From Chthonomonas calidirosea (lineage in GTDB: Bacteria > Armatimonadota > Fimbriimonadia > Fimbriimonadales > Fimbriimonadaceae), in contig CAMCWC010000006.1 in NCBI GenBank assembly GCA_945882415.1, forward strand, positions 62,001 to 126,000: DNA of 64,000 bases. Reading direction: 5' to 3'. The position numbers and the translations under genes are program-made. Below, one piece after another: positions 1-64,000 of this stretch. Numbering within the stretch: position 1 is the stretch's first letter; the number at the start of each line of letters is the position of its first letter. A model generated the notes under the pieces. The model worked only from the letters and a program-made list of their open reading frames with translations. It ran no database searches and was not told the origin of the DNA.

Positions 1-440
1 GCACCGAAGTGCTCGGAATTCCGGTTCGCGGACCAATTGCCGGATTAGCCGAAGTCCGCGGCTATGCGAACTTTGCAGTCGGAAACAATCTCGCCCGAAT
101 GCGTTGGAGCGAAGAGTTTTCTCACCTTGAGTTCCCCGTAATTCAACATCCGTTCTCCTTTGTTGACCCGAACGCGACGATTCTGGAAGGGACATTCGTA
201 AGCGCGGGCGCGGTCGTCATGGTCGCGGCGCAAGTCGGGCGGCACTGCATCGTCAATACGAACTCGGCAGTTGACCACGACGTGGTGGTCGGAGATTTCG
301 TCCACGTCGGGCCTGGGGTCGCCCTTGCCGGGGGCGTGAAGGTCGGCGACCGAATACACTTAGACACCGGCGCCTCGGTGCCGTACGGAAAAATCGTTCC
401 CAGCGATACCGTGGTTCCTGCGGGATCAACTTTCTTATGA
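1..440 (+). CDS. NeuD/PglD-like sugar O/N-acetyltransferase (5' end outside window)
   Basis: The frame is already open at base 3, so the gene is cut by the left edge; the GTG at 9 is merely the first start-like codon. The visible part is a C-terminal left-handed beta-helix of hexapeptide repeats. The motif 'VNTNSAVDHDVVVGDF' (about residues 80-95) matches the region of PglD/NeuD-type acetyltransferases that carries the catalytic histidine. These enzymes transfer acetyl from acetyl-CoA to an amino or hydroxyl group of a nucleotide sugar or sialic acid in the cytoplasm. The stop overlaps the next start (ATGA), and downstream come a 4,6-dehydratase, a ketoreductase and a lipid-phosphate sugar transferase. 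A role in making an N-acetylated surface sugar is therefore likely; the exact substrate cannot be read from this fragment. Confidence 0.75.
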   Translation, partial: TEVLGIPVRGPIAGLAEVRGYANFAVGNNLARMRWSEEFSHLEFPVIQHPFSFVDPNATILEGTFVSAGAVVMVAAQVGRHCIVNTNSAVDHDVVVGDFVHVGPGVALAGGVKVGDRIHLDTGASVPYGKIVPSDTVVPAGSTFL

Positions 441-1423
441 TTCAAGTTCCTCCTGCCCTTCCCGGAAAGCGCCTTCTCATCACCGGTGGTACTGGCCTGT
501 ACGGACTGACCGCGCTTAAGTGGTTGCCCCAGCTTCAGGTGGCCTCGCTCCGGCTGATGTCACGAAGTGTTGAGCGTCAAGCCGCTTTGCAGGCGCTTTT
601 TCCGAACGCGGCCGCTGAGTTCGTCGCGGGAGACATTCAGAACCCTGACGACTGCCGCGTGGCCTTAGAAGGCATCGACTGGGTGATTCATGCCGCGGCA
701 GAAAAGAGTGTCCCGGCTTGCGAAGCTAATCCGGCCGAAGCAGTTCGGGTCAATGCCCTCGCCGCCGATGTGCTCATGGGGCAAGCGCAACTCGCTGGAG
801 TCGAGCGAATGATTTCGGTGAGCTCGGACAAAGCGGTCCAGCCATCTGGTTGCATGGGAATCACAAAAGCGCTGATGGAGAAACTCATGCGAGCGCGTGC
901 GGCAAACAGCACCGGCACAAAGTTTTCCGCGATCCGGTTCGGCAACATGCTCGATTCGCCGGGGTCGGTGGTTCCGCTATTCGTGAGACTGATTTCGGAA
1001 GGAAAGGGATTGAACGTTACCGATCCCGAAATGACGCGCTTCCTTTCAACCCCGGACGAGGTTCTCGCTCTTACGCTTGAGGCTCTTGCACGCACGGAAA
1101 CCGGTGGTGAGATCTTTGCGGCCAACACGGGTGGAGCGACCATTCTCGACCTCGCGAATGGCATCGCTGACTTGATGAATGCGAAACCGGAGATCACCAT
1201 CGTTGGCGCACGACCGGGCGAACGCAAGCACGAAACGATGCTGGCGGCCGAGGAACGGTCGATCGCGGAAGACCTCGGATCGATTTTCCGGTTAATGCCA
1301 AGCTCCCCTCCAGCATCGGACTTGCCTGATCCGCTCACTTCGGCCAACTGTCATCGTCTCGAAGGAGAGGAGTTGCGGTCTAAACTCGCAAGTCTCGATT
1401 CGCTCATGAGGGTAACTGCTTGA
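437..1423 (+). CDS. UDP-GlcNAc 4,6-dehydratase-like polysaccharide biosynthesis protein (short CapD/PseB type)
   Basis: This is a short-chain dehydrogenase/reductase of 328 residues. It has the Rossmann motif GGTGLYG at 17-23, the SSDKA motif at 129-133, and MGITK at 140-144 where many relatives have YGATK. Methionine in place of tyrosine is known in the long CapD/WbpM/PglF branch, and lysine 144 is kept. Such enzymes remove water from UDP-GlcNAc to give UDP-4-keto-6-deoxy sugars, the first committed step toward FucNAc, QuiNAc or bacillosamine. At 328 residues it lacks the membrane domain of WbpM/PglF. It overlaps both neighbours by 4 bp, indicating translational coupling in a polysaccharide operon. 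The family is clear; the stereochemistry of the product (5-retaining or 5-inverting) is not. Confidence 0.82.
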   Translation: MIQVPPALPGKRLLITGGTGLYGLTALKWLPQLQVASLRLMSRSVERQAALQALFPNAAAEFVAGDIQNPDDCRVALEGIDWVIHAAAEKSVPACEANPAEAVRVNALAADVLMGQAQLAGVERMISVSSDKAVQPSGCMGITKALMEKLMRARAANSTGTKFSAIRFGNMLDSPGSVVPLFVRLISEGKGLNVTDPEMTRFLSTPDEVLALTLEALARTETGGEIFAANTGGATILDLANGIADLMNAKPEITIVGARPGERKHETMLAAEERSIAEDLGSIFRLMPSSPPASDLPDPLTSANCHRLEGEELRSKLASLDSLMRVTA

Positions 1424-2382
1424 AGATTCTGATCACCGGAGCAACTGGCTTCATTGGCCGACACGTTTGCGAGCGCCTTTCGGGCCATTCGATCCGGGTC
1501 GCGGTTCGAGACGCGTTTGCAGTTGACCGATTGCCGAAGGGCGTCGATCACTTTGAGGTTGGCTCCATCGGTCCGGAGACGAACTGGTCCCGAGCCCTAC
1601 ACGGCGTCGATGCGGTGGTGCACCTCGCGGCCCGAGCACACGTTCTCAACGAGACTTCCGCTGACCCATTGGCCGAGTTCCGAAAAGTCAACCGTCAGGG
1701 AACGGTGACGTTGGCGAAGGCCGCTAAAGCCGCTGGCGTCAAGCGATTCGTTTTCATGAGCTCGATTGGCGTGAATGGTAACGGCCAGGGTCCCGACTAT
1801 TCCGGCGCGGGCTATCGCGGCACGGACGATCCCCAGCCGCACGACCTATATGCCATTAGTAAGCGAGAAGCGGAGGACGAACTTGCTCGGATCGAAGGGT
1901 TGGAAATCGTCAATATCCGTCCGCCGTTGGTGTACGGTCCGGACGTTCCAGGCAACATGCGCAGTCTGTTAGGGATTGTTTGGAAGGGGGTGCCGCTGCC
2001 GCTGGCTTCGGCGAAGAACCGACGTAGTTTTGTCGGCGTTCGAAACCTTGCGGACTTTGTTGCAGTGTGCACAGAAAGCCCGGCGGCAGCTGGGAAGACA
2101 CTGACCGTCGCCGATCCGGAAGTGATTTCGACTCCTGAGCTTCTGACCATTCTTGGGCGCGGGCTTGAGAAGCCGGCAAAGCTGTTGCCCTTCCCAGTCG
2201 GACTTGCTTCGTTCGCGGCCAAGGTGGCGCGGAAGCAGAAAGCCTTCGATTCCTTGTTCGGCTCGCTCGTCGTCGATTCCTCCCAGGCATACGAAGTCCT
2301 AGGCTGGAAGGCGCCTCACGCGCTTGAAGCTGGGATGCTTGAGATGGCCCAGCATTATCGAACGGAAAGGATGAAAGATTGA
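1420..2382 (+). CDS. NAD-dependent epimerase/4-ketoreductase (WbpV/GalE-like)
   Basis: An extended SDR enzyme of 320 residues with the cofactor motif GATGFIG at 7-13, an SSIGV strand around 114, and the catalytic pair Y144/K148 (YAISK). It starts with TTG inside the stop of the preceding gene (TTGA). Family members next to a WecA/WbpL-type transferase usually reduce the 4-keto group of UDP-4-keto-6-deoxy-GlcNAc, giving UDP-FucNAc or UDP-QuiNAc. The order dehydratase, ketoreductase, lipid-phosphate transferase here is the classic O-antigen arrangement. A 4-epimerase function is the main alternative. The cofactor-binding part is clear; substrate assignment rests on the neighbours. Confidence 0.8.
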   Translation: MKILITGATGFIGRHVCERLSGHSIRVAVRDAFAVDRLPKGVDHFEVGSIGPETNWSRALHGVDAVVHLAARAHVLNETSADPLAEFRKVNRQGTVTLAKAAKAAGVKRFVFMSSIGVNGNGQGPDYSGAGYRGTDDPQPHDLYAISKREAEDELARIEGLEIVNIRPPLVYGPDVPGNMRSLLGIVWKGVPLPLASAKNRRSFVGVRNLADFVAVCTESPAAAGKTLTVADPEVISTPELLTILGRGLEKPAKLLPFPVGLASFAAKVARKQKAFDSLFGSLVVDSSQAYEVLGWKAPHALEAGMLEMAQHYRTERMKD

Positions 2383-3410
2383 ATACCACCATCGGAATCG
2401 GCGCTCTTGTTGCGGCTTTGGTCGCGTCTGCTGGTCTCACGGGACTCGTGCGATCGTTCGCGCTGAAGAAGAAAGTCATGGATGTCGCGAACGAGCGCAG
2501 CATGCACACTGTGCCGACCCCTCGGGGCGGCGGAGCGGCCATCGCGATCGTGTACTTGCTCGCGGTTTTGGGGCTTTTCGTCGGTGGAATTCTTCCAGGT
2601 AGCCATGCAATCGGCCTTGGCCTCGGAGGTGCGCTGATCGCTGGCACGGGCTGGCTGGATGACCGAATGGATCTTCCTTTCCGGGTTCGCTTGCTGGTTC
2701 AGGCAGGAAGCGCGGGGTTGGCGGTTTGGGCGCTCGGCGGCTTGCCAGAGATGAACCTTGGATTCACCACGCTCTCGCTCGGCTGGTTCGGCAATCTGTT
2801 CGCCGTTATCACCGTGGTTTGGCTCATCAATCTTTTCAACTTCATGGACGGCATCGACGGGATGTCCGGGCAAGAAGCGGTGCTGGTTGGCGGCGCAATG
2901 GGATTTGTACTCTTCAAGAGTGAGGTCTTCGGCGCTGCTTGGGCCGCTTGGCTGCTTGCCGCGGCAGCGGCGGGCTTTTTGTTCTGGAACTGGCCCCCAG
3001 CAAAGATTTTCATGGGCGACGTAGGTTCGACCCTCAATGGCTATTCGTTCGGCGTGCTTGCGTTGATTGGTCTCAAGTCCGGCGTTGGGATGTTCGTTTG
3101 GTTGCTCATCATCGGCGCGTTCTTCTGCGATGCTACGGTGACCCTGATCTGCCGAATCCTCAACAAAGAGAATCCATCGCAAGCGCACCGGACGCACGCG
3201 TTTCAGGTCGCGGCGACCCGGGCCAAGAAGCATCTTCCGGTTACGGTTGCCTACATCTTCGTGAACGTTGCGTTTCTGTTCCCGCTGGCGTATCTGGCTT
3301 GGACGCGAACGGAGTATGCAGGCTACGCCGGAGCTGTCGGATTGGGCATCCTCGCGATCCTCGTTTTCCGCACGCGTGGCGGAATAAAGGGACCAATTCC
3401 GGCAAAGTAA
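2379..3410 (+). CDS. Undecaprenyl-phosphate GlcNAc-1-P-type transferase (WecA/WbpL/MraY family)
   Basis: A polytopic membrane protein of 343 residues belonging to glycosyltransferase family 4. It shows the family's active-site landmarks: the DD pair at 94-95, NFMDGIDG at 154-161, FMGDVGS at 211-217 with the key aspartate D214, and HRTH at 270-273, equivalent to the cytosolic histidine motif. These enzymes place a phospho-amino sugar on undecaprenyl phosphate to begin O-antigen, teichoic acid or similar polymers. Start TTG lies within the stop of the ketoreductase (TTGA overlap), so it is the last gene of the operon. The ketoreductase beside it probably makes its sugar donor, as in Pseudomonas wbpV-wbpL. 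Confidence 0.85.
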   Translation: MNTTIGIGALVAALVASAGLTGLVRSFALKKKVMDVANERSMHTVPTPRGGGAAIAIVYLLAVLGLFVGGILPGSHAIGLGLGGALIAGTGWLDDRMDLPFRVRLLVQAGSAGLAVWALGGLPEMNLGFTTLSLGWFGNLFAVITVVWLINLFNFMDGIDGMSGQEAVLVGGAMGFVLFKSEVFGAAWAAWLLAAAAAGFLFWNWPPAKIFMGDVGSTLNGYSFGVLALIGLKSGVGMFVWLLIIGAFFCDATVTLICRILNKENPSQAHRTHAFQVAATRAKKHLPVTVAYIFVNVAFLFPLAYLAWTRTEYAGYAGAVGLGILAILVFRTRGGIKGPIPAK

Positions 3411-3418
3411 CGAAAAGT

Positions 3419-3432
3419 CCCCGTTTGCGGGG
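3419..3432 (+). terminator. Weak hairpin after polysaccharide operon
   Basis: CCCC-GTTTGC-GGGG (5 bp at most, if the flanking base is counted) lies 8 bases after the transferase stop. No T-run follows, so it may be only a weak or Rho-assisted terminator. The next gene probably has its own promoter. Confidence 0.3.
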
Positions 3433-3458
3433 GTCGAATTGGCTAACCTTGCCAGTAG

Positions 3459-4430
3459 ATGGAAACTTCACAGCCGCAGCGAATTGTGTTTGCCGGGACG
3501 GACGCGTACGAAGGGAAGCTTTACGTAAGCGATTTAGACGGGTCCAACAAGCGCACGATAGCTCAACTCGATGATGCCGTGCTGTTTCCTTGCTGGCATC
3601 AGGATTCAATTTACTTCTGCATTGCCGGCGACGCGGACAGCGACAAGTCCTCTACTGATTATCTCGTGAACCCCGATGGCTCGCGATTGCGCCGGCTTGG
3701 CGTGCCCGAGGGAATGCTTTTCCAGCAGTTCATCAACGATGGTCAGCGACTACTTTTCTCATCCGGGGACGGAGAGCCAATGGTATCCGTCGATCTGGAA
3801 GGCGAGGACCTTCAGTACTCGCCCGCGATTGCGTTTGATTCGCTTGCCTATGATGAATCGAAATGGATCGTGGTTCGGCAAGACGATGAGGGCGAGGACG
3901 TTTACGAAGTTCATTACGCCGACGGTCGCGAACCCTGGGAGCTAGAGGATCTGCTCAATGTGGGCGGCAGCGTGTACTGGTCGGGGACCTCATCAGCATT
4001 CTTCCTGGTTCGGGAAGACGATGAGTTTGAGCACGGCCTGTACTTAGGGGACAGCGAGACGCAGACGGTTACCGAGTTGGACCTGCCCGTTTGCGCCGCG
4101 ATGAACGCGCGCTGGTCGCCCGATGGCACGCAGATCGCGATGATCGGCGCACTTCCGATTGACGAAGAATCGCCAGACGATGAAGCCGTTGATCCCATTT
4201 CGCTCTTCATCATGGACGCTGATGGCACGAATGTCCGACAGCTATCGCAGCACGAGACCTACCAAGACTGCATCGCTTGGTCGTTGGACTCGAAGCATGT
4301 CTTTGTGAGCGAGGACCTGGATGACAGCGACGAGTCGATGCCGTACTTGCATCGATACGACGTGGAATCGGGCGAAGGCACGGTTGTGCCGACGGAGACT
4401 TCAGTCTGGCACTTCGCGCTTAGCGCCTGA
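3459..4430 (+). CDS. TolB-like WD40/beta-propeller protein
   Basis: A protein of 323 residues built from repeated beta-blade motifs of the TolB/PD40 kind: 'YVSDLDGSNKRTIAQL' near 24-39, a 'YLVNPDGSRLRRL' blade near 68, 'WSPDGTQIAMIGAL' near 217 and 'FIMDADGTNVRQL' near 249. No signal peptide is visible, so it looks cytoplasmic, unlike the periplasmic TolB partner of Pal. Composition is rich in Asp and Glu. A possible -10 box (TAACCT, 3444-3449) lies 9 bases before the ATG. It stands alone and faces the next gene across a strong terminator. Function unknown: propellers of this kind bind proteins or, when fused, gate peptidases. Confidence 0.65.
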   Translation: METSQPQRIVFAGTDAYEGKLYVSDLDGSNKRTIAQLDDAVLFPCWHQDSIYFCIAGDADSDKSSTDYLVNPDGSRLRRLGVPEGMLFQQFINDGQRLLFSSGDGEPMVSVDLEGEDLQYSPAIAFDSLAYDESKWIVVRQDDEGEDVYEVHYADGREPWELEDLLNVGGSVYWSGTSSAFFLVREDDEFEHGLYLGDSETQTVTELDLPVCAAMNARWSPDGTQIAMIGALPIDEESPDDEAVDPISLFIMDADGTNVRQLSQHETYQDCIAWSLDSKHVFVSEDLDDSDESMPYLHRYDVESGEGTVVPTETSVWHFALSA

Positions 4431-4445
4431 CGGAAACAAAAAAAT

Positions 4446-4469
4446 GGCGTCCGCAGTATTGCGGACGCC
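4446..4469. terminator. Strong intrinsic terminator, probably bidirectional
   Basis: A perfect 10-bp stem GGCGTCCGCA/TGCGGACGCC with a 4-base loop. An A-run sits on its left and a TTTTT run begins 7 bases to its right. It lies between the convergent TolB-like gene and the secreted unknown gene and could serve both. Confidence 0.85.
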
Positions 4470-4537
4470 TGATGTACTTTTTGGTAAGTCAATTGCCAAC
4501 TCCTCCGTCTGAGTTCCTAAGCTGCTACAGACAAGAT

Positions 4538-5092
4538 TTATTCGCCAAAGAGCTGGAAGTTCGGTTGACCAGAATTGAATGCACGAACGTTTGCGACTGT
4601 GAGCTCTGACTGTTTTCCAACATTTGACGATCGCGTCTCAACAGTTAAGGAGTTGGGCATCGGACTTCCATTAACTGTTGAAATCAAAATGCCGTCTAAA
4701 TAGATTCTGGTGATCGACGTGTTGCTCCAGATTAGCATAGAGTGCCACTCAGAATCGGCCTTTCTAGACCACAGCTGTTCCGTACCTCGGAACAATGTCA
4801 TCGCGCCGTAGTAAGCATCCGCACCAATCCAAACACTTTCCCGTGCGTCGCGCCGTAGTGTGATACTTACACCACCCGGTCGAAGGACACCGTACTTGAA
4901 AATGTAGCTGACTTGCCACGGTCCACCGTTTGAGAATTTTAGTTGGCGGTGTGCCGATGCAAACTGGTTTGATTCTGATTGCCCCGAATTGTCTATTCGC
5001 AGGACGTCATTCTCAACCGTCGCAATGTTTGCACGGGCAACTGCTGTCCACGGACCTACAGAGAGTGATAGGAGCGCGATCGTTACTGTCAC
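4538..5092 (-). CDS. Secreted protein of unknown function, possible lectin-like fold
   Basis: A protein of 184 residues beginning with GTG; an in-frame stop lies two codons upstream, which fixes this start. The N-terminus 'MTVTIALLSLSVGPW' followed by 'AVARA' looks like a signal peptide cleaved near residue 20. The rest is beta-rich: 'WQVSYIFKYG', 'WHSMLIWSNTSITRIYLDG' and 'STVNGSPMPNSLTVETR' resemble strands of concanavalin/LamG-type jelly-rolls, where a short 'DG' hairpin follows a ligand-facing strand. That resemblance is by eye only. A -10-like TAGGAT sits 5 bases before the GTG. It is a single gene between a terminator and typA. I do not recognise a named family. Confidence 0.55.
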   Translation of the reverse strand: MTVTIALLSLSVGPWTAVARANIATVENDVLRIDNSGQSESNQFASAHRQLKFSNGGPWQVSYIFKYGVLRPGGVSITLRRDARESVWIGADAYYGAMTLFRGTEQLWSRKADSEWHSMLIWSNTSITRIYLDGILISTVNGSPMPNSLTVETRSSNVGKQSELTVANVRAFNSGQPNFQLFGE

Positions 5093-5176
5093 GACTCATC
5101 CTATCACTTCTTTCTTGGGACGCCAAATACAAGGTTGCCCCCTCGTTTGCTCAGCGAAAAGGGCTAACGACTTGGT

Positions 5177-7015
5177 TCAGACGATTCCGGCCATGTCGTT
5201 GCGGCGCTCAGAAACGCGTCGCTCGGAGTGGTCGAGAACCTTCTTTCGGAAGCGAAGCTGCTTTGGAGTGCACTCCAGAAGTTCGTCGTCGCGGAGCCAG
5301 GACAGCGCCTGTTCCAGCGAGAACTCCTTGTGGGAGTCCAGAACGGCAGTCTGCTCGGCGTTTGCCGATCGGATGTTCGTCGCGGCCTTTTCTTTCGTGG
5401 CGTTGACAATCATGTCTTCGTCTCGCGAACAAGCGCCGACGATCATTCCGGCGTATAGCTCGGTTCCGACCGGATAGAAGAGGGTTCCGCGGACCTGGAC
5501 GTCCTCATACGCGTACCGTGTGAGCTTTCCGGTGTCCTTCGAGATCAGCGATCCTTGGGTTCGGCTTTCGACTTCGCCGGTGTACTGCCGATAGCCATCA
5601 AACAGCGAGCCCATAATTCCGAGCCCTCGGGTGAGGGTGAGGTAGTTCGATCGGAAACCGATCAAGCCGCGGGTTGGGATCGAGTACTGAAGGATTGAGT
5701 TGCCGGAGTCGTTCTGGCGCATGTCCAGCATTTCTCCCTTTCGGCGAGCCAAGTCTTCCATGACGGAGCCGACGCTGTCGGTCGGCATTTCGAGGGTGGC
5801 TAGCTCGAACGGCTCTTCAATCTTGCCTTCGGCGTTTCGGGTGAAGATAACCTGCGGGCGCGAAATTTGCATTTCGTAGCCTTCTCGTCGCATCGTTTCA
5901 ATAAGAACGGCGAGCTGGAGTTCGCCTCGTGCCTTCACCTTAACGGTGTCGGATGGGGCGTTCGGGTCGATCTTGACGGAAACGGAAACTGCCTCTTCCT
6001 TCTGCAATCGCTCTTTGATCTTGTGGATCGTGAGGAACTTACCGCCGTCTTTACTGGCGAGCGGCGAGTTGTTCGCGTAGAAGTTCATGCTGAGCGTGCT
6101 TGGCTCAACTCGGATTGGCTCGAGGGCTTCCGAGGTGTCAACGTGGCAAATCGTGTCTGAGATGAGAACGTTGTCGAGTCCGGCGAGCATCGCGATGTCG
6201 CCAGCAGCAACGCTTTCGACTTCCTTCAGCTGAATGCCTTCGTAGATCCAAAGCTTGGTGACGTTAAAGGCGTTCTTCTTGGTGATGTCCTCTCGAAGCA
6301 TCTCGACTCGGTCGCCGACGGCGACCGTTCCGCGAAGGACCTTTCCACCGAACATGCGGCCAAGGTAATCGCTGTAGTCAAGGTTGTTAACCTGTAGTCG
6401 GAAGGCACCTTCCGCCTCAACTCGGGGAGCCGGGATTTCCCGAAGGATCATCTCGTAAAGCAACCGAAGGTCCATTTCTGGTCCGTCGGGAGTTTCTCGG
6501 GCAAAGCCTGATGCGCCGGATCCGTAGAGGTGAGGGAAGAAGAGGTCTTCCTCGTTCGCGCCAAGGTCAATAAACAGGTCGAGCGTCTTGTCGTAGGCCT
6601 CGGCCGGTCGAGCGAACTCTCGGTCAATCTTGTTGACGAACACGATTGGCTTCAGCTTGTTTTCGAAAGCTTTCTTGAGCACGAATCGCGTTTGCGGCAT
6701 CGGGCCTTCGTTGGCGTCAACGATGAGGAGAACGCCGTCTACCATGCTCAATACTCGTTCGACTTCGCCGCCAAAGTCAGCGTGACCTGGGGTGTCGACG
6801 ATGTTGATTTTCGTGTCTTGATAGCGGACACTAGCAACCTTGGAAAGGATGGTAATTCCTTTTTCTCGCTCAAGGTCGTTGGAGTCCATGACCCGGTTGG
6901 CCATGTGCTGATTTTCACGGAAAAGACCCGCCTGCTTGAAGATGGCATCGACCAGCGTAGTTTTGCCGTGGTCAACGTGAGCAATGATGCCAATATTACG
7001 GATCTTTTGGGACAT
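5177..7015 (-). CDS. typA: Translational GTPase TypA/BipA
   Basis: The full-length protein (612 residues, normal for the family) has the G1 P-loop AHVDHGKT at 12-19, the switch region '[13 protein letters not shown]' near 44-56, G3 DTPGHADF and G4 NKID. Elongation-factor domains 2, 3 and 5 and the TypA-specific C-terminal domain ('[15 protein letters not shown]', '[10 protein letters not shown]'-like end) follow. TypA binds the ribosome in its GTP form and helps 50S assembly and growth under stress or cold. It is transcribed alone, just after yqgF, from a TACAAT -10 box that leaves only 8 bases before the ATG; those bases (AAGAGGGT) include a GAGG that could still act as a ribosome-binding sequence. 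Confidence 0.97.
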
Positions 7016-7023
7016 ACCCTCTT

Positions 7024-7029
7024 ATTGTA
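7024..7029 (-). promoter_or_regulatory. -10 box of typA, start codon 8 bases downstream
   Basis: TACAAT on the minus strand, 8 bases before the typA ATG. One of the TANNNT-N6-8-start arrangements repeated in this window; transcription would begin at or within a few bases of the start codon. Confidence 0.6.
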
Positions 7030-7045
7030 CCGGGCTGAGCCCGTC

Positions 7046-7459
7046 TTAACTCTCTGTTAACACACGCTCCGCAAGAATATAGGCCACGTAGTCATCCACT
7101 GGGACCGGTGGAAGTTGCAGCGTACTGGGCAAAAATCGTCGCCAACCCTGCCTAGGATTGAACTCCCAATACCTTTCGCGGGCCGCCAAACTCGTGTTGG
7201 TTTCATCCACGACGAGTACCGCCATGCTAGGCATTTGTTGTCGCACGAGGTGGACAATTGGCTGCGAATGGGTGCCGCCGCCGATGATGACCATGTCGAA
7301 TGGTGCAACGGCGAAAGCCTCGTGGAGCTTGTACAATACGTCGTCGGTGGGGCATATTTCGCTCCAAAGCCGGGTCAAGTGAAAGTCGGCGTTTCGATGC
7401 ACCAGAGCCATCCCGCACTTGTGAGTTCCGGGGTCAATCGCCAGCACCGATTTTTCCAT
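7046..7459 (-). CDS. YqgF/RuvX-like RNase H-fold nuclease (cyanobacterial-type pre-16S rRNA nuclease family)
   Basis: The frame opens further upstream, but the protein begins convincingly at the ATG at 7459 ('MEKSVLAIDPGTHKCGMALV'), giving 137 residues. The N-terminal AIDPGTxKxGxA strand carries the first catalytic aspartate of the RuvC/RNase H fold. 'VIIGGGT' and 'VVDETNTSLAARERYW' supply the later acidic motif, and 'PVDDYVAYILAERVL' the last. This matches the YqgF branch known next to DUF3084 in cyanobacteria, which is distinct from canonical RuvX. It probably trims pre-16S rRNA or resolves branched DNA; which one cannot be told. It lies 19 bases after the DUF3084 gene as the last member of the lpt operon. 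Confidence 0.78.
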   Translation of the reverse strand: MEKSVLAIDPGTHKCGMALVHRNADFHLTRLWSEICPTDDVLYKLHEAFAVAPFDMVIIGGGTHSQPIVHLVRQQMPSMAVLVVDETNTSLAARERYWEFNPRQGWRRFLPSTLQLPPVPVDDYVAYILAERVLTES

Positions 7460-7478
7460 GTTACGTCGAAATGATGGC

Positions 7479-9023
7479 TTAGAAAACTTTGAATCGCAGG
7501 CGAACGACATCGCTTGCCCGGGTTTCTTCATCGGCCTGAGCGCGGAGGAAAACTTGTCGATCGGCTTTACGGATCGTGCTCACCAGTTCCAGCATTTCTT
7601 CCGTGCTCACTTCACCAAACGGACGCTCGGAGCCAGAGCGTGGAATCACTTGGTCTTTGGCGACTCTTGTTGCTAAGCGCTCGGAGAGGAACGAGACAAC
7701 TTGGCGGAAGATGGCGGGCTCGTCCTTTGATCCATCGATCCGAGTTTCGGCCAGGTTTGCGCCGGCCTTATAGATGATCGGATTCTTGAAGACGCCGATT
7801 TCAATGCTGACCGGTTCGCCTTCAAAGGCATTCAAGCTGGAATAGGCAACGATAACCTGTGCTTCGGCCTGACCAACCAATTGGCGCACGATGCTCGCGC
7901 GGATTTCGCTTGCTGGAATGTTTTGTTTGGTGATGACATCTTGGTGGTCAACGATGTCTGCCGAATCGTACTGGCCGTTCGACTTTGCCCCTCGACCGGT
8001 GGCGACGGTTCGGGCCATGCTGAGGAAGACATCGACCGACCGCCTCGCGCTTTCGACCGTTAGATTTTCGGCGACCGGCAACCGCACCACTTCTTCGCCG
8101 ATCTTGAATGTCATGGGCGCCTTGCGTGCGGCGGCGAACGTTGAACCGAGCATTTGGTTGTAGGAGACCGCCAAGCGATAGTCGGCTTGTACGGAGTTCA
8201 GTTGGGTTTCGAGCCGACCCAACTCGCGTTGGGTCCGTTCGAGATCGCTCTTCGAACGGTCCAGTTCGCCTTCGACCAGTTTGCGCTCGCCGGTCAGCCG
8301 TGCAGCTTCGGCTTGCAGAACTTTAATTTCCCCCTCTTGTTTTGCGATGTCTGCGCTGAGCTCCGAGTTCTGAGATGTGAGTTCGTAGTTCTTACGGTTG
8401 ACATCATTGAACTCTTTAACTGCGGTGAAGCGGTCCGTCTTTGCGCGTTTGATTTCAAGTTGAACTTGGTCCAGAGTCTTTTTGGCCGTAGTGAGGGAGG
8501 CCTGGCGCTGCTCAAGCTGCTTCAAGTTTTCGGATTCGCGGCGATCAAGTTCTGCGACGCGAGACTCGAATTTTCTAACGTCGGCGCGAAGGCGGGTTAC
8601 GGTCTCGGTTTGCGTAGAGATCGATTTTCGCTGGGTTTCAATCTGAGCCTTCAACCGACTGGCCTGCGCCGTAAGCACATAGTTTCGGCTCACGAGGTTC
8701 TTGTTCGACATTTCGAGCTTGGTTCCTTCCGCCTCCAGACTGGTGACTTTGTCTCGGGTCACGTTGAGCTGTTCTAGCGCTTGTCGGCCATAGAGGAGCC
8801 ATCGCCGCACGTCTTTGCTGGCAAACGCCACCAGCGCGATCGTGGAGCCGGAAACGACCATTCCTGTGAGGACAACGCCGAAAATTGCGACGTGCTTGGG
8901 CCGCATCTTCCCCACGGATAGCCGCTTCTTGCCTAGCTTCCGTCCTAAGTTATCGGCAACGTAAGCGATGAATCCGCTGACGCCAACGATGCCGAGAAGA
9001 AATCCAATCGTTAGGAAATCCAA
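7479..9023 (-). CDS. DUF3084 membrane protein with long coiled coil
   Basis: A protein of 514 residues with two N-terminal membrane segments (about 4-24 and 46-69). A coiled coil rich in E, K, Q and R then runs from roughly 80 to 270, followed by a globular C-terminal domain ('SAEAR'-type helix, 'VIVAYSSLNAFEGEPVSIEIGVFKNP'-like strands). The layout matches DUF3084 proteins, known mainly from cyanobacteria, with no experimental function. It probably sits in the inner membrane and extends its coiled coil into the periplasm or cytoplasm. Start is TTG at 9023, 7 bases after lptF. Being between lptF and yqgF suggests it belongs to envelope assembly, but that is context only. Confidence 0.75.
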   Translation of the reverse strand: MDFLTIGFLLGIVGVSGFIAYVADNLGRKLGKKRLSVGKMRPKHVAIFGVVLTGMVVSGSTIALVAFASKDVRRWLLYGRQALEQLNVTRDKVTSLEAEGTKLEMSNKNLVSRNYVLTAQASRLKAQIETQRKSISTQTETVTRLRADVRKFESRVAELDRRESENLKQLEQRQASLTTAKKTLDQVQLEIKRAKTDRFTAVKEFNDVNRKNYELTSQNSELSADIAKQEGEIKVLQAEAARLTGERKLVEGELDRSKSDLERTQRELGRLETQLNSVQADYRLAVSYNQMLGSTFAAARKAPMTFKIGEEVVRLPVAENLTVESARRSVDVFLSMARTVATGRGAKSNGQYDSADIVDHQDVITKQNIPASEIRASIVRQLVGQAEAQVIVAYSSLNAFEGEPVSIEIGVFKNPIIYKAGANLAETRIDGSKDEPAIFRQVVSFLSERLATRVAKDQVIPRSGSERPFGEVSTEEMLELVSTIRKADRQVFLRAQADEETRASDVVRLRFKVF

Positions 9024-9030
9024 AGTGCTC

Positions 9031-10140
9031 TTAGCCGTTCCTTCGCCACATTATCACGCCAGTTGCGATTGATCCGATTAAAAGCGGAGCAAAACTCGCA
9101 ACCCAAGCTGGTACGGCTCCACCTTGAGCCCAAACCGCCATAAAGTTTGCCAGCATCACGTACAGAAAGATGATAGCCACCGCAAGGGCAAACCCTGCGG
9201 CCGTTCCTGTGCGGTGACTGCGTATTCCTAGGACGCCACCAAGGGCACCAAAGATTATCGCGGCAAGCGGAACACTGAGCTTGTTCCAGTATCCGTACTC
9301 ATAATTCGCAATTTGTGCTGGTAAGCGCGATCCATCGCGACGGTGTTTCTCGATGCGGGCACCCAGTTCGGCCATCGTCAGGGCATCGAAGTCGTCGTCT
9401 CGTTCTTTGATGAGGTCGGTAAACGACGTCTCCAACTTGCTGATCTGTTCCGGCCAGATCCGCCCTTCTAAGCGAGAAACCGTTGCGCCGTCGGGGGAGA
9501 GCAGGGTTGCGCCTCCGGTGACTTCCCAGTTCTGGGTGCCGGTATAGCGAAGCTCTTTCGTGAGCAGGATAAACGACTCTTCGCCCTTGTCGTCGTAGCT
9601 GATCAGCGTGACTCCTTGGAGGGTGCGATCCGCTGGGTTCACGTTCTTTGCGACGATCCCAAGGCGCAGCTTTCCTTTCTGAATTTCAGTCCGGGAAATC
9701 GGGAGGGCGGCGCTGACGTTCTTTTCCTTTGAGATGCGGTTCGCGATCTCCAGTGAGCCTTTCGTTGCGTTAGGAACTACCGTCTCATTGAAGCCAAAGG
9801 TCAGTAGAGCAACTCCAAAGCCGAACATCGCCATGGGCAAAATGAGCCGAGGGATGCTGCACCCTGCGGCCCGAAGTGCAACGACCTCGCTATCTGAACT
9901 CAGCCGGCCAAAGCTCAGCAGCGCGGCCAAAAGAATCGACATTGAGAATGTCTTCGCCAGCAATGCGGGCATGAGCAGGAAGAAAGCCTCCACGATGAGA
10001 GACATAGGCACGCCGTCCACCACGTAGCCGGTCAGGCGACCGAGGAAGGTGCCCGCCATGAGGAGGGTCGTGAACATCCCAACCCCGAACACCCATGGCC
10101 CGATGACCTCTTTGAAAATCAGCCGATCAACGAGTTTCAG
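9031..10140 (-). CDS. lptF: LptF/LptG-family lipopolysaccharide export permease, apparent CTG start
   Basis: The YjgP/YjgQ permease that, with LptB, extracts LPS from the inner membrane. It has six membrane segments in the family pattern (three before and three after a periplasmic beta-jellyroll of about 150 residues) and a conserved 'ALRAAGCSIPRLILP' coupling helix near 90. The first ATG/GTG/TTG in frame is GTG at 10092, but that would remove the cytoplasmic N-terminus and part of helix 1. Reading further upstream gives 'KLVDRLIFKEVIGPW', the usual LptF/G beginning (compare M-K-I-L-D-R-Y). The frame closes with TGA at 10153-10155. The only good start is CTG at 10140, preceded by GAGGA with 5-base spacing, overlapping lptB by 14 bp. 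Only one permease is seen; a partner may lie elsewhere. Confidence 0.85.
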   Translation of the reverse strand: MKLVDRLIFKEVIGPWVFGVGMFTTLLMAGTFLGRLTGYVVDGVPMSLIVEAFFLLMPALLAKTFSMSILLAALLSFGRLSSDSEVVALRAAGCSIPRLILPMAMFGFGVALLTFGFNETVVPNATKGSLEIANRISKEKNVSAALPISRTEIQKGKLRLGIVAKNVNPADRTLQGVTLISYDDKGEESFILLTKELRYTGTQNWEVTGGATLLSPDGATVSRLEGRIWPEQISKLETSFTDLIKERDDDFDALTMAELGARIEKHRRDGSRLPAQIANYEYGYWNKLSVPLAAIIFGALGGVLGIRSHRTGTAAGFALAVAIIFLYVMLANFMAVWAQGGAVPAWVASFAPLLIGSIATGVIMWRRNG

Positions 10141-10903
10141 GCGGTTCCTCGCTCAGGGGGATTTCGGGCTTAGGTTCGTTTGAATCGGTCGAGAACTGTT
10201 GGCCGAGATAGTGTTTGCGTACCAGCGGATCGTTTGAGATCTCTTCCCGAGAGCCTTCTTTGATGATTTGCCCGTCGATGAGGATGTAGTTGCGATCCGT
10301 AATGCGGAGGGTGGCCGCAACGTTGTGGTCGGTGATCAGGATGCCAATGCCGCGATTCCGGAGCCGGAAGATGATCTCTTGAATCTCTTCGATCGTGACC
10401 GGGTCAATGCCGGTGAACGGCTCATCGAGCAAGATGAACTTCGGGTTCGTGGCTAGGGCTCTGGCGATCTCGACGCGTCGCCGTTCGCCACCCGAGAGCA
10501 CGTTGCCCGTGCTGTGGAGAATTCGGGTGATATGCAATTCTTCGGCGAGCTCGGCGATTCGAGATTTGATTTCCGCGCGGGAGCGACCGACGAGCTGCAA
10601 CACAAGCCGAAGGTTGTCCTCGACGGTGAGCTTTCGGAAAACGCTGGCTTCCTGCGGCAAGTATCCGACGCCCTCCCGAGCGCGCTTGTACATTGGCCAC
10701 TTGGTGACATCGAGGTCATCGAACAGCACCTGTCCGCCGTTAGGGCGAACCAAGCCGACCGTCATGTAGAACGTGGTCGTTTTCCCGGCGCCGTTCGGAC
10801 CAAGGAGCCCGACGATCTCACCTTGGGTGATGTTGAAGCTCACTCCGCGGACGACTTGGCGTCCTCGGTAGGTCTTCTTCAGCCCTTCTCCGCGAATTGT
10901 CAA
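10127..10903 (-). CDS. lptB: LPS export ABC transporter ATPase LptB
   Basis: A 258-residue ABC ATPase with Walker A GPNGAGKTT near 35-43, Q-loop 'YLPQEASVFRKLTVEDNL', signature LSGGERRR near 138, Walker B 'FILLDEPFTGIDP' and the H-loop histidine in ITDHN. The PQEASVFRKL segment and TDHNV are specific to LptB. It powers LPS transport from the inner membrane through LptF/G, LptC and LptA. A tail of about 20 residues after 'LGQQFS' extends past the E. coli length and overlaps the start of lptF. Starts with TTG overlapping the lptA stop (TTGA). Confidence 0.95.
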   Translation of the reverse strand: MTIRGEGLKKTYRGRQVVRGVSFNITQGEIVGLLGPNGAGKTTTFYMTVGLVRPNGGQVLFDDLDVTKWPMYKRAREGVGYLPQEASVFRKLTVEDNLRLVLQLVGRSRAEIKSRIAELAEELHITRILHSTGNVLSGGERRRVEIARALATNPKFILLDEPFTGIDPVTIEEIQEIIFRLRNRGIGILITDHNVAATLRITDRNYILIDGQIIKEGSREEISNDPLVRKHYLGQQFSTDSNEPKPEIPLSEEPPETR

Positions 10904-11745
10904 CGTGCCCCCAGTCGCCCAGAACCTTTTGTTGCCGGACGACGAAAGGTGCTTTTGACCGGCTCGCCGATGGCTTCAAGGGCTTCAAGCTCGCCTTTCT
11001 CGTTGAGAGACAGGACTAGCTTCGTAACACCGGTGATTTCGGCGGTGTCCGGGTCGCTGCTTCCGTCGATCTTTACGTTACCGGAGAGCACTGCCTGAGC
11101 CGGGCTCACGGTGTAATCGACGGTGAGCTTGTCTCCGGTGGCCACGTAGTTGCCGGCCCGTGCGGCCTCAGATTTAGCCTGGACGATTGTCACCTTGACC
11201 GATCCAGTGAGCTCAGCGCGCCGAACAGGGTTCTTCTTTTTTTCAGCGGCAGGGGAAATCGTCATAAATCCGCGCTGACCGACAGCGGTCAGGTTGCTAC
11301 TGCCTTGGGTCGATTTATCTCGGAGCGTCACGTCACCTTCAAACTCGGCCCGATCTTCGGTCTTTCCACTTCGGTAGGTGAGCTTGTTGCTGTTCGCTTG
11401 TGACGTTCGGTCCGGCCTTGTCAAATCCAATTGGACATTGCCGATGGCGACGGCTTCGGTGATCTCGAGCAGACCCGCGGCGTTTGGTTTGGCAGTTGCT
11501 ACCCGTTGGGCATCGGCCCTCAGCGAAGTTGAAGCTTGCAGCCGGAGGCCATCCGATTTCGATTCGAGTACTGCTTGCTTTCCGGCGGCGGGATAGACCA
11601 CGTATTGCTCAACGCCAGTCTTGCTGCGCTTGACTCCGCCGCTTGCACCGGTGAGCGTAATGTCTCCCTTGTTAAGTCGAACGGTGAAATCTGCGTATGC
11701 CAGCGTAAACAGCAGCAGGACGGCAGAAGAGATGGCACCTTTCAT
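10900..11745 (-). CDS. lptA: LptA/OstA-family periplasmic LPS transport protein
   Basis: A 281-residue protein with a short signal peptide ('AISSAVLLLFTLAYA') and repeated OstA-type beta strands, for example 'ITLTGASGG', 'LEITEAVAIGNVQLDLTRP', 'AEFEGDVTLRDKSTQG' and 'AVLSGNVKIDG'. The pattern 'L-x-G-x-V-x-(I/L)' recurs through the chain. LptA forms the beta-jellyroll bridge that carries LPS across the periplasm. The protein is longer than E. coli LptA (about 185), as in many non-proteobacteria. ATGA overlap with lptC and TTGA overlap with lptB. Sequence identity with proteobacterial LptA is low, so the call rests on strand pattern plus operon position. Confidence 0.8.
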   Translation of the reverse strand: MKGAISSAVLLLFTLAYADFTVRLNKGDITLTGASGGVKRSKTGVEQYVVYPAAGKQAVLESKSDGLRLQASTSLRADAQRVATAKPNAAGLLEITEAVAIGNVQLDLTRPDRTSQANSNKLTYRSGKTEDRAEFEGDVTLRDKSTQGSSNLTAVGQRGFMTISPAAEKKKNPVRRAELTGSVKVTIVQAKSEAARAGNYVATGDKLTVDYTVSPAQAVLSGNVKIDGSSDPDTAEITGVTKLVLSLNEKGELEALEAIGEPVKSTFRRPATKGSGRLGAR

Positions 11746-12296
11746 AACTTACGAAAAACCTCCGGTGAACCTACCTTTTCCAGCCCCGGAGTTGCCCAAA
11801 GCGGTCCATCCATCTGGAGTTCACCTTGAGGACTGGTCACGCGGATGTTTCCTGTTGCTTTGACGATTTTGTCGGACTCGCGGTACGTCACTCGGTCGCA
11901 AGTGAGGACCGCGTCGACCTTGGTCGAGGTCAATTTGACTTTCCCAACGAGTTCAACCGTTCGCTGTGCGGTGTCGACTTTTCCCTGGAGTGCCTCGTAC
12001 CGGATGGAGACGGCTTCGGCTTCCAAAATTTCGCCGCTCACGATTTCAAAACTTCCGGTTCCGGTTGACTCGCTATCCGGCCGAACCTGGGCCTGTTTCC
12101 ATCGGATGGTCCACAGCTTTTCGCGTGGCAGCTTGGACGAGAACGTATCGGCCGCACCTGACTCAAGGTTAACGATCGGCGGGATTTCTGCTTTTTCTGG
12201 CGGTTTCGATGTGGCCTTCGCCTCAGGCTTCTTTCCGCCGCAACCGCTTACGCACAGTAGGATCAGGGGGAGCAACGCAACGATTTTCAGATTCAC
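11742..12296 (-). CDS. LptC-like lipoprotein of LPS export
   Basis: A 184-residue lipoprotein: the signal 'LKIVALLPLILLCVSGC' ends in a lipobox with Cys 19, followed by a Lys/Pro-rich linker. An OstA-like beta domain follows, with strands 'FEIVSGEILEAEAVSIRYEA', 'TVELVGKVKLTSTKVDAVL' and 'KIVKATGNIRVTSPQGELQ'. LptC normally anchors the LptA bridge to LptBFG by a membrane helix; here the anchor would be lipid. It starts with GTG inside the rlmN stop (GTGA) and overlaps lptA by 4 bp. It could also be a second LptA-like protein, but the order C-A-B-F favours LptC. Confidence 0.72.
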   Translation of the reverse strand: MNLKIVALLPLILLCVSGCGGKKPEAKATSKPPEKAEIPPIVNLESGAADTFSSKLPREKLWTIRWKQAQVRPDSESTGTGSFEIVSGEILEAEAVSIRYEALQGKVDTAQRTVELVGKVKLTSTKVDAVLTCDRVTYRESDKIVKATGNIRVTSPQGELQMDGPLWATPGLEKVGSPEVFRKL

Positions 12297-13372
12297 GACG
12301 GAAGCACCGGAACAGGCCCGAGGGCGGCCCGCTTCGCAAAGCGGCCAGCATGTTGGCCGGCCAACTGGCCGCAGGCGGCTGCGATGTCGTGCCCACGCTC
12401 GGTGCGCTCGGTCACGTTGATGCCACGGCCCTCAAGAATGCCTCTGAACTTTCGAACCGCTTCTCGCGTCGGTCGGGCGAACCCCTGATCGGTATCCACC
12501 CAGTTGAACGGAATCAAGTTCACAACATTCGGAAAGCCCTTCATCAATCTTGCCAACGCCTCAGCTTGGTCCGGCGTGTCGGTGACGTCCTTGATCAATA
12601 GGTACTCGAACGTGACTTTCCTTCCGGTGGCCTGCTGATAGTCCCGCATGGTTTGAACGACTTCGGCGACGGGCCAGCGGTGATTAACCGGCATGAGGCG
12701 GTCGCGAACTGCGTCCAATGGGCTGTGCAGAGACAGGGCCAGGTGGATCGGAAGCTTCATCTCGGCCAGCTTCTTGATTTGCGGCACGAGACCGACGGTC
12801 GAAACCGTGAGGTGCCGCATCGAGAGTCCGACCTCGTCCTTGAACAGGTGGAGAGCCTTCACGACATTGTCGAGGTTAAGGAGCGGCTCGCCCATGCCCA
12901 TGAAGACGACGTGAGAGATTCGGCGTTCGGTCAGGCGTTGGAGCATGAGGTACTGGCCCACGATCTCTCCAGCGGTGAGATTGCGATCAAATCCGCCGAG
13001 CCCGGTTGCGCAGAAGGTGCAGCCCATCGGGCAGCCGACTTGGCTGGAAATGCAGCAGGAGACCCGGTCCGCGTACGGCAGAAGCACGCACTCGTAAACC
13101 TGGCCGTCACCGTTGTGGACAAGGAGCTTCTCGACGCCATCGGTGGACTTTCGATGGGTCGCGGTCGTCAGCGGTTGCGCGACAAATCGGGTGGCGAGTT
13201 CCTCTCGCAGGGCCTGGGGAAGATCGCCCATTTTCTCGAGTTGGTCCTCGGCTCGGCGGTACAAATGCCAGCAAAGTTGCTTGGATCGAAGTCCTGCATC
13301 GGACCTATTTTCCAAAACTTCCTTGAGTTCTAGACGCGTCTTACCGACAAGAGAATCGGGGACGGTTGCCAT
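12293..13372 (-). CDS. rlmN: 23S rRNA A2503 / tRNA A37 C2-methyltransferase RlmN
   Basis: A radical SAM enzyme of 359 residues with the CX3CX2C cluster motif in 'GCPMGCTFCATG' near 115-126. It has the RlmN N-terminal helix bundle, 'FMGMGEPLLN', the substrate-binding 'ALSLHSP', and the C-terminal methyl-carrier cysteine in 'AAACGQLAG'. It methylates C2 of adenosine 2503 in 23S rRNA and A37 of some tRNAs. It is first in the operon with the lpt genes, overlapping lptC by 4 bp, and has a TATTCT -10 box 6 bases before its ATG. About 20 residues follow the conserved end, close to normal length. Confidence 0.96.
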   Translation of the reverse strand: MATVPDSLVGKTRLELKEVLENRSDAGLRSKQLCWHLYRRAEDQLEKMGDLPQALREELATRFVAQPLTTATHRKSTDGVEKLLVHNGDGQVYECVLLPYADRVSCCISSQVGCPMGCTFCATGLGGFDRNLTAGEIVGQYLMLQRLTERRISHVVFMGMGEPLLNLDNVVKALHLFKDEVGLSMRHLTVSTVGLVPQIKKLAEMKLPIHLALSLHSPLDAVRDRLMPVNHRWPVAEVVQTMRDYQQATGRKVTFEYLLIKDVTDTPDQAEALARLMKGFPNVVNLIPFNWVDTDQGFARPTREAVRKFRGILEGRGINVTERTERGHDIAAACGQLAGQHAGRFAKRAALGPVPVLPS

Positions 13373-13378
13373 AACGAG

Positions 13379-13384
13379 AGAATA
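13379..13384 (-). promoter_or_regulatory. -10 box of the rlmN-lpt-yqgF operon
   Basis: TATTCT (minus strand) followed by 6 bases and the rlmN ATG. Since all seven genes down to yqgF overlap or nearly touch, this is the likely main promoter of the operon and would give a leaderless message. Confidence 0.6.
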
Positions 13385-13495
13385 CCGCCCGGTAGTACAT
13401 GCGGATTCGTGTTAAGTTTTCCGCTGTAAATCCTGAAGGCAGGTTCAATTTGACCGAACCTGTTAATTCCACCTGTTGTCGGCGCGTGCCGGAAC

Positions 13496-16400
13496 ATGCT
13501 AGACATTGTAACGATGCTTGCGTTAACTGCGGCTATGGTAGCGATGTCGGCAAACCCGGCAACGCTGCAAAACGCCTCCCCTCAAACTCCCATCGCCAAC
13601 GCTTTCATTCGTAACAACGGTCAATGGGATCCGGAGGCTCGGTTCTTGGCCCGCTCCGGAGGACTTGACTTCTGGGTGACTCGAACCGGCTTTACGTTGG
13701 ACTTCCACCGGATCGCTTACGGAGAAAACACGGCCTCTAAGCAGGGCCACGTCGTGCAAGTTGAAGTTGTTGGTTCCACGGGTACAACCGCGGCCAACGG
13801 CGTCATCGAACTGCCTGGCGTAATCAACTACCTCAATGGCTCCCAAGAAAATTGGGTGAGCAACGTTCCTCGGTTCGCCGAGGCACAGTCGGTCGGCCTT
13901 TTGCCGAACGTTGATGCTCGCTTCTATTTCGACAAGGGAATGCCTCGATACGACATGGTTGTTCGCCCTGGCGCGAACCCGAACTCGATCAAGCTCGCCT
14001 ACACCGGCGCCAAGAATCTTCGAGCTGAGAACAACGTTCTTCGCTACGAAACCACCTTTGGCACGGTTGAAGAGCAGGGCCTCTTCGTTTACCAAAAGGT
14101 CAACGGAACCATCAAGCCAGTCTCGGCAAAGCACGTAGTTAACGCAGATGGAACCGTTTCGTTCCAGCTGGGCGCCTACGACTCTTCGAAGGCACTGATC
14201 ATCGACCCAGTCATTTGGTCCACCTACCTCGGTGGCACCGCGAACGACCAGCCTAAGCGAAACATCGTTGACGGCACGGGCGCTCACTACGTTACGGGTA
14301 CGACTCTCGCAGCCGACTTCCCAACCACCGCCGGCGCATACGATCTCGCGATCAACGGCGCTTCGGATGCTTTCGTGACCAAGCTTGCGGCTGATGGCAG
14401 CTCGCTGGTTTACAGCACCTACGTTGGTGGAACAGGATCGGAAGAAGGAAACGGCCTTGCAGTTTCGAACTCCGGTACGGTCACCTTCGTTGGTCGAACG
14501 ACCTCCGGCGCAACCTTCCCACAGATTCCTCCTGCGGCAACTCCGTTGTCGGCTGGTGGCGGTGTGGACGACGCCTTCGTTGCAACGATCAACGCAGCTG
14601 GAACTGCACTCACGTTCGCTTCCAAGCTCGGTGGAAGCCTGCACGACCAAGCCAACAACGTTGTTCTGAACAACACCACGGCAACCGTCGTCGGTGAAAC
14701 GACTTCGACCAACTACCCGGCTCGAACGACCAACCCAGACATTCGACCGTTCCAGTTCTCGAACGGCGGCGGACAGGATGCCTTCATCACCGAAGTCAAC
14801 CTCGACACGCGACGAGTCAACTTCTCCACCTACGTGGGCGGCGCTGGCACGGAAACGGCAACCGACGTTCTCTTGCTTTCTGGCTTGCCAATCGCAATCG
14901 GAACGACCACCGGAACCTTTACGGCAGCTTCTTACGCTGCTAAGCCAGGATTCGACAAGACTGCCAACGGCGGCACCGACGCATGGCTCCTCGGAGTCGG
15001 CAGCGGTTACGCTTCCGTAAGCTTCTGGTCGCTCTACGGCGGAAGTAACAACGAGTCGGCTGGTGGCTTCTACCGAGCCTCCGACGGTGCATTGTTCATG
15101 GCTGGTACCACGAACTCGGGCGATCTTCCGATCGTTCTCGGATACCAATCCGCTCTCTTCGGATTCGGCGGCGGCTACATGGCCAAGTTCACCGGCGACA
15201 CGAGCACGCTCACCGCATCGACCTTCTACCGAGGATCGACCGGCGATGTTTCGATCGCTGACATCCAGGCAGACCCGCTCGGCGCACCAGTCGTCATCGG
15301 ACGATCGGCAGCTCGAGACCTTAAGCTCGGCGGAATGGATGCAGACCGAACGCGACGAGGCGGCAGCGATGTCTTCGTTTCGCGATTCAGCCCTGCTCTG
15401 AACGTCTTCTGGCACGGCACCTACCTCGGCGGTAACAACGACGATTGGGCTTCAAGCCTTGCAATGTTCGGCACGACCGCCGTTGCTTCTGGTTGGACCA
15501 ACTCCAGCATCCTGCCAAACACGGCTGGTAAGGCACAGCCTGCACTCGCAGGCGGAAACGACGGCTTCTTGGCCAGCGTTACCCTTCCGGTCTCGTTCAC
15601 GCAGTTCAATGCGTACGCTCCAATCTCGCCATACCGATGGCCATTCGACGTTCGAACCGATGCTGGCGTTTACGCTGACACCGTCGTAACGTTCACTTCG
15701 GACAACGCCAAGTTCCCACTTCCAGCATCGGTAACCATCCCACGCGGAAGCAACAAGTCGGCAACCCTTTCGGTAACTCCAACTCCAGCTGGTTCGATCC
15801 AGATGGACGAAGTTGCTAACCTGTCGGCAACCTCCGGCGCAACGGTTTTGACCCAGACGGTCAACATCCCAGCACCGGTTATCTCGACCATCGCCTTCGA
15901 CACCACCGAGCAGCCAGCAGGCCTCGATGTGATCGCAACGGTCACCCTAGCTTCGGCTAACCCAACCCTCTACATCCCAGTTGGTCTTTCGCTCGTCGAT
16001 GCGACCACCGGCGACCCAATCGACCCAGCGCAGGCATTCCTGCACCGGTCCAGCATCCTCACGATTCCAGCCACCGAAACGTCTGGCGTCGTCTACATCC
16101 GATCGCTCGCTCGAAACACTGACCTCTCGGTCAAGATCAAGGGGCCTCTCGGATTCATGAGCGACACCGTTCTTCTCAAGAAGACTGCGGTTAGCAGCGT
16201 GACCCTAAGCCGAGACACGGTGAAGGGCGGAACCTCAACTCTCGTCACCGGTACGGTTCGACTTTCGAACCGAGCACCACTTGGCGGAACCGTGGTCGAG
16301 CTTGACGCCGACACCGACGCGGCAAACGTTCCAGCGTCCGTAACGGTTCCTGCTGGTTCCACCTCCGCTACGTTCACGTTCAACACGGATGCAGTTGCGA

Positions 16401-16768
16401 CCGATACCCTTGCCACCATCGTTGGTGCTGCAAACGGAACGTCGGCTTCGGATACGGTCACGATTCAGGCACCAGTTCTTAACAACTTCGTGCTTGACTT
16501 CCCGACCCGAACCGTTGGTACTTCGCAGCGAGCCCGCGTCTACATTGACGGCAACGCTCCAGTCGGTGGCATGGACATCACGATCATGCTCGTGAATCCT
16601 TCCACGGGTGTAACCGTTCCTGCAACGGTCAACATTCCTGAAGGACTTCGAGTCTCTTCGAGCTTCCTGATGCCAATCGATGCCTCGATTGGAACTACCC
16701 CAGTCGTGGTCACCCTCCGAGCAACGCTCGGAACAGTGAGCATAGACAAGACCTTCACGGTTAACTAA
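13496..16768 (+). CDS. Large secreted SBBP-repeat protein with C-terminal Ig-like repeats
   Basis: A protein of 1090 residues. A hydrophobic leader ('IVTMLALTAAMVAMSA') precedes the domain typical of SBBP proteins ('FIRNNGQWDPEARFLARSGG' near 40). From about 235 to 700, SBBP beta-propeller repeats recur in the form 'STYLGGxxxDxxxxxxxDxxGxxYVTGxTxxxDFPTT', for example 'DPVIWSTYLGGTANDQ'. The last 380 residues are four or so bacterial Ig/cadherin-like modules ('ATVTLASANPTLYIPVGLSL', 'VTGTVRLSNRAPLGGTVVEL'). There is no sorting tail or membrane anchor. Likely an exported surface or matrix protein. Codon use is unusual next to its neighbours: Arg is largely CGA, and Ala and Pro favour GCA and CCA, which together with the strong terminator hints at high expression. 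A second ATG at 13514 is an alternative start. Confidence 0.82.
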   Translation: MLDIVTMLALTAAMVAMSANPATLQNASPQTPIANAFIRNNGQWDPEARFLARSGGLDFWVTRTGFTLDFHRIAYGENTASKQGHVVQVEVVGSTGTTAANGVIELPGVINYLNGSQENWVSNVPRFAEAQSVGLLPNVDARFYFDKGMPRYDMVVRPGANPNSIKLAYTGAKNLRAENNVLRYETTFGTVEEQGLFVYQKVNGTIKPVSAKHVVNADGTVSFQLGAYDSSKALIIDPVIWSTYLGGTANDQPKRNIVDGTGAHYVTGTTLAADFPTTAGAYDLAINGASDAFVTKLAADGSSLVYSTYVGGTGSEEGNGLAVSNSGTVTFVGRTTSGATFPQIPPAATPLSAGGGVDDAFVATINAAGTALTFASKLGGSLHDQANNVVLNNTTATVVGETTSTNYPARTTNPDIRPFQFSNGGGQDAFITEVNLDTRRVNFSTYVGGAGTETATDVLLLSGLPIAIGTTTGTFTAASYAAKPGFDKTANGGTDAWLLGVGSGYASVSFWSLYGGSNNESAGGFYRASDGALFMAGTTNSGDLPIVLGYQSALFGFGGGYMAKFTGDTSTLTASTFYRGSTGDVSIADIQADPLGAPVVIGRSAARDLKLGGMDADRTRRGGSDVFVSRFSPALNVFWHGTYLGGNNDDWASSLAMFGTTAVASGWTNSSILPNTAGKAQPALAGGNDGFLASVTLPVSFTQFNAYAPISPYRWPFDVRTDAGVYADTVVTFTSDNAKFPLPASVTIPRGSNKSATLSVTPTPAGSIQMDEVANLSATSGATVLTQTVNIPAPVISTIAFDTTEQPAGLDVIATVTLASANPTLYIPVGLSLVDATTGDPIDPAQAFLHRSSILTIPATETSGVVYIRSLARNTDLSVKIKGPLGFMSDTVLLKKTAVSSVTLSRDTVKGGTSTLVTGTVRLSNRAPLGGTVVELDADTDAANVPASVTVPAGSTSATFTFNTDAVATDTLATIVGAANGTSASDTVTIQAPVLNNFVLDFPTRTVGTSQRARVYIDGNAPVGGMDITIMLVNPSTGVTVPATVNIPEGLRVSSSFLMPIDASIGTTPVVVTLRATLGTVSIDKTFTVN

Positions 16769-16783
16769 GAAACCGTAAAGATT

Positions 16784-16816
16784 GGGCGGAGAGCAACGTT
16801 GCTCTCCGCCCTTTTT
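16784..16816 (+). terminator. Strong intrinsic terminator of the SBBP gene
   Basis: The 28-base segment 16784-16811 is a perfect inverted repeat (GGGCGGAGAGCAAC and its complement), followed at once by TTTTT. It begins 15 bases after the stop codon. Confidence 0.93.
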
Positions 16817-16886
16817 GCGTTTGGACCTAGCGATTTCCGGTCAGAGAACTCTGGGCTAGTTTTCTGCGTTTTACTTCTCAAAGGTT

Positions 16887-18017
16887 ATGAAAGCGATTCA
16901 CTACATTGGAGCTGGAGTTGCCGTCTTCGTAGGTGCCCTGGGAGCGTTGCAGGTCAACCGACAATTTGAGAAGCCTGCGGTCGTTGCCACCGCGCAGAAA
17001 GTGCCGGTTGAATACCAAATCGAACCGGCGCAGTTTTCCCCTGCCGGCGCCGTCGACTTCCGAGCGGCGGCGCAAAAGGTGAACAAATCCGTGGTCAGCA
17101 TTGATCGGTTCAACAACGCCACCGACTTCTTTGGCGAGCCGGTGGGCGAGCAGGAAACCGGCTCAGGCTCCGGCGTTGTCATCGGTGCAAACGGAATCAT
17201 TGTCACGAACAACCACGTCGTCGCTGATGCCACCCGGGTGCAAGTTCGTACCAGCGATGGCCGATCGCTCGACGCCAAGGTGCTTGGAACCGACCCCGTT
17301 TCCGACCTGGCGGTACTGCAAGTAACGGGAGCAAACCTTCCGGCCGTTCCGATGGGGAACAGCAAAGACCTTCAGGTTGGCCAATGGGTCATGGCGGTTG
17401 GTAACCCGCTTGGATTTGATAACACCGTTTCCGTCGGCGTTGTGAGTTCACTCAAACGGAGCCTGCCGATTCAGGGCAGTGCCCTTGTGGATGCAATCCA
17501 GACGGATGCAGCAATCAACCCTGGTAACTCCGGCGGTGCACTGACGGATTCCAGTGGAAACTTGATCGGAATCAACTCCGCCATCGCAAGCAACAACCGA
17601 GGCAGCATCGGAATCGGATTTGCGATTCCCGTCGACCGAGTTCAGAAGGTCGTCAATGACATCGTTAAGTTCGGCTACACCCGATATCCTGGCTTAGGCA
17701 TCCGCTACCGAAAGGAATGGGACGGAGCGCTTGCGTTCGGCCGAGTTCGACGCCAGATCGCCCAGGAGACGAGCGCCACCGATGTGCCGAATTCCGGAAT
17801 CATAATCGCCGGAGCCGAGGGGGAAGCCGCGAAAGCGGGAATTGGTACTTGGGATATTCTGCTGTCGATTGACGGACAAAAGACGGAAAGCTTGTTCGAT
17901 TTGAACCGAGTTTTAGTACCGAAAAAGCCAGGTGATGTAGTGACCATCAAGGTGTGGTCAAAGGGTCAAGAAAAGACCATAAAGATTGCATTACAGGAGC
18001 TTCGACGAGACGTCTGA
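16887..18017 (+). CDS. HtrA/DegP-type S1C serine protease with PDZ domain
   Basis: A protein of 376 residues. An N-terminal hydrophobic segment (about 5-22) acts as membrane anchor or signal. The trypsin-like domain carries the triad H110 (TNNHVV), D140 (SDLAVL) and S215 (NPGNSGG), and one PDZ domain spans about 285-370 ('GIIIAGAEGEAAKAGIGTWDILLSIDG'-like region). These proteases degrade or refold damaged envelope proteins in the periplasm. All catalytic residues are present and there is one PDZ, as in DegS/HhoA-like members. AAAGG lies 4 bases before the ATG. It follows the SBBP terminator and probably has its own promoter. Confidence 0.93.
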   Translation: MKAIHYIGAGVAVFVGALGALQVNRQFEKPAVVATAQKVPVEYQIEPAQFSPAGAVDFRAAAQKVNKSVVSIDRFNNATDFFGEPVGEQETGSGSGVVIGANGIIVTNNHVVADATRVQVRTSDGRSLDAKVLGTDPVSDLAVLQVTGANLPAVPMGNSKDLQVGQWVMAVGNPLGFDNTVSVGVVSSLKRSLPIQGSALVDAIQTDAAINPGNSGGALTDSSGNLIGINSAIASNNRGSIGIGFAIPVDRVQKVVNDIVKFGYTRYPGLGIRYRKEWDGALAFGRVRRQIAQETSATDVPNSGIIIAGAEGEAAKAGIGTWDILLSIDGQKTESLFDLNRVLVPKKPGDVVTIKVWSKGQEKTIKIALQELRRDV

Positions 18018-18072
18018 GTTCGTCACTAAGTAGGAGAGTGAAGGTTCGTTCCTGAACCTTCTCACGAACCAT

Positions 18073-19713
18073 ATGTCGCTCTACTCAGATGGACTGGCGC
18101 AATTTCTCGACGTTCTTCCCGGCCATGTCCGCGCTCGTCTTGAGCGGTCCGGCGACCTCGATGCTCTCATCGAGGTCGTTCTAGACTATGGCCGACCGGC
18201 AGAAGCCCGCTATCGCGACCGCGTGGAACGTTTCCATGATATCGGGGTCAGCGAACTGGATTTGGAATACGTTTCCAAGTCGATTGGTGAGTTCGGAACG
18301 GACAACCGAGCTGGAATAGAACGGACTCTCCACCGAATCTCGGCAATCCGAAACCGGCATCAAAAGATTGTTGGCCTCACTTGCCGAGTTGGTCGTGCGC
18401 TAGAGGGCACGATCGACATGATCGACGACATCGTACGCAGCGGCAAGTCGATTCTGTTGCTGGGCCGACCCGGAGTTGGAAAGACAACGAAGCTTCGCGA
18501 GATTGCGCGGGTTCTTGCCGACGAAGTTGGCAAGCGGGTCGTGATTGTGGACACGTCAAACGAAATTGCAGGTGACGGTGACGTCCCACACCCAGGAATT
18601 GGCTACGCCCGACGAATGCAGGTTCGAGCGGCGGCGGAACAGCATAACGTGATGATTGAGGCGGTGGAGAACCACATGCCAGAAGTCATCGTGATTGACG
18701 AAATTGGCACCGAGCCTGAGTCTTTCGCGAGCCGCACGATTGCCGAGCGAGGCGTACAGTTAGTCGGCACGGCCCACGGACAGACGCTCGAGAACTTGAT
18801 GCTGAATCCGACACTCGCCGATCTCATCGGTGGCATCCAAGCGGTTACTTTGAGCGACGCTGAAGCCCAGCGACGAGGCACGCAGAAGACGGTCCTCGAG
18901 AGAAAGGCTCCTCCAACGTTCGACGTTGTGATTGAGCTTTTGGACTACGACCGCTGCGCCGTGCATCACAACGTGATGAAAACGGTCGACACCATCCTTC
19001 GTGGCGTTGCGCCGCGACCGGAAATTCGGGTCCGAACCGGCGGGGGAATCGAAATTGTTCAGAACGAGCAGCCGATCGAAACCGATGAGGCCAGTTTCAA
19101 CGAGCGGTTCCCTTCGCTCGCAAGAAAACACCAAGCTGAGCCACGCGGTAAGGAGCGGGGCACAGATAGAAACGCACCCGCACTGCCGCAACAGGCGCCA
19201 GTTGCAGGAGACCCCACAAAGGATAAGGAGGTGGACTCTACGACCGGCTCGTACGTCCGTATCTTTCCCTACGGGATCGCCCGCACCCGTCTCGAACGTG
19301 CAATCCGGGAAAGGAAAGCGGCGGCGTTCGTCACTTCGGACATCTCCCAAGCGGACGCGGTAATGGCCATCCGGTCGGCGTATCAATCGAAGCCTAAAAA
19401 ACTGAGAGAGATCGCGGGTCGGCCGATTCACACCGTCGTGGTCAAGTCGAATACGTTCAGCCAGATTTCTTCGGCCCTTGAGGAAGTTTTGCGGTCTTCG
19501 GGCCAGAAGCCAGACAACGATCGGGAAGTGATTTCAGAAGTCGAGACGGCTATTGAAGTCGTGATGCAGAGCAATCGCCCGTTCGAGCTGAGCCCGGCAC
19601 CGGCTCCGGTGCGCAAGATTCAGGCGCAGTTCGCCGAAAGCCGAAAGCTCGCGGTCGAATGCGTCGGCGAAGACCCGAACCGAAGGGTGCGCGTGCTTCC
19701 GATCAGGCTATGA
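18073..19713 (+). CDS. AAA ATPase with R3H domain (SpoIIIAA/Ycf45-like)
   Basis: A protein of 546 residues with Walker A GRPGVGKTT at 131-139, Walker B 'VIVIDEIG' near 216-223, and sensor-like 'GTAHG' near 237. These are the features of the SpoIIIAA-like/Ycf45 ATPase family. A charged linker (about 340-390) leads to a C-terminal part with 'VRIFPYGIARTRLERAI' and a terminal R3H-type nucleic-acid-binding segment ('QAQFAESRKLAVECVGEDP', 'NRRVRVLP'). Such proteins occur in cyanobacteria, chloroplasts and Thermus-type bacteria; the function is unknown but single-stranded nucleic-acid binding is expected. The stop overlaps the following lipoprotein start (ATGA). Confidence 0.85.
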   Translation: MSLYSDGLAQFLDVLPGHVRARLERSGDLDALIEVVLDYGRPAEARYRDRVERFHDIGVSELDLEYVSKSIGEFGTDNRAGIERTLHRISAIRNRHQKIVGLTCRVGRALEGTIDMIDDIVRSGKSILLLGRPGVGKTTKLREIARVLADEVGKRVVIVDTSNEIAGDGDVPHPGIGYARRMQVRAAAEQHNVMIEAVENHMPEVIVIDEIGTEPESFASRTIAERGVQLVGTAHGQTLENLMLNPTLADLIGGIQAVTLSDAEAQRRGTQKTVLERKAPPTFDVVIELLDYDRCAVHHNVMKTVDTILRGVAPRPEIRVRTGGGIEIVQNEQPIETDEASFNERFPSLARKHQAEPRGKERGTDRNAPALPQQAPVAGDPTKDKEVDSTTGSYVRIFPYGIARTRLERAIRERKAAAFVTSDISQADAVMAIRSAYQSKPKKLREIAGRPIHTVVVKSNTFSQISSALEEVLRSSGQKPDNDREVISEVETAIEVVMQSNRPFELSPAPAPVRKIQAQFAESRKLAVECVGEDPNRRVRVLPIRL

Positions 19714-20297
19714 CCTGGAGGGTGTCAGGAGGTCTGCTCGTGATGCTGGGCTTGGCCGGGTGCCAAGTCCGGCCACTAGGGCAGACCCCAAAGCCGCCAA
19801 CGCCGAAGCCGGCGTTCTTAGAAGTTCACGTGGCGGCTGATCCGAAGCCGGGATACACCGTCGCGGTGCCAGCAAGAATGGTTCAGGAAAATGAACGGTT
19901 TGCCTCTTACATTCGGGTGACACAGGGCGAGTTTCGTTCGACTTACGGCGAATATATTGCGATCAAATATCGAGCAAATGTTCCGGACAAGGTCATGAAC
20001 GCGTTCATGGCGTCAAGAGACCCCATGCTCACGAAAGATGATGAGGACCTAAAGCAACGTGCTCGAAAGACGACCGTCATTTCGGAGTATCCAACGGCAG
20101 CCGAGACGGTCTTGCAGCTAACCCTGCGACGGGGAGAGGACCTAGTGGATGTCGAGTACCGAGCGAAGAGCACTTTGTTTGATGCCAATCGGGACTGCAA
20201 CCTGATCGTTTCGACCATCCGAAAAGTGCGAGGCCGGCGACAGAGTCCGTTTGTTGGCCCACTTTCCGACTTTGGTGGACCACCCGGCGAAAAATGA
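19710..20297 (+). CDS. Small lipoprotein of unknown function
   Basis: The reading frame is open upstream, but the ATG at 19710, overlapping the previous stop (ATGA), starts a clean lipoprotein signal, 'VSGGLLVMLGLAGCQV', with lipobox LAGC. This gives 195 residues. After a Pro/Lys-rich linker there is one domain, about 40-185, containing 'FLEVHVAADPKPGYTVAVP' and 'VVISEYPTAAETVLQLTLRR'-like strands and 'VDVEYRAKS'. I recognise no family. The tight coupling to the R3H ATPase and the symporter downstream suggests co-expression but not a shared function. Confidence 0.7.
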   Translation: MTWRVSGGLLVMLGLAGCQVRPLGQTPKPPTPKPAFLEVHVAADPKPGYTVAVPARMVQENERFASYIRVTQGEFRSTYGEYIAIKYRANVPDKVMNAFMASRDPMLTKDDEDLKQRARKTTVISEYPTAAETVLQLTLRRGEDLVDVEYRAKSTLFDANRDCNLIVSTIRKVRGRRQSPFVGPLSDFGGPPGEK

Positions 20298-20319
20298 GAC
20301 ATTCCGGGAAACTGAAACG

Positions 20320-21738
20320 GTGATTACCCTTGCGACGGCGGACCTTGTCGTCCTCGCGGTCTTTGCCGCCACTTTGTTTGGTCTGGGATTCAGCGCGAAG
20401 CTGCGAGAGCTTAGCGTTTTCCAGTTCGTCACCGCGGGCCGACAACTGACGTTGCCGTGGTTTGTCGCGACGCTGGTTACCACTTGGTACGGCGGTGTGC
20501 TTGGAATCGGTGAGTCGGTCTCCTACTACGGCATCGGAACCTGGCTCCTTCTTGGGGTGCCGTACTACATCTTCGCCGGCATTTACGCCGCGCGAATGGC
20601 CGGGCAGGTGAGGGAAGCCGACCAATTTAGCATTCCTGAGCGCGTGGCCCATCGCTGGGGGAAGGGCGCCGGGCTCGTCTCCGGCAGCCTCGTCTTTCTG
20701 CTCGCCGTGCCCGCCGCCCACGTTCTGATGCTCGCAACGCTGGTGCAGGGCCTGACGGGCTGGGGATTGCCCATTGCGATTCCGGTGGCCGTGCTCTGCG
20801 GAACGGCGTTCTTATACAAAGGAGGATTGCTGGCGGACGTCAGGGTCGGCATGCTGGCGTTCGTGCTCATGTACGTTGGCTTCGCGGTGATGGTCGGGTT
20901 CAGCATCGGAACGTACGGACTTGGCTCTCTCGCTGAGATAAAGCAGCCCAATGCGCTGAGCTTCACCGGCGGTCAACAGCCTCTAGCAATCTTGAGCTTC
21001 TTTATTCTCGGGGCGTGGACGATTGTTGACCCCGGGTTTCACCAGCGCGTTGCCAGCGCAGCTTCGCCCGAGGTCGGGCGGCGCGGTGTATGGGTGGCCA
21101 TTGCGTTCTGGATGCTGTTTGACATCCTTACCGTCACGGCGGGAATGTTTGCGCTCCGCCTGCTGCCAGAAATGCCAGCGAACCCGCTGCTGATTTTTCC
21201 CGCCCTTGCGCAAGCGGTTTTGCCGGCTGGGCTCAAAGGAATCTTCCTGTGCGGCCTTCTTGGAACGATTGTTTCGGCCCTCGTTGGGTATTCCCTCGTG
21301 GCCGGATCCTCGATGGGGCGGGAAATTTTGGGCCGGGCGTTTGACCTAGATGACGCGAAGACCCGGGCGGCGATCCGGCTCGGCATCGCGATCTCCAGCC
21401 TGTTGGCTGCGCTGCTATCATTTGCCGTTCAGAGCGTCGTCGCGCTTTGGTACAGCTGGGCGGGGGCGGTTGTAGGTGCTTTGCTCATGCCGACCGTCGT
21501 GGCGTATTCCAGCCGTAAGGTCCGTTGGCGGCCCGGGGCGGTTGTGTTCTCGCAAATTGCGGGGTTTACCGTTGCGGTGTCCTGGATGGTGTTTGGTTTG
21601 CGAACGAATAACCCACTGTTGGAAGTCGAATGGATGGGACAGCGATTTGGCCTAGGCACGCTCATTCCGGGACTTGTAGTATCCGGCATCGTGCTAGGAT
21701 GGGAGAGCTTGATCCAAGCGAAAAGGAAGTCAGCATGA
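20320..21738 (+). CDS. Sodium:solute symporter family transporter
   Basis: A membrane protein of about 472 residues with roughly 13 hydrophobic helices. It carries the SSS-family hallmarks 'FVTAGRQLTLPWFVATLVTT' (start of helix 1-2), 'WYGGVLGIGES', 'YYIFAGIYAARM' and 'IVSALVGYSLVAGSS'. Such carriers import small organic solutes with Na+. The frame is open from 20251 within the previous gene, but GTG at 20320, 22 bases after the lipoprotein stop with GGGAA upstream, gives the normal N-terminus. The substrate cannot be told from sequence. Its stop overlaps the FHA gene (ATGA). Confidence 0.83.
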   Translation: MITLATADLVVLAVFAATLFGLGFSAKLRELSVFQFVTAGRQLTLPWFVATLVTTWYGGVLGIGESVSYYGIGTWLLLGVPYYIFAGIYAARMAGQVREADQFSIPERVAHRWGKGAGLVSGSLVFLLAVPAAHVLMLATLVQGLTGWGLPIAIPVAVLCGTAFLYKGGLLADVRVGMLAFVLMYVGFAVMVGFSIGTYGLGSLAEIKQPNALSFTGGQQPLAILSFFILGAWTIVDPGFHQRVASAASPEVGRRGVWVAIAFWMLFDILTVTAGMFALRLLPEMPANPLLIFPALAQAVLPAGLKGIFLCGLLGTIVSALVGYSLVAGSSMGREILGRAFDLDDAKTRAAIRLGIAISSLLAALLSFAVQSVVALWYSWAGAVVGALLMPTVVAYSSRKVRWRPGAVVFSQIAGFTVAVSWMVFGLRTNNPLLEVEWMGQRFGLGTLIPGLVVSGIVLGWESLIQAKRKSA

Positions 21739-22181
21739 TGGAAGACAATGCGTCAATCGTAGATAGCGTCGAAGAAGCCGTAGTTGAGGCAGAATCCGCC
21801 GAAGAGGCCGTCGATGCCGGGCAAAAGGCTCCGGTCATGGCGATCCCCGGCTTGGCGCGCTTAGTTCTCAAGCGTGCCGGGAGCGAGACCGACACCGTGT
21901 TCCCCGTGATGGCACCTGCCGTAGTCGGGCGATTCGATCCAACCGTCGGGCCAATCGACGTCGACCTTGGCGCTTTGCAGCCAGAAGGAACCTACATCAG
22001 CCGCCGACACGCGCGAATCCTGTTCGAAGACGGAGTTTTCCGAGTTGAGGACCTTGGATCGAGCAACGGAACATTCCTGCTTCGCGACGACTTCGTGAAA
22101 GTCGAAAACGAAGAACTGGTCGATGGTCAGGACATCGCCTTTGGCAACGCGCGATTCGTCTTCCGAATCGGCGAAGCCTAA
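21735..22181 (+). CDS. FHA-domain protein
   Basis: The start at ATG 21735 has AAGGAAGT ahead and overlaps the symporter stop; upstream codons in this frame lie inside the symporter. The 148 residues have an acidic N-terminal tail of about 40 residues (Glu, Ala and Val rich) and one forkhead-associated domain with all core residues: 'VGRFDP', 'ISRRHARI' and 'DLGSSNGTFL'. FHA domains bind phosphothreonine peptides, so this is a reader for a Ser/Thr kinase, none of which is in the window. The stop overlaps the convergent purM stop by 4 bp. Confidence 0.92.
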   Translation: MMEDNASIVDSVEEAVVEAESAEEAVDAGQKAPVMAIPGLARLVLKRAGSETDTVFPVMAPAVVGRFDPTVGPIDVDLGALQPEGTYISRRHARILFEDGVFRVEDLGSSNGTFLLRDDFVKVENEELVDGQDIAFGNARFVFRIGEA

Positions 22182-23212
22182 ACGAGCTGAACTTCTTGCG
22201 GGCCGGACTGGACTTCGCCGATGATGGCGGCAGACTCTCCGGCCTCGTTTAGCCGCTGGACAATTCCGGGTGCCGCGACTCGGTCGACCATCAAGGTCAG
22301 CCCGATTCCCATATTGAACGTTCGGTACATGTCAACCTCGGGAATGTTGCCGGTCTCTTGGATCAGGGTGAAGATCGGAGGCGGCGTCCAAGCGCGCTTC
22401 TCAATCATGACCCGCGTGTTTGCCGGTAGGACTCGCGGAATATTGTCGTACAATCCGCCGCCCGTAATGTGAGCCACAGCGTAAACGTGGTCGTCTTCCA
22501 GCAATGGCAACACGGCGTTAACGTAGGCCCGGTGCGGCCGCAACAACGCCTCGCCGACGGTTGCCCCGAGGCCAGGAACCTCATCCCGAACGCTCAGTCC
22601 ACCGACTTCGAACAACGCGCGTCGCGCAAGGGAGAATCCGTTAGTGTGCAGTCCGCTGCTGGCGATGCCAATGACCGCGTCTCCCGGCTGAACTTTGCCC
22701 CGGGGGAGCTTCCGCTCGAAGTCGACTACTCCGATGATGGATCCGACAACGTCGACTTCTTCATCGTGATAGACCCCCGGCATTTCGGCCGTCTCTCCGC
22801 CAATCAGAGCGATCCCGAGCTCTTTGCACGCTTCCGCCATTCCAGATACGACTTGTTCAAAAACGTCTGAGTGGAGGTGCGAGCAGCCGTAATAGTCGAG
22901 GAAGAAGAGCGGCCGCGCGCCTTGGCAGAGGATGTCGTTTGCCGAGTGGTTGACAATATCGAAGCCGAGTCCGCGAAATTCGCCCACCATCGCGGCGACC
23001 TTGGTCTTCGTACCCACGCCATCGATGCTCGACACGAGCACGGGCTGGGACATCTCGCCAAAGTCAGCGCGGAAGAGTCCGCCGAAGCCGCCAATCCCGC
23101 TGATCACCTGCGGTCCGTACGTTTCGCGAATTTGTCCGCTTACGGTACGTAGAGCACGTTGGGCTTCGTCAATGTCGACTCCAGCGTCGCGGTACGTTAG
23201 GCCTTCAGACAT
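22178..23212 (-). CDS. purM: Phosphoribosylformylglycinamidine cyclo-ligase (AIR synthase)
   Basis: A 344-residue enzyme of normal length. 'YRDAGVDIDEAQRAL' at the N-terminus, 'GFGGLFRADF', 'SSIDGVGTKTKVA' (ATP/substrate loop), 'NDILCQGARPLFFLDYYG', 'GGETAEMPGVYH' and 'HITGGGLYDNIPRVLP' are all PurM signatures. It closes the imidazole ring to make AIR in the purine pathway. No other pur genes are in the window. The -10 box TACCCT stands 7 bases before the ATG and abuts the control region of the divergent tRNA-Lys. Confidence 0.97.
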   Translation of the reverse strand: MSEGLTYRDAGVDIDEAQRALRTVSGQIRETYGPQVISGIGGFGGLFRADFGEMSQPVLVSSIDGVGTKTKVAAMVGEFRGLGFDIVNHSANDILCQGARPLFFLDYYGCSHLHSDVFEQVVSGMAEACKELGIALIGGETAEMPGVYHDEEVDVVGSIIGVVDFERKLPRGKVQPGDAVIGIASSGLHTNGFSLARRALFEVGGLSVRDEVPGLGATVGEALLRPHRAYVNAVLPLLEDDHVYAVAHITGGGLYDNIPRVLPANTRVMIEKRAWTPPPIFTLIQETGNIPEVDMYRTFNMGIGLTLMVDRVAAPGIVQRLNEAGESAAIIGEVQSGPQEVQLV

Positions 23213-23219
23213 GCCGTTG

Positions 23220-23246
23220 AGGGTACCAGACCCCCTCTGGTAAACT
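23220..23246. promoter_or_regulatory. Divergent control region of purM and tRNA-Lys with inverted repeat
   Basis: Minus strand: TACCCT (23220-23225), 7 bases before the purM ATG. Plus strand: TAAACT (23241-23246), 11 bases before the tRNA. Between and overlapping both is TACCAGA-CCCCC-TCTGGTA (23224-23242), a perfect 7-bp inverted repeat that a regulator could use to cover both -10 boxes. Confidence 0.5.
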
Positions 23247-23257
23247 AGAAATCTTGT

Positions 23258-23332
23258 GGGCTTGTAGCTCAGCGGTAGAGCAGCGGCCTTTTAAGCCGTT
23301 GGTCGAGGGTTCGAATCCCTCCGGGCCCACCA
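23258..23332 (+). tRNA. tRNA-Lys (anticodon TTT), CCA encoded
   Basis: Acceptor stem GGGCTTG/CGGGCCC (two G-U pairs), D-arm GCTC...GAGC, anticodon loop CTTTTAA giving TTT, T-arm GAGGG-TTCGAAT-CCCTC and an encoded CCA. It marks the left border of the accessory island. Confidence 0.95.
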
Positions 23333-23494
23333 CAAGACTGTGTCCATGTGTCGGCATGTACAGAGTTTTCTTCCACCTTCTTTCGCGGATCAGAAACTTA
23401 TTTCTAAATGCTCCCGCCTTAGGGCCGAGTGTAAATAAAGTTTCTCAACGCCGTGCGCGAGTACCCATGTTATATGGCGCGGTGCGGACGAAAG

Positions 23495-23860
23495 TCAACC
23501 TACTCTTTCAAGTTTTCGGTTGACGAGAGTCTCCGCCCATGAATCTGTCGGGGCCAGAGCGGCGCGAAAGTCTTCTGGCGAATCGAAGATTTGGAGAAGC
23601 CTCATGGTTGGCTTGCTGGGCTTTCGGACGCCTTGCTCCCAGCTTTGTAGGGTTTTGACGTTGACGGCCAGCAGGTTTGCAAATTGCGCCTAGCTCATTT
23701 GGCGGATGCGAACGGCCGCGACTTCTTCGCTGGTAAAGGAGCGACCGACTGGTACGACAGTGGTGGTGAGAGTTGCCTCGCCTCGGCCGTATTCGATGCC
23801 TTCGAGACGGCCCTGCTTAAGTAGCAGGGCGAGTGGTGCTCTCTTTGCTTGGATGCTCAT
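23495..23860 (-). pseudogene. XRE/HigA-type helix-turn-helix regulator broken by an amber codon
   Basis: Reading from ATG 23860 gives 'MSIQAKRAPLALLLKQGRLE' and so on to 'AAVRIRQMS', then TAG at 23692-23690, then in the same frame 'AQFANLLAVNVKTLQSWEQG' and 'RKPSKPTMRLLQIF' to a natural stop at 23495. Together, the 121 residues form a typical NadS/HigA-like antitoxin, with the HTH at about 50-85. The interrupted spot is where such proteins have S-Q-x-x-F-A, so a CAG glutamine codon has probably become TAG by one change. Everything else is intact, so the inactivation looks recent, unless the codon is suppressed. No intact toxin gene is adjacent. Confidence 0.72.
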
Positions 23861-24134
23861 AGCCTTCCTCGTTTGCCTCGTGCTGGAGTTCTTTGATTAG
23901 TAGATGTACGAGTCCGAGGTGCTAGCGGACTGCGCTCTCGCACCTCGGCCTGCGGCTGGCACTATTTCTGGAAACAAGAAAGTTAAAAAGAACAAAAAAG
24001 CCAAACCAAGTTACGAAACTTCCTTTAGAATATTTATGCGTCACCTTCATTTTGGCTAGCGAGCGACCTGGGGCCGAAAAAATGCTGGTTCATTAAGAAA
24101 TCTTTAAGAATTCTGAAACCATTGCAAAAAGCAC
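23861..24134. other. AT-rich gene-free stretch left of the RHS gene
   Basis: No credible gene. Minus-strand frame ahead of the broken regulator reads 'HLGLVHLLIKELQHEANEEG' without a start and may be the remnant of a partner gene. From about 23965 the sequence becomes A-rich (AAAGTTAAAAAGAACAAAAA), unlike the rest of the window, consistent with island DNA or an upstream promoter element. Confidence 0.4.
23914..23948. repeat. 9-bp inverted repeat (possible terminator or operator)
   Basis: CCGAGGTGC and GCACCTCGG separated by 17 bases, upstream of the broken XRE gene. No T-run follows, so an operator for the regulator or a leftover structure is as likely as a terminator. Confidence 0.45.
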
Positions 24135-24161
24135 TTGGCAGTTAGGCGCGATCCTTATACA
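24135..24161 (+). promoter_or_regulatory. Probable promoter of the RHS gene
   Basis: TTGGCA (24135-24140), a 15-base spacer and TATACA (24156-24161), then 8 bases to the ATG. The spacer is short for a normal promoter, so the -10 box is better supported than the -35. The message would be leaderless. Confidence 0.5.
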
Positions 24162-24169
24162 CTCTGTTT

Positions 24170-27100
24170 ATGTTCTGGGGGACATCGGTTTGGGTTGCAT
24201 TGAGTCGTGGGTTGCATTTCGTGCTTGCGATGGTCGTGGGGTATTCGTCGGCTGCGGCCGGGATCAACAGTCTGTTGACCTCGCTGACTACTCTGACGCT
24301 TCAGTCAGGTTCGGACTACACCGATCCCGTGAACTCGCTACCGACTCGCCTGAACCCGGTCGTTCAGCGGGTTGCGCGTGGAGATGTTTACAACTCCGCC
24401 GATGTCGAGGACATTAGTAGGGCAGTATCGATCATCGCGGGAACGACACCAGCCTATCCCGAACCGGAATACAACCCAAATGCTCCTGAGGATACGGGCG
24501 ATAATCTTGCGCTGATCGGTCGTCCAGAGCCGCGACCCAAGGATGCTCCGTTGACCGGGGCAGAGGCTAATGCACCGATTGGTCCGCCGGTGTATACGAC
24601 CGGCGGCAGTGGGAATACGGGAACGACGAGCACAACTGGAACGACCAGCACAACCGGAACTACGAGTACTACTGGGACCACAAGCACGACTGGCACCACA
24701 AGTACGACTGGCACCACAAGTACGACTGGCACCACAAGCACGACTGGCACCACGAGCACAACTGGCACGACAAGCACAACTGGGACCACGAGCACAACTG
24801 GAACCACGAGCACAAACGGTGGCACCGGCGGTGGCATTCAAATCATTGAGCGACCAAGCGGCCCCGGCGCAGCTTTCCCGTGGGAGGGATCTCGACCTGC
24901 GGGTGGATCTGACCTAGCACCGGGATCGGTGAACATGCAGACCGGAAACCGTATGACCACGATTCCGATTGTCGGGTGGAAAGGTAAAGGCGGGGTTCCG
25001 ATCGGGCTCACCTTGTACAACAGCGTCCAGGATCAAGGCGAGGTTGGAGTTGGCGAAAAGTGGCGCACTAATGTCGACTTTCGTCTAATTTTTACCAGTA
25101 ACATCACCGAGCCCGCGAAGCAGAAGATCACTGCTTTCTATCCGGATGGCCGCCGACTCGTTTTCTCTCGAAACTACGGGGCGAATCCAGACCTCGACAA
25201 TCGGTTCTTCCCACCGACCGGCTTCTACGACATCATCTATCGCTATCCAAGCGGCTACGTCCTGCGGACGAAATCGCAGATGACCTATGAATTCGATCGA
25301 AACGGCTATTTGACGAGCTACCGTGACCGATTCAACAACGCGATCACGGTTTCGCGCACGGCGGGTAACCCGAGACAAGTAGTCCTCAGCGATTCTTCGG
25401 CGCGCAAGATCACGATGACGTACTCCGGAACGAGCGCGATTGCGGTGCAGCGATTACAAAGCGTCACGGTTCCCGGAAACCGCGTGTGGGACTTCACCTA
25501 CCAGTCAACGATCGCAGGGGCGGCGGCCGGAACCAAGGTCTTAACGCAGATCACTTATCCCAGCCTCAATGGTTCGCGACCGACGATCAGTTTCGATTAT
25601 GACTTTGAAGATCGGATCATCAAAGAGACGGACGCATTAGGGAAGGAGTGGAAGTTTGACTATGATGCGGATGATAAGCTGATTAAGTTCCAGACTCCGC
25701 TCAAGGTGAACCACGTTGGCATTTCTGGAAGTACAGTCGTGCCTGCTCCGCAGACGTATAAGGTCAATTATCTGGCAGATTCGACGGAGTATGTGTTCCA
25801 TCGTGGCGAAAAGATCACCGAGTATTACAACGCTGGGCTCCTTGTCAGCACAAAGGACGAGGCTGGATTCTACAATTCTTTAACCTACGACAACTTCTAT
25901 AACGTTAGTACATCGAAAGACGGCCGGAATCAATTGTCCAAGTTTGAGTACGATCAATTTGGGAACGTCAAGAAGATTCAAGACCCAAGAATGGTCGCTT
26001 CGGGGAACTTCGCGAGCGTTACGTATAACACCTACAACGACCCTCTGACCGAGAAGAACGCGATCAATGCAACGACGACTTACGTTCGCGATGGCATTGT
26101 AGGATCGGTGACTCAAGTCAAGAACGCGCTTAACCAAGTGCAAGGGACCTATACCTACAATACAGATGGTAGCCTTGCGACCGCTTCGTCTGAGGGTGTC
26201 ACGACCAGCCTAACGTACAACGCTCTCGGAGAGCTGACGCACGTCGCCACGCCTGATGGTTCAGTCACCGTGCAATACGGAGTCGGCCATACCATCGGGA
26301 AGCCCATTCAACTTACAGACAACCGCAATCGCATCACAACGTTCGATTACGATGACTGGGGCCGGCTGATTGGGACCACGCGGAGCGACGGCGCGTCATC
26401 GACTACGAACATGAATGTGTTTGGGTGGGTGATGAGCACGATTGATGTGGAGGGGCGCCTGACAGCAGTCACCCGTGACGCAATTGGAAGGGTTCTCACG
26501 GAAACCAATCCGCGCGGAGATCAAGAGTCCTATGCTTACGACGAACGTAACCGACTAGTCCTAGTGACGAATGGCCGGGGCAAGGTAACGACTTACACTT
26601 ACTCGCCGCGCAGTGAAGTCACTAAGGTTGAGTTCCCGGATGCCCAATACGAAGCCTACAAATTTGATGGAAACGGGAACATGTCTCGAAAGATCAACGG
26701 GCTTGGTCAGGCCACCTTCTACGAGCACGATGCATCGGACAACCTGATAGAAGTCGAATACTCCACGTTGCCGACGACAATGTTCACGTACGACATTGCC
26801 GGGCGACAAACGGCAATGTACGATTCCACAGGAACGACCACATGGAGCTACGACGCCGATGACCGGCTGACTCAGCTCTCTACGCCTCAAGGAGTCATGA
26901 CCTACCTGTACGACCAATGGGGTCGGCGTACGAGCATGACCGAAGGGACGGCCGTAACCAACTACACTTATACGACCGACCGCCTGACTCGAATAGTGAA
27001 GTCGGTGGACGGGGTAGATACGTCGATCGGCTACGACATCTACGGCAGAGTTAACGCGAAATCTGACGGGGCGACGACGAGCGAGTTTGGGTACGACACC

Positions 27101-28462
27101 CTGGACCGACTCAACTCCATTGTTCACCGCAAGTCTAGCGACGCCTCGATTCTGCAGCAGGAGTCCTATGTGTACTCGCCCGCTGGAAACCTGCAGACAA
27201 AGACGGTGGGTGGGGTAACGACCACTTACGCCTATGACCTCGCTGACCAACTATTAGGTGAGTCTCGTCCGGGATATACCTGCCTTTACACCTATGACGA
27301 GAACGGTAACCGGAAGACGAAGCAGCTCAACGGTGTCACCGAGACCTATACGTACGACGATGCAGACAAGCTGTTGTACCGGCAGGTCGGAGGGGTGTAT
27401 ACGAACTACACCTACGATGCCGCAGGGCGGACGACTTCGATTTCTTCGGGTGGGACGGTTCGGACTTTCAACTGGAACGAGGATGACCGGTTGGTGTCGC
27501 TGGCGCGGACGGGGCAGCCGACGACTTCTTATGCTTACAACGGCCTAGGTACGCGGGTCTCGAAGGCGAATTCGAACGGGAGCCGAGTCTATAAGCGCGA
27601 TGGCGCTCATGTGACAGCGAGTGTCCTCTCAGACAGCGTGAGCACGATGGTTCCGGGGATTTCGGAGCGGAGTGGCGGGACGACTAGGCACCAACTTGCG
27701 GACTACTTGGGTTCGGTGAAGAAGTTGACTTCGGCGGGTTCGGTGACGGACTCAATGGAGTACGACGCCTTCGGTGCGGCGGTGAGCCGGACGGGGACGA
27801 CGAACACGCAGGCGGGCTTTGCCGGTGGCTGGGGCTACCAGACGGATGCGGAGAGCGAGTACCAGTTGCTCGGGCACCGATACTACGACCCGGCGACGGG
27901 TCGGTTCTTGACGCGTGACCCGATTCGGGATGGGAGGAACTGGTATAGCTACTGTGAGAACAATCCGCTGAGATGGATTGATCCGGCTGGCCTACATACT
28001 AAGGATATTGACTCGGTAAATGCTACGATTAGCAGTGCGATGCTTCGAGCAACGACCGATCCACGAGGTGCAATGGAAACCCTTCGGTTCCTTATCGCGA
28101 GCGGAGGACTGACTCAAAAGATGGTGGATCGTATTTACAGATTAATGCGAAACATTCATCTTGATATGCGCCTGCGAGAAACACACCACTATCTTCCGCA
28201 ACAATTCAGAGACTGGTTTTCGCGAAAGGGGATCAATATAGATGATTACCTGGTTTCAATCAATGCCGAATGGCACAGAATTATCCATGGAAAATTTGCA
28301 ACATACGGTATAAATTTTGCTGGCCATAAGCGAGAAGCATTCTTTCGGTATAACTCTGCCTGGATGGAGTTCATCGAAAACAATCCAAATGCAACACGGC
28401 AGCAAATCATTGACTTTGCTAATTTGTTAGCAAAGCAATTTGGACTGCCGCCTATTCCCTAG
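24170..28462 (+). CDS. RHS-repeat polymorphic toxin with HNH-like nuclease tip
   Basis: A protein of 1430 residues. N-terminal hydrophobic leader (about 12-32), a linker with a Thr/Gly/Ser repeat (about 151-216), then RHS/YD repeats from about 250 to 1190 ('YDADDKLIKFQTP', 'YDEFGN'-like, 'YTYDENGNRKTKQL'). The RHS-associated core ends with 'YDPATGRFLTRDPI' and DPAGL at 1271-1275, the usual boundary of the variable tip. The tip (1276-1430) carries HHYLPQQFRDWF (from 1339) and 'NAEWHRIIHGK' (to 1375), a histidine pattern seen in DUF2380/SitA-type and related HNH-fold toxins, and ends in 'ATRQQIIDFANLLAKQF'. The tip is thus predicted to cut nucleic acid. RHS shells enclose the toxin; delivery is unknown, and no type VI genes are seen here. 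Confidence 0.88.
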   Translation: MFWGTSVWVALSRGLHFVLAMVVGYSSAAAGINSLLTSLTTLTLQSGSDYTDPVNSLPTRLNPVVQRVARGDVYNSADVEDISRAVSIIAGTTPAYPEPEYNPNAPEDTGDNLALIGRPEPRPKDAPLTGAEANAPIGPPVYTTGGSGNTGTTSTTGTTSTTGTTSTTGTTSTTGTTSTTGTTSTTGTTSTTGTTSTTGTTSTTGTTSTTGTTSTNGGTGGGIQIIERPSGPGAAFPWEGSRPAGGSDLAPGSVNMQTGNRMTTIPIVGWKGKGGVPIGLTLYNSVQDQGEVGVGEKWRTNVDFRLIFTSNITEPAKQKITAFYPDGRRLVFSRNYGANPDLDNRFFPPTGFYDIIYRYPSGYVLRTKSQMTYEFDRNGYLTSYRDRFNNAITVSRTAGNPRQVVLSDSSARKITMTYSGTSAIAVQRLQSVTVPGNRVWDFTYQSTIAGAAAGTKVLTQITYPSLNGSRPTISFDYDFEDRIIKETDALGKEWKFDYDADDKLIKFQTPLKVNHVGISGSTVVPAPQTYKVNYLADSTEYVFHRGEKITEYYNAGLLVSTKDEAGFYNSLTYDNFYNVSTSKDGRNQLSKFEYDQFGNVKKIQDPRMVASGNFASVTYNTYNDPLTEKNAINATTTYVRDGIVGSVTQVKNALNQVQGTYTYNTDGSLATASSEGVTTSLTYNALGELTHVATPDGSVTVQYGVGHTIGKPIQLTDNRNRITTFDYDDWGRLIGTTRSDGASSTTNMNVFGWVMSTIDVEGRLTAVTRDAIGRVLTETNPRGDQESYAYDERNRLVLVTNGRGKVTTYTYSPRSEVTKVEFPDAQYEAYKFDGNGNMSRKINGLGQATFYEHDASDNLIEVEYSTLPTTMFTYDIAGRQTAMYDSTGTTTWSYDADDRLTQLSTPQGVMTYLYDQWGRRTSMTEGTAVTNYTYTTDRLTRIVKSVDGVDTSIGYDIYGRVNAKSDGATTSEFGYDTLDRLNSIVHRKSSDASILQQESYVYSPAGNLQTKTVGGVTTTYAYDLADQLLGESRPGYTCLYTYDENGNRKTKQLNGVTETYTYDDADKLLYRQVGGVYTNYTYDAAGRTTSISSGGTVRTFNWNEDDRLVSLARTGQPTTSYAYNGLGTRVSKANSNGSRVYKRDGAHVTASVLSDSVSTMVPGISERSGGTTRHQLADYLGSVKKLTSAGSVTDSMEYDAFGAAVSRTGTTNTQAGFAGGWGYQTDAESEYQLLGHRYYDPATGRFLTRDPIRDGRNWYSYCENNPLRWIDPAGLHTKDIDSVNATISSAMLRATTDPRGAMETLRFLIASGGLTQKMVDRIYRLMRNIHLDMRLRETHHYLPQQFRDWFSRKGINIDDYLVSINAEWHRIIHGKFATYGINFAGHKREAFFRYNSAWMEFIENNPNATRQQIIDFANLLAKQFGLPPIP
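24620..24817 (+). repeat. Eleven tandem 18-bp units coding for TGTTST-type repeats
   Basis: Units of the form GGNACNACNAGNACNACN, in frame in the RHS gene, encode G-T-T-S-T-T eleven times. Units 5 and 6 are identical, others differ at third positions, so the array has expanded by slippage or recombination and kept its protein sequence. It forms a Thr-rich, possibly glycosylated linker. Confidence 0.9.
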
Positions 28463-28463
28463 T

Positions 28464-29237
28464 ATGAGCTATCTTTTGTTCCACCATTGGCGTTTTATGC
28501 CGGGTGACGTTTATTCTACTTTTACGAACCGGCGAGTTGGAGAAATTCGAAGTCTCCTGGGCTACTCCTCCAGATGGAACGAGGGTGGTTGGGCATCAAA
28601 CCCCGAAGGAGACTATCGACTTAGGCTAAGAAAACTGTCGCGTGCGAGGTGCGACTTCTACTTTGTTAATAATGGAACTGGAGACATTGTCGTAAATCAG
28701 CATGTTCGCGATGCAATCGCGAGTTCCGGATTGACCGGATTTGATTTGGTTGATTGCAGTATCGAGAATCCTACGCCGGGAGAGGTGCTGTACGAGTTGA
28801 GACCGATCGCCACCCGGCATCTAGAAGTGGGATCGCCAACCGTCACGCCAGCAGGGCATTGTTTGGGTGAGTGTGGGTTTCGGTTCAAACCTCAGATAAA
28901 TGATCCCGACTTTGCATTTATCAAATCACTTCCTGCATTTACCGTGATTTCGGAGCGAATGCTAAACTTCATTCGAGAAGAGCGTTTTCAGTTTGTATCT
29001 ATTCAGTTTGCTAGTTCTTATCTTTTTAGGGGAACATCGTTTGGAACTGAATGGGCTGCTCGAGTCGCACTAAGTTGCTACATGAGAGGTCTAGATTTCG
29101 ATTCTGCTCTAGACCTAGCTGCCAGGCATGTTGTTGCGCTTCCAGGTGAAGCTATCGCAATTCGTGAACGTGCTGAAGCTCGATTAAGGAGCATGCTCTG
29201 CTCAATTCCTCCCGAGTTTTTAAACTGCCCGATTTGA
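28464..29237 (+). CDS. Probable immunity protein for the RHS toxin
   Basis: A protein of 257 residues that starts one base after the RHS stop (the frame is open from 28440, but ATG 28464 is the first start outside the toxin gene). No signal peptide or membrane helix. Features: 'LRLRKLSRARCDFYFVNNGT', 'LYELRPIATRHLEVG', a cysteine pair in 'GHCLGECGFRF', and 'FTVISERMLNFIREERF'. Immunity families paired with SitA/DUF2380-type tips often have a paired-cysteine motif and an 'I(V)SE(K/R)' helix, so the resemblance is suggestive. The position directly after the tip and a base composition equally AT-richer than the surrounding genome are the main reasons for the call. No family is firmly recognised. 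Confidence 0.55.
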   Translation: MSYLLFHHWRFMPGDVYSTFTNRRVGEIRSLLGYSSRWNEGGWASNPEGDYRLRLRKLSRARCDFYFVNNGTGDIVVNQHVRDAIASSGLTGFDLVDCSIENPTPGEVLYELRPIATRHLEVGSPTVTPAGHCLGECGFRFKPQINDPDFAFIKSLPAFTVISERMLNFIREERFQFVSIQFASSYLFRGTSFGTEWAARVALSCYMRGLDFDSALDLAARHVVALPGEAIAIRERAEARLRSMLCSIPPEFLNCPI

Positions 29238-29640
29238 AGTCTTCTGTAAACTGTAGCTGACATAAGTGATTCACTCGTGGTGCGCGAACGGGACGATTTT
29301 TGGGCGAGGTAATAGAACGCGTTGAGGTGATCGCCGGAAGATTGACAAAGAAGATTGAACTTGCCTGGGGCGTCGCTGTTTCAGGAACCGTGCGTGATCG
29401 GAGAGACTACCCATCGAAAGTGCCGAGGTGTTTTGCTGAAGTAAGGCGCACACTAGAAGGAAGATTTGGGTTCAGAGCGCCTACTAAAACACCAACTTCG
29501 GATCCCCGCCAGTGAGATCAGCATCCACTCGGCCAACGGAACAATTGAGACGATCAAACAACGCGTTGTAAAGGGCAAGTCAAACGTGATTGAACTCGTG
29601 CAAACAAAAAGACCGGAGCGCTGATGCCACCTTCTGAAAC
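29238..29640. other. Degenerate or gene-free segment at the right side of the RHS island
   Basis: No gene is convincing. Two plus-strand pieces have a protein-like look: an open frame 29300-29515, and in another frame 'LRIPASEISIHSANGTIETI' continuing to a TGA at about 29624. They could be parts of one gene split by a frameshift, such as an old toxin tip or immunity gene, as is common behind RHS loci. This is only a possibility. Confidence 0.3.
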
Positions 29641-29678
29641 AAAAAAGCGCGTCCAGAGCAATTTGCTCTCGGACGCGC
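29641..29678 (-). terminator. Intrinsic terminator of rplI
   Basis: On the minus strand GCGCGTCC...GGACGCGC encloses a second paired arm (GAGAGCAAATTGCTCT) and is followed by TTTTTT (bases 29646-29641). It lies 18 bases after the rplI stop. Confidence 0.9.
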
Positions 29679-29696
29679 TTTCTTCGTATCCGGAAC

Positions 29697-30200
29697 TTAC
29701 TCAGCCGGAGCTTCTTCGGCTGGTGCAGCCGGAGCGGCTACTACTGGTGCGTTCGGGTCGAAGACGACGACGGTGATGTTCGCATCAACGTCTCGGTGAA
29801 GGTCAAGTTCGACGGCGAACTCGCCCAGGCGGCGGATTGGCTCGACGAGCGCAACGTTCTTCTTTTCAAGGGACAGGCCAAGCTGTTCCTTAATCGCGTC
29901 GGTGACGTCCTGTGCGGTGATGGCACCGTACAGCTTGCCTTGAATGGCGCCGACCTGGCCGGGAAGTCGGATGATGCTGCCTTCGATCTTCGCCTTGAGG
30001 GCTTCAGCGTCGGCTTTGAGGCCGGCGGTCTTGGCCGCAACTCGCTCGTTTCGCTTGTTCAGCGCTTCGATCTGCTTCTTGTCGGCGAGGTACGCGAGCC
30101 CGCGTGGGAAGAGGAAGTTGCGGGCGAATCCGTCCGCGACATTGACTACGGTGCCTTCTTTTCCAACCTTAGGCACGGTTTGCTTGAGAATAACTTTCAT
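29697..30200 (-). CDS. rplI: 50S ribosomal protein L9
   Basis: The start at ATG 30200 is fixed by the conserved 'MKVILKQTVPKVGKEGTVV' and by AAGGAG four bases ahead. The 167 residues hold the L9 N-terminal domain ('VADGFARNFLFPRGLAY'), the long connecting helix and the C-terminal domain ('ITAQDVTDAIKEQLGL', 'HRDVDANITV'). An Ala/Pro/Glu-rich tail of about 20 residues (PVVAAPAAPAEEAPAE) is added beyond the usual 148-150 residues. L9 binds 23S rRNA near L1 and helps keep the reading frame. It is not beside rpsF/rpsR as in many genomes. Confidence 0.97.
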   Translation of the reverse strand: MKVILKQTVPKVGKEGTVVNVADGFARNFLFPRGLAYLADKKQIEALNKRNERVAAKTAGLKADAEALKAKIEGSIIRLPGQVGAIQGKLYGAITAQDVTDAIKEQLGLSLEKKNVALVEPIRRLGEFAVELDLHRDVDANITVVVFDPNAPVVAAPAAPAEEAPAE

Positions 30201-30263
30201 TTTGCTCCTTGTATCGTCAGGGCTTGACCAGGCATGCCGGGTCACGCGCGGTCCAAGTTGGAC

Positions 30264-31712
30264 CTATCGTCGAATTCCGATTCCAAAGGTCGGACTGTTC
30301 TTTTGGAAGATGCGATCCATGCCCATCCAGCCGTAAAGCCCACCACCGAAATCTGCGCGAAGCCGAGCGTCGTACCTTGGATTGTTAATATTCCAAAGGT
30401 CGTTGCGCAAAAATAGCTTCGGCGCGATCTGATAATCTACCCCAAGTCCCGCCTTTGCCGCATAAATGCCGTAGCGATAACTTAGTTTCGAGTCGACCGG
30501 CGTGCCGTATTGAACCGTCAACTTGTTGCCTTCGAAGGCATCGAAAAGGCCGATATCGAGCGTATGGCCCTGTCCTAAACCGACGCGAGCATTAAAGTCA
30601 GTTCGGTATCGGCCGGGCTCGGTCTCGCGCATCAGGTCCATCGAGGTGGTCACCGGCGGAATCTTTGGCCCCTTGTTTGGCCCGAGCACGCCACCCAGTT
30701 TGTCGAGCAAGGACTTAACCTGCCCTTCAATCTCCACCGCGCCGTCGATTACCTTCTTCGTGCGCTCGGTAAGGTCAACAACGTTGGCGGAAATCGTGAC
30801 CCCGTTTTCGGTGATCTTGTCCGCCTTCTCGGCAATGGACTTGCCAGTCTTCGTCATTTCATCGACGTTCGCCGCGATGCTCTTGCCGGTGTTCGTGATC
30901 TCGGCCACGTTTGCCGTTGTCTGCTTGAGGCTGCCATCGGCGACCAGCGAATTCATGTTGGCCACTAGCTGATCGGCCTTCTTGCTCGTCTCGACCAGCT
31001 GGCCAAGGATCTGCTTGGTGTCCTTCTGAATCGTCCCCTCTTCCATCATCTTCGCGACAGAAGCGGTGATTCGCTGAACGTCGGCTACCGCTGCTGCTCC
31101 GCGAGTTAGCGCGAGATTGACGGACTGATCATTCTTGGCCAGCAGCATGTCCATGCGATCAGCCAATCGGCCAAAGCTACCGATCGTCTTTTCGGTATTG
31201 CTGAGAAGCTTCTTAACGTCCTTTGTCAGAGCCGGATCGGCGAGGACCTTTCGAGCTTCCACCAAGGTTGCGTTCAACTCTTTCATGGTCTGCTCGGTGT
31301 CGGGCAGAATGCCATCCAGCGCGCCAGCCTTGCGACCGGCAATCGTTCCACCTTCGGCCACGAACCCGTTGGATTCGGCCGGTGGCTTGAGCACCAACGC
31401 GCTATCGCCAAAGCCGATCAGAGAAGTCGGCACCTCGGCCATCGTGCCCGTAGGAAGCTTGAACTTGGGATCAAGAAGTAGGGTTAAGCGAGCTTTCGTC
31501 GGCGAGATCAGTTCGACTTCGCCGATGTTTCCGACCTTGACCCCTGCCACGAGGATTCGGAAGCCCGGTGCCATTCCGGCTACGTCATCAAGCTCAGCGT
31601 AGTAGCGGGAGACCTTCGGAGCAAAGACGCTTTGGCCCAAAACGGCATAGGCACCGAGCAGCAATCCTAAAAAGATCACTACGAATAAACCGACCCTTGC
31701 CGCGCTCTGCAT
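30264..31712 (-). CDS. MCE/MlaD-family protein with long helix and beta-rich C-terminal domain
   Basis: A protein of 482 residues with an N-terminal membrane helix (about 6-27) and one MCE domain (about 33-110: 'YYAELDDVAGMAPGFRILVA', 'GVKVGNIGEVEL'). A long alpha-helical stretch (about 135-330) is rich in heptads ('NVDEMTKTGKSIAEKADKI'). The last 120 residues alternate as in outer-membrane beta strands ('YRTDFNARVGLGQGHTLDIG', 'KLSYRYGIYAAKAGLGVDYQ', 'NPRYDARLRADFGGGLYGW'), ending in an aromatic-rich tail. MCE hexamers form lipid channels across the periplasm. The terminal domain may reach or enter the outer membrane. No MlaE or MlaF gene is nearby. Confidence 0.82.
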   Translation of the reverse strand: MQSAARVGLFVVIFLGLLLGAYAVLGQSVFAPKVSRYYAELDDVAGMAPGFRILVAGVKVGNIGEVELISPTKARLTLLLDPKFKLPTGTMAEVPTSLIGFGDSALVLKPPAESNGFVAEGGTIAGRKAGALDGILPDTEQTMKELNATLVEARKVLADPALTKDVKKLLSNTEKTIGSFGRLADRMDMLLAKNDQSVNLALTRGAAAVADVQRITASVAKMMEEGTIQKDTKQILGQLVETSKKADQLVANMNSLVADGSLKQTTANVAEITNTGKSIAANVDEMTKTGKSIAEKADKITENGVTISANVVDLTERTKKVIDGAVEIEGQVKSLLDKLGGVLGPNKGPKIPPVTTSMDLMRETEPGRYRTDFNARVGLGQGHTLDIGLFDAFEGNKLTVQYGTPVDSKLSYRYGIYAAKAGLGVDYQIAPKLFLRNDLWNINNPRYDARLRADFGGGLYGWMGMDRIFQKNSPTFGIGIRR

Positions 31713-31719
31713 TACCGAT

Positions 31720-31725
31720 AGATTA
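31720..31725 (-). promoter_or_regulatory. -10 box of the MCE gene
   Basis: TAATCT on the minus strand, 7 bases before the ATG; another leaderless-type start. Confidence 0.55.
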
Positions 31726-31745
31726 GCACCGACAGAATCGCCGTC

Positions 31746-31919
31746 CTAGGCGTCCTGGGAGTCTCCGTTCTTTTCGACCTCGCGATCCTTCTGCTTTTGA
31801 CGAACGACCCGATCGCGGTTTCGCCACTTCAAGAAAAAAACACCGCCGATCGCAACGGCGGTCAAAATGGCCCCGGCGATGATCCCCATCACGAGCAACA
31901 GATCATCTTGGCGCAACAT
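31746..31919 (-). CDS. Small single-helix membrane protein
   Basis: A 57-residue frame, ATG to TAG, reading 'MLRQDDLLLVMGIIAGAILT' then 'AVAIGGVFFLKWRNR' and a charged tail rich in Arg, Lys, Gln and Glu. One membrane helix (about 8-31) with a positive C-terminal flank predicts N-out, C-in orientation. It ends 33 bases before the MCE gene on the same strand, so it may be co-transcribed with it. A TACCGT box stands 8 bases before its ATG. No family recognised; the clean helix, positive-inside tail and spacing argue that it is real. Confidence 0.55.
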   Translation of the reverse strand: MLRQDDLLLVMGIIAGAILTAVAIGGVFFLKWRNRDRVVRQKQKDREVEKNGDSQDA

Positions 31920-31965
31920 CAACTAAGACGGTACCTGCCCCTTTTCCGCCGGGACCATATTGGAC

Positions 31966-31971
31966 TAACAT
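31966..31971 (+). promoter_or_regulatory. -10 box of the PhyH-DinB pair
   Basis: TAACAT followed by AGCGGCG and the ATG (7-base spacing). Leaderless-type start. Confidence 0.55.
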
Positions 31972-31978
31972 AGCGGCG

Positions 31979-32788
31979 ATGTCCGTCGATGCTGCCCAGC
32001 CATTTACTCCTCCCGTCGCCGATACCGAGATTGGCCGATTCTTTGCCGAGAACGGCTACTACCTCGCCAAAGGCGTGTTCTCTCCTGCCGAAGTTGCCGA
32101 GTTAGAGGCTGACTTTGATCGGATCGTTTCACAACTTCTCGGGAGCGGTGAGCATGTGAACGCCGCATGGTCTGGCCCAGAAGTTGACCGTATCGGCGCG
32201 AAAGACCTGGTTGTCATTCACACCCACAACGTCCAGCAATACAGTGCAGCTTGGCTTCGCGCGATGATGCACGATACGTTCCTCGGCATCGCCTCCGACA
32301 TCCTCGGACCGGACATCATCCTGCATCACAGCAAACTGTTCCAAAAGCCTAGCGAACTCGGCGCGCCGTTCCCGATGCACCAAGACTGGAACTACTTCCC
32401 GACCCAGCTCGACAGCATGATCGCGGGCATCGTTCACGTTTCAAAGGCGACCGATGAAATGGGCTGTCTGCGGGTCTACCCAGGCTCTCACAAGCTCGGC
32501 CGAATTGCCGACACCTACGGCAGCATCGAAAACGACCTGCTACTCCAATATCCGCTTGAGAACGCGACGATCATCGAAGCGGAGCCTGGCGACGTTCTCT
32601 TCTTCCACTACTTCACGATTCATGGCTCGATGCCAAACCGATCATCTGAGGTCCGAAAGACTGTCCTCGTGCAACTGCATGCCGGCAATGACGTGATGGA
32701 ATCCGGCTATAACCATCCATACGAGCGCCTCGCCCTCAAGGGATGGAATGCGCACGCTACCCGCACCAGCGCAAACGAGGGCAAATGA
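31979..32788 (+). CDS. Phytanoyl-CoA dioxygenase (PhyH) family oxygenase
   Basis: A 269-residue Fe(II)/2-oxoglutarate-dependent oxygenase on the double-stranded beta-helix fold. The iron ligands are H134 and D136 (MHQDWN) and H215 (TIHGS), with R226 (VRKTV) placed to bind 2-oxoglutarate; 'LRVYPGSHKLG' is the usual PhyH loop. These enzymes hydroxylate small molecules or lipids; the substrate here is unknown. It is coupled to the DinB-like gene by an ATGA overlap. Confidence 0.88.
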   Translation: MSVDAAQPFTPPVADTEIGRFFAENGYYLAKGVFSPAEVAELEADFDRIVSQLLGSGEHVNAAWSGPEVDRIGAKDLVVIHTHNVQQYSAAWLRAMMHDTFLGIASDILGPDIILHHSKLFQKPSELGAPFPMHQDWNYFPTQLDSMIAGIVHVSKATDEMGCLRVYPGSHKLGRIADTYGSIENDLLLQYPLENATIIEAEPGDVLFFHYFTIHGSMPNRSSEVRKTVLVQLHAGNDVMESGYNHPYERLALKGWNAHATRTSANEGK

Positions 32789-33291
32789 ACATGACCGTCC
32801 TAGAACTCACTAACGACCTGCTTGACTCTTGGGATCGCCAAGCGCGCATCGTAGCTTCCGTCGCCCAGTTGGTTACGGAAGAGACCCGCAAGGCGCTGCC
32901 TTCGCCCGATGGCTGGCCCCTCGACAAGCAGCTGGCCCACATTCACCAGGTCCGTCGCCACTGGCTCTCGGATTTCGACCCTAACCGCGCATCAAAGCTT
33001 GGCCGGACGTTCACCGATGGCTGGGATACCCCTATCGATGACCTCGCCGCGATTAAGAGCCACCTAAACGACAGCGCAGCGGCTGTCCGAGTGGCGGTGA
33101 GCGATGCGATCATCCATGGCTCAATCGGCAAAGGAGCCTACGAGAACCCGGTTCTTTTCTTGCAGCATATGGTTTGGCATGAAGGCTGGCACGTAGGTCT
33201 TATCCTTACCGGCCTTCGGCTCGCCGGCAAAGAGACCACCGAAGACTGGGAAGAATCCCACATCTGGGGTCTCTGGCGAACCGAAGAGTGA
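32785..33291 (+). CDS. DinB-family four-helix protein
   Basis: Start ATG 32785 overlaps the PhyH stop (ATGA). The 168 residues form a DinB/YfiT-like four-helix bundle. The usual metal-binding histidines are present: H in 'QLAHIHQVRRHWL' near 48-55 and 'QHMVWHEGWHVGLIL' near 133-147, the H-x3-H pattern at the last helix. Members act as metal-dependent thiol transferases or are uncharacterised. Function here unknown; co-expression with a dioxygenase suggests small-molecule metabolism or detoxification. Confidence 0.82.
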   Translation: MNMTVLELTNDLLDSWDRQARIVASVAQLVTEETRKALPSPDGWPLDKQLAHIHQVRRHWLSDFDPNRASKLGRTFTDGWDTPIDDLAAIKSHLNDSAAAVRVAVSDAIIHGSIGKGAYENPVLFLQHMVWHEGWHVGLILTGLRLAGKETTEDWEESHIWGLWRTEE

Positions 33292-33297
33292 AACGGC

Positions 33298-34980
33298 CTA
33301 GCCAAGGGTGACCGTGCGAACCACAGCCCCGGCGCGATCGTGCCGGGCGCTGAGTTCGTAGGTCCCCGGCTTGAGCATCCATTCAAAAACGGCGACGTCG
33401 TCGGTCACATCGCTGCTCCAACCCCAGCCGCCCGCGGCGATGTGACTGTAGCCCTTGAGCTGTTGCCCAATCGATCGCAAAAGGCCGCTAACGAGCCATT
33501 CTGGCTCGAAGGTTGAATCTCGATCGTCGTCTCCAACGCGCTTGACTTCGCCAATCACCCCACGACAATGCTTCCGTCTGCTGGCGATTTCGGTGACGTT
33601 CGTCGGAAGCCAGCCGGCGTTCTGAACGGCCAACCTGACGCGATACGAACCACCAACCTCGGTAATGACAAGGTCGCGGAAGGTAAGCCGGGGGCCGGTG
33701 CTCGCGTGCCAGATCGCCCAATCCGCTAGTGGGGAAATTTCGTCTTCCAGGAATTTGAGCGGTGGGTTTCGGAAGGCGTAATGCGCGTCCCATCCGCCAA
33801 GCTCAACCGGCCCGAGCTGCGGGTGCTCGAACGGATACCAATCGATGTATCCTCGGCCATCAAGCTGCTCGTCGGCCCACTTGAGCAACTGAATGTCCTG
33901 CTCAATAGAGTGCTCGCGGAACCAGTCGATGTACTTGTAATCCGTAATCCCCGCCTGCCGCTGCGGGGACCAGATTTCGACCGTCCAGGCGTGAACACCC
34001 CGATGCTCGTACATCCAGTCATCAAAGGTGCCGGTGATGATCTCCTTCGGGTGGTAGCGAAACTCGTGATAGTTCGAGATATCCGGGTAGCCCGTGAGTT
34101 CTTTGCCCTTCGCTCCGAGCTTTTGGTACGACCACAGGTCTTCGGCCGGAATGTCCGTGTCCGCCATCCGGCTTGGTGGACGCAGCAAAACACCCGAATA
34201 CGTGTGGAAACAAATCGCGCCACAGATGTTGGGTCGGTCGAAGATCGCTTGGACCAACGCTCGAATTTCGGGCTCGCTGGTCGCATACTGGCCTGCACCC
34301 ACTTGGTCATGCTCCTGCCGCCACGCGCTCGGGAAGTTTCGGTTGAAGTCGAGGGCTTGCTTCACGCGGTTGGTCCGCATTTTCAGGCCATCAAAGTTGT
34401 GGAACTTGCCTTCGGCCAGCACCCGGTAAGTCTTCTCGGCCTTCTCGCCCGGCTCCCGACGTCGCAGCAATCGCGGCTCTTGCTCGTTGATCACCCAAGC
34501 GCCGTTCGGGTCTGGAACGCGCATGTTGAGCACTCGGCCATCGCCGTCGATGTCTTGCCGTTCGAGGCCATAGTAGTCGTCCTCGTCGTAAGGGTATGCC
34601 TTTGTTCCGCTGCGGACAATCTTCGGCACATCCGCGAGCGCCCACTCCGCACCGTCTGGGCTGACCCTCGGGACGAGATAGAAAGTGCGCTCATCCAAGA
34701 TCGCCTTTTGATCTCCGAGAAGCTTTTCGATGATCTTGAGCACCGCACTGGATGCGCTGACTTCGCTGGCGTGGATGTTGCCGTCTGCCCAAAACGCGGG
34801 CTTATCTTGCGGAGCGCCGGTCTCAGCATTCGTGATCGTCACGAGCCAGATGTCGCGGCCCTCAAAAGACTTCCCAATGCTGCTTACCGTCACGAACCCG
34901 GGGTTCTCTGCCTCAATAAGGTGCAGAAGTTCGGTCAACTCGTCGTAGCGGTAGTAGCGATCAAAGGAGATCTCGGGCAT
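33298..34980 (-). CDS. M14-family zinc carboxypeptidase
   Basis: A protein of 560 residues starting at ATG 34980 (a TTG one codon earlier is less likely). It has the zinc motif 'GNIHASE' (His 70, Glu 73), substrate residues 'RNFPSAW' near 215, the third ligand in 'CFHTYSG' near 259, and the general base in 'AWTVEIWSP' near 333. All are needed for M14 activity. No signal peptide is seen, so the enzyme is probably cytoplasmic. About 150 residues follow the catalytic domain, including a beta-rich part ('YRVRLAVQNAGWLPTNV') like the C-terminal domain of some secreted members. It trims C-terminal residues of peptides or cell-wall peptides. Confidence 0.88.
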   Translation of the reverse strand: MPEISFDRYYRYDELTELLHLIEAENPGFVTVSSIGKSFEGRDIWLVTITNAETGAPQDKPAFWADGNIHASEVSASSAVLKIIEKLLGDQKAILDERTFYLVPRVSPDGAEWALADVPKIVRSGTKAYPYDEDDYYGLERQDIDGDGRVLNMRVPDPNGAWVINEQEPRLLRRREPGEKAEKTYRVLAEGKFHNFDGLKMRTNRVKQALDFNRNFPSAWRQEHDQVGAGQYATSEPEIRALVQAIFDRPNICGAICFHTYSGVLLRPPSRMADTDIPAEDLWSYQKLGAKGKELTGYPDISNYHEFRYHPKEIITGTFDDWMYEHRGVHAWTVEIWSPQRQAGITDYKYIDWFREHSIEQDIQLLKWADEQLDGRGYIDWYPFEHPQLGPVELGGWDAHYAFRNPPLKFLEDEISPLADWAIWHASTGPRLTFRDLVITEVGGSYRVRLAVQNAGWLPTNVTEIASRRKHCRGVIGEVKRVGDDDRDSTFEPEWLVSGLLRSIGQQLKGYSHIAAGGWGWSSDVTDDVAVFEWMLKPGTYELSARHDRAGAVVRTVTLG

Positions 34981-34986
34981 CAAAAC

Positions 34987-34992
34987 AATTTA
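34987..34992 (-). promoter_or_regulatory. -10 box of the M14 peptidase
   Basis: TAAATT on the minus strand, 6 bases before the ATG at 34980. The spacing supports that ATG over the upstream TTG. Confidence 0.55.
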
Positions 34993-35065
34993 CTCGCCTC
35001 GAATCTTCAACGTTCGGAGCCTCAAGTACCTAATTTTGCGAATACGGGGTAAGAATGGGCCAGTC

Positions 35066-35461
35066 ATGAAAATGCTTCTGCCCGTCTGCGCCGCCCTTGC
35101 CATCGTTATCGTTGGCTGCCAGTCCAACTCAGAAGCACCGACCACGGCATCAACGCCCGCTACCGGTTCGCCAGCGGTCGGTTCCAACTTCGCCGCCGTA
35201 CAAACCACGTTTGCGTCCAAGTGCGCGGGCTGCCATGGCGCGACAAATCCAAAAGATGGCGTGAGCATGGTCTCTTACGAGTCGATCCAGAAAGGCGGCT
35301 CGCACGGCCCAATCTTGGTTGCCGGTAATCCTGAAGGCAGTGTGCTTGTCGATGTGCTTCGGGCTCGAAACGGTAAGAAGCAGATGCCTCCTGCCGGTCC
35401 ATTGCCGGAGGCAGAAATCGCGGCCATCGAGGCGTGGATCAAAGACGGCGCGAAAAACTGA
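35066..35461 (+). CDS. Cytochrome c lipoprotein (single haem)
   Basis: Start ATG 35066 gives a 131-residue protein with a lipoprotein signal 'LLPVCAALAIVIVGC' (Cys 18). A Thr/Ala/Pro-rich linker follows, then one cytochrome c domain with the haem motif CAGCH and the probable methionine ligand in 'KQMPPAGPL'. It would sit on the outer face of the inner membrane and pass electrons, plausibly from the sugar dehydrogenase encoded next. The upstream frame also contains a TAAGAAT -10-like box. Confidence 0.88.
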   Translation: MKMLLPVCAALAIVIVGCQSNSEAPTTASTPATGSPAVGSNFAAVQTTFASKCAGCHGATNPKDGVSMVSYESIQKGGSHGPILVAGNPEGSVLVDVLRARNGKKQMPPAGPLPEAEIAAIEAWIKDGAKN

Positions 35462-35493
35462 GCCGGATTGGCCAGTGTCGTTTGGCAACTAGG

Positions 35494-35499
35494 TAAATT
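35494..35499 (+). promoter_or_regulatory. -10 box of the sugar dehydrogenase gene
   Basis: TAAATT followed by CACCTC and the GTG start (6-base spacing); leaderless-type. Confidence 0.5.
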
Positions 35500-35505
35500 C
35501 ACCTC

Positions 35506-37014
35506 GTGGCAAAGCTGCTCGCTCCCCTCGCTCTCATCGCCGGAGGCACCGTTACCTGGGCCTGCATGCTCGGTGCCGATAGCGCACCCAACGCAAAGAC
35601 CGCTCCAAACTCCGGTGCTCAACCTCGAGCCGAGCAAGGTCAGCGTGCGGTTAACGTAACTCGCCTCTACAACGACACATGCGCGAAGTGCCACGGCGAG
35701 AATGCCGAAGGCGGTGGTGGCGGCACGCCTTCGCTCCTTAAGGCGGAAAAGTTTGAGCAGAAGTGGGACAAGCCGTTCTATGACGCGATCAAGAACGGTG
35801 TTGCCAGCGCCGGAATGGACGCGTACGGCGAGACCCTTTCGGACAAAGAGTGCTGGGCACTAGTCGTCCACATTCGAGAGTTACAGGGCCGCGGCCTTCG
35901 CCAGATGAACGGCTCGCCGAAAGCCACCGATGGCGTCTACAAGTCGAAGTACCACAACTACCGCGTCGAAACCGTGATCGACCAGGGCAATGGACTTCAG
36001 ACCCCGTGGGGAATTGACTGGCTGCCAGACGGCCATATGATGATCACAAACCGCCCCGGCAGCATCACCGTTGCTAAAGACGGAAAAGTCATCGGCACGA
36101 TCGACGGGTTGCCAAAGAGTCTAGAGCTCGGCCAGGGCGGAATGATGGAAGTCGCCGTCCATCCTCAGTACGCGAAGAACGGCTGGGTTTACCTGTCCTT
36201 CACTGACCCGGCAAAGGACGGAAACCGAAGTGGAATGACCAAGATCGTCCGAGGAAAACTCAAAATCTCGGGAGATAAAGTCACCTGGGGCAGCGAGGAA
36301 ACGATCTGGGAAGCTCCGCAGAAGTTTTACAACGGCTCCGGCGCGCACTTTGGTAGCCGAATCGTTTTTGATGGCAAGGGCAACATCTTCTTTGCGGTCG
36401 GAGAGCGAGGCGGCAACATGCTCGCCCAGGAACTCACCAACCCGTACGGCAAGATTTATCGGGTGAAGGAAGATGGCAAGATTCCATCGGACAACCCGTT
36501 CGTGGGCGTCACCGATTCCATTCCCGGAATCTGGAGCCTTGGCCACCGAAACCAGCAGGGCCTCACGATGGATGCAAAGGGCAACCTCTGGGATACCGAG
36601 CACGGCCCACGCGGCGGCGACGAAGTCAACCGAATTCAGAAGGGCGCGAACTACGGTTGGCCCGTGGTTGCCTTCAGCATCAATTACAACGACTCACCCT
36701 TCCAGACTCCATGGCCGACGCCAGAGCAGAAGATCACCCTGCCGGTATTCCGATGGCTCCCTAGCATCGGCGCTAGCGGTCTTGACTACGCTCGCGGCAA
36801 GGCGTTCCCGCAGTGGAACGGAGACCTCATTGCTGGCGGTCTCGCAGGGCAGAACCTCGACCGAATTCGCGTGAATGGCGACAGCCTCGTTGAGCGGGAA
36901 GAACTGATCCACGGCATGGGACGCATTCGGGAAGTCGCCGTTGGACCTGACGGCTTCGTTTACGTAGCCCTGAACCAGCCGGACAAGGTCATTCGACTCG
37001 TTCCAGCCAAGTAA
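35506..37014 (+). CDS. PQQ-type sugar dehydrogenase with fused N-terminal cytochrome c
   Basis: A protein of 502 residues. Signal sequence (about 1-20), a cytochrome c domain with CAKCH near 61-65, then from about 145 a glucose/sorbosone dehydrogenase six-blade propeller ('LQTPWGIDWLPDGHMMITNR', 'GGMMEVAVHPQYAKNGWVYL', 'GAHFGSRIVFDGKGN', 'GHRNQQGLTMD', 'EHGPRGGDEVN'). The histidines and arginines that hold PQQ in Asd/YliI proteins are present. It should oxidise aldose sugars in the periplasm and hand electrons to its own haem and then to the cytochrome lipoprotein next to it. The start is GTG. Confidence 0.9.
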   Translation: MAKLLAPLALIAGGTVTWACMLGADSAPNAKTAPNSGAQPRAEQGQRAVNVTRLYNDTCAKCHGENAEGGGGGTPSLLKAEKFEQKWDKPFYDAIKNGVASAGMDAYGETLSDKECWALVVHIRELQGRGLRQMNGSPKATDGVYKSKYHNYRVETVIDQGNGLQTPWGIDWLPDGHMMITNRPGSITVAKDGKVIGTIDGLPKSLELGQGGMMEVAVHPQYAKNGWVYLSFTDPAKDGNRSGMTKIVRGKLKISGDKVTWGSEETIWEAPQKFYNGSGAHFGSRIVFDGKGNIFFAVGERGGNMLAQELTNPYGKIYRVKEDGKIPSDNPFVGVTDSIPGIWSLGHRNQQGLTMDAKGNLWDTEHGPRGGDEVNRIQKGANYGWPVVAFSINYNDSPFQTPWPTPEQKITLPVFRWLPSIGASGLDYARGKAFPQWNGDLIAGGLAGQNLDRIRVNGDSLVEREELIHGMGRIREVAVGPDGFVYVALNQPDKVIRLVPAK

Positions 37015-37022
37015 CTATGTTG

Positions 37023-37050
37023 GGTTCCCGGCGGGCCTAAGCCGGGAACC
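37023..37050 (+). terminator. Hairpin after the sugar dehydrogenase
   Basis: GGTTCCCGGC-GGGCCTAA-GCCGGGAACC, a perfect 10-bp stem 8 bases after the stop. The following bases (TAATTCTGAT) are only moderately T-rich. Confidence 0.7.
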
Positions 37051-37213
37051 TAATTCTGATAACCATACAAAATGACCAATCTGGTTGGAATCCTCTAAAG
37101 GATCGCCATTCCCGAGCCTAATATAAAGGATATCGGAGAATGTCCCGCTTTCGCGTTACATCGAGCTTCGTAGCTCCTGAATCGCAACTAGCACCATTCA
37201 AACCAGTGTGGTC

Positions 37214-38488
37214 ATGAATATTAAAGGATCTGCCCTTATAGCTGTCGTCGTGCTTTCTGCAGTTGGAGCGACCCTGATTGTTGGATCCCTCATGGTTTCA
37301 GTTTCCAACTACAACCTGGCCATGTCGAGATCAAATAGCGAGGCTGCGCTTCTTCTTGCCGAAGCGGGCCTGAACGAAGAACTGATCTCCATCGGCTCGA
37401 AAACAAGTCAAACCGACGCTTCAACATGGGTAACGGTTCCGGCGAAGACCAGCGGTGAGCCATACGAAGGACGTAAGGGCACCGTGCCGGGAGTCAGCGG
37501 AAACTACTGGGTATACGGTACGACCTCACCGACCGTAAAGACCGCCTGGACCGGTACGGGTCCGCTCTACCTGGTGGCCGTGGCAAAAGTTGGCGGAGCC
37601 ATCCGAACCGCCAGCCTCGAAGTCAAGGTGACCCAATCGGCTGGTTCTACGCCCACCACAAGTGGCAGCGATTTCAATGCCATCGTTTTCGGAAACGTGG
37701 ATACCAAAGGTGGTCACAGCGAAGGGCCAATCGCAGTTGGAGGCAACTGGAACGGACCATACGAGATTAATCAACATTCCGCGTCCGCAAAAATTGGTAC
37801 CGACACGCGAGTTGGACTTTACAACGGTGGCCAAATCACTCGAGGCAACGCCGTCAAAAAGGTCTTCAATGGCTTCAACGCGTATATCGGAGGACAGATC
37901 AACTGTATCCTCACCATGCTTGGCAACGGCACCATCTACAACACTGTAGGCACAAACTGGTTCACGACGGAGGAGTCCAAGTGGCAATCGCAGTCCGACG
38001 CTATCGGTGCGATGACCGATATGCGGTTGGACGTTTCCGATATGAACAACGTCCGAATGGATGTTACGAAAAACACCCTCAACGGGAACGTGAAAGTCTA
38101 TTGGGTCGACGATAAGGACCTTGCACCACTCAAAACTTTGGACATCCAAAACATGACGGCTAGCGATACCGTCATCATCAACGTCGAAGGATCTAACGTT
38201 GATTGGGGATGGCAGGTAAACGCTCCGTTTAAGAACCGAATCCTCTGGAACTTCCAGAATGTCGCCAACATCAAAGTTGCAAACCGCCACTTAACTGGCA
38301 TGATGCTGGCACCAAAAGCTCACGTCCAGCAGTACAACAATATTCAGGGAACGATGATCGCAAAGCGCTGGTCCAACTACGGTGCACCGGAAATGCACTT
38401 CACTAATTTCAAGTATGCAGGCGCTTTCGCAGCACAGTCCACGTTCTCGACCACGGTTGGCTACAAAGGTAACTACAATGCGCAATAG
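37214..38488 (+). CDS. PilX-like pilus protein with choice-of-anchor-A domain (cassette copy 1)
   Basis: A 424-residue protein. The N-terminal hydrophobic helix 'GSALIAVVVLSAVGATLIVG', followed by 'EAALLLAEAGLNEELISIGS', is the PilX/type IV minor pilin pattern. From about 150 the sequence 'FNAIVFGNVDTKGGHSEGPI' then 'AVGGNW' opens a beta-rich domain of the choice-of-anchor-A (collagen-binding-like) type, running through 'NTLNGNVKVYW', 'DTVIINVEGSNVDWGWQVN' and 'MMLAPKAHVQQYNNIQGTMI'. It is the first gene of a three-gene set repeated at 39753-42116. Role inferred: a tip or minor subunit of a pilus or pseudopilus with an adhesive head. Promoter not clear. Confidence 0.75.
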   Translation: MNIKGSALIAVVVLSAVGATLIVGSLMVSVSNYNLAMSRSNSEAALLLAEAGLNEELISIGSKTSQTDASTWVTVPAKTSGEPYEGRKGTVPGVSGNYWVYGTTSPTVKTAWTGTGPLYLVAVAKVGGAIRTASLEVKVTQSAGSTPTTSGSDFNAIVFGNVDTKGGHSEGPIAVGGNWNGPYEINQHSASAKIGTDTRVGLYNGGQITRGNAVKKVFNGFNAYIGGQINCILTMLGNGTIYNTVGTNWFTTEESKWQSQSDAIGAMTDMRLDVSDMNNVRMDVTKNTLNGNVKVYWVDDKDLAPLKTLDIQNMTASDTVIINVEGSNVDWGWQVNAPFKNRILWNFQNVANIKVANRHLTGMMLAPKAHVQQYNNIQGTMIAKRWSNYGAPEMHFTNFKYAGAFAAQSTFSTTVGYKGNYNAQ

Positions 38489-38939
38489 GCTTCGAGGTCT
38501 AACCTTAGTCGAACTTTTGGCTTCTACCGTCATTGCCTCGCTGACGCTCATTGTTGGCGCAAATGCATGGGGCTACTGCATGACCATCTCGGTCCAGCAG
38601 CACCAAACCTCCGTCGGCTCACAGCTCGCTCGGGCCAACATCGAGCGTGCCAAGGTTCTAGGCTGGGCAAACTTGCCCCTAGGAACCCTCTCTGGCACAA
38701 CCGCGACTCATACTGGCGCGCTTGAGTACTTCAGCGCTGTTGGTGCTCCCTTGGCCAACTCGACGGGCGCGATCTTTTCAGTGCAAAGAACTGTCACGGA
38801 CACCGGCATTACCGTTAGCGGCACAACTTACACCCTGAATCCCACCTCGAAGCGAACCGTTACCGCGACTGTCCGCACGATGTCTCCAAGCAAGGCTGTT
38901 GTTTCTATGGCCACCGTGCTTGCACAGGATGGCGTTTAG
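38478..38939 (+). CDS. Type IV minor pilin, PilV-like (copy 1)
   Basis: A 153-residue protein starting at ATG 38478, overlapping the previous gene by 11 bp. It has a prepilin leader MRNRLRG followed by the cleavage site G|LTLVELLAS with the conserved Glu at +5. The hydrophobic helix continues through 'TVIASLTLIVGANAWGY'. After that 'ARANIERAKVLGWANLPLGT' and a beta-rich end matching the second copy. Made as a preprotein and cut by a PilD-type peptidase; assembled into a pilus or secretion pseudopilus. Confidence 0.82.
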   Translation: MRNRLRGLTLVELLASTVIASLTLIVGANAWGYCMTISVQQHQTSVGSQLARANIERAKVLGWANLPLGTLSGTTATHTGALEYFSAVGAPLANSTGAIFSVQRTVTDTGITVSGTTYTLNPTSKRTVTATVRTMSPSKAVVSMATVLAQDGV

Positions 38940-38940
38940 G

Positions 38941-39510
38941 ATGAAAAGGGGATTCTCTCAAATCGAAATGCTGGCCACGGCGGCGATACTTTTGCTAGCC
39001 GTCGGAATGGGCCTGCAGGGATTTATCAGCATCTCTAAAGCGCAAAAGACCACAACCGGCTTGCCGGCGATACAGGAGGACTGCGTCGGGATCGTCACGA
39101 TGATTACCGATGACCTGAAAGAAGCGCCCGCATGCACAGCCACTTCGGGTTGCACAACAAACTCTGTTGTGGAAACGGCGACCGCCTCTTCGATCACGTT
39201 TTATGTAACTTCCACCGGAACCAAACGGACTTTCCGGCTCAACAATGGCAAGTTCGAGCGACTTGAGGGGAGTAGCAACACGCCGTCGTACTCGATGGCA
39301 GACGTGACTGGCCTGACATTCCGCTATCTCACGATTGACGGTGGCACCTACAACGCAACTGCGATGCCCACAAACTGGGCCACTACGGTGACCGGAACCT
39401 CGGTGAAAAACATCACCGTAATTCGAGTGACGGTCGAGATGTCTCGAAACGGAGTTGCTGGCACATACACCACGGACTTCAGACTGCGCAACAGCCCTTA
39501 CATTCCGTAA
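38941..39510 (+). CDS. Prepilin-like protein, PilW-type (copy 1)
   Basis: A 189-residue protein starting at ATG 38941, one base after the previous stop. Leader MKRG followed by cleavage site G|FSQIEMLAT (Glu at +5) and a hydrophobic helix 'AAILLLAVGMGLQGFISI'. Then 'GLPAIQEDCVGIVTMITDDL' as in PilW/PulJ, and the motif CTATSGCTT near 62-70, whose two cysteines are kept in the second copy and may form a disulfide. Third gene of the cassette; no strong terminator follows. Confidence 0.8.
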   Translation: MKRGFSQIEMLATAAILLLAVGMGLQGFISISKAQKTTTGLPAIQEDCVGIVTMITDDLKEAPACTATSGCTTNSVVETATASSITFYVTSTGTKRTFRLNNGKFERLEGSSNTPSYSMADVTGLTFRYLTIDGGTYNATAMPTNWATTVTGTSVKNITVIRVTVEMSRNGVAGTYTTDFRLRNSPYIP

Positions 39511-39752
39511 CGGCCCCTGCTGGCAACCTCCGCACAAGGCAAGAAGGTTCCGATTGGTTGAAACGCTACCATGCCAGGCGCCGGCAACTTGCCCAAAGAA
39601 TCACGTTTCTTGAACCTACGTGCGTTCCAACCACCGTTTTAGTGCGTTTGAACCTTTCGCGTGTCACACATTAACAGGTCAGTCTGAGGGGCGATTATTG
39701 GACGCTCCGGGTGGATACTTTAGCTATTCCCGCAGGGATTCTAGAGATATTC

Positions 39753-41054
39753 ATGAAGGTTGGGCTAAATTTTAATCAGAAGGGTTCCGTACTCCCGGCA
39801 GTACTTATCATGTCGGCAATCGGATCCGCCCTCGTGGTCGGCTCGCTCACCACGGCGGGATCGCACTACAGCCTGAGCGTGACCCGCGCTAACTCGGAGG
39901 CCGCCCTGCTCGTTGCAGAAGCCGGTTTGAACGACGAGCTCGCCCTGATCTCCACGAAAACCGCCACCGGAACGGCATCAACCTGGGTAACCGCCCCAAC
40001 CAAGCTCAGCGGTCAGCCCTACGCAGGACGGAAAGGTTCGGTTGCTGGCACAAACGGTGACTTCTGGGTTTACGCTTCAACCACTCCATACGGCACCACA
40101 CCGTGGACCGGCACCGGTCCGGTCTACTTGAACTCCACCGCCGTCGTCGGCGGAGCAATCCGAAAGGCTTCGATGGAAGTTAAGATTGCTGCTGGCACGC
40201 CAACCGGAACCAGCGGCAGCGACTTCAACGCTCTGGTCTTCAACTCGGCAACAACGGAGGGTGGACACAGCGAAGGCCCAGTCGCGGTCTGCGGTACCTG
40301 GCAGGGACCCTACGAAATCAACCAGCACACGATCCCCGGAAAGGTCAACACCATTGGCAACATCGGCCTCTGGATGTGCGGAAACCTCACCAAGAACGGC
40401 AACGTCAAGAAGGTCTTTAACGGCTATGACGCATACGTTTCGGGAAGCATCGCTGGTTCGCTCCAGATGCTCGGAAACGGCAAGCTCTATAAGACGATGG
40501 ATGAGTCCTGGGTCGGCACGCAGCAGTCGCTTTGGACGAGCCGAAGCGAAACGCTGGAAACTACACCAGACCTTCGAATCAACGTCTCTGATCCAAACAA
40601 CATCAACGTTGACGTAAAGGCAAACACGCTGAACGGCAACCTTCGAGTGTTCTGGGTAAACGCTACCGACGTCAAAGCACTCAAGACGATCAACTTCAAC
40701 AATATGACCAAGGACGACACCGTCGTGGTTAACGTTGTCGGACCAACGGTTGATTGGGGCTGGACGGTTAACGCTCCTTTCAAGAATCGACTTTGCTGGA
40801 ACTTCGTCTGCACCGACACCATCACGGTTAAGAACCGAGCCTTCACCGGCATGATGCTGGCGGTTCACGCTCGAGTCAACCAGTACAACAACATCCAGGG
40901 CAACATGATCGTGAACAACTGGCGAAACTACGGAGCGCCTGAGCTTCACTTCACCGGATTTAAGTTCGAAGGTTCCTTGGCTGGCGGATCGTCAACCCCA
41001 GGCTCAAATGCTTCTGGAACGGTTGGCTTCACCGGTAGCTACAACGCTTCGTAA
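39753..41054 (+). CDS. PilX-like pilus protein with choice-of-anchor-A domain (cassette copy 2)
   Basis: A 433-residue paralogue of the protein at 37214, colinear over its whole length: pilin helix 'GSVLPAVLIMSAIGSALVVG', 'EAALLVAEAGLNDELALIST', the linker and the same beta domain ('FNALVFNSATTEGGHSEGPV', 'DDTVVVNVVGPTVDWGWTVN', 'MMLAVHARVNQYNNIQGNMI'). Start at ATG 39753; an upstream GTG-type start in the same frame is less likely. It differs by extra cysteines ('AVCGTWQG', 'LWMCGNL', 'LCWNFVCTDT'), absent or fewer in copy 1. The upstream gap of 242 bp holds no gene. Confidence 0.75.
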   Translation: MKVGLNFNQKGSVLPAVLIMSAIGSALVVGSLTTAGSHYSLSVTRANSEAALLVAEAGLNDELALISTKTATGTASTWVTAPTKLSGQPYAGRKGSVAGTNGDFWVYASTTPYGTTPWTGTGPVYLNSTAVVGGAIRKASMEVKIAAGTPTGTSGSDFNALVFNSATTEGGHSEGPVAVCGTWQGPYEINQHTIPGKVNTIGNIGLWMCGNLTKNGNVKKVFNGYDAYVSGSIAGSLQMLGNGKLYKTMDESWVGTQQSLWTSRSETLETTPDLRINVSDPNNINVDVKANTLNGNLRVFWVNATDVKALKTINFNNMTKDDTVVVNVVGPTVDWGWTVNAPFKNRLCWNFVCTDTITVKNRAFTGMMLAVHARVNQYNNIQGNMIVNNWRNYGAPELHFTGFKFEGSLAGGSSTPGSNASGTVGFTGSYNAS

Positions 41055-41073
41055 GCGCAAAAGGAGCGAAAAG

Positions 41074-41538
41074 ATGAACCGACAGCGCGGCGTATCCTTA
41101 ATTGAGCTGCTGATTTCCAGCCTCATCGTTGTCATGGTTCTCGTCGTTGGTGCGAATGCTTGGGTCTACGGAATGCAACTTTCCGTAGCCCAGTACAAGA
41201 CCTCTGTGGCCTCTCAGATCGCCCGCGCAGATGTTGAACGCGCCAAGATTGTTGGCTTTGCCAACCTCCCCCTCGGCACCATCGCTGGCAACTCGCTCAG
41301 CGCCACTCACAATGGTGCCGTCGAATACTTCGACAAGAACGGAGTCGCGTTGGGCAACTCTACCGGGGCTTACCTAAGCTTGCAGCGAAAGATCGTTGAT
41401 GCTCCGATTACCGTATCCGGCACGACATACACGCTCAGCTCGGTTTCGAAGCGAACCATCACAACGACCGTTAAGGACACGAGCAACAACACCGTGGTTC
41501 TTGTCCTCGGGACAGTTCTAGCCAAGGACGGCCTCTAA
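41074..41538 (+). CDS. Type IV minor pilin, PilV-like (copy 2)
   Basis: A 154-residue paralogue of the protein at 38478. AAGGAGCG stands 7 bases before ATG 41074. Leader MNRQRG, cleavage G|VSLIELLIS, helix 'SLIVVMVLVVGANAWVYGMQ', then 'RADVERAKIVGFANLPLGTI' and 'ITVSGTTYTLSSVSKRTITT', aligned with copy 1 without large gaps. Confidence 0.82.
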   Translation: MNRQRGVSLIELLISSLIVVMVLVVGANAWVYGMQLSVAQYKTSVASQIARADVERAKIVGFANLPLGTIAGNSLSATHNGAVEYFDKNGVALGNSTGAYLSLQRKIVDAPITVSGTTYTLSSVSKRTITTTVKDTSNNTVVLVLGTVLAKDGL

Positions 41539-42116
41539 TGAAGCGTGTTCGTGGCATGTCGCTCATCGAGCTTCTTGTGACGGTCGCCATCTTGGCGATT
41601 CTTTCATCGATCGCCTTTCAGGGATTTTTGAGCCTCGGCTCCGCGCAGAAGACGGCAACCAATCTTCCGCCGGTTCAAGAAGACGCGCTTCGCCTCGTGA
41701 CGATCATCGCCGATGACGTGAAGGACGCTGTGCTTTGCACCGCCACCAGCGGCTGCACCACCGACTCTGCGGTCCACTCGGCCGCAGCAAACTCGATGGT
41801 CGTTTACGTTGCCTCCAGCGGCACGCAGCGCACATTTAAGCTTACGGGTACCGAATTCCAACGACTGGACGGATCAAGCACCACCCCCAGCCTTTCGATT
41901 CCGGACGTCACAGCGTTGGTCTTCAAGTACTACACCATTACCGGCGCGACCTACAACTCAACCTCGAACCCGACGACTTGGAGCAGCAGCGTCACGGGCG
42001 CGACGCTGAAGGAAATCGCTGGCGTCCGCGTGACCGCGACGATCACCCGCGGCGGACTGACGAGCACGCAGACGACCGACATCCGACTCCGCAACAGCCC
42101 AAAGAAAGTCCTTTAA
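41538..42116 (+). CDS. Prepilin-like protein, PilW-type (copy 2)
   Basis: A 192-residue paralogue of the protein at 38941. Its ATG overlaps the previous stop by one base (TAATG). Leader MKRVRG, cleavage G|MSLIELLVT, helix 'VAILAILSSIAFQGFLSL', 'NLPPVQEDALRLVTIIADDV', and the same CTATSGCTT motif. The end 'TQTTDIRLRNSP' matches copy 1. The stop overlaps the convergent GH2 gene (TTAA shared). Confidence 0.82.
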   Translation: MKRVRGMSLIELLVTVAILAILSSIAFQGFLSLGSAQKTATNLPPVQEDALRLVTIIADDVKDAVLCTATSGCTTDSAVHSAAANSMVVYVASSGTQRTFKLTGTEFQRLDGSSTTPSLSIPDVTALVFKYYTITGATYNSTSNPTTWSSSVTGATLKEIAGVRVTATITRGGLTSTQTTDIRLRNSPKKVL

Positions 42117-45100
42117 CGCGCTAGCGTTAGCGCGAGCAACACTGGCACTCCGAACCGATCTGGCCCGTAGGTCAGAGTCACACTGCGAATCGCAATTGCT
42201 GGCTTCGGATTTGTCCAAGTCATCATGTACGCCGTGCTCGGCTTGCCAGAACTGCTGTCTTTGCCGGTCCAACCGACCACCGCTCCAGGGAGCGTCTTCG
42301 GAGCTTCTGTTCGGAAATCGTCCACCTCTAGTTGGCCACGGATCGGGACGCGAACGGTGGACCCATCCGTGTAGGTGACAACATAAGCCGCAAACTCGAA
42401 TGCCTTCCCATCCGCTAGCTCCGGCTCGGTTCGACGCCGATCGAGCCGCGCGGTCTGCAAGAAGAACAATCCGGATGCAAGCTGGTTGATCGGGATCTCA
42501 ACTTTCTCAGGCAAATTCCCGGGCACCCCATCTTCGCCCAGCATTACGCAGTTCGGCGCTGGCGATGTTTTGAACTCATAAACGTCAAACGGCACGTTCG
42601 CGAAAGTCTGCGCTCCGAACGGAAGGTCCTTCATCGTATGGCTCTTGTCGCCAAACCATCCACGCTCATTCCGGTACTGATTCGCGACCTTGCTCAGATC
42701 CACGGACCGATACTGGTTCGTGGTGGCTCCGGCGACCAGCAGGTTTCCGCCGCTAAACTTCGCCTCCAGATTTCGCAAGACGCCGGCAAACAATCGCCGC
42801 TTCTTCCCGGCATTCTCTGGCACTGACTCATTCGCCTGGAAGTTGAAGTTCAGCAACGTGATGCCGCCTTTCCCACGCGGATAGCGGACCATTCCGCCGA
42901 TGTTCATCAACGGTTGAACGCCGCGCCACTCGGGGGCGCGGTCTACTTTCAGCCGAATATTGTCGATCCCGACCACGTTCTGCCCGCCCGATGGCACCTG
43001 CTGCCACTCGAGAATCCGCAACGTCACTTTCCTCCCAGACTTCCCGGCAAGGTCAAGGATCTGCGGCTCAGAACTGGGCTTGACGTTCAACACAAGCTTC
43101 TCCTTGCCGTCGAAATCGAGCTCCAATTTGGTGACGAGGTGATAGAAGCCGTTACCGACCCACTCCATCTCGCGGAAGGTGTAGGACTTCGGAAACTCCA
43201 TTTCGTACTCAGGCTTCTGGTTGTTGAGATCAAACGAGAAGATGTACTTCCACCCGTCCGCGCTCACCATCCCGTTCACCGTGTTGTACAGATAATCGTT
43301 GGGTAGCTTTGCGAACGGAGCCACATCGTTGGTATCGACCACGGCCGTGAAGATGTCGTCCGCAATGTACATGTCCTGCGTCCATTCAAAAAGCCGCTGG
43401 TTGGACATCATCACCGCGTCGCCCTGGCTGAGGCCAGCCGTAAGCGGATGCTTCGGAGCCAGAAGGGCGGTGCGCTCTCGCCGGAATGGCCGAATCACAT
43501 GGTCGACGCCAACGAGTTTGTTGTAACTCGCCAAGCCATCTTCCTCAAGTCCGTTCAGCACGAGATCTCCTCCGGCGGCGAAGAACTTGTCCAGAGCAGG
43601 TTTCTGATCAGAGAGAGCCTGTAGGTTTGCTGGGCTAGCTTCTACCACGACAATTTGTGGCTTAGCGATTGCTTGCGCCAGCGGTTCTGGGCTGGTGGCA
43701 ATTCCAATTTCAGCCAGAACAAAGCTCAGTTGCGAGTTAGGGCTTGCCACCATCGCGACGGGGCGCTCGGAGAGCTTGTAGCTCGCGGTGTAATTCAGGA
43801 GGTTGAGCAACAAATGTCGCGCTACCGGGGTTTCGGCGAGCTTGGTCCCAACCTGAAGCTGGCTCAGCAGCATGACGCCAGGGCCGACGGGCACTTCTAA
43901 GAGGGCACTTGAATTCAACCGTGCATGGCATTGGACCAAACTCTTAGCTCCTTTAGTGGGCTTCTCATAGGCATTCTTGAAGCTAATGTCGCCCGGCCAA
44001 GCCCAGAAATCTCCGTCCACGAGGCCCCTTAGGGCAAGATGCTCTGGCCGCTCCAAAAAGCTAAACGCTCCCTGGTTTGTTTGGGACTTGATGGGGACGG
44101 GAAGACCTTGGAAACGCAACGGCGACGATTGCTCCAGCACTACGACGCGGGCGCCGCTTGCCGCCAACGCCGCGAGTTTCGGCTGAACCGAGCTTGCTTC
44201 ATCCACCGCATCTGGCCCAACTAGCACCCATCGGGCGGTGTCAGGAATCGTCGCTACGCTTGCCGCTTCCGCGAACGGCACACCGAGGGACCGCAGGTAC
44301 TTGCTCACGCTTCCCTTCGGATCAACGACCAGCAGTCCTTTAGCTTGGCTTAGCGCAGCCGCGACCGGCTCGGGCAGAATCGATGCTCGCTTCTTGTCTG
44401 CAAAAACCACCCCGGACTTGCCCGTGAGAGAGATGGCAAGTTCGCCATCCGAACGTGCGGCTACCTTCGGAAGATCCAGCTCTACGGGAACAACCGCCTT
44501 TGAGCCAGGCTGAACCGAAACAGGTACTGACTTCTGGACAACGGACTTTCCGGCGCTTACCAGCTCTACTTTGAGCGTGAGCGGCTCAACTTGGCGCGAG
44601 TCGTTGAAGACGCCGACTGTACGCCGCAACTTGCTTCCTGAAGCGAAGGTGGAATCGTATTCCCGCACAAACGCCGCGCGCTCGGAGTTCGAGATGTGCT
44701 TTCCAAACTGCGAACCCTCATCCCCCAGCCACAGGTGGGTGTACGCCATGTTGCCCGACCAACGATATCCTTCGGTCAGCATCCTTTGCACAAGCGCAAT
44801 GCCGCGATGGGCGGATGTTTTGCCCCCGAAAGCTTCCTCACCGCTGATCCAAGCGTAATCGGCCGGATTGATTCCGGTGGCAAAGAAATCCTCGCCGGCA
44901 TATCGGGGCCGTAAGTTGTCGTACTTCCACCGACCGCGACCGCCGCCGTCTGGATTGTCCCGATACGCCAAGCCCGGATAGTCATTCGGCTCGTTCGTGT
45001 ACACGTAGTGGTCGCCGTGAACCGGATAGGAGTTGTTCTTCGCCGCTCCACCGCCGTCCACCATCCACGTTCGCGTTGGGTCGGTTTGCCCTACGACGGA

Positions 45101-47074
45101 TCCAACTTTGCCTACTTCGCGCTCAAACTCGTCCATCAAGTCGCCATAGAGATTGATGCAATTGATGTACAGGAACTCGTTTTCAAGCGACCAAAGGTGG
45201 ATGCTCGGGTGGTTCCGCTCGGCCTTCACCTGGGCGACCATTTGATCTTTCCAGTTGTTGATCAGCTGCATCTTGATCCGGGAGTTGTAGATGCCACGCA
45301 GGGCCGGATCATTCTCCACCGCCATGTAGCCAATGGTTTCACCGTCCAGAATCCCGCTTCGGCGCACAATGAGGCCATTCGCGTCGCACCAGTCGAGCGC
45401 TTCCGAGAATGGCATTCCTTGCCATCGAGTCCCGCCGTTCTGCGTCGTGCCCATCATGCGGAAGAACCGCTGCCCTCTTGACCGGTAGTTGGCGAGGAAA
45501 TCTTCCTTGCTCCGCCCATCGACGAGCTCCGCCCAGCCATTCCACGGGATTCCGTTCAGCGTGAACTGGTTGCCTTTCGCCTGCCACTCGCGGAATCCAA
45601 AGCTCGTTTCGGAGATGTCAACGCCTTGGCTGGTCGTAACCTTCAGGCGTAGGCGATACATGTTTGGCTCGTCAGGCCACCAAAGTTTCGGGTTTTCCCA
45701 CGAAGTGTTTAAATTGGTCTTGGTGTTGATCGCGTCCAGGGTGGTGGTAGCAGGTGCGAAGTTTTTAGCGACCTCACCAGTTTTCGCGTCAATGGCAGAA
45801 GCCTCCAGCACGACAGTTTCTGGCCGGCCGCGAGGGTTAGCGAGAGTGATCTCGACCGACAGCTCCTTCTTCTCTACGCTCGGCTTCACAAACACGTCGT
45901 TTGCATAAACCGGCCCTGTGGCCTCAAGGACCGGAGCGTCCAAAATGCCGGACTGGAAAGCCCCCCAAACCGGATAGGCCAAGTCGAGGAATCCGTTCTT
46001 GGTGAACGAAACCGGAAAGGTGAACATCCGCCGCAGCTTTAGGGGGTCCTTGGGGTTGGTCGAAAACCCATACCAAGGGTCGCGTATCCCAACCAAAATT
46101 TCGTTCTTTCCGGGCTTGATCGAGTTTGAAACGTCGATTTTGAAGGCGACGTGAGGGTTCTTTTCGAATCCGCAAAGTCTGCCGTTCACTAGTACGGTGG
46201 TGTTGAGGTTGTTCTGGCCGAACTTGAGTTGGAATCCACGTCCGGCCAGCTCGGCGGGGACATTGACCTGAGTTCGATACCAAATCCGGTGCGCAAGCGT
46301 GAGGTCGGGCCGGGAGACGTTTCGGTCCGAAGGCACCGGAATCGCCGTCCACTTGGGGTCCTTGGGCAGGTCTGGAATCGGAACGGCGATGTCGAATGGC
46401 GGTGCCACCTCGTCGTGCCGAGCAATTTCCCAGAGCCCTTCCAACTTCACCGATGGTCGAACCGTACCGGTCGCGGGTAGCTGAAACAGGTTCTGCGCCG
46501 CTTGCCGATCTTTGTCCGATTGCCAAGCTTGGCCCGGCTTAAACTTCCCGAACGGCTCGAATTTTGGCGCGACAACCACCGCATCCAGCGCGAACAACGT
46601 CCGTTGCGGCTCGCCCTTGTCGTTCAAATTTCGTGGAATACGGAAATCAATCTTGTGCGTCCCCAGTAGGAGCGGAGTCGTGGTGAGCTTGAGCCAGGCC
46701 ACCTCATTCCAGTCCGCTAGAGGCACGGCGTCGGTTGTTACCTGGTCCGGCGAAACCTTGGTCCACGGGCCCGAATCGATTCGCCATTCAAACGGGGCCC
46801 GCGCAAACTCGTAACCAACCCTCGCCCAAACTTCTCGTGAACCGGCTGCCGAAATCGGAAAATCGTAGGTGACCAGCGCCCCGCCGACGGGAACCACCTT
46901 TTGAACCTGATCGGCTTCTGCGACCACCTGCAGCCAGGATTCGCCAGAAAGTCTTTCTTTGTTTCCCGGGCCACCGCTAACGACCGGCATGTTTGTGGCT
47001 AGCGGTTTCTCGCCCTCAATCCAAGCGATCTCAGGGGTCTGAACGACGACGGTGGCAAGGAGGGCTAGCAACAT
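42113..47074 (-). CDS. Very large secreted GH2-type glycoside hydrolase
   Basis: A protein of 1653 residues with a short signal (MLLALLATVVVQ). An N-terminal beta domain (about 15-170) is followed by a GH2 sugar-binding jelly-roll (about 210-345: 'LEGLWEIARHDE', 'FGQNNLNTTVLVNGRLCGF') and Ig-like domains. A TIM barrel at about 500-830 contains 'FTLNGIPWNGW' and 'ERNHPSIHLWSLENEF', where the NE pair is the acid/base of clan GH-A. The following 800 residues hold a glutamine amidotransferase-like fold region ('IPDTARWVLVGPDAVDEA'), further beta domains and a carbohydrate-binding type module. It is predicted to remove a sugar (galactose, mannose or glucuronic acid) from plant polysaccharide; which one is open. 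Length is about twice that of common GH2 enzymes. 71 bp downstream of the MFS-HEAT gene on the same strand. Confidence 0.78.
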   Translation of the reverse strand: MLLALLATVVVQTPEIAWIEGEKPLATNMPVVSGGPGNKERLSGESWLQVVAEADQVQKVVPVGGALVTYDFPISAAGSREVWARVGYEFARAPFEWRIDSGPWTKVSPDQVTTDAVPLADWNEVAWLKLTTTPLLLGTHKIDFRIPRNLNDKGEPQRTLFALDAVVVAPKFEPFGKFKPGQAWQSDKDRQAAQNLFQLPATGTVRPSVKLEGLWEIARHDEVAPPFDIAVPIPDLPKDPKWTAIPVPSDRNVSRPDLTLAHRIWYRTQVNVPAELAGRGFQLKFGQNNLNTTVLVNGRLCGFEKNPHVAFKIDVSNSIKPGKNEILVGIRDPWYGFSTNPKDPLKLRRMFTFPVSFTKNGFLDLAYPVWGAFQSGILDAPVLEATGPVYANDVFVKPSVEKKELSVEITLANPRGRPETVVLEASAIDAKTGEVAKNFAPATTTLDAINTKTNLNTSWENPKLWWPDEPNMYRLRLKVTTSQGVDISETSFGFREWQAKGNQFTLNGIPWNGWAELVDGRSKEDFLANYRSRGQRFFRMMGTTQNGGTRWQGMPFSEALDWCDANGLIVRRSGILDGETIGYMAVENDPALRGIYNSRIKMQLINNWKDQMVAQVKAERNHPSIHLWSLENEFLYINCINLYGDLMDEFEREVGKVGSVVGQTDPTRTWMVDGGGAAKNNSYPVHGDHYVYTNEPNDYPGLAYRDNPDGGGRGRWKYDNLRPRYAGEDFFATGINPADYAWISGEEAFGGKTSAHRGIALVQRMLTEGYRWSGNMAYTHLWLGDEGSQFGKHISNSERAAFVREYDSTFASGSKLRRTVGVFNDSRQVEPLTLKVELVSAGKSVVQKSVPVSVQPGSKAVVPVELDLPKVAARSDGELAISLTGKSGVVFADKKRASILPEPVAAALSQAKGLLVVDPKGSVSKYLRSLGVPFAEAASVATIPDTARWVLVGPDAVDEASSVQPKLAALAASGARVVVLEQSSPLRFQGLPVPIKSQTNQGAFSFLERPEHLALRGLVDGDFWAWPGDISFKNAYEKPTKGAKSLVQCHARLNSSALLEVPVGPGVMLLSQLQVGTKLAETPVARHLLLNLLNYTASYKLSERPVAMVASPNSQLSFVLAEIGIATSPEPLAQAIAKPQIVVVEASPANLQALSDQKPALDKFFAAGGDLVLNGLEEDGLASYNKLVGVDHVIRPFRRERTALLAPKHPLTAGLSQGDAVMMSNQRLFEWTQDMYIADDIFTAVVDTNDVAPFAKLPNDYLYNTVNGMVSADGWKYIFSFDLNNQKPEYEMEFPKSYTFREMEWVGNGFYHLVTKLELDFDGKEKLVLNVKPSSEPQILDLAGKSGRKVTLRILEWQQVPSGGQNVVGIDNIRLKVDRAPEWRGVQPLMNIGGMVRYPRGKGGITLLNFNFQANESVPENAGKKRRLFAGVLRNLEAKFSGGNLLVAGATTNQYRSVDLSKVANQYRNERGWFGDKSHTMKDLPFGAQTFANVPFDVYEFKTSPAPNCVMLGEDGVPGNLPEKVEIPINQLASGLFFLQTARLDRRRTEPELADGKAFEFAAYVVTYTDGSTVRVPIRGQLEVDDFRTEAPKTLPGAVVGWTGKDSSSGKPSTAYMMTWTNPKPAIAIRSVTLTYGPDRFGVPVLLALTLAR

Positions 47075-47145
47075 CGCAAAACTCTGACGCTTAGCCTAGC
47101 CCACGGTGTCGCAATAAAGCCATGAACAAGTACTTGTTGTTCAAG

Positions 47146-49446
47146 CTATCGGGAAATCATTGCGCATGCGACCAGAAACAGCTCGGGAATGTCCTGCTCC
47201 GGAAAGTTCTGGAGCGATGGATACGCCTTTTTGAGATTGCGGATGGCGTTGATTTCATCCCCGATGCTGTACGCCTCAAGAATCTCGTGGCTGTTGCTCA
47301 CCCTTCGCAGCATCTCAATCAGTTTCGTGTCGCGAGCAATTCCTTCGGTCAGCAACATGCGGTACGCCATCGGCTCGGCGTCGAATAGCCTTGCGATCCC
47401 GAGCAAACACCTTCGGCGGGTGATCATCGACTCGGATCGGCTGGCGACTTCGCAAATCTGCTCGATGTCCGACCGCTCGCCAACGCAGCCCAGCGCGTAG
47501 GCAAGCTCCGCGCAGGCCTCGTCGTTCAACCTACGCAAAGACTCACGCAGAACAGGCGCTCCGGCTTTGAGATCGAACTCGATAACTGCTTCAGCCGCCG
47601 CGATTCGCACGCTTGGATGAGCATCTTGCAGGGCTTGCAGAATCGCCGGATGACCGTCCGGGTCTCCTGAGATTCGGATCGCCTGAAGGGCGGCGCGGCG
47701 CAAATCTGGATCGTTCGGGTCCATCGCGGCTTGCAGAAGCATCGGTTCTCGGGCTCCGATTTTGCCTAAGCTTCTGGCGGCGGCGCGGCGGAGCATTGGC
47801 CTTGGGGACATCAGCAAGCCCGCCAGTACTGGCGAGGCGCGCAGGTCCCCAAGTTGCCCCAGAGCCTCAATCATCTCTTCTTCGATGAGGTCCGGGTGCA
47901 TTTCGATTTGATGCACGAGCTCATCGACCGCGCGCGGGTCCCGGAGCTGGGCCAAAGTTGCCGCCGCTTGCCGCCGAACCTTCGGCGTGGGGTCATGAAG
48001 CGCCTTGATAATCTCGTCTGCCGCAAGTCGGTTGCTTTGCCGCCCAACATCCTGCATAGCGACCGCACGGGCATCCACATCCTCACTGCGCGTCACGGTT
48101 CGCATTGCGCGCATTCGGCCAGGGGTGACGTTGCGAAGCTGGCTGAGGGTCATCCTGAAGCCACTAGCGCCGGATTCCCGAACGGGAATCAGCACTACCG
48201 CGCTGAGGAATCGGAGGACAATCGTAATTCCAAAGATCCACTTATAGGCAAACTCGGCGGGCATCCCGCTCCGAAGTGACGCCATTGTGGCCGCTCCAAG
48301 CAACGGTGCAACACCGCCAACGACCGCCGTGACCGTCATTCCGGCACCGATGTAATTGGCACGATCTTCAGGCTTGGCGGTCGCGAGGACAAGGTTGAAC
48401 TGGGTGAGACTGACCATCGCCCAAACCACGCCCATCAAGACATGGCTCGTCAGCAGCAGGGTCGCGTTGAACGGTGTATCGTTCGGCCGGCAGAGCATCC
48501 ATGGAATCGGATTAGTGGCCAGAAGCAAGCAGCCTAGGGCGAGGAGCGGCTTGTTGCCAAACTTATCGGCAAAGAAACCCCAAAGTGGAGCGGCGGCGAC
48601 GTTGCCAACCGCCATGAAAACCGCTGTCCCTTGAATAACGCGAAAGTCGAGCGACAATGTCTCTCGCGCAAACGCAGCGTACAAATTTCCGGGGAACGTC
48701 TGACTGGCCACCGCGACCGCAATAAAAAATAGGACCTTTCGAAATTCTCGATCGCCAAACGGGGTCCCGATGGCGCGGATGCCTTGCTTCAGGTTCTGCT
48801 TGACCGGATTCTCCCGGGGCAAATCCGTCATCTTTAGATAGAAGTACATGCTCACCCCGGCGAAGGCCACGCCAAGGCCGAATACACCCGCAAAGCCGAG
48901 CTGCGGATTCGTCGCCCGAACCGCATCCAAGAACCACGCACCGACAATGCCAGCTACCGCGCCAACCGTTGCGCCGATCGCGTTTCGGCGGGAGAAGTAC
49001 CAACCTCGCGAGTTGTTTGGCACCATCTCGGCCAGCCAGTCGCTATAAATCGGGTTTACAAAGGTCACAAACGAAGAAGCCACCGCCACCAGCACGGCCA
49101 AGATCACAAGCCGGACCTCGTTCGGCCAAGGCAACAGCGGTAGCGCCACCACGGGCAGATAAAGCAACCGCCACATTGCGCCGCCTGGCGTTACAAACTT
49201 TTTGTAGCTCGGAAAACTTCGCCCCCAAATGGCCCCAGGAATCTGAAGCAATCCCACGAGTGACGGAATTGCCGAAAGGACGCCGATCCATAAATCCGAA
49301 CCACCCAGCAACTGGACAAAGCCCACCAAAAACGCTCCGGTAGTGAGCGTGATGAAGGACATCGAAAATGCCATATCCAAGTTGGCATTTCGAAGGGTGC
49401 GCAAATTCTCCAGGCGACTTGGGGTCGGCACACTCATAGCACTCAT
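47146..49446 (-). CDS. MFS transporter fused to C-terminal HEAT repeats
   Basis: A protein of 766 residues. The first ~425 form a 12-helix major facilitator ('FITLTTGAFLVGFVQLLGGS', 'YSDWLAEMVPNNSRGWYFSR', 'WGFFADKFGNKPLLALGCLL'). Residues from about 460 to 740 are PBS-lyase/HEAT-like repeats ('KALHDPTPKVRRQAAATLAQ', 'LRDPRAVDELVHQI', 'SPRPMLRRAAARSLGKIGA', 'DAHPSVRIAAAEAVIEF'). AGGAGC precedes the ATG by 4 bases. The HEAT part should be cytoplasmic and may bind a partner. The neighbour is a GH2 hydrolase, so sugar uptake is a reasonable guess. MFS-HEAT fusions exist in databases but their role is unknown. Confidence 0.85.
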   Translation of the reverse strand: MSAMSVPTPSRLENLRTLRNANLDMAFSMSFITLTTGAFLVGFVQLLGGSDLWIGVLSAIPSLVGLLQIPGAIWGRSFPSYKKFVTPGGAMWRLLYLPVVALPLLPWPNEVRLVILAVLVAVASSFVTFVNPIYSDWLAEMVPNNSRGWYFSRRNAIGATVGAVAGIVGAWFLDAVRATNPQLGFAGVFGLGVAFAGVSMYFYLKMTDLPRENPVKQNLKQGIRAIGTPFGDREFRKVLFFIAVAVASQTFPGNLYAAFARETLSLDFRVIQGTAVFMAVGNVAAAPLWGFFADKFGNKPLLALGCLLLATNPIPWMLCRPNDTPFNATLLLTSHVLMGVVWAMVSLTQFNLVLATAKPEDRANYIGAGMTVTAVVGGVAPLLGAATMASLRSGMPAEFAYKWIFGITIVLRFLSAVVLIPVRESGASGFRMTLSQLRNVTPGRMRAMRTVTRSEDVDARAVAMQDVGRQSNRLAADEIIKALHDPTPKVRRQAAATLAQLRDPRAVDELVHQIEMHPDLIEEEMIEALGQLGDLRASPVLAGLLMSPRPMLRRAAARSLGKIGAREPMLLQAAMDPNDPDLRRAALQAIRISGDPDGHPAILQALQDAHPSVRIAAAEAVIEFDLKAGAPVLRESLRRLNDEACAELAYALGCVGERSDIEQICEVASRSESMITRRRCLLGIARLFDAEPMAYRMLLTEGIARDTKLIEMLRRVSNSHEILEAYSIGDEINAIRNLKKAYPSLQNFPEQDIPELFLVACAMISR

Positions 49447-49518
49447 TTTGCTCCTATTGCCGCCATCGGTGCGGAAACCATCCCGGCTTGAATTCGTATA
49501 TGCTAGGGTCCATAAGCT

Positions 49519-49956
49519 ATGGCACGAGTACTTGCGATTGATGATGAAGAGGGCGTTCTAAACGCGATTCGCCGCCGACTCGAAAGAGCCGGGCACTCCG
49601 TTGACACGGCTGACTCTGCGGACTCTGGCGTGGCGAAACTCCTCGAGTCAGACCCGCCGTACGATGCGGTGGTTACCGACATGAGCATGGATTCACCCGA
49701 ATCTGGACTGCAAGTTCTGCATGCTGCTTTTACGCGAGACCTTTTCGCGGAAGTCATTGTGATGACGGCCTACGGCAACGTGGCCAATGCGGTTGAATGC
49801 ATGCGGCGCGGCGCTTTTGACTACATCGAGAAGAACGCCCCGGGTATCGACGCCTACGAGGTCCTCGTGGAAAAGATCAACCTTGCCCTTGAGCGCAAGC
49901 GTCGAGACCTTCGCACGATCGACCTTTGGCAAACCGCCAGCAAGTCCGAAGAGTAA
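49519..49956 (+). CDS. CheY-like single-domain response regulator
   Basis: A 145-residue receiver domain with acidic pocket D8/D9 (AIDDEE), phosphorylation site D54 (VVTDMSM), T83 (MTAYG) and K105 (IEKN), all present, plus a short helical tail (LERKRRDLRTIDL). It has no output domain, so it signals through a partner. No histidine kinase is in the window. It is divergent from the MFS-HEAT gene and its stop abuts the convergent next gene. Confidence 0.92.
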   Translation: MARVLAIDDEEGVLNAIRRRLERAGHSVDTADSADSGVAKLLESDPPYDAVVTDMSMDSPESGLQVLHAAFTRDLFAEVIVMTAYGNVANAVECMRRGAFDYIEKNAPGIDAYEVLVEKINLALERKRRDLRTIDLWQTASKSEE

Positions 49957-50604
49957 CTACTTCAAAAGGAAGCGCAGCGGTCCGGCCGGGTTCAGGCCGA
50001 TGAGTTCGCTGAAGGGCACAGTCACCACCGGCATCCCTTCGGCGAACGAACCAACCGCGTAGTTGTCGAAGCCAAACTCAATGCCTTTGGTCGAGACGTT
50101 CCACTGAGCCGAACCTAGGGCGTTCTCTGCCGAAACCGTTCCGTCTTCCAGCGAACTCGCCTGATTCGTCTCCGAGAGCTTCCGATGCAGCACCTTAGCG
50201 AGTTCGGCGCGATAGTCGATACCTGGTAGGAAGAGATGGGCCAGTAGCAGATCCCCCTGACCGGTCGGGGTCATGACCTTGTTTACGCTAAAGTACTGCC
50301 CATTTCCGTGCGCACCGCCCGTATACGTCCCAGCCGTAAGACGATAACTCTGCAAATTGGGAAGATCGGTCGAAACGTGGCTCGTGATCTCCAGGGTGTA
50401 AGGATAAGTCAGTTCCTTGTACCAAGGCTCGTTTGCGTCGCGCTTTGCTGTACTTAGGATCCAAGCCTTCTTCGTCGCCGCCCAAATTTTGGCATCTCGC
50501 AAAGCCGCCGCCGATACAACCGACTTTGATCGCACCGCTGGGAGTTCGATACTAATTTTCGGTGGTGGAGCCGTTGCCAGGACGAGCAAAGCGGTGACGA
50601 ACAT
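49957..50604 (-). CDS. Secreted DUF3298/DUF4163-like (RsiV-type) protein
   Basis: A 215-residue protein with a signal peptide (MFVTALLVLATA). Its first part 'WYKELTYPYTLEITSHVSTD' and the motif GTYTGGAHGN are characteristic of DUF4163/DUF3298 domains, as in the extracellular part of anti-sigma factor RsiV. 'FDNYAVGSFAEGMPVVTVPF' is the usual C-terminal signature. No cytoplasmic anti-sigma part is present. The role is unknown; related domains bind lysozyme or wall fragments. It may be co-transcribed with the winged-helix gene ending 9 bases upstream, but also has its own TAGACT -10 box. Confidence 0.8.
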   Translation of the reverse strand: MFVTALLVLATAPPPKISIELPAVRSKSVVSAAALRDAKIWAATKKAWILSTAKRDANEPWYKELTYPYTLEITSHVSTDLPNLQSYRLTAGTYTGGAHGNGQYFSVNKVMTPTGQGDLLLAHLFLPGIDYRAELAKVLHRKLSETNQASSLEDGTVSAENALGSAQWNVSTKGIEFGFDNYAVGSFAEGMPVVTVPFSELIGLNPAGPLRFLLK

Positions 50605-50610
50605 CGTTTT

Positions 50611-50616
50611 AGTCTA
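50611..50616 (-). promoter_or_regulatory. -10 box of the DUF3298-like gene
   Basis: TAGACT on the minus strand, 6 bases before the ATG at 50604, lying across the stop of the winged-helix gene. Confidence 0.5.
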
Positions 50617-50907
50617 CGCTTCGCCGTCGGTTTTCAACAAACCAAGCAACTCTCCCACGCTTCGGTGAGACTCGATTGGATGTCGCAGCGGTAGCTCCGA
50701 ATGAACCTCGTAAATGTTTCTCCGCCCCTCTTTCGTAACCTGCAAATACCCTGCCTCACTCAGCTCGTTCACGATTCGCTGAACCGCGCGCTCAGTGATC
50801 CCAACAAGATCGGCGACATCACGCATCCGTAACGTCGGATCACGAAGCAAGCACACCAATACATGCGAATGATTGGTCAAGAAAGTCCACGACGACAACT
50901 CCGCCAT
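50614..50907 (-). CDS. Winged-helix transcriptional regulator
   Basis: A 97-residue protein starting at ATG 50907; a TTG three codons earlier is less likely because the TACATT box sits 7 bases before the ATG. The winged helix-turn-helix is 'LRDPTLRMRDVADLVGITER' then 'AVQRIVNELSEAGYLQVTKE' and a wing 'GRRNIYEVH', like MarR/ArsR-type single-domain regulators. It is divergent from icd with only 56 bp between start codons, so it may control icd and itself. No ligand-binding domain is present. Confidence 0.83.
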   Translation of the reverse strand: MAELSSWTFLTNHSHVLVCLLRDPTLRMRDVADLVGITERAVQRIVNELSEAGYLQVTKEGRRNIYEVHSELPLRHPIESHRSVGELLGLLKTDGEA

Positions 50908-50914
50908 ATTGCAC

Positions 50915-50956
50915 AATGTACACGACGCAACGTACGAACTATTTTTCGCGTATTAT
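50915..50956. promoter_or_regulatory. Back-to-back promoters of the winged-helix gene and icd
   Basis: Minus: TACATT (50915-50920), 7 bases before ATG 50907. Plus: TATTAT (50951-50956), 7 bases before ATG 50964. Both -35 regions must overlap in the 30 bases between, which also hold GTAC twice (a loose inverted repeat). Both messages would be leaderless. Confidence 0.6.
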
Positions 50957-50963
50957 TAATCGT

Positions 50964-52433
50964 ATGATAAATGAACTCTCTCGCCCAGCTCCGGTTGCCT
51001 ACCTTCGACGAACGCGCACCCCGATTGCGCTGGCACAGGGAGATGGAATCGGCCCCGAAATCACTCAGGCCGTCCTACATATTCTTGAAGCGGCACAGGC
51101 ATACGTGTACTTCACGCCGGTTCAGATCGGCCTAGCTTCTTACAATAATGGGGCCAGCAACGGCATCGCCCCGGAAGCCTGGGAAGCGATTCGAAGCACC
51201 GGAATCCTGTTGAAAGGGCCGGTAACGACGCCTCAAGGGGGCGGATTTAAGAGCGTTAACGTCACCCTGCGCAAAGCTCTGGGTCTCTACGCAAATGTCC
51301 GACCGGTTCAAGCCTTCGCACCCTATATCGCGACCTTGCACCCGGAAATGAATGTCGTCGTCATCCGAGAGAACGAAGAAGACGTTTACGCCGGAATCGA
51401 GCACCGACAGTCAGAAGATGTTTATCAATGCCTGAAGCTCATCACCAGACCGGGCTGCGAGCGAATTGTCCGATATGCCTTCGCGTACGCCAAGCAGAAC
51501 GGACGCAAGAAGATCACCTGCATGACCAAGGACAACATCATGAAGATGACCGACGGACTGTTCCATCGGGTCTTTGACGAAATCGGCGCCGAGTATCCGC
51601 AGATTCAGCAGGAGCACATGATCATCGACATCGGAATGGCGAAGGTGGCTACGCAGCCGGAAAGGTTCGACGTCATCGTGACGCCCAATCTCTACGGAGA
51701 CATCCTCTCCGATGTCGTGGCCGAAATCAGCGGCTCGGTCGGACTTGCGCCGAGCGCGAACATCGGAAACGAGATGTCGGTGTTCGAGGCCATCCACGGT
51801 AGCGCACCGGACATCGCCGGCAAAGGCATTGCAAACCCCAGCGGAATGTTGCTCGCCAGCACGATGATGCTGCAGCACATCGGACAATCCGAAACCGCTT
51901 CCCTGATTCACAACGCTTGGCTGCGCACCATAGAAGACGGTCAGCAGACCGCGGATCTGAACCGAACAAACCCGCTATCGACCATGGACTTCGCTCGGGC
52001 GGTTTGTGATCGGCTGGGCGAAATGCCCCGTCGTCTCCCGGCGGCGATCTATCCGGCCGACGCTAAGCCCATCAAAGTCACCACGAAACCGGTGTCCGGG
52101 ATTCCGGCTCGGCGCAACCTTCAGGGCGTCGACATCTTTATCTCCAGCCGAATGCAGCCGAGCGACCTCGCGAAGCGGCTCCAGGCGATTGTGCCGGACG
52201 GTTCCGAACTTCAGATGATTTCCAACCGCGGCGTGGTCGTCTGGCCGACGGGACTGCCAGAAACCCACCTAGTGGATCACTACCGATGCCGGTTCACAAG
52301 CAAATCTGCCTCGCAGCTTTGGATTGTCAACCTCCTAATTGCCCTGAACCGAATTCACATTGACGTCATCAAGACCGAGAACCTTTACGCGTTCGACGGC
52401 AAGATGGCGTACAGCGCCGGCCAGGGCCAGTAA
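50964..52433 (+). CDS. icd: Isocitrate dehydrogenase, Thermus/Rickettsia type
   Basis: The frame is open from 50916, but ATG 50964 is the natural start ('MINELSRPAPVAYLRRTRTP'), leaving 489 residues. It has 'LAQGDGIGPEIT', the substrate loop 'SVNVTLRK', 'NVRPVQAFAP', 'IRENEEDVYAGIEH', 'MTKDNIMKMTDG', metal-binding 'NLYGDILSDVVAE' and the NAD(P) site 'AIHGSAPDIAGKGIANP'. The extra C-terminal domain of about 130 residues ('GVDIFISSRMQPSDLAKRL', 'LVDHYRCRF', 'ENLYAFDGK') occurs in the Thermus and Rickettsia enzymes but not in E. coli Icd. It catalyses isocitrate to 2-oxoglutarate in the TCA cycle. The stop abuts the convergent peptidase stop. Confidence 0.92.
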   Translation: MINELSRPAPVAYLRRTRTPIALAQGDGIGPEITQAVLHILEAAQAYVYFTPVQIGLASYNNGASNGIAPEAWEAIRSTGILLKGPVTTPQGGGFKSVNVTLRKALGLYANVRPVQAFAPYIATLHPEMNVVVIRENEEDVYAGIEHRQSEDVYQCLKLITRPGCERIVRYAFAYAKQNGRKKITCMTKDNIMKMTDGLFHRVFDEIGAEYPQIQQEHMIIDIGMAKVATQPERFDVIVTPNLYGDILSDVVAEISGSVGLAPSANIGNEMSVFEAIHGSAPDIAGKGIANPSGMLLASTMMLQHIGQSETASLIHNAWLRTIEDGQQTADLNRTNPLSTMDFARAVCDRLGEMPRRLPAAIYPADAKPIKVTTKPVSGIPARRNLQGVDIFISSRMQPSDLAKRLQAIVPDGSELQMISNRGVVVWPTGLPETHLVDHYRCRFTSKSASQLWIVNLLIALNRIHIDVIKTENLYAFDGKMAYSAGQGQ

Positions 52434-53519
52434 TCAGCCGACCACGGTAATCGAAGCTGACGGATCATCGTTGAACGAGCGATGCCCGGTTTCGGTTACC
52501 GTGACGATGTTTTCGATTCGGACCCCAAACTTGCCTTCCAGGTAAACGCCGGGTTCGATGCTGAAGCAGTCTCCGACCTCTAGAACGGTGGTGTTGCCGG
52601 GCGCGATATATGGCTCTTCGTGCCCGTGGAGCCCGATTCCGTGACCGGTGCGGTGGAAGAACTGCGGTCCGTAGCCTGCCTCTTCAATCACCGCTCTGGC
52701 GGCGGCGTCGACTTCGTGCGAAGTCACGCCGGGGCGGATCGCCTGCCGGGCGGCCATGTGCGCTCGGAAGACGATGTCGTAGACCTTCTTTGATTCTTCC
52801 GACGCACTTCCGATAGCTACCGTCCGCGTGATGTCGCTCTGGTAACCCTCCAAGCTGCAACCGAAATCGAGCACGACGGTATCGCCGTCTTGAACCACGA
52901 TGTTGCCAGTGAGGTGATGCGGCTCGGCGCCGCCGCTGCCGGTGCCAACGATGCAGAATGTTGGCTTTCCGCCGAGGTCTAGCATCGACTCATTGATGAA
53001 TCGTTCGATCTGTCGCTCGGTGAGTCCAGGACGCAAGAACCCAAGCAGTGCGTCGAAGGTTCGGTCGGCGATATGGCCCGATCGGGTCAACAGATCAAGC
53101 TCGTCCGCATCCTTACTTCGCATGACCGACGAGATCGAAGCCCCACCGGCGCGGAACAGCGCGGTCGGCAAGGCATTTTCGAGCCCGAGAAGCATGGCAG
53201 CGGGCATTTCGTCGTCGACGGCGACGATGCCCGTCTTCAAGTTCCAGTCGCTGGCTAGCTCACGGACCAGCTCGTACGGGTCTTCGCCATCGGCCCAGGT
53301 TCGAATGTCCTGAATGCCCACCCGCGCCGCCTGAGCCGCCGATAGTGAAGGGCATATCAATCGAAGCTCCCCGGTCGACGAAATCGCCAAGGTCAGAAAT
53401 CGCTCGTGGCTCGATTCCCAGAAGCCGTGCAGGTAGCCCATTGAGATCGGAGCCTGGGCAAAGAAGGCGTCAATCTGGTTGTTCCGAAGGGCCTCGGCAA
53501 GTTGGGAAATGCGTGACAT
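52434..53519 (-). CDS. Xaa-Pro aminopeptidase/dipeptidase (M24 family)
   Basis: A 361-residue protein: a creatinase-like N-terminal domain (1-125) and a pita-bread catalytic domain with the five metal ligands visible in 'VLDFGCSLEGYQSDITRT' (two Asp), 'RTGHGIGLHGHEEPY' (His), 'CFSIEPGVYLEG' (Glu) and 'GVRIENIVTV' (Glu). It removes the N-terminal residue before proline or splits Xaa-Pro dipeptides in the cytoplasm. It is a single gene; no clear -10 box was found at the 6-8 base spacing. Confidence 0.92.
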   Translation of the reverse strand: MSRISQLAEALRNNQIDAFFAQAPISMGYLHGFWESSHERFLTLAISSTGELRLICPSLSAAQAARVGIQDIRTWADGEDPYELVRELASDWNLKTGIVAVDDEMPAAMLLGLENALPTALFRAGGASISSVMRSKDADELDLLTRSGHIADRTFDALLGFLRPGLTERQIERFINESMLDLGGKPTFCIVGTGSGGAEPHHLTGNIVVQDGDTVVLDFGCSLEGYQSDITRTVAIGSASEESKKVYDIVFRAHMAARQAIRPGVTSHEVDAAARAVIEEAGYGPQFFHRTGHGIGLHGHEEPYIAPGNTTVLEVGDCFSIEPGVYLEGKFGVRIENIVTVTETGHRSFNDDPSASITVVG

Positions 53520-53585
53520 GGATCGTATTTTGGCACCGTCGACCGAAGCGAACTCTCGCCGCCTTGTTAACTTCTTAGCAATGCA

Positions 53586-53614
53586 TTGTAATTTTGGGTG
53601 GGTACCTGTAGACT
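53586..53614 (+). promoter_or_regulatory. Promoter of the DUF350-transglutaminase-channel operon
   Basis: TTGTAA (53586-53591), 17-base spacer, TAGACT (53609-53614). A 5' leader of roughly 70 bases follows, with a small hairpin TCCCA-AACA-TGGGA (53622-53635) and TGAGG five bases before the start codon. Unlike many genes here, this operon has a real leader. Confidence 0.65.
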
Positions 53615-53690
53615 CCGTTTATCCCAAACATGGGACACATTAATTTTCAGTTTTTCTTCATTAGTCTGTGGTTGCGAGCCTGAGGCACCC

Positions 53691-54284
53691 ATGCAACTCA
53701 ATACAAACCTCGTCATTTTTGGCCTCTTCGAACTGCTGGCAACCCTGGTTCTAGGACTCGCGACCATCTTCGTCGTGCATCGTCGGGTTGAGAAGATGTT
53801 GGGCATCAATATCCAGGAAGCGATCGCGGCAAAGAATCACGCGGTGACGCTTTTTGCCGGAATGTATTCCTTCTGCCTCGTTTGGCTAACCGCCGAGAGT
53901 GTAGATCCGTCGGTAGACGCGCTTCGAACGATGGTTCAGGTCCGGGGTGTTTTGGAATTCAAAATGCTACTGATCGCGGCCGCCTACAGCATCATGCTGT
54001 TCACCGTCTCGGCCATCGTTGGTTCGGTTTTACTGTTAACGACCATCAAGGTCCTCACTACTGCCACCAAAAAAATTGACGAAATTGCCGACATTCGCGC
54101 TGGCAACCTTGCCACGGCCATTTTCATCGGTCTCAGCCTGCTGGCAAGCACCATCATCGCTCGCCCAGCCTTGGCGAGCCTTCTAGACGGACTTGTTAGC
54201 TACGACATGCTTCACAAAATCGGCGAAGAGGCGCAAGGTAATGCTCCGGTCGTGAGTCCAACTCCGGAGGTTCCCGTTCAATGA
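53691..54284 (+). CDS. DUF350-like membrane protein
   Basis: The start at ATG 53691 is set by TGAGG five bases ahead; the frame is open from 53598. The 197 residues contain four to five membrane helices: about 8-30 ('LFELLATLVLGLATIFVVHR'), 45-65, 95-125 ('LLIAAAYSIMLFTVSAIVGS'), and 150-170 ('NLATAIFIGLSLLASTIIAR'). 'INIQEAIAAKNHAVTLFAG' and 'IRAGNLATAIFIGLSLLAS' match the repeated motif of DUF350 (UPF0719) proteins, in which a charged 'E-x3-x-N-A' sequence precedes each helix pair. Function unknown. The next gene overlaps by 4 bp (ATGA). Confidence 0.72.
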   Translation: MQLNTNLVIFGLFELLATLVLGLATIFVVHRRVEKMLGINIQEAIAAKNHAVTLFAGMYSFCLVWLTAESVDPSVDALRTMVQVRGVLEFKMLLIAAAYSIMLFTVSAIVGSVLLLTTIKVLTTATKKIDEIADIRAGNLATAIFIGLSLLASTIIARPALASLLDGLVSYDMLHKIGEEAQGNAPVVSPTPEVPVQ

Positions 54285-55144
54285 TTAGTCGAGCCCTCGG
54301 TGCATTGGCGGCTTCGGTTCTCGGGGTGTGCTGGCTCAACGGCCAACTCGTTCAGATTTGTGGCGAGGCGATCCGGTACCCACAGAACCAGGTCAGCCCG
54401 CACAGCTACCGCGCATCCCCGAAGTCCAAGTACGAGGTTGACGAATCTGGCGGGAACTATGCCGTGAAGTACGCGTTTTCGGGCCCGGAATCGGTGAGCC
54501 TCCAGTGGAACTGGATGATGCAAAAAAGTGCCGTCGATGGGATTTGGAATTCCTATGGAATCCCGATGACCATGTTCAATCCGTACTCTCCTACTCCCGA
54601 CGTGATTGCAAGCCGGGAAAAGATTATGAAGTCCGGAGGCTTCAAGCAGGACAACAGCGTCATTCGACCCAACTATTCCGAAATCATGAGAGCCAATCGA
54701 AACATGGTCGCTCCAATCGTCGAATTGGCAAACAAACTTCAGCCAAATCCGACCCTTGCAGACCGAGTTTCGATGTGGCTGACGTTTTGCCAAGACATGC
54801 CCTACGGGATTCCACCCTCGCAAATCGATGGCAAATTCATTGGCGGAATGTTGCCACCAGCTAGTGTCCTTGCCGTCGGTTGGGGCGACTGTGATTCCAA
54901 ATCAACCCTGTTTGGAACGCTGCTCTCTTTTCACCCAAACGTAAAGATGGTCTTTGTTTCTGTTCCAGGCCATCAACTCGTCGGCGTGCGCGCTCAGGCT
55001 ATTTCTGGTCAAGACTCGATCGAGTTTGAAGGCGAGGAGTACGTGCTTTGCGAGCCCGTTGGGCTTGCGAGACTGCCGATGGGCAAGAAGAGCAGCCTGG
55101 TCACGACGATCGTATCTACCAGGCGCGTCCTGCCTTTTGAGTAA
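54281..55144 (+). CDS. Transglutaminase-like (papain-fold) secreted or anchored protein
   Basis: A 287-residue protein with an N-terminal hydrophobic leader (about 6-19). The C-terminal half carries the transglutaminase-like core: C204 in 'GWGDCDSKSTLFGTLL', H231 in 'VPGHQLVG', and an acidic residue in 'YVLCEPVG' (E258), in the expected order and spacing. Such domains are peptidases or amide-forming enzymes. It is the middle gene of a three-gene operon between a DUF350 protein and a channel-like protein, so it probably works at the membrane on the periplasmic side. The N-terminal half is unassigned. Confidence 0.75.
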   Translation: MISRALGALAASVLGVCWLNGQLVQICGEAIRYPQNQVSPHSYRASPKSKYEVDESGGNYAVKYAFSGPESVSLQWNWMMQKSAVDGIWNSYGIPMTMFNPYSPTPDVIASREKIMKSGGFKQDNSVIRPNYSEIMRANRNMVAPIVELANKLQPNPTLADRVSMWLTFCQDMPYGIPPSQIDGKFIGGMLPPASVLAVGWGDCDSKSTLFGTLLSFHPNVKMVFVSVPGHQLVGVRAQAISGQDSIEFEGEEYVLCEPVGLARLPMGKKSSLVTTIVSTRRVLPFE

Positions 55145-55149
55145 GAACC

Positions 55150-56499
55150 TTGGCTCTGCTCCGGATCAATCGAAAATCGGCAATCCTTGCGACGATCCTT
55201 GCCATCGTGCTCATCGTAAGCGTCATCAGCTTTGCGAATTTTTCTTCCCGTACTTCCGTCTGGCTGAGCGTTCTCACCGGGCAACTCAATCGTGATTTTG
55301 TTGGCCTGATCGGCTGGTTGGCACTGTTTGCGATTCTTGCGGCGGCCCTTGTTCTCTGCCTAAGAGGCGCCAAATTTGTCCACTTCACGCGCTTGAGTTG
55401 GGTCGTATCCGTCGTCTGCGCTACGGGCACGTTTGGCATTTGGGCCGTTGAGTACAACCGCCCCATCGAAAGCTATGGCTATGGCCAGTCCATCACCGAC
55501 GCAAACAGCCAGAGCGAATACCTGCAAAAGAATGTTCTCTCGTCGAAGGTGCACCCCACCGTAGTCCCGACCGGTCTCTTCATTCAATCCATCCACTTTG
55601 CCAGCGGCAACGAGGTCGATGTCACGGGCTACGTTTGGCAAAAGTATCCGGACGGCACGCCGAAGGAGCTAAGGCGCGGCTTCGTTTTGCCCGAAGCGAA
55701 GGACGCTTTTCACGAAGAGAACCTAACCCTGCGTGAGATTTCGCGGGTCAAGAAGAAGGACTACGAACTCCACGTTTGGTTCTTCACGTGCACTCTCCGG
55801 CAAGGCTACACGTACCAAAAATTCCCGATCGACCGCCAAAACGTTTGGCTCCGGCTTTGGCACCGTGACTTCGATAAAGGGGCCCTCCTCGTGCCGGATT
55901 GGGAATCCTACACCGAGCCGTTTAACCCGACCGCATTGCCGGGCCTCGACCAAGAATTCGTGCGAGAGGGCTGGACAACCCTTTACACCGGGTTCAGCTA
56001 CCAAACCTTCAAGTACTCATCTTCGTTCGGAATGGGCAAGTACGCCGAGTCGCCGCCGCACCCAGAGCTGTACTTCAACGTCGGCCTGAAACGGAACGTC
56101 ACCGGCCCCCTCATCACCCGAATCGTGCCCGTCATCGTCGTGGCGCTGCTTCTTTATGCCGCGCTGTACTTGACCCGACGCCAGGAGAAAAAGGGCGAAA
56201 TCGTCGGGTTCAACATCTTCACCGTCCTCAGCTACTGCGCGGCGCTCTTCTTCGTCATCGTCATCGACCACGCCACCGTCCGCTCCACCCTCGCGCCCGA
56301 AAGCCTGATCTACCTCGACTTTTTCTACTTCGTCCTGTACATCCTCACTGCCTTCGTTTCCCTCAACAGCATCCTCCTCGGCGTGAGCGACGACATCTGG
56401 ATCGTGGAATACCGAGACAACGCCATCCCGAACTACCTCTACTGGCCGATCTTCTTCAGCTTCATCTTCATCTGCACCCTCACGACCTTCACCCGCTGA
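55150..56499 (+). CDS. Membrane protein resembling a pentameric ligand-gated ion channel
   Basis: A 449-residue protein starting with TTG, 5 bases after the transglutaminase stop. Three N-terminal membrane helices (about 10-30, 51-71, 83-101) are followed by an extracytoplasmic beta-rich domain (about 135-315). This contains FPIDRQ at 225-230, the counterpart of the FPxDxQ motif of Cys-loop receptors, and 'YSSSFGMGKY'. Then come 'NVGLKRNVTGPLITRIVPVI' leading into helix M1 (about 318-341), M2 (352-373), M3 (385-410) and M4 (428-447). The C-terminal part follows the receptor plan closely; the three extra helices in front do not belong to known channels such as GLIC or ELIC. Gating or even channel function is inference. 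No Cys-loop disulfide is seen. Confidence 0.6.
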   Translation: MALLRINRKSAILATILAIVLIVSVISFANFSSRTSVWLSVLTGQLNRDFVGLIGWLALFAILAAALVLCLRGAKFVHFTRLSWVVSVVCATGTFGIWAVEYNRPIESYGYGQSITDANSQSEYLQKNVLSSKVHPTVVPTGLFIQSIHFASGNEVDVTGYVWQKYPDGTPKELRRGFVLPEAKDAFHEENLTLREISRVKKKDYELHVWFFTCTLRQGYTYQKFPIDRQNVWLRLWHRDFDKGALLVPDWESYTEPFNPTALPGLDQEFVREGWTTLYTGFSYQTFKYSSSFGMGKYAESPPHPELYFNVGLKRNVTGPLITRIVPVIVVALLLYAALYLTRRQEKKGEIVGFNIFTVLSYCAALFFVIVIDHATVRSTLAPESLIYLDFFYFVLYILTAFVSLNSILLGVSDDIWIVEYRDNAIPNYLYWPIFFSFIFICTLTTFTR

Positions 56500-56505
56500 C
56501 GTCGG

Positions 56506-56511
56506 TATAAT
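56506..56511 (+). promoter_or_regulatory. -10 box of tRNA-Gln
   Basis: Consensus TATAAT, 13 bases before the tRNA, just after the stop of the channel-like gene. A good -35 is not evident. Confidence 0.65.
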
Positions 56512-56524
56512 CACCAGCGGACGG

Positions 56525-56598
56525 TGCCGGATCGTCTAATGGCAGGACAACGGTTTTTGGTGCCGTACGTCTAGGTTCGAATCCTAGTCCGGCAGCCA
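56525..56598 (+). tRNA. tRNA-Gln (anticodon TTG), CCA encoded
   Basis: Acceptor TGCCGGA/TCCGGCA (perfect), anticodon stem ACGGT/GCCGT with loop TTTTGGT giving TTG, T-arm CTAGG-TTCGAAT-CCTAG, discriminator G and encoded CCA. Confidence 0.95.
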
Positions 56599-56662
56599 CA
56601 ACAACTCCCCGCTTTCCTCTGGGTAGCTCTCGCGTTGTCTTACGTTCGATCCTTTTTCAAGG

Positions 56663-57304
56663 TCAAACGGACTCATCGCGCTCGACCAACTGAGCTAGAG
56701 TTTTTTGGATTTGGGGATCTTGAGATGCGAAAAGTGTCCCAACGTCTTTGCTGAGCAGTCCCGGTCCAACCCGCCTGAACTCACGATACATACCGGCCAT
56801 CCACAGGTACTGGTCGATGTCTTTTGTGTTAAATTGGCCGTCGCAGTGCGAGCGAAGCTTTTCGAACCAGCCATAGAACTGGACGTAGTCCTGAGGCCAC
56901 ACCTGACGTTGCCCAAGGTGGTAAGCAAGCATCTTCAGCACGTACTGATCGAGGATCGGAAATGCAGAATCAATAAAGAAGTGCGTGTACTTTGAAGCGA
57001 AACTTCGGTGATTGCGGTTCCCAAGCGCTGCAATGCAATCAACTAGCTTGGGTCCTGTCGGCCGAGCCGGATCCGCCAGTACTTGCTGCACGTGCTCGGC
57101 CATTCTCCAGACCGCGTACACATTGGTGTTGTACAGAGAATTGACCGTAACAACCTTAACCAAGCAAGAGGCTAGATCGTCGTCGGGAAAGCTCTTAGCA
57201 ACAGCATCGAGCGCCTTGTCCGTCGTTTCCCAGGAAGGAACCATTGCATGAAGCATTTTGCCCGCTTCGATGTGCCGGTCCAGAATCCGAGGTAGCTCAG
57301 GCAT
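56663..57304 (-). CDS. Orphan protein of unknown function next to tRNA-Gln
   Basis: The frame is open far upstream, but the start is best placed at ATG 57304: TATGAT stands 7 bases ahead and the residues before lack protein character. The 213 residues are mostly helical and soluble. Conspicuous features are 'VVTVNSLYNTNVYAVWRMAE' near 50-69, 'FASKYTHFFIDSAFPILDQY' near 105-124, and 'DQYLWMAGMYREF'. The pairing of 'NSLYxTNxYA' with 'ASKYxHFF...PIxDxxV' recalls an uncharacterised family seen as lone accessory genes in many bacteria. I know no function for it. It lies just behind a tRNA and ends in a segment that looks like a tRNA D-arm. Confidence 0.65.
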   Translation of the reverse strand: MPELPRILDRHIEAGKMLHAMVPSWETTDKALDAVAKSFPDDDLASCLVKVVTVNSLYNTNVYAVWRMAEHVQQVLADPARPTGPKLVDCIAALGNRNHRSFASKYTHFFIDSAFPILDQYVLKMLAYHLGQRQVWPQDYVQFYGWFEKLRSHCDGQFNTKDIDQYLWMAGMYREFRRVGPGLLSKDVGTLFASQDPQIQKTLAQLVERDESV

Positions 57305-57311
57305 TCCAACA

Positions 57312-57317
57312 ATCATA
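57312..57317 (-). promoter_or_regulatory. -10 box of the orphan gene
   Basis: TATGAT on the minus strand, 7 bases before ATG 57304. It decides the start. Confidence 0.5.
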
Positions 57318-57356
57318 GCCAAAGCCCATGCTCGTTGCAAACCCGAGTCGTAACGC

Positions 57357-57392
57357 AAAAAAGGACCGCCGCTTTCGCGGCGGTCCTTTTTT
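57357..57392. terminator. Perfect bidirectional terminator
   Basis: AAAAAA, GGACCGCCGC-TTTC-GCGGCGGTCC, TTTTTT. It lies 7 bases after the GH51 stop (minus strand) and separates that gene from the orphan gene's promoter. Confidence 0.95.
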
Positions 57393-57399
57393 CTTAATC

Positions 57400-59301
57400 T
57401 CAGCGCTTCGTCTGAAGCTTGAACACGTTCACCGAGTACCCCGGCACGCGCTGCTGGAACTTCGATCCGAGCCCGGTCAGCTTCCGAGTAATCGGAGCAA
57501 CCTTGAGTGGTTCGGCGATGGAGTTCATGTCCTTTAGGTAGCCGGTCAGATACGTCCAAGTCCCATCTGGCTGCAGGTTCGCGCCTTGAAGGTCGATGTC
57601 AATTGACTGCGACCCGGGCAGGGCGTTAACGACCTTCAAGTACAGCGCGCCGGACTTGGTGTCGCGGGTGGCGGAGGCGAAGATGCCGGGGAGGGTCTGG
57701 GTGCCTTTTCGCTGAGTCGGAACTCCCGAGAGCTTGAGCTCCACCGTGCGGTTGCCGAGGTTCTGCGCGAAGAGGGTTTGCGCGTAGTACGAAGGCGAGC
57801 CGAAGCTCTCGAGGGCATCGTAGCCAATGAGGTTGAGCGACCACTGTCGGCCGCCGGGGTTCACGTTGACGAGCAGCGGCGCGTAGCAAGCCATCTCGAC
57901 GATGTCGGAATTGCGCTCCATGCCAGTCATGAACGCCGCGTCCGCGATCGTGCACTTCATGTTTGGCGTTGGGCCGGCGTTTGGTCCGGCTTGCCACGGG
58001 GCCACGGTATCGTGCGCGGCCCACTCTCCGACGAACACCTTCGGACCCTTTCGGTCGTAGGTGTCGTACTTGGTGGCCATGCCCATCATGTCCCAAGACT
58101 CAGTGTAGTAGTGCTCATCCCATAGGTCTGGCCGACGCTGGGTAATCGGGAACTTAGCACCCAAGAAGTCCTTTCCGCCGGTGCTAGAGATCACCTGCAT
58201 CTTCGGATACTTCTTCTTGATCGCGTCGTAAAATTGCACGAATCGGCTTTCGTACGATCCGGACTTGTCGAATCCGTCCTCGTTTCCAACTTCGACCCAC
58301 TCAAGGTCGAACGGCTTCGGATGGCCATCCGCAATTCGCCGCGCACCCCACTTGGTTTCGGGTCCGCCAACGATGTACTCAATCTCGTCCAGCGCTTCCT
58401 GAACGAACGGCTCAAGTTCTGGGCCGGCCTTGGTGTATTCGCCGTTGAGCGCGTAGCCCGCGTAAACGCCGAGCAGCGGCTTGGCGTTGGTTTCTTCGCA
58501 CCAAAGCAGAAACTCAAGCAGTCCCATTCCGTCGCTCGATCGGTATCCCCAGGTTCCGCGGTGTCCCGGCCGGGTTTCGATTGGACCGAGAGTCTCCTTC
58601 CATGGGAATCGGTCGGCTGGCGTGTTGCCTTCCAAGTAGTTGCCACCGGGGAAGCGAAGGAACTTTGGCTTCATGTCGCTCAGCAACTTCATCAGGTCAG
58701 GGCGATTGCCGTTCGGCCGATTTCGGTAGGTCGGCGGGAAGAGCGAAACCTGCGAAAGCATGAAGGTCTTGCCCGGGCCTGAGCGGAGCGCAAATCGGGC
58801 GTCCTTCGTGGGCTTCAGTCCCTTTGCCGTCTTGAGTTTGACGGTGTGGTTCTTCCAATCCGCGCCAACGCCGTTGATGACCGCTTCGGCGAAAATGGTT
58901 TTCCCGTCGACCGATTCCAGGCTCGCTCGCAGCGGGCCAGCAGTCTCGGCTTTCGCCCAAACACTGAGGCTGTAAGTTGTTGCGGGCCGAATGGGGATGC
59001 CCCAGTAACCGTCGTTCGTGGTTCCGCCGGTCACCTTCAGCGCCACTGGTCGAGCCGCGCTCATGCCTGCTCGCTCGAGGGTAACGGTCGATCCTGCCTC
59101 CACCGGGCTCCAATGCGCGGGCTTATTGCGATCATCCAGAAACGCCCGGTTTCGAATGAGCTCTGCGTATAGCCCTCCGTCGTAGGAGTAGTTGATCTCT
59201 TCGGTCATGTGGCCATAGAGATATGGGCTCACCGCGACTCCGGGAGCTCGCAGGTCGAGGCTCAGTTGAGCCGGTTCTTGAATCAGGAGGAGGAATAGCA
59301 T
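57400..59301 (-). CDS. GH51 alpha-L-arabinofuranosidase
   Basis: Start at ATG 59301 (the TTG five codons earlier is less likely), 633 residues. A short leader MLFLLLIQ leads into the N-terminal strand 'LSLDLRAPGVAVSPYLYGHM'. A carbohydrate-binding-like module is inserted at about 60-185 ('RPATTYSLSVWAKAETAGPL'). The TIM barrel carries the acid/base in 'WVEVGNEDGF' and the nucleophile in 'VFVGEWAAHD', and the C-terminal beta domain ends near residue 630. It removes arabinose side chains from arabinoxylan or arabinan. It is divergent from a LacI regulator whose operator overlaps its promoter. Confidence 0.93.
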   Translation of the reverse strand: MLFLLLIQEPAQLSLDLRAPGVAVSPYLYGHMTEEINYSYDGGLYAELIRNRAFLDDRNKPAHWSPVEAGSTVTLERAGMSAARPVALKVTGGTTNDGYWGIPIRPATTYSLSVWAKAETAGPLRASLESVDGKTIFAEAVINGVGADWKNHTVKLKTAKGLKPTKDARFALRSGPGKTFMLSQVSLFPPTYRNRPNGNRPDLMKLLSDMKPKFLRFPGGNYLEGNTPADRFPWKETLGPIETRPGHRGTWGYRSSDGMGLLEFLLWCEETNAKPLLGVYAGYALNGEYTKAGPELEPFVQEALDEIEYIVGGPETKWGARRIADGHPKPFDLEWVEVGNEDGFDKSGSYESRFVQFYDAIKKKYPKMQVISSTGGKDFLGAKFPITQRRPDLWDEHYYTESWDMMGMATKYDTYDRKGPKVFVGEWAAHDTVAPWQAGPNAGPTPNMKCTIADAAFMTGMERNSDIVEMACYAPLLVNVNPGGRQWSLNLIGYDALESFGSPSYYAQTLFAQNLGNRTVELKLSGVPTQRKGTQTLPGIFASATRDTKSGALYLKVVNALPGSQSIDIDLQGANLQPDGTWTYLTGYLKDMNSIAEPLKVAPITRKLTGLGSKFQQRVPGYSVNVFKLQTKR

Positions 59302-59340
59302 GGTTACTGGAGTCAACGGAAGCCCTGGAGCCGGGTTCTT

Positions 59341-59379
59341 ATTTACCTGTAAATTAAGCTAACTCTGCGGAAAAGTCAA
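59341..59379 (-). promoter_or_regulatory. GH51 promoter with overlapping LacI-type operator
   Basis: Minus strand: -35 TTGACT (59379-59374), 17-base spacer, -10 TAATTT (59356-59351). An inverted repeat ATTTAC-CT-GTAAAT (59341-59354) covers the -10 and the start of transcription, an ideal position for repression. Confidence 0.7.
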
Positions 59380-59503
59380 CTGACTCGGCTCAGATCTGGC
59401 TCGCAAGACCGATTTCTGTGCAGCTACTCGAGTGGCCTGCCTGAATTGGAACGGATTTTGCTGTCTGGCCACGGAGATTCGTTCTATAGTTCGATAGCGG
59501 GCT

Positions 59504-59517
59504 ATATATCTGTAAAT
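59504..59517 (+). promoter_or_regulatory. Second copy of the operator, before the LacI gene
   Basis: ATATATCTGTAAAT agrees at 12 of 14 positions with the operator at 59341. It lies 4 bases before the regulator's ATG, suggesting self-regulation. Confidence 0.5.
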
Positions 59518-59521
59518 CAAC

Positions 59522-60553
59522 ATGAGAGTTACGATTCGCGACGTTGCCGAGAGAGCCGGAGTTTCTGCCATGGCGGTAAGCGCGGTTCTGAACGGAGGGG
59601 GCGGAAGCAAGGTCACGGTGACGGCCGAGAAGGCGGAGCGAATCCGCCAAGCCGCGCGGGATCTGCGCTACCAGCCGAGCCATTTGGCCCGATCGTTCCG
59701 GAACCGAAAGACGGGTCAGGTCGCGGTGGTCTTTCAGAACTTTGGCCGATTCATCCCTCAGAGCCCGTACCGGGCGGAGGTGATGAACGGCGTCATGGAG
59801 GCCCTCTTTCCAAACGATTACACGCTATCGCTTTGCCCGAAGCTGATGCGAGATGGTGATCCCGGCTTTGTCTCTGACGGACGGTTTGACGGCGTGCTCT
59901 GGTGCCGGCCGGATCTCACCGAGACGAGCACGCTGGCCCTGCAAGAGGCCGCCGTTCCGATCGTCATGATGCACGCACCGCCCGGGACCGTTCTTGGTCT
60001 GCCCACTTTTTGCGCTGATAATGACGGAGCGATGCGCCGGGTTGCGTCGCACCTCGTGTCTTTGGGTCACGAGCGCCTTGCGTTCGTCATTGACCCCGTG
60101 AGCGAACACAGCGTTGAAGGCCAAGCGAGAGCCGAAGCACTATTATTGGCGACCCGAAGGGCGGGACTCCCCGATCCTGACGTGATCATCCTCGCACAAG
60201 ACCACAGCATCCTTCAGCGGTACGCCGAACCTTCTGCGCCTCACACCGCGCTGATCTGCTTTAGCGATGAGCTCGCCTGCTTTGTGCTCGATTCTTGCGC
60301 TCGGTACGGAGTTAAAGTTCCTGAGCACGTCTCGATCGTCGGATTTGACTCATCGCCGGTTTGTGAGACCTCGCAGCCGCGACTCACTTCGGTTGCCCAA
60401 CCGGTCGAGCGCATGGCGTTTGAAGCCACGATGCACCTGATCTCGCTTATCCGTGCCGTCGAGGAAGGAAGCCCAAGCTCACCGGCAACGTCGACTTTGT
60501 ACGATTGCGGACTTGATATTCGCGATTCCACGTCGTTTGCTCGCTCAAACTAG
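59522..60553 (+). CDS. LacI-family transcriptional regulator of the arabinoxylan locus
   Basis: A 343-residue repressor with the LacI helix-turn-helix at the N-terminus ('TIRDVAERAGVSAMAVSAVL') and the hinge 'LRYQPSHLARSFRNRKTGQV'. A periplasmic-binding-like effector domain follows (60-335: 'RFDGVLWCRPDLT', 'VSLGHERLAFVIDP', 'HVSIVGFDSSPVCE', 'LTSVAQPVERMAFEA'). It sits between GH51 and GH52 genes, so an arabinose- or xylose-type sugar is the likely effector. Confidence 0.93.
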   Translation: MRVTIRDVAERAGVSAMAVSAVLNGGGGSKVTVTAEKAERIRQAARDLRYQPSHLARSFRNRKTGQVAVVFQNFGRFIPQSPYRAEVMNGVMEALFPNDYTLSLCPKLMRDGDPGFVSDGRFDGVLWCRPDLTETSTLALQEAAVPIVMMHAPPGTVLGLPTFCADNDGAMRRVASHLVSLGHERLAFVIDPVSEHSVEGQARAEALLLATRRAGLPDPDVIILAQDHSILQRYAEPSAPHTALICFSDELACFVLDSCARYGVKVPEHVSIVGFDSSPVCETSQPRLTSVAQPVERMAFEATMHLISLIRAVEEGSPSSPATSTLYDCGLDIRDSTSFARSN

Positions 60554-60692
60554 GGGCCAATTCAGAACTCGAATCTGAGTCGCGAATTAAGGTGTGCCAA
60601 GGTACGCTGACAGGCGGATTCGTCGAGCCTATCGTTAGCCCAAACACGGGTTATGGCTTCGACGGTTGGCTCCAGGTGGAGCAGACACCAAG

Positions 60693-62816
60693 ATGAACCG
60701 CAAATTCTATAACGCCCATCACGCGCCTGTAGGTGCCTTCGCCACGCTCACCCTCGGCCAGAAAGGATCCACCGGCGGACTCGGGTTAGAACTCGCGGGA
60801 CCTGCAAACGAGAACCTGTTTGTTGGCATTCAGGATCGCGACGGCGATGGATTCCGCGCGCTTCCATTCTTTACCGGCGGCGAATCGCACGAAGAAGATT
60901 TTGATGTCGAGCACCTTTCTGGCTTTGGTCGGCCGAACAAGGTTGTCCACTTTGCGGATTCAGAAATCGAGCGAACCATGGGCGCGAGCATCGACGAATG
61001 GCGAGCGGGAGATATGGTGTTCCGACTCATCTCCCCCGTGCGGTCGGTTCCCGATCCAGGAACGGCCAGCGCCGAAGACATCAAAGCAGCGATCACTCCT
61101 TCGATCCTTGCGGAGATCACGATTGATAACCGCGAAGGCACGGATAGCCGAAAAGTGTTCTTTGGTTACCAGGGCTCCGACCGCGCCGCCGGAATGCGTG
61201 TTATCAAAGAAGCTGGCCTTACCGGTATTGCGCAGCACACCTTCACCGCGATTGCGACCGACGACGCGAACGTCCACGCCGGCATTGCGTTCCAGCCAGA
61301 AAAAATTCTTGAGCCGGACACCGAGGAAAATCTTGAGTTTCTCGTTGGCCGCCTCGGCATGCTGGTCGGCACCGTACCTGCGGGACAAATTCACACCTTC
61401 CGATTTGCCATTGCGTTCTTCCGAGAAGGAACCGCGACCAGCGGAATCAAAACGCGATACCTCTACCGCCGCTTCTACGACGACATCGAAAGCGTGTTGC
61501 GACATACGCTGTCCAACTTCGATGTGAGCAAGCAGAAAGCCGAGGCGTTCGATTCCCGCCTCGCGAGTCGTCTCTCCCCAAACCGAGCTTGGATGGCCGC
61601 CCACTCGATTCGCTCGTATTTTGGATCAACCCAGTTGCTCGAGCGCGAAGATGGCCAACCGCTATGGGTGGTGAATGAAGGCGAGTACCGCATGATGAAC
61701 ACCTTCGATCTCACGATCGACCAGGCGTTCTTCGAACTCGTTCTGAACCCATGGACGGTGCGCAACGTGCTGGACCTTTACGTCGAGCGGTATGCGTACG
61801 AAGACGGCGCGCGCTTCCCCGGCTCCGACGAGGTTCACCCCGCCGGAATCGCCTTTACGCACGACATGGGCGTCGGCAACGCCTTCTCACGACCTGGCTA
61901 CTCCGGCTATGAGCAGGCTCGCCTCAAGGGCTGCTTCTCTTACATGAGCGTGGAAGAGCTCATGAATTGGGTTCTTACCGCGGGCCTTTACGATGCCCAC
62001 GCCCGAGATATGGCTTGGTCCATCTCGCAACGGGAGACCTTCTTGGCCGCACTCCGCAGCCTCGCAAATCGTGACAATCCTGACGCCGCCGACCGGAATG
62101 GCGTCGTGGGTCTCGATGCCGACCGCTGTCAAGGCGGTGCCGAAATCACGACTTATGACAGCCTTGACGCCAGCCTTGGCCAGGCGCGAAACAACCTTTA
62201 CCTAGCGGTGAAGGGCTGGGCCTCTTACCTGCTTTTGGAAGACGTTCTCCGCCGACTGGACGAAGGTGATGCCGCCGCCGAGGCTCGGGATCAGGCCGCT
62301 AAGGCTGCAAAGACGATCATTGCCGCTGCTGACGCGGATGGCTTGTTGCCAGCCGTTATCGGCGAAGGCGTAGAGGCCCGCATCATCCCTGCGATAGAAG
62401 CGTTGGTCTATCCGTTCGTGCTCGGCCTCGCCATCGATCCTGCCCTGCAGGAGACTTTATCGAAGCACTTAAGCGCTGTGCTCAAGCCGGGCGTCTGCAA
62501 GTTCGAAGACGGGGGTTGGAAGCTTTCCTCGACCAGCCGAAACTCGTGGCTCAGCAAGATCTATCTCTGTCAGTTCGTGGCAGAGAAGGTGCTTGGCCTT
62601 GCGCCAGATGCCGAAGCAGATGCCGCACACGTGGGATGGCTATTGGATGAAGAGAATGCCTACTTTGCATGGAGCGACCAAATGCTTCAGGGCAAAGCCG
62701 TTGGCTCGCGGTACTACCCGCGAGGCGTGACGAGCATCCTCTGGGCGGCCTCCGGCGAGAACCCGCTGGCTGAGCTGGCGACGGCTTTCGGTCAGGCAGA
62801 GCAGCCCGTCGCCTGA
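60693..62816 (+). CDS. GH52 beta-xylosidase
   Basis: Start at ATG 60693 ('MNRKFYNAHHAPVGAFATLT'), 707 residues, normal for GH52. It matches the Geobacillus XynB plan throughout: 'HHAPVGAFATLTLGQKGSTG', 'SPVRSVPDPGTASAEDIKAA', 'HSIRSYFGSTQLLE', 'WVVNEGEYRMMNTFDLTIDQ' with the nucleophile glutamate, 'GVVGLDADRCQGGAEITTYD' with the acid/base aspartate region, and 'SNWLSKIYLCQF'-like end. It releases xylose from xylo-oligosaccharides; no signal peptide is seen, so it is cytoplasmic. GGTGGAG lies about 13 bases upstream, rather far for a ribosome site. It follows the LacI gene on the same strand. Confidence 0.94.
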   Translation: MNRKFYNAHHAPVGAFATLTLGQKGSTGGLGLELAGPANENLFVGIQDRDGDGFRALPFFTGGESHEEDFDVEHLSGFGRPNKVVHFADSEIERTMGASIDEWRAGDMVFRLISPVRSVPDPGTASAEDIKAAITPSILAEITIDNREGTDSRKVFFGYQGSDRAAGMRVIKEAGLTGIAQHTFTAIATDDANVHAGIAFQPEKILEPDTEENLEFLVGRLGMLVGTVPAGQIHTFRFAIAFFREGTATSGIKTRYLYRRFYDDIESVLRHTLSNFDVSKQKAEAFDSRLASRLSPNRAWMAAHSIRSYFGSTQLLEREDGQPLWVVNEGEYRMMNTFDLTIDQAFFELVLNPWTVRNVLDLYVERYAYEDGARFPGSDEVHPAGIAFTHDMGVGNAFSRPGYSGYEQARLKGCFSYMSVEELMNWVLTAGLYDAHARDMAWSISQRETFLAALRSLANRDNPDAADRNGVVGLDADRCQGGAEITTYDSLDASLGQARNNLYLAVKGWASYLLLEDVLRRLDEGDAAAEARDQAAKAAKTIIAAADADGLLPAVIGEGVEARIIPAIEALVYPFVLGLAIDPALQETLSKHLSAVLKPGVCKFEDGGWKLSSTSRNSWLSKIYLCQFVAEKVLGLAPDAEADAAHVGWLLDEENAYFAWSDQMLQGKAVGSRYYPRGVTSILWAASGENPLAELATAFGQAEQPVA

Positions 62817-62820
62817 ATTC

Positions 62821-63387
62821 TTAGTTCGAACCTGCGCTCCGGGTTTTCCGGTAGTGGTTAGTGGCTTTAGCTCGATTTCCGCACTGGGACATCGAGCACC
62901 ACTTTCGCCGTCCCGCCTTCGACTCGTCGAAGAAATGTAGGGTGCAGGTCGGCTCCGCACACTTTCGGACCCGGCCGAAATCTCCGCCCGCCAGAAAGTT
63001 TGCGAACGAGCCGGCGACGACCGCAAGGGGACTCTCATAAACTCTCGCGACCTCGAAGTGATCACCGGTCTGGCGGATCTGGTCATAGCCAGCGCTTGAC
63101 CTTAGAATGACGTTCACACGTTCGATCGCGGTTGCCAACTCAGGGCTACCGACGTGAAACTTGCTCACCCCTTCGGCCATGAGCGACCTTAGCTCTGCAA
63201 GCTCCTCCAAGTTCACCTCGTCAAAGTTGCGCCCAAACCAGGACTGGACCGAGTCGCGACTTTCGAGGACGCTCCCAAGATTCAGGCGCTCCAGGCTCTG
63301 TGAATTCGCAAAGTCGACCCAAAGCACCCCGCCGACCCAAAACAGCTCGGGCCAAGGATCAGCTTCAGATTCTAAGTTTTTCGTCAT
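62821..63387 (-). CDS. CGNR zinc-finger regulator
   Basis: A 188-residue protein. TAATAT stands 7 bases before ATG 63387, favouring that start over an ATG three codons upstream. The N-terminal ABATE-type stress-sensing domain ('LWVDFANSQSLERLNLGSVL') is followed by the C-terminal CGNR motif 'CAEPTCTLHFFDESKAGRRK' then 'WCSMSQCGNRAKATNHYRK', with four zinc-binding cysteines. Such proteins are predicted DNA-binding regulators. It is divergent from an alpha/beta hydrolase, which it may control. Confidence 0.88.
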   Translation of the reverse strand: MTKNLESEADPWPELFWVGGVLWVDFANSQSLERLNLGSVLESRDSVQSWFGRNFDEVNLEELAELRSLMAEGVSKFHVGSPELATAIERVNVILRSSAGYDQIRQTGDHFEVARVYESPLAVVAGSFANFLAGGDFGRVRKCAEPTCTLHFFDESKAGRRKWCSMSQCGNRAKATNHYRKTRSAGSN

Positions 63388-63394
63388 TCTAACC

Positions 63395-63400
63395 ATATTA
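63395..63400 (-). promoter_or_regulatory. -10 box of the CGNR gene
   Basis: TAATAT on the minus strand followed by GGTTAGA and ATG (7 bases); leaderless-type. Confidence 0.55.
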
Positions 63401-63471
63401 ATGGAACTTTAACGGTTTGAGTTCGCTTTAGCCATCGTAACCACTCAAATATAGGTTTACAGGTTAGAATC

Positions 63472-64000
63472 ATGAAAACAAGCGTTCTCGCAACCAGTCT
63501 CGTCACCCTCGCTCTGATCTCCGCGCAAGCAAGCGCCGTTCAAGTCGACCATAAGTTCGAAACGGTGGATGGTCTAAAGGTCTTCTATCGAGAAGCCGGT
63601 CCGAAGTCGGCAAAAACCATCGTTCTCCTTCACGGATTCCCAAGTTCGTCGCATATGTTCCGCGACTTGATTCCAAAGCTGGCCACCAAGTACCACGTGA
63701 TAGCGCCGGACTATATCGGCTTCGGCTATTCGGATGCGCCATCTCCAAAGACCTTCACCTACAACTTCGACCGATTGGCGAGCATCACCAACAAGTTTCT
63801 TGAACAGAAGAACCTTCGGAAGTACAGCCTGTACGTTCAGGATTACGGCGGACCGGTCGGCCTCCGAATCGCCGCGGCGCATCCAGAAAGAGTTCAGGGC
63901 CTCGTCATCCAGAATTCAAACGCCTACGTTGAAGGCATCAGCGAAGCCGCAAAGGGGATCTTGGTCGGATTTGGGAGCAACCGAAACGCCGAGACTGAAA
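63472..64000 (+). CDS. Secreted alpha/beta hydrolase (3' end outside window)
   Basis: The visible 176 residues begin with a signal peptide '[20 protein letters not shown]' cleaved after ASA. Then comes a hydrolase core: '[20 protein letters not shown]' with the oxyanion HGFP motif, '[15 protein letters not shown]' and the nucleophile elbow 'VQDYGGPVG', where aspartate replaces serine. An Asp nucleophile points to the haloalkane dehalogenase/epoxide hydrolase branch. His and the third acid lie beyond the edge. A TAGAAT box stands only one base before the ATG, and a piece similar to the LacI operator (TTTACAGGT) lies at 63456-63464, both of uncertain meaning. Divergent from the CGNR regulator. 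Confidence 0.85.

Follow-up and report, generated by a model that had tools for sequence, protein, structure and literature searches.

Within the 64,000-nucleotide stretch of DNA analyzed here (the window), positions 53691-56499 carry three consecutive genes on the + strand, with ORFs at 53691-54284, 54281-55144, and 55150-56499. Genes 1 and 2 are joined by an ATGA 4-bp overlap and a 5-bp gap separates gene 2 from the TTG start codon of gene 3, coordinates and junctions being exactly as in the original prediction of a single three-gene operon. Identical junctions are found in a sister species of the same genus (genome G014, record JAIXQR010000001.1, locus L004), where the ORFs occupy L004 6512-7117, 7114-7977, and 7983-9332, and where the overlap, the gap, the TTG start and the lengths of the second and third products (287 and 449 aa) are all retained. 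The two species share 62.9, 63.1, and 78.6% DNA identity and 66.5, 64.8, and 81.3% protein identity in genes 1, 2, and 3, respectively, and 66-71% of the four-fold sites in genes 1 and 2 differ between them. Conservation of the junctions and product lengths at such low DNA identity in genes 1 and 2 argues that the operon layout did not arise by chance, and the preservation of overlap and spacing, open frames and nearly unchanged lengths over this divergence indicates that all three genes are maintained. Upstream of gene 1 is a promoter-like pair, TTGTAA-17-TAGACT (53586..53614, +), that ends ∼76 bases before the start codon. By itself the proposed promoter is weak, since it matches the consensus at 8/12 positions and shuffling the same 171 bases gave a best match this good or better 229 times out of 300, although it gains support from the sister species, in which TTGCCA-17-TAAACT is placed equally far (105 nt) upstream of the start codon with the same spacing. 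A search with PADLOC gave no defense matches.

Gene 1 (53691..54284, +) encodes a 197-aa integral membrane protein of the DUF350 (YjfL) type with ∼4 transmembrane segments by hydropathy, and its predicted DUF350 identity was borne out by a match to Pfam PF03994 (E 3.2e-10, 40.6 bits against a cut-off of 26). Members of the family have also been described from PspA-polyamine operons that encode a ligand-sensing potassium channel (PMC11237479). The likeness to these operons lies in the family itself and in the placing of a DUF350 protein beside the gene for a ligand-sensing channel; they differ in the type of channel, which conducts potassium, and in the partners, namely PspA, polyamine enzymes, DUF1190, and DUF2491 (PMC11237479).

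Gene 2 (54281..55144, +) encodes a secreted or N-terminally anchored protein of a transglutaminase-like cysteine-enzyme family (287 aa) that begins with a hydrophobic segment, as judged by hydropathy. An alignment of 12 family members, the window protein included, is in keeping with the predicted order of Cys, His, and Glu: Cys204, the predicted nucleophile within the motif GDCDSK (54890..54892, +), and His231, the predicted catalytic base (54971..54973, +), are invariant in 12/12, and position 258, at which the window protein has the predicted third triad residue Glu258 (55052..55054, +), is Glu or Asp. Members come from the phylum of the window, from Aeromonas and Pseudomonas, and from a haloarchaeon, and all share GDC..K. 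Transglut_core matched three of the 12 weakly (best E 0.0048), and in an hhalign comparison of the family with the Pfam transglutaminases of the genus the probability was 6.5% and the score 27.8, against a shuffle maximum of 15.5. From these profile comparisons gene 2 likely, though not provenly, belongs to the transglutaminase superfamily. Like the PF01841 superfamily and the LapG-type proteases (PF06035), it combines Cys, His, and an acidic residue with an N-terminal export segment; it differs from both in forming a family of its own with the GDCDSK motif, and neither model matches the window protein. Membership of the LapG family was not supported: no PF06035 match appeared in any of the phylum's 291 genomes, the window's own genome and the operon included.

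The Pseudomonas relatives of gene 2 are located in clusters of the Ter type (TerD, DUF475, ATP-grasp, and StiP) on megaplasmids, and other relatives stand alone. In these Ter-like stress clusters the relatives form tandem pairs (L016 3785-5582 and L017 4584-6387), with 27% mutual identity between the two members of the L016 pair. A further relative, in genome G025 (L011 5221-5554, -), is split across two frames close to a contig end and represents either a broken gene or an assembly error.

Gene 3 (55150..56499, +) encodes a 449-aa protein that was previously described as channel-like, with a Cys-loop-receptor-like layout but no settled function. Profile comparison upholds the receptor-like assignment, and the remainder of that description undersells the protein: it belongs, as a divergent member, with the pentameric ligand-gated ion channels (pLGICs; Pro-loop receptors), and is a very distant bacterial cousin of the ion channels of nerve receptors. 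When the gene 3 family was aligned using hhalign with four PF02931-positive reference pLGICs from the same phylum as the window, the probability was 95.2, with an E-value of 2.9e-8 and a score of 65.7 over 288 columns. The maximum score among the controls (120 column- or block-shuffled profiles and one reversal) was 26.0, and a score of 13.6 was obtained with the unrelated gene 2 family. Identity to the canonical pLGICs is ∼13% over the aligned columns. A sequence search of the PDB with the gene 3 profile was dominated by entries for GLIC, the proton-gated channel of Gloeobacter, the best being a GLIC chimera (E 0.0039); each single match is weak, and it is therefore the profile-profile result that carries the identification. 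Gene 3 has no Pfam or NCBIfam match. Since such a match reflects a detection threshold and is not a defining trait, its absence lowers the case for a canonical member and not that for homology.

The alignment is accompanied by the published signatures of the superfamily. A Pro-loop FPID (residues 225-228; 55822..55833, +) corresponds to the diagnostic pLGIC motif FPxD (PMC4795631), which is present as FPxD or YPxD in 5/5 family members. The pre-M1 Arg and M1 Pro motifs (PMC4795631) are represented by Arg315 and Pro327, 12 residues apart (56092..56130, +), a spacing that is present in 4/4 canonical pLGICs and kept in 4/5 family members, being absent only from the relative in genome G202. These motifs and four C-terminal helices are shared with GLIC and the other Pfam-positive Pro-loop receptors (PMC4795631), from which gene 3 differs in being invisible to Pfam and in possessing three extra hydrophobic segments at its N-terminus. 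Phenylalanines near the presumed pore positions are unusual, the register there being uncertain. AlphaFold models built from two sequences had pLDDT values of 36 for gene 3 and 44 for gene 2. The Pfam-positive canonical pLGICs are encoded at L057 4686-5756 (-), L058 3029-4141 (-), L059 4479-5540 (-), and L060 5185-6336 (+). They are distributed over three genomes of the phylum, among them G008, which belongs to the same genus, and G196, which carries two paralogues.

Hydropathy divides gene 3 into three hydrophobic segments at the N-terminus, a domain of ∼210 residues outside the cytoplasm, and four segments at the C-terminus. The N-terminal extension (55150..55461, +; segments at residues ∼3-35, 48-80, and 82-100, from hydropathy and alignment layout) precedes a ligand-binding-like domain (residues 105-314; 55462..56091, +), defined by its hhalign alignment to the pLGIC ligand-binding domain, and a four-helix membrane domain M1-M4 (residues 316-449; 56095..56496, +), defined by hydropathy and hhalign. 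DeCLIC has an added soluble domain at its N-terminus (PMC9897478), where gene 3 has the three hydrophobic segments instead. A tblastn search of plasmid records detected relatives of gene 3 in Acaryochloris, on a plasmid (5e-50), and in Vibrio, on a large replicon (3e-29), and a profile search of the phylum found one more, in G202 (2.6e-29). The Vibrio relative has a dCache match (6.8e-9) that falls below Pfam's own cut-off, and a related PDC sensor model passes; in the G202 relative a similarly long region separates the first two membrane segments. Prokaryotic ligand-gated channels in Cache and PBP-II contexts have been reported previously (Tasneem et al., 2004; PMC549065). Gene 3 shares with these Cache-fused acetylcholine-receptor-type channels a pLGIC core preceded at the N-terminus by additional membrane segments, and the Vibrio relative shares with them the Cache domain and a neighboring PBP-like gene (PMC549065). 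Where Cache-fused relatives carry TM-Cache-TM-TM, however, gene 3 has TM-short loop-TM-TM, with no Cache match in the window protein, and gene 3 shares its operon with genes for DUF350 and a transglutaminase-like enzyme. The N-terminus of gene 3 could be the Cache-fused layout minus its Cache domain. The layout fits but the similarity of the N-terminal hairpin to that of the Cache-fused relatives was not above shuffles, nor was that between the membrane segments of the two relatives that have a long periplasmic region, and Cache loss is for this reason left as a suggestion. In Vibrio, genes for a PBP-like protein, a permease, and the Cache-pLGIC form one overlapping operon (L014 3451-7702), the PBP-like protein and permeases being assigned by reading the sequence; this operon is a candidate for an amino-acid-gated channel.

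The three genes had been expected to represent a recurring three-part system. This was not supported by a neighborhood survey, which covered one phylum, plasmid and phage records, and one genome-contig scan that reached close relatives only. Among 291 genomes of the phylum, gene 2 was detected in five, gene 3 in three, and DUF350 in 21, and more than one of the three, in each case the full trio, was present only in the window's genome (G000) and the sister species (G014). In the remaining genomes searched, none of the three genes was found with another, and no relatives were found in the viral contigs and phages searched. In the distant relatives of genes 2 and 3 the neighbors are different; these relatives occur without each other and without DUF350, so that none of the partners is required. 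In both sister species the operon lies between an M24-type peptidase gene and tRNA-Gln; in seven other members of the genus only 42-107 bp, with nothing between, separate the peptidase gene from tRNA-Gln. The operon is therefore most simply explained, from this comparison of gene order, as a ∼2.9 kb gain in the ancestor of the two sister species, loss from the other members of the genus being less simple.

Between the sister species, the region 56080-57300, centered on tRNA-Gln (56525-56598), is of unusually high identity, and identity on its 5′ side is much lower. Four-fold differences amount to 0.26 in the last third of gene 3 and 0.22 in the gene downstream of tRNA-Gln, compared with 0.40-0.71 in the other genes compared. 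Purifying selection alone was rejected as an explanation for the 3′ identity of gene 3, given that four-fold sites are alike too and that this continues into the downstream gene. Because low synonymous divergence extends from the 3′ end of gene 3 into the next gene, a recombined tract, exchanged later between the lineages, likely runs from the last third of gene 3 through tRNA-Gln to that gene.

The reading favored here, held with as much doubt as confidence, is that this small operon, specific to its lineage, encodes an envelope chemosensor composed of a channel and two accessory proteins. We infer that the three proteins would work jointly, with gene 3 forming a homopentameric channel. A small solute would bind its extracytoplasmic domain and open a pore built of the last four helices, thereby converting an outside signal into an ion flux. 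Gene 2, exported by its N-terminal signal or anchor, would act in the periplasm as a cysteine enzyme of the papain/transglutaminase fold that hydrolyses or transfers an amide bond, and may either set the level of the channel ligand or modify the channel or the adjoining wall. In the original prediction the enzyme would process or attach a ligand or a fragment of the wall. Gene 1 may serve as an auxiliary membrane subunit or ion pathway. By analogy with acetylcholinesterase beside its receptor, the secreted enzyme might more specifically be an amidase or transpeptidase that makes or consumes the ligand of the divergent pLGIC, with DUF350 as an auxiliary channel subunit, but this version is improbable.

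Another view is that the locus is a neutral or loosely useful insertion of three unrelated envelope genes that the ancestor of the two species acquired in one step or successively and that are co-transcribed without forming one functional unit. The restriction of the operon to two sister species, the empty site in seven other members of the genus and the separate occurrence of the genes elsewhere in the phylum would all be expected, as would the faster evolution of genes 1 and 2 relative to their neighbors (65-67% against 85-97% protein identity). Such an insertion is harder to reconcile with open frames, conserved overlap and spacing, and nearly constant lengths in the face of the four-fold divergence of genes 1 and 2, and is considered somewhat unlikely.

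A low probability is attached to gene 2 being a LapG-like periplasmic protease regulated at the membrane by the product of gene 3 or gene 1, in which case the channel relative would be a non-conducting sensor. The GDCxxK motif followed by His and an acidic residue would fit this arrangement, one of the 12 gene 2 family members weakly matches the NCBIfam LapG model (E 0.034), and LapG is among the non-significant Foldseek matches to the poor gene 2 model, but PF06035 is matched neither by the operon nor elsewhere in the 291 genomes, and neither a LapA-type substrate nor a LapD-type receptor was noticed in the operon. That gene 3 is an unrelated membrane protein with pLGIC-like motifs by chance is very improbable: the missing Pfam match and the weakness of the best single PDB profile match would agree with it, whereas the hhalign probability of 95%, the clear shuffle controls, and the motifs in register do not.

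The gene 3 family adds a pLGIC subfamily that is not recognized by Pfam or NCBIfam and is known here from a cyanobacterium, Vibrio, and the phylum of the window, and the three-gene operon adds a new context for a pLGIC. DUF350, the function of which is unsettled, is thereby linked to a channel gene in a second context. Few bacterial pLGICs have known native ligands, and a co-transcribed periplasmic enzyme would offer a direct route to a candidate ligand for one of them.
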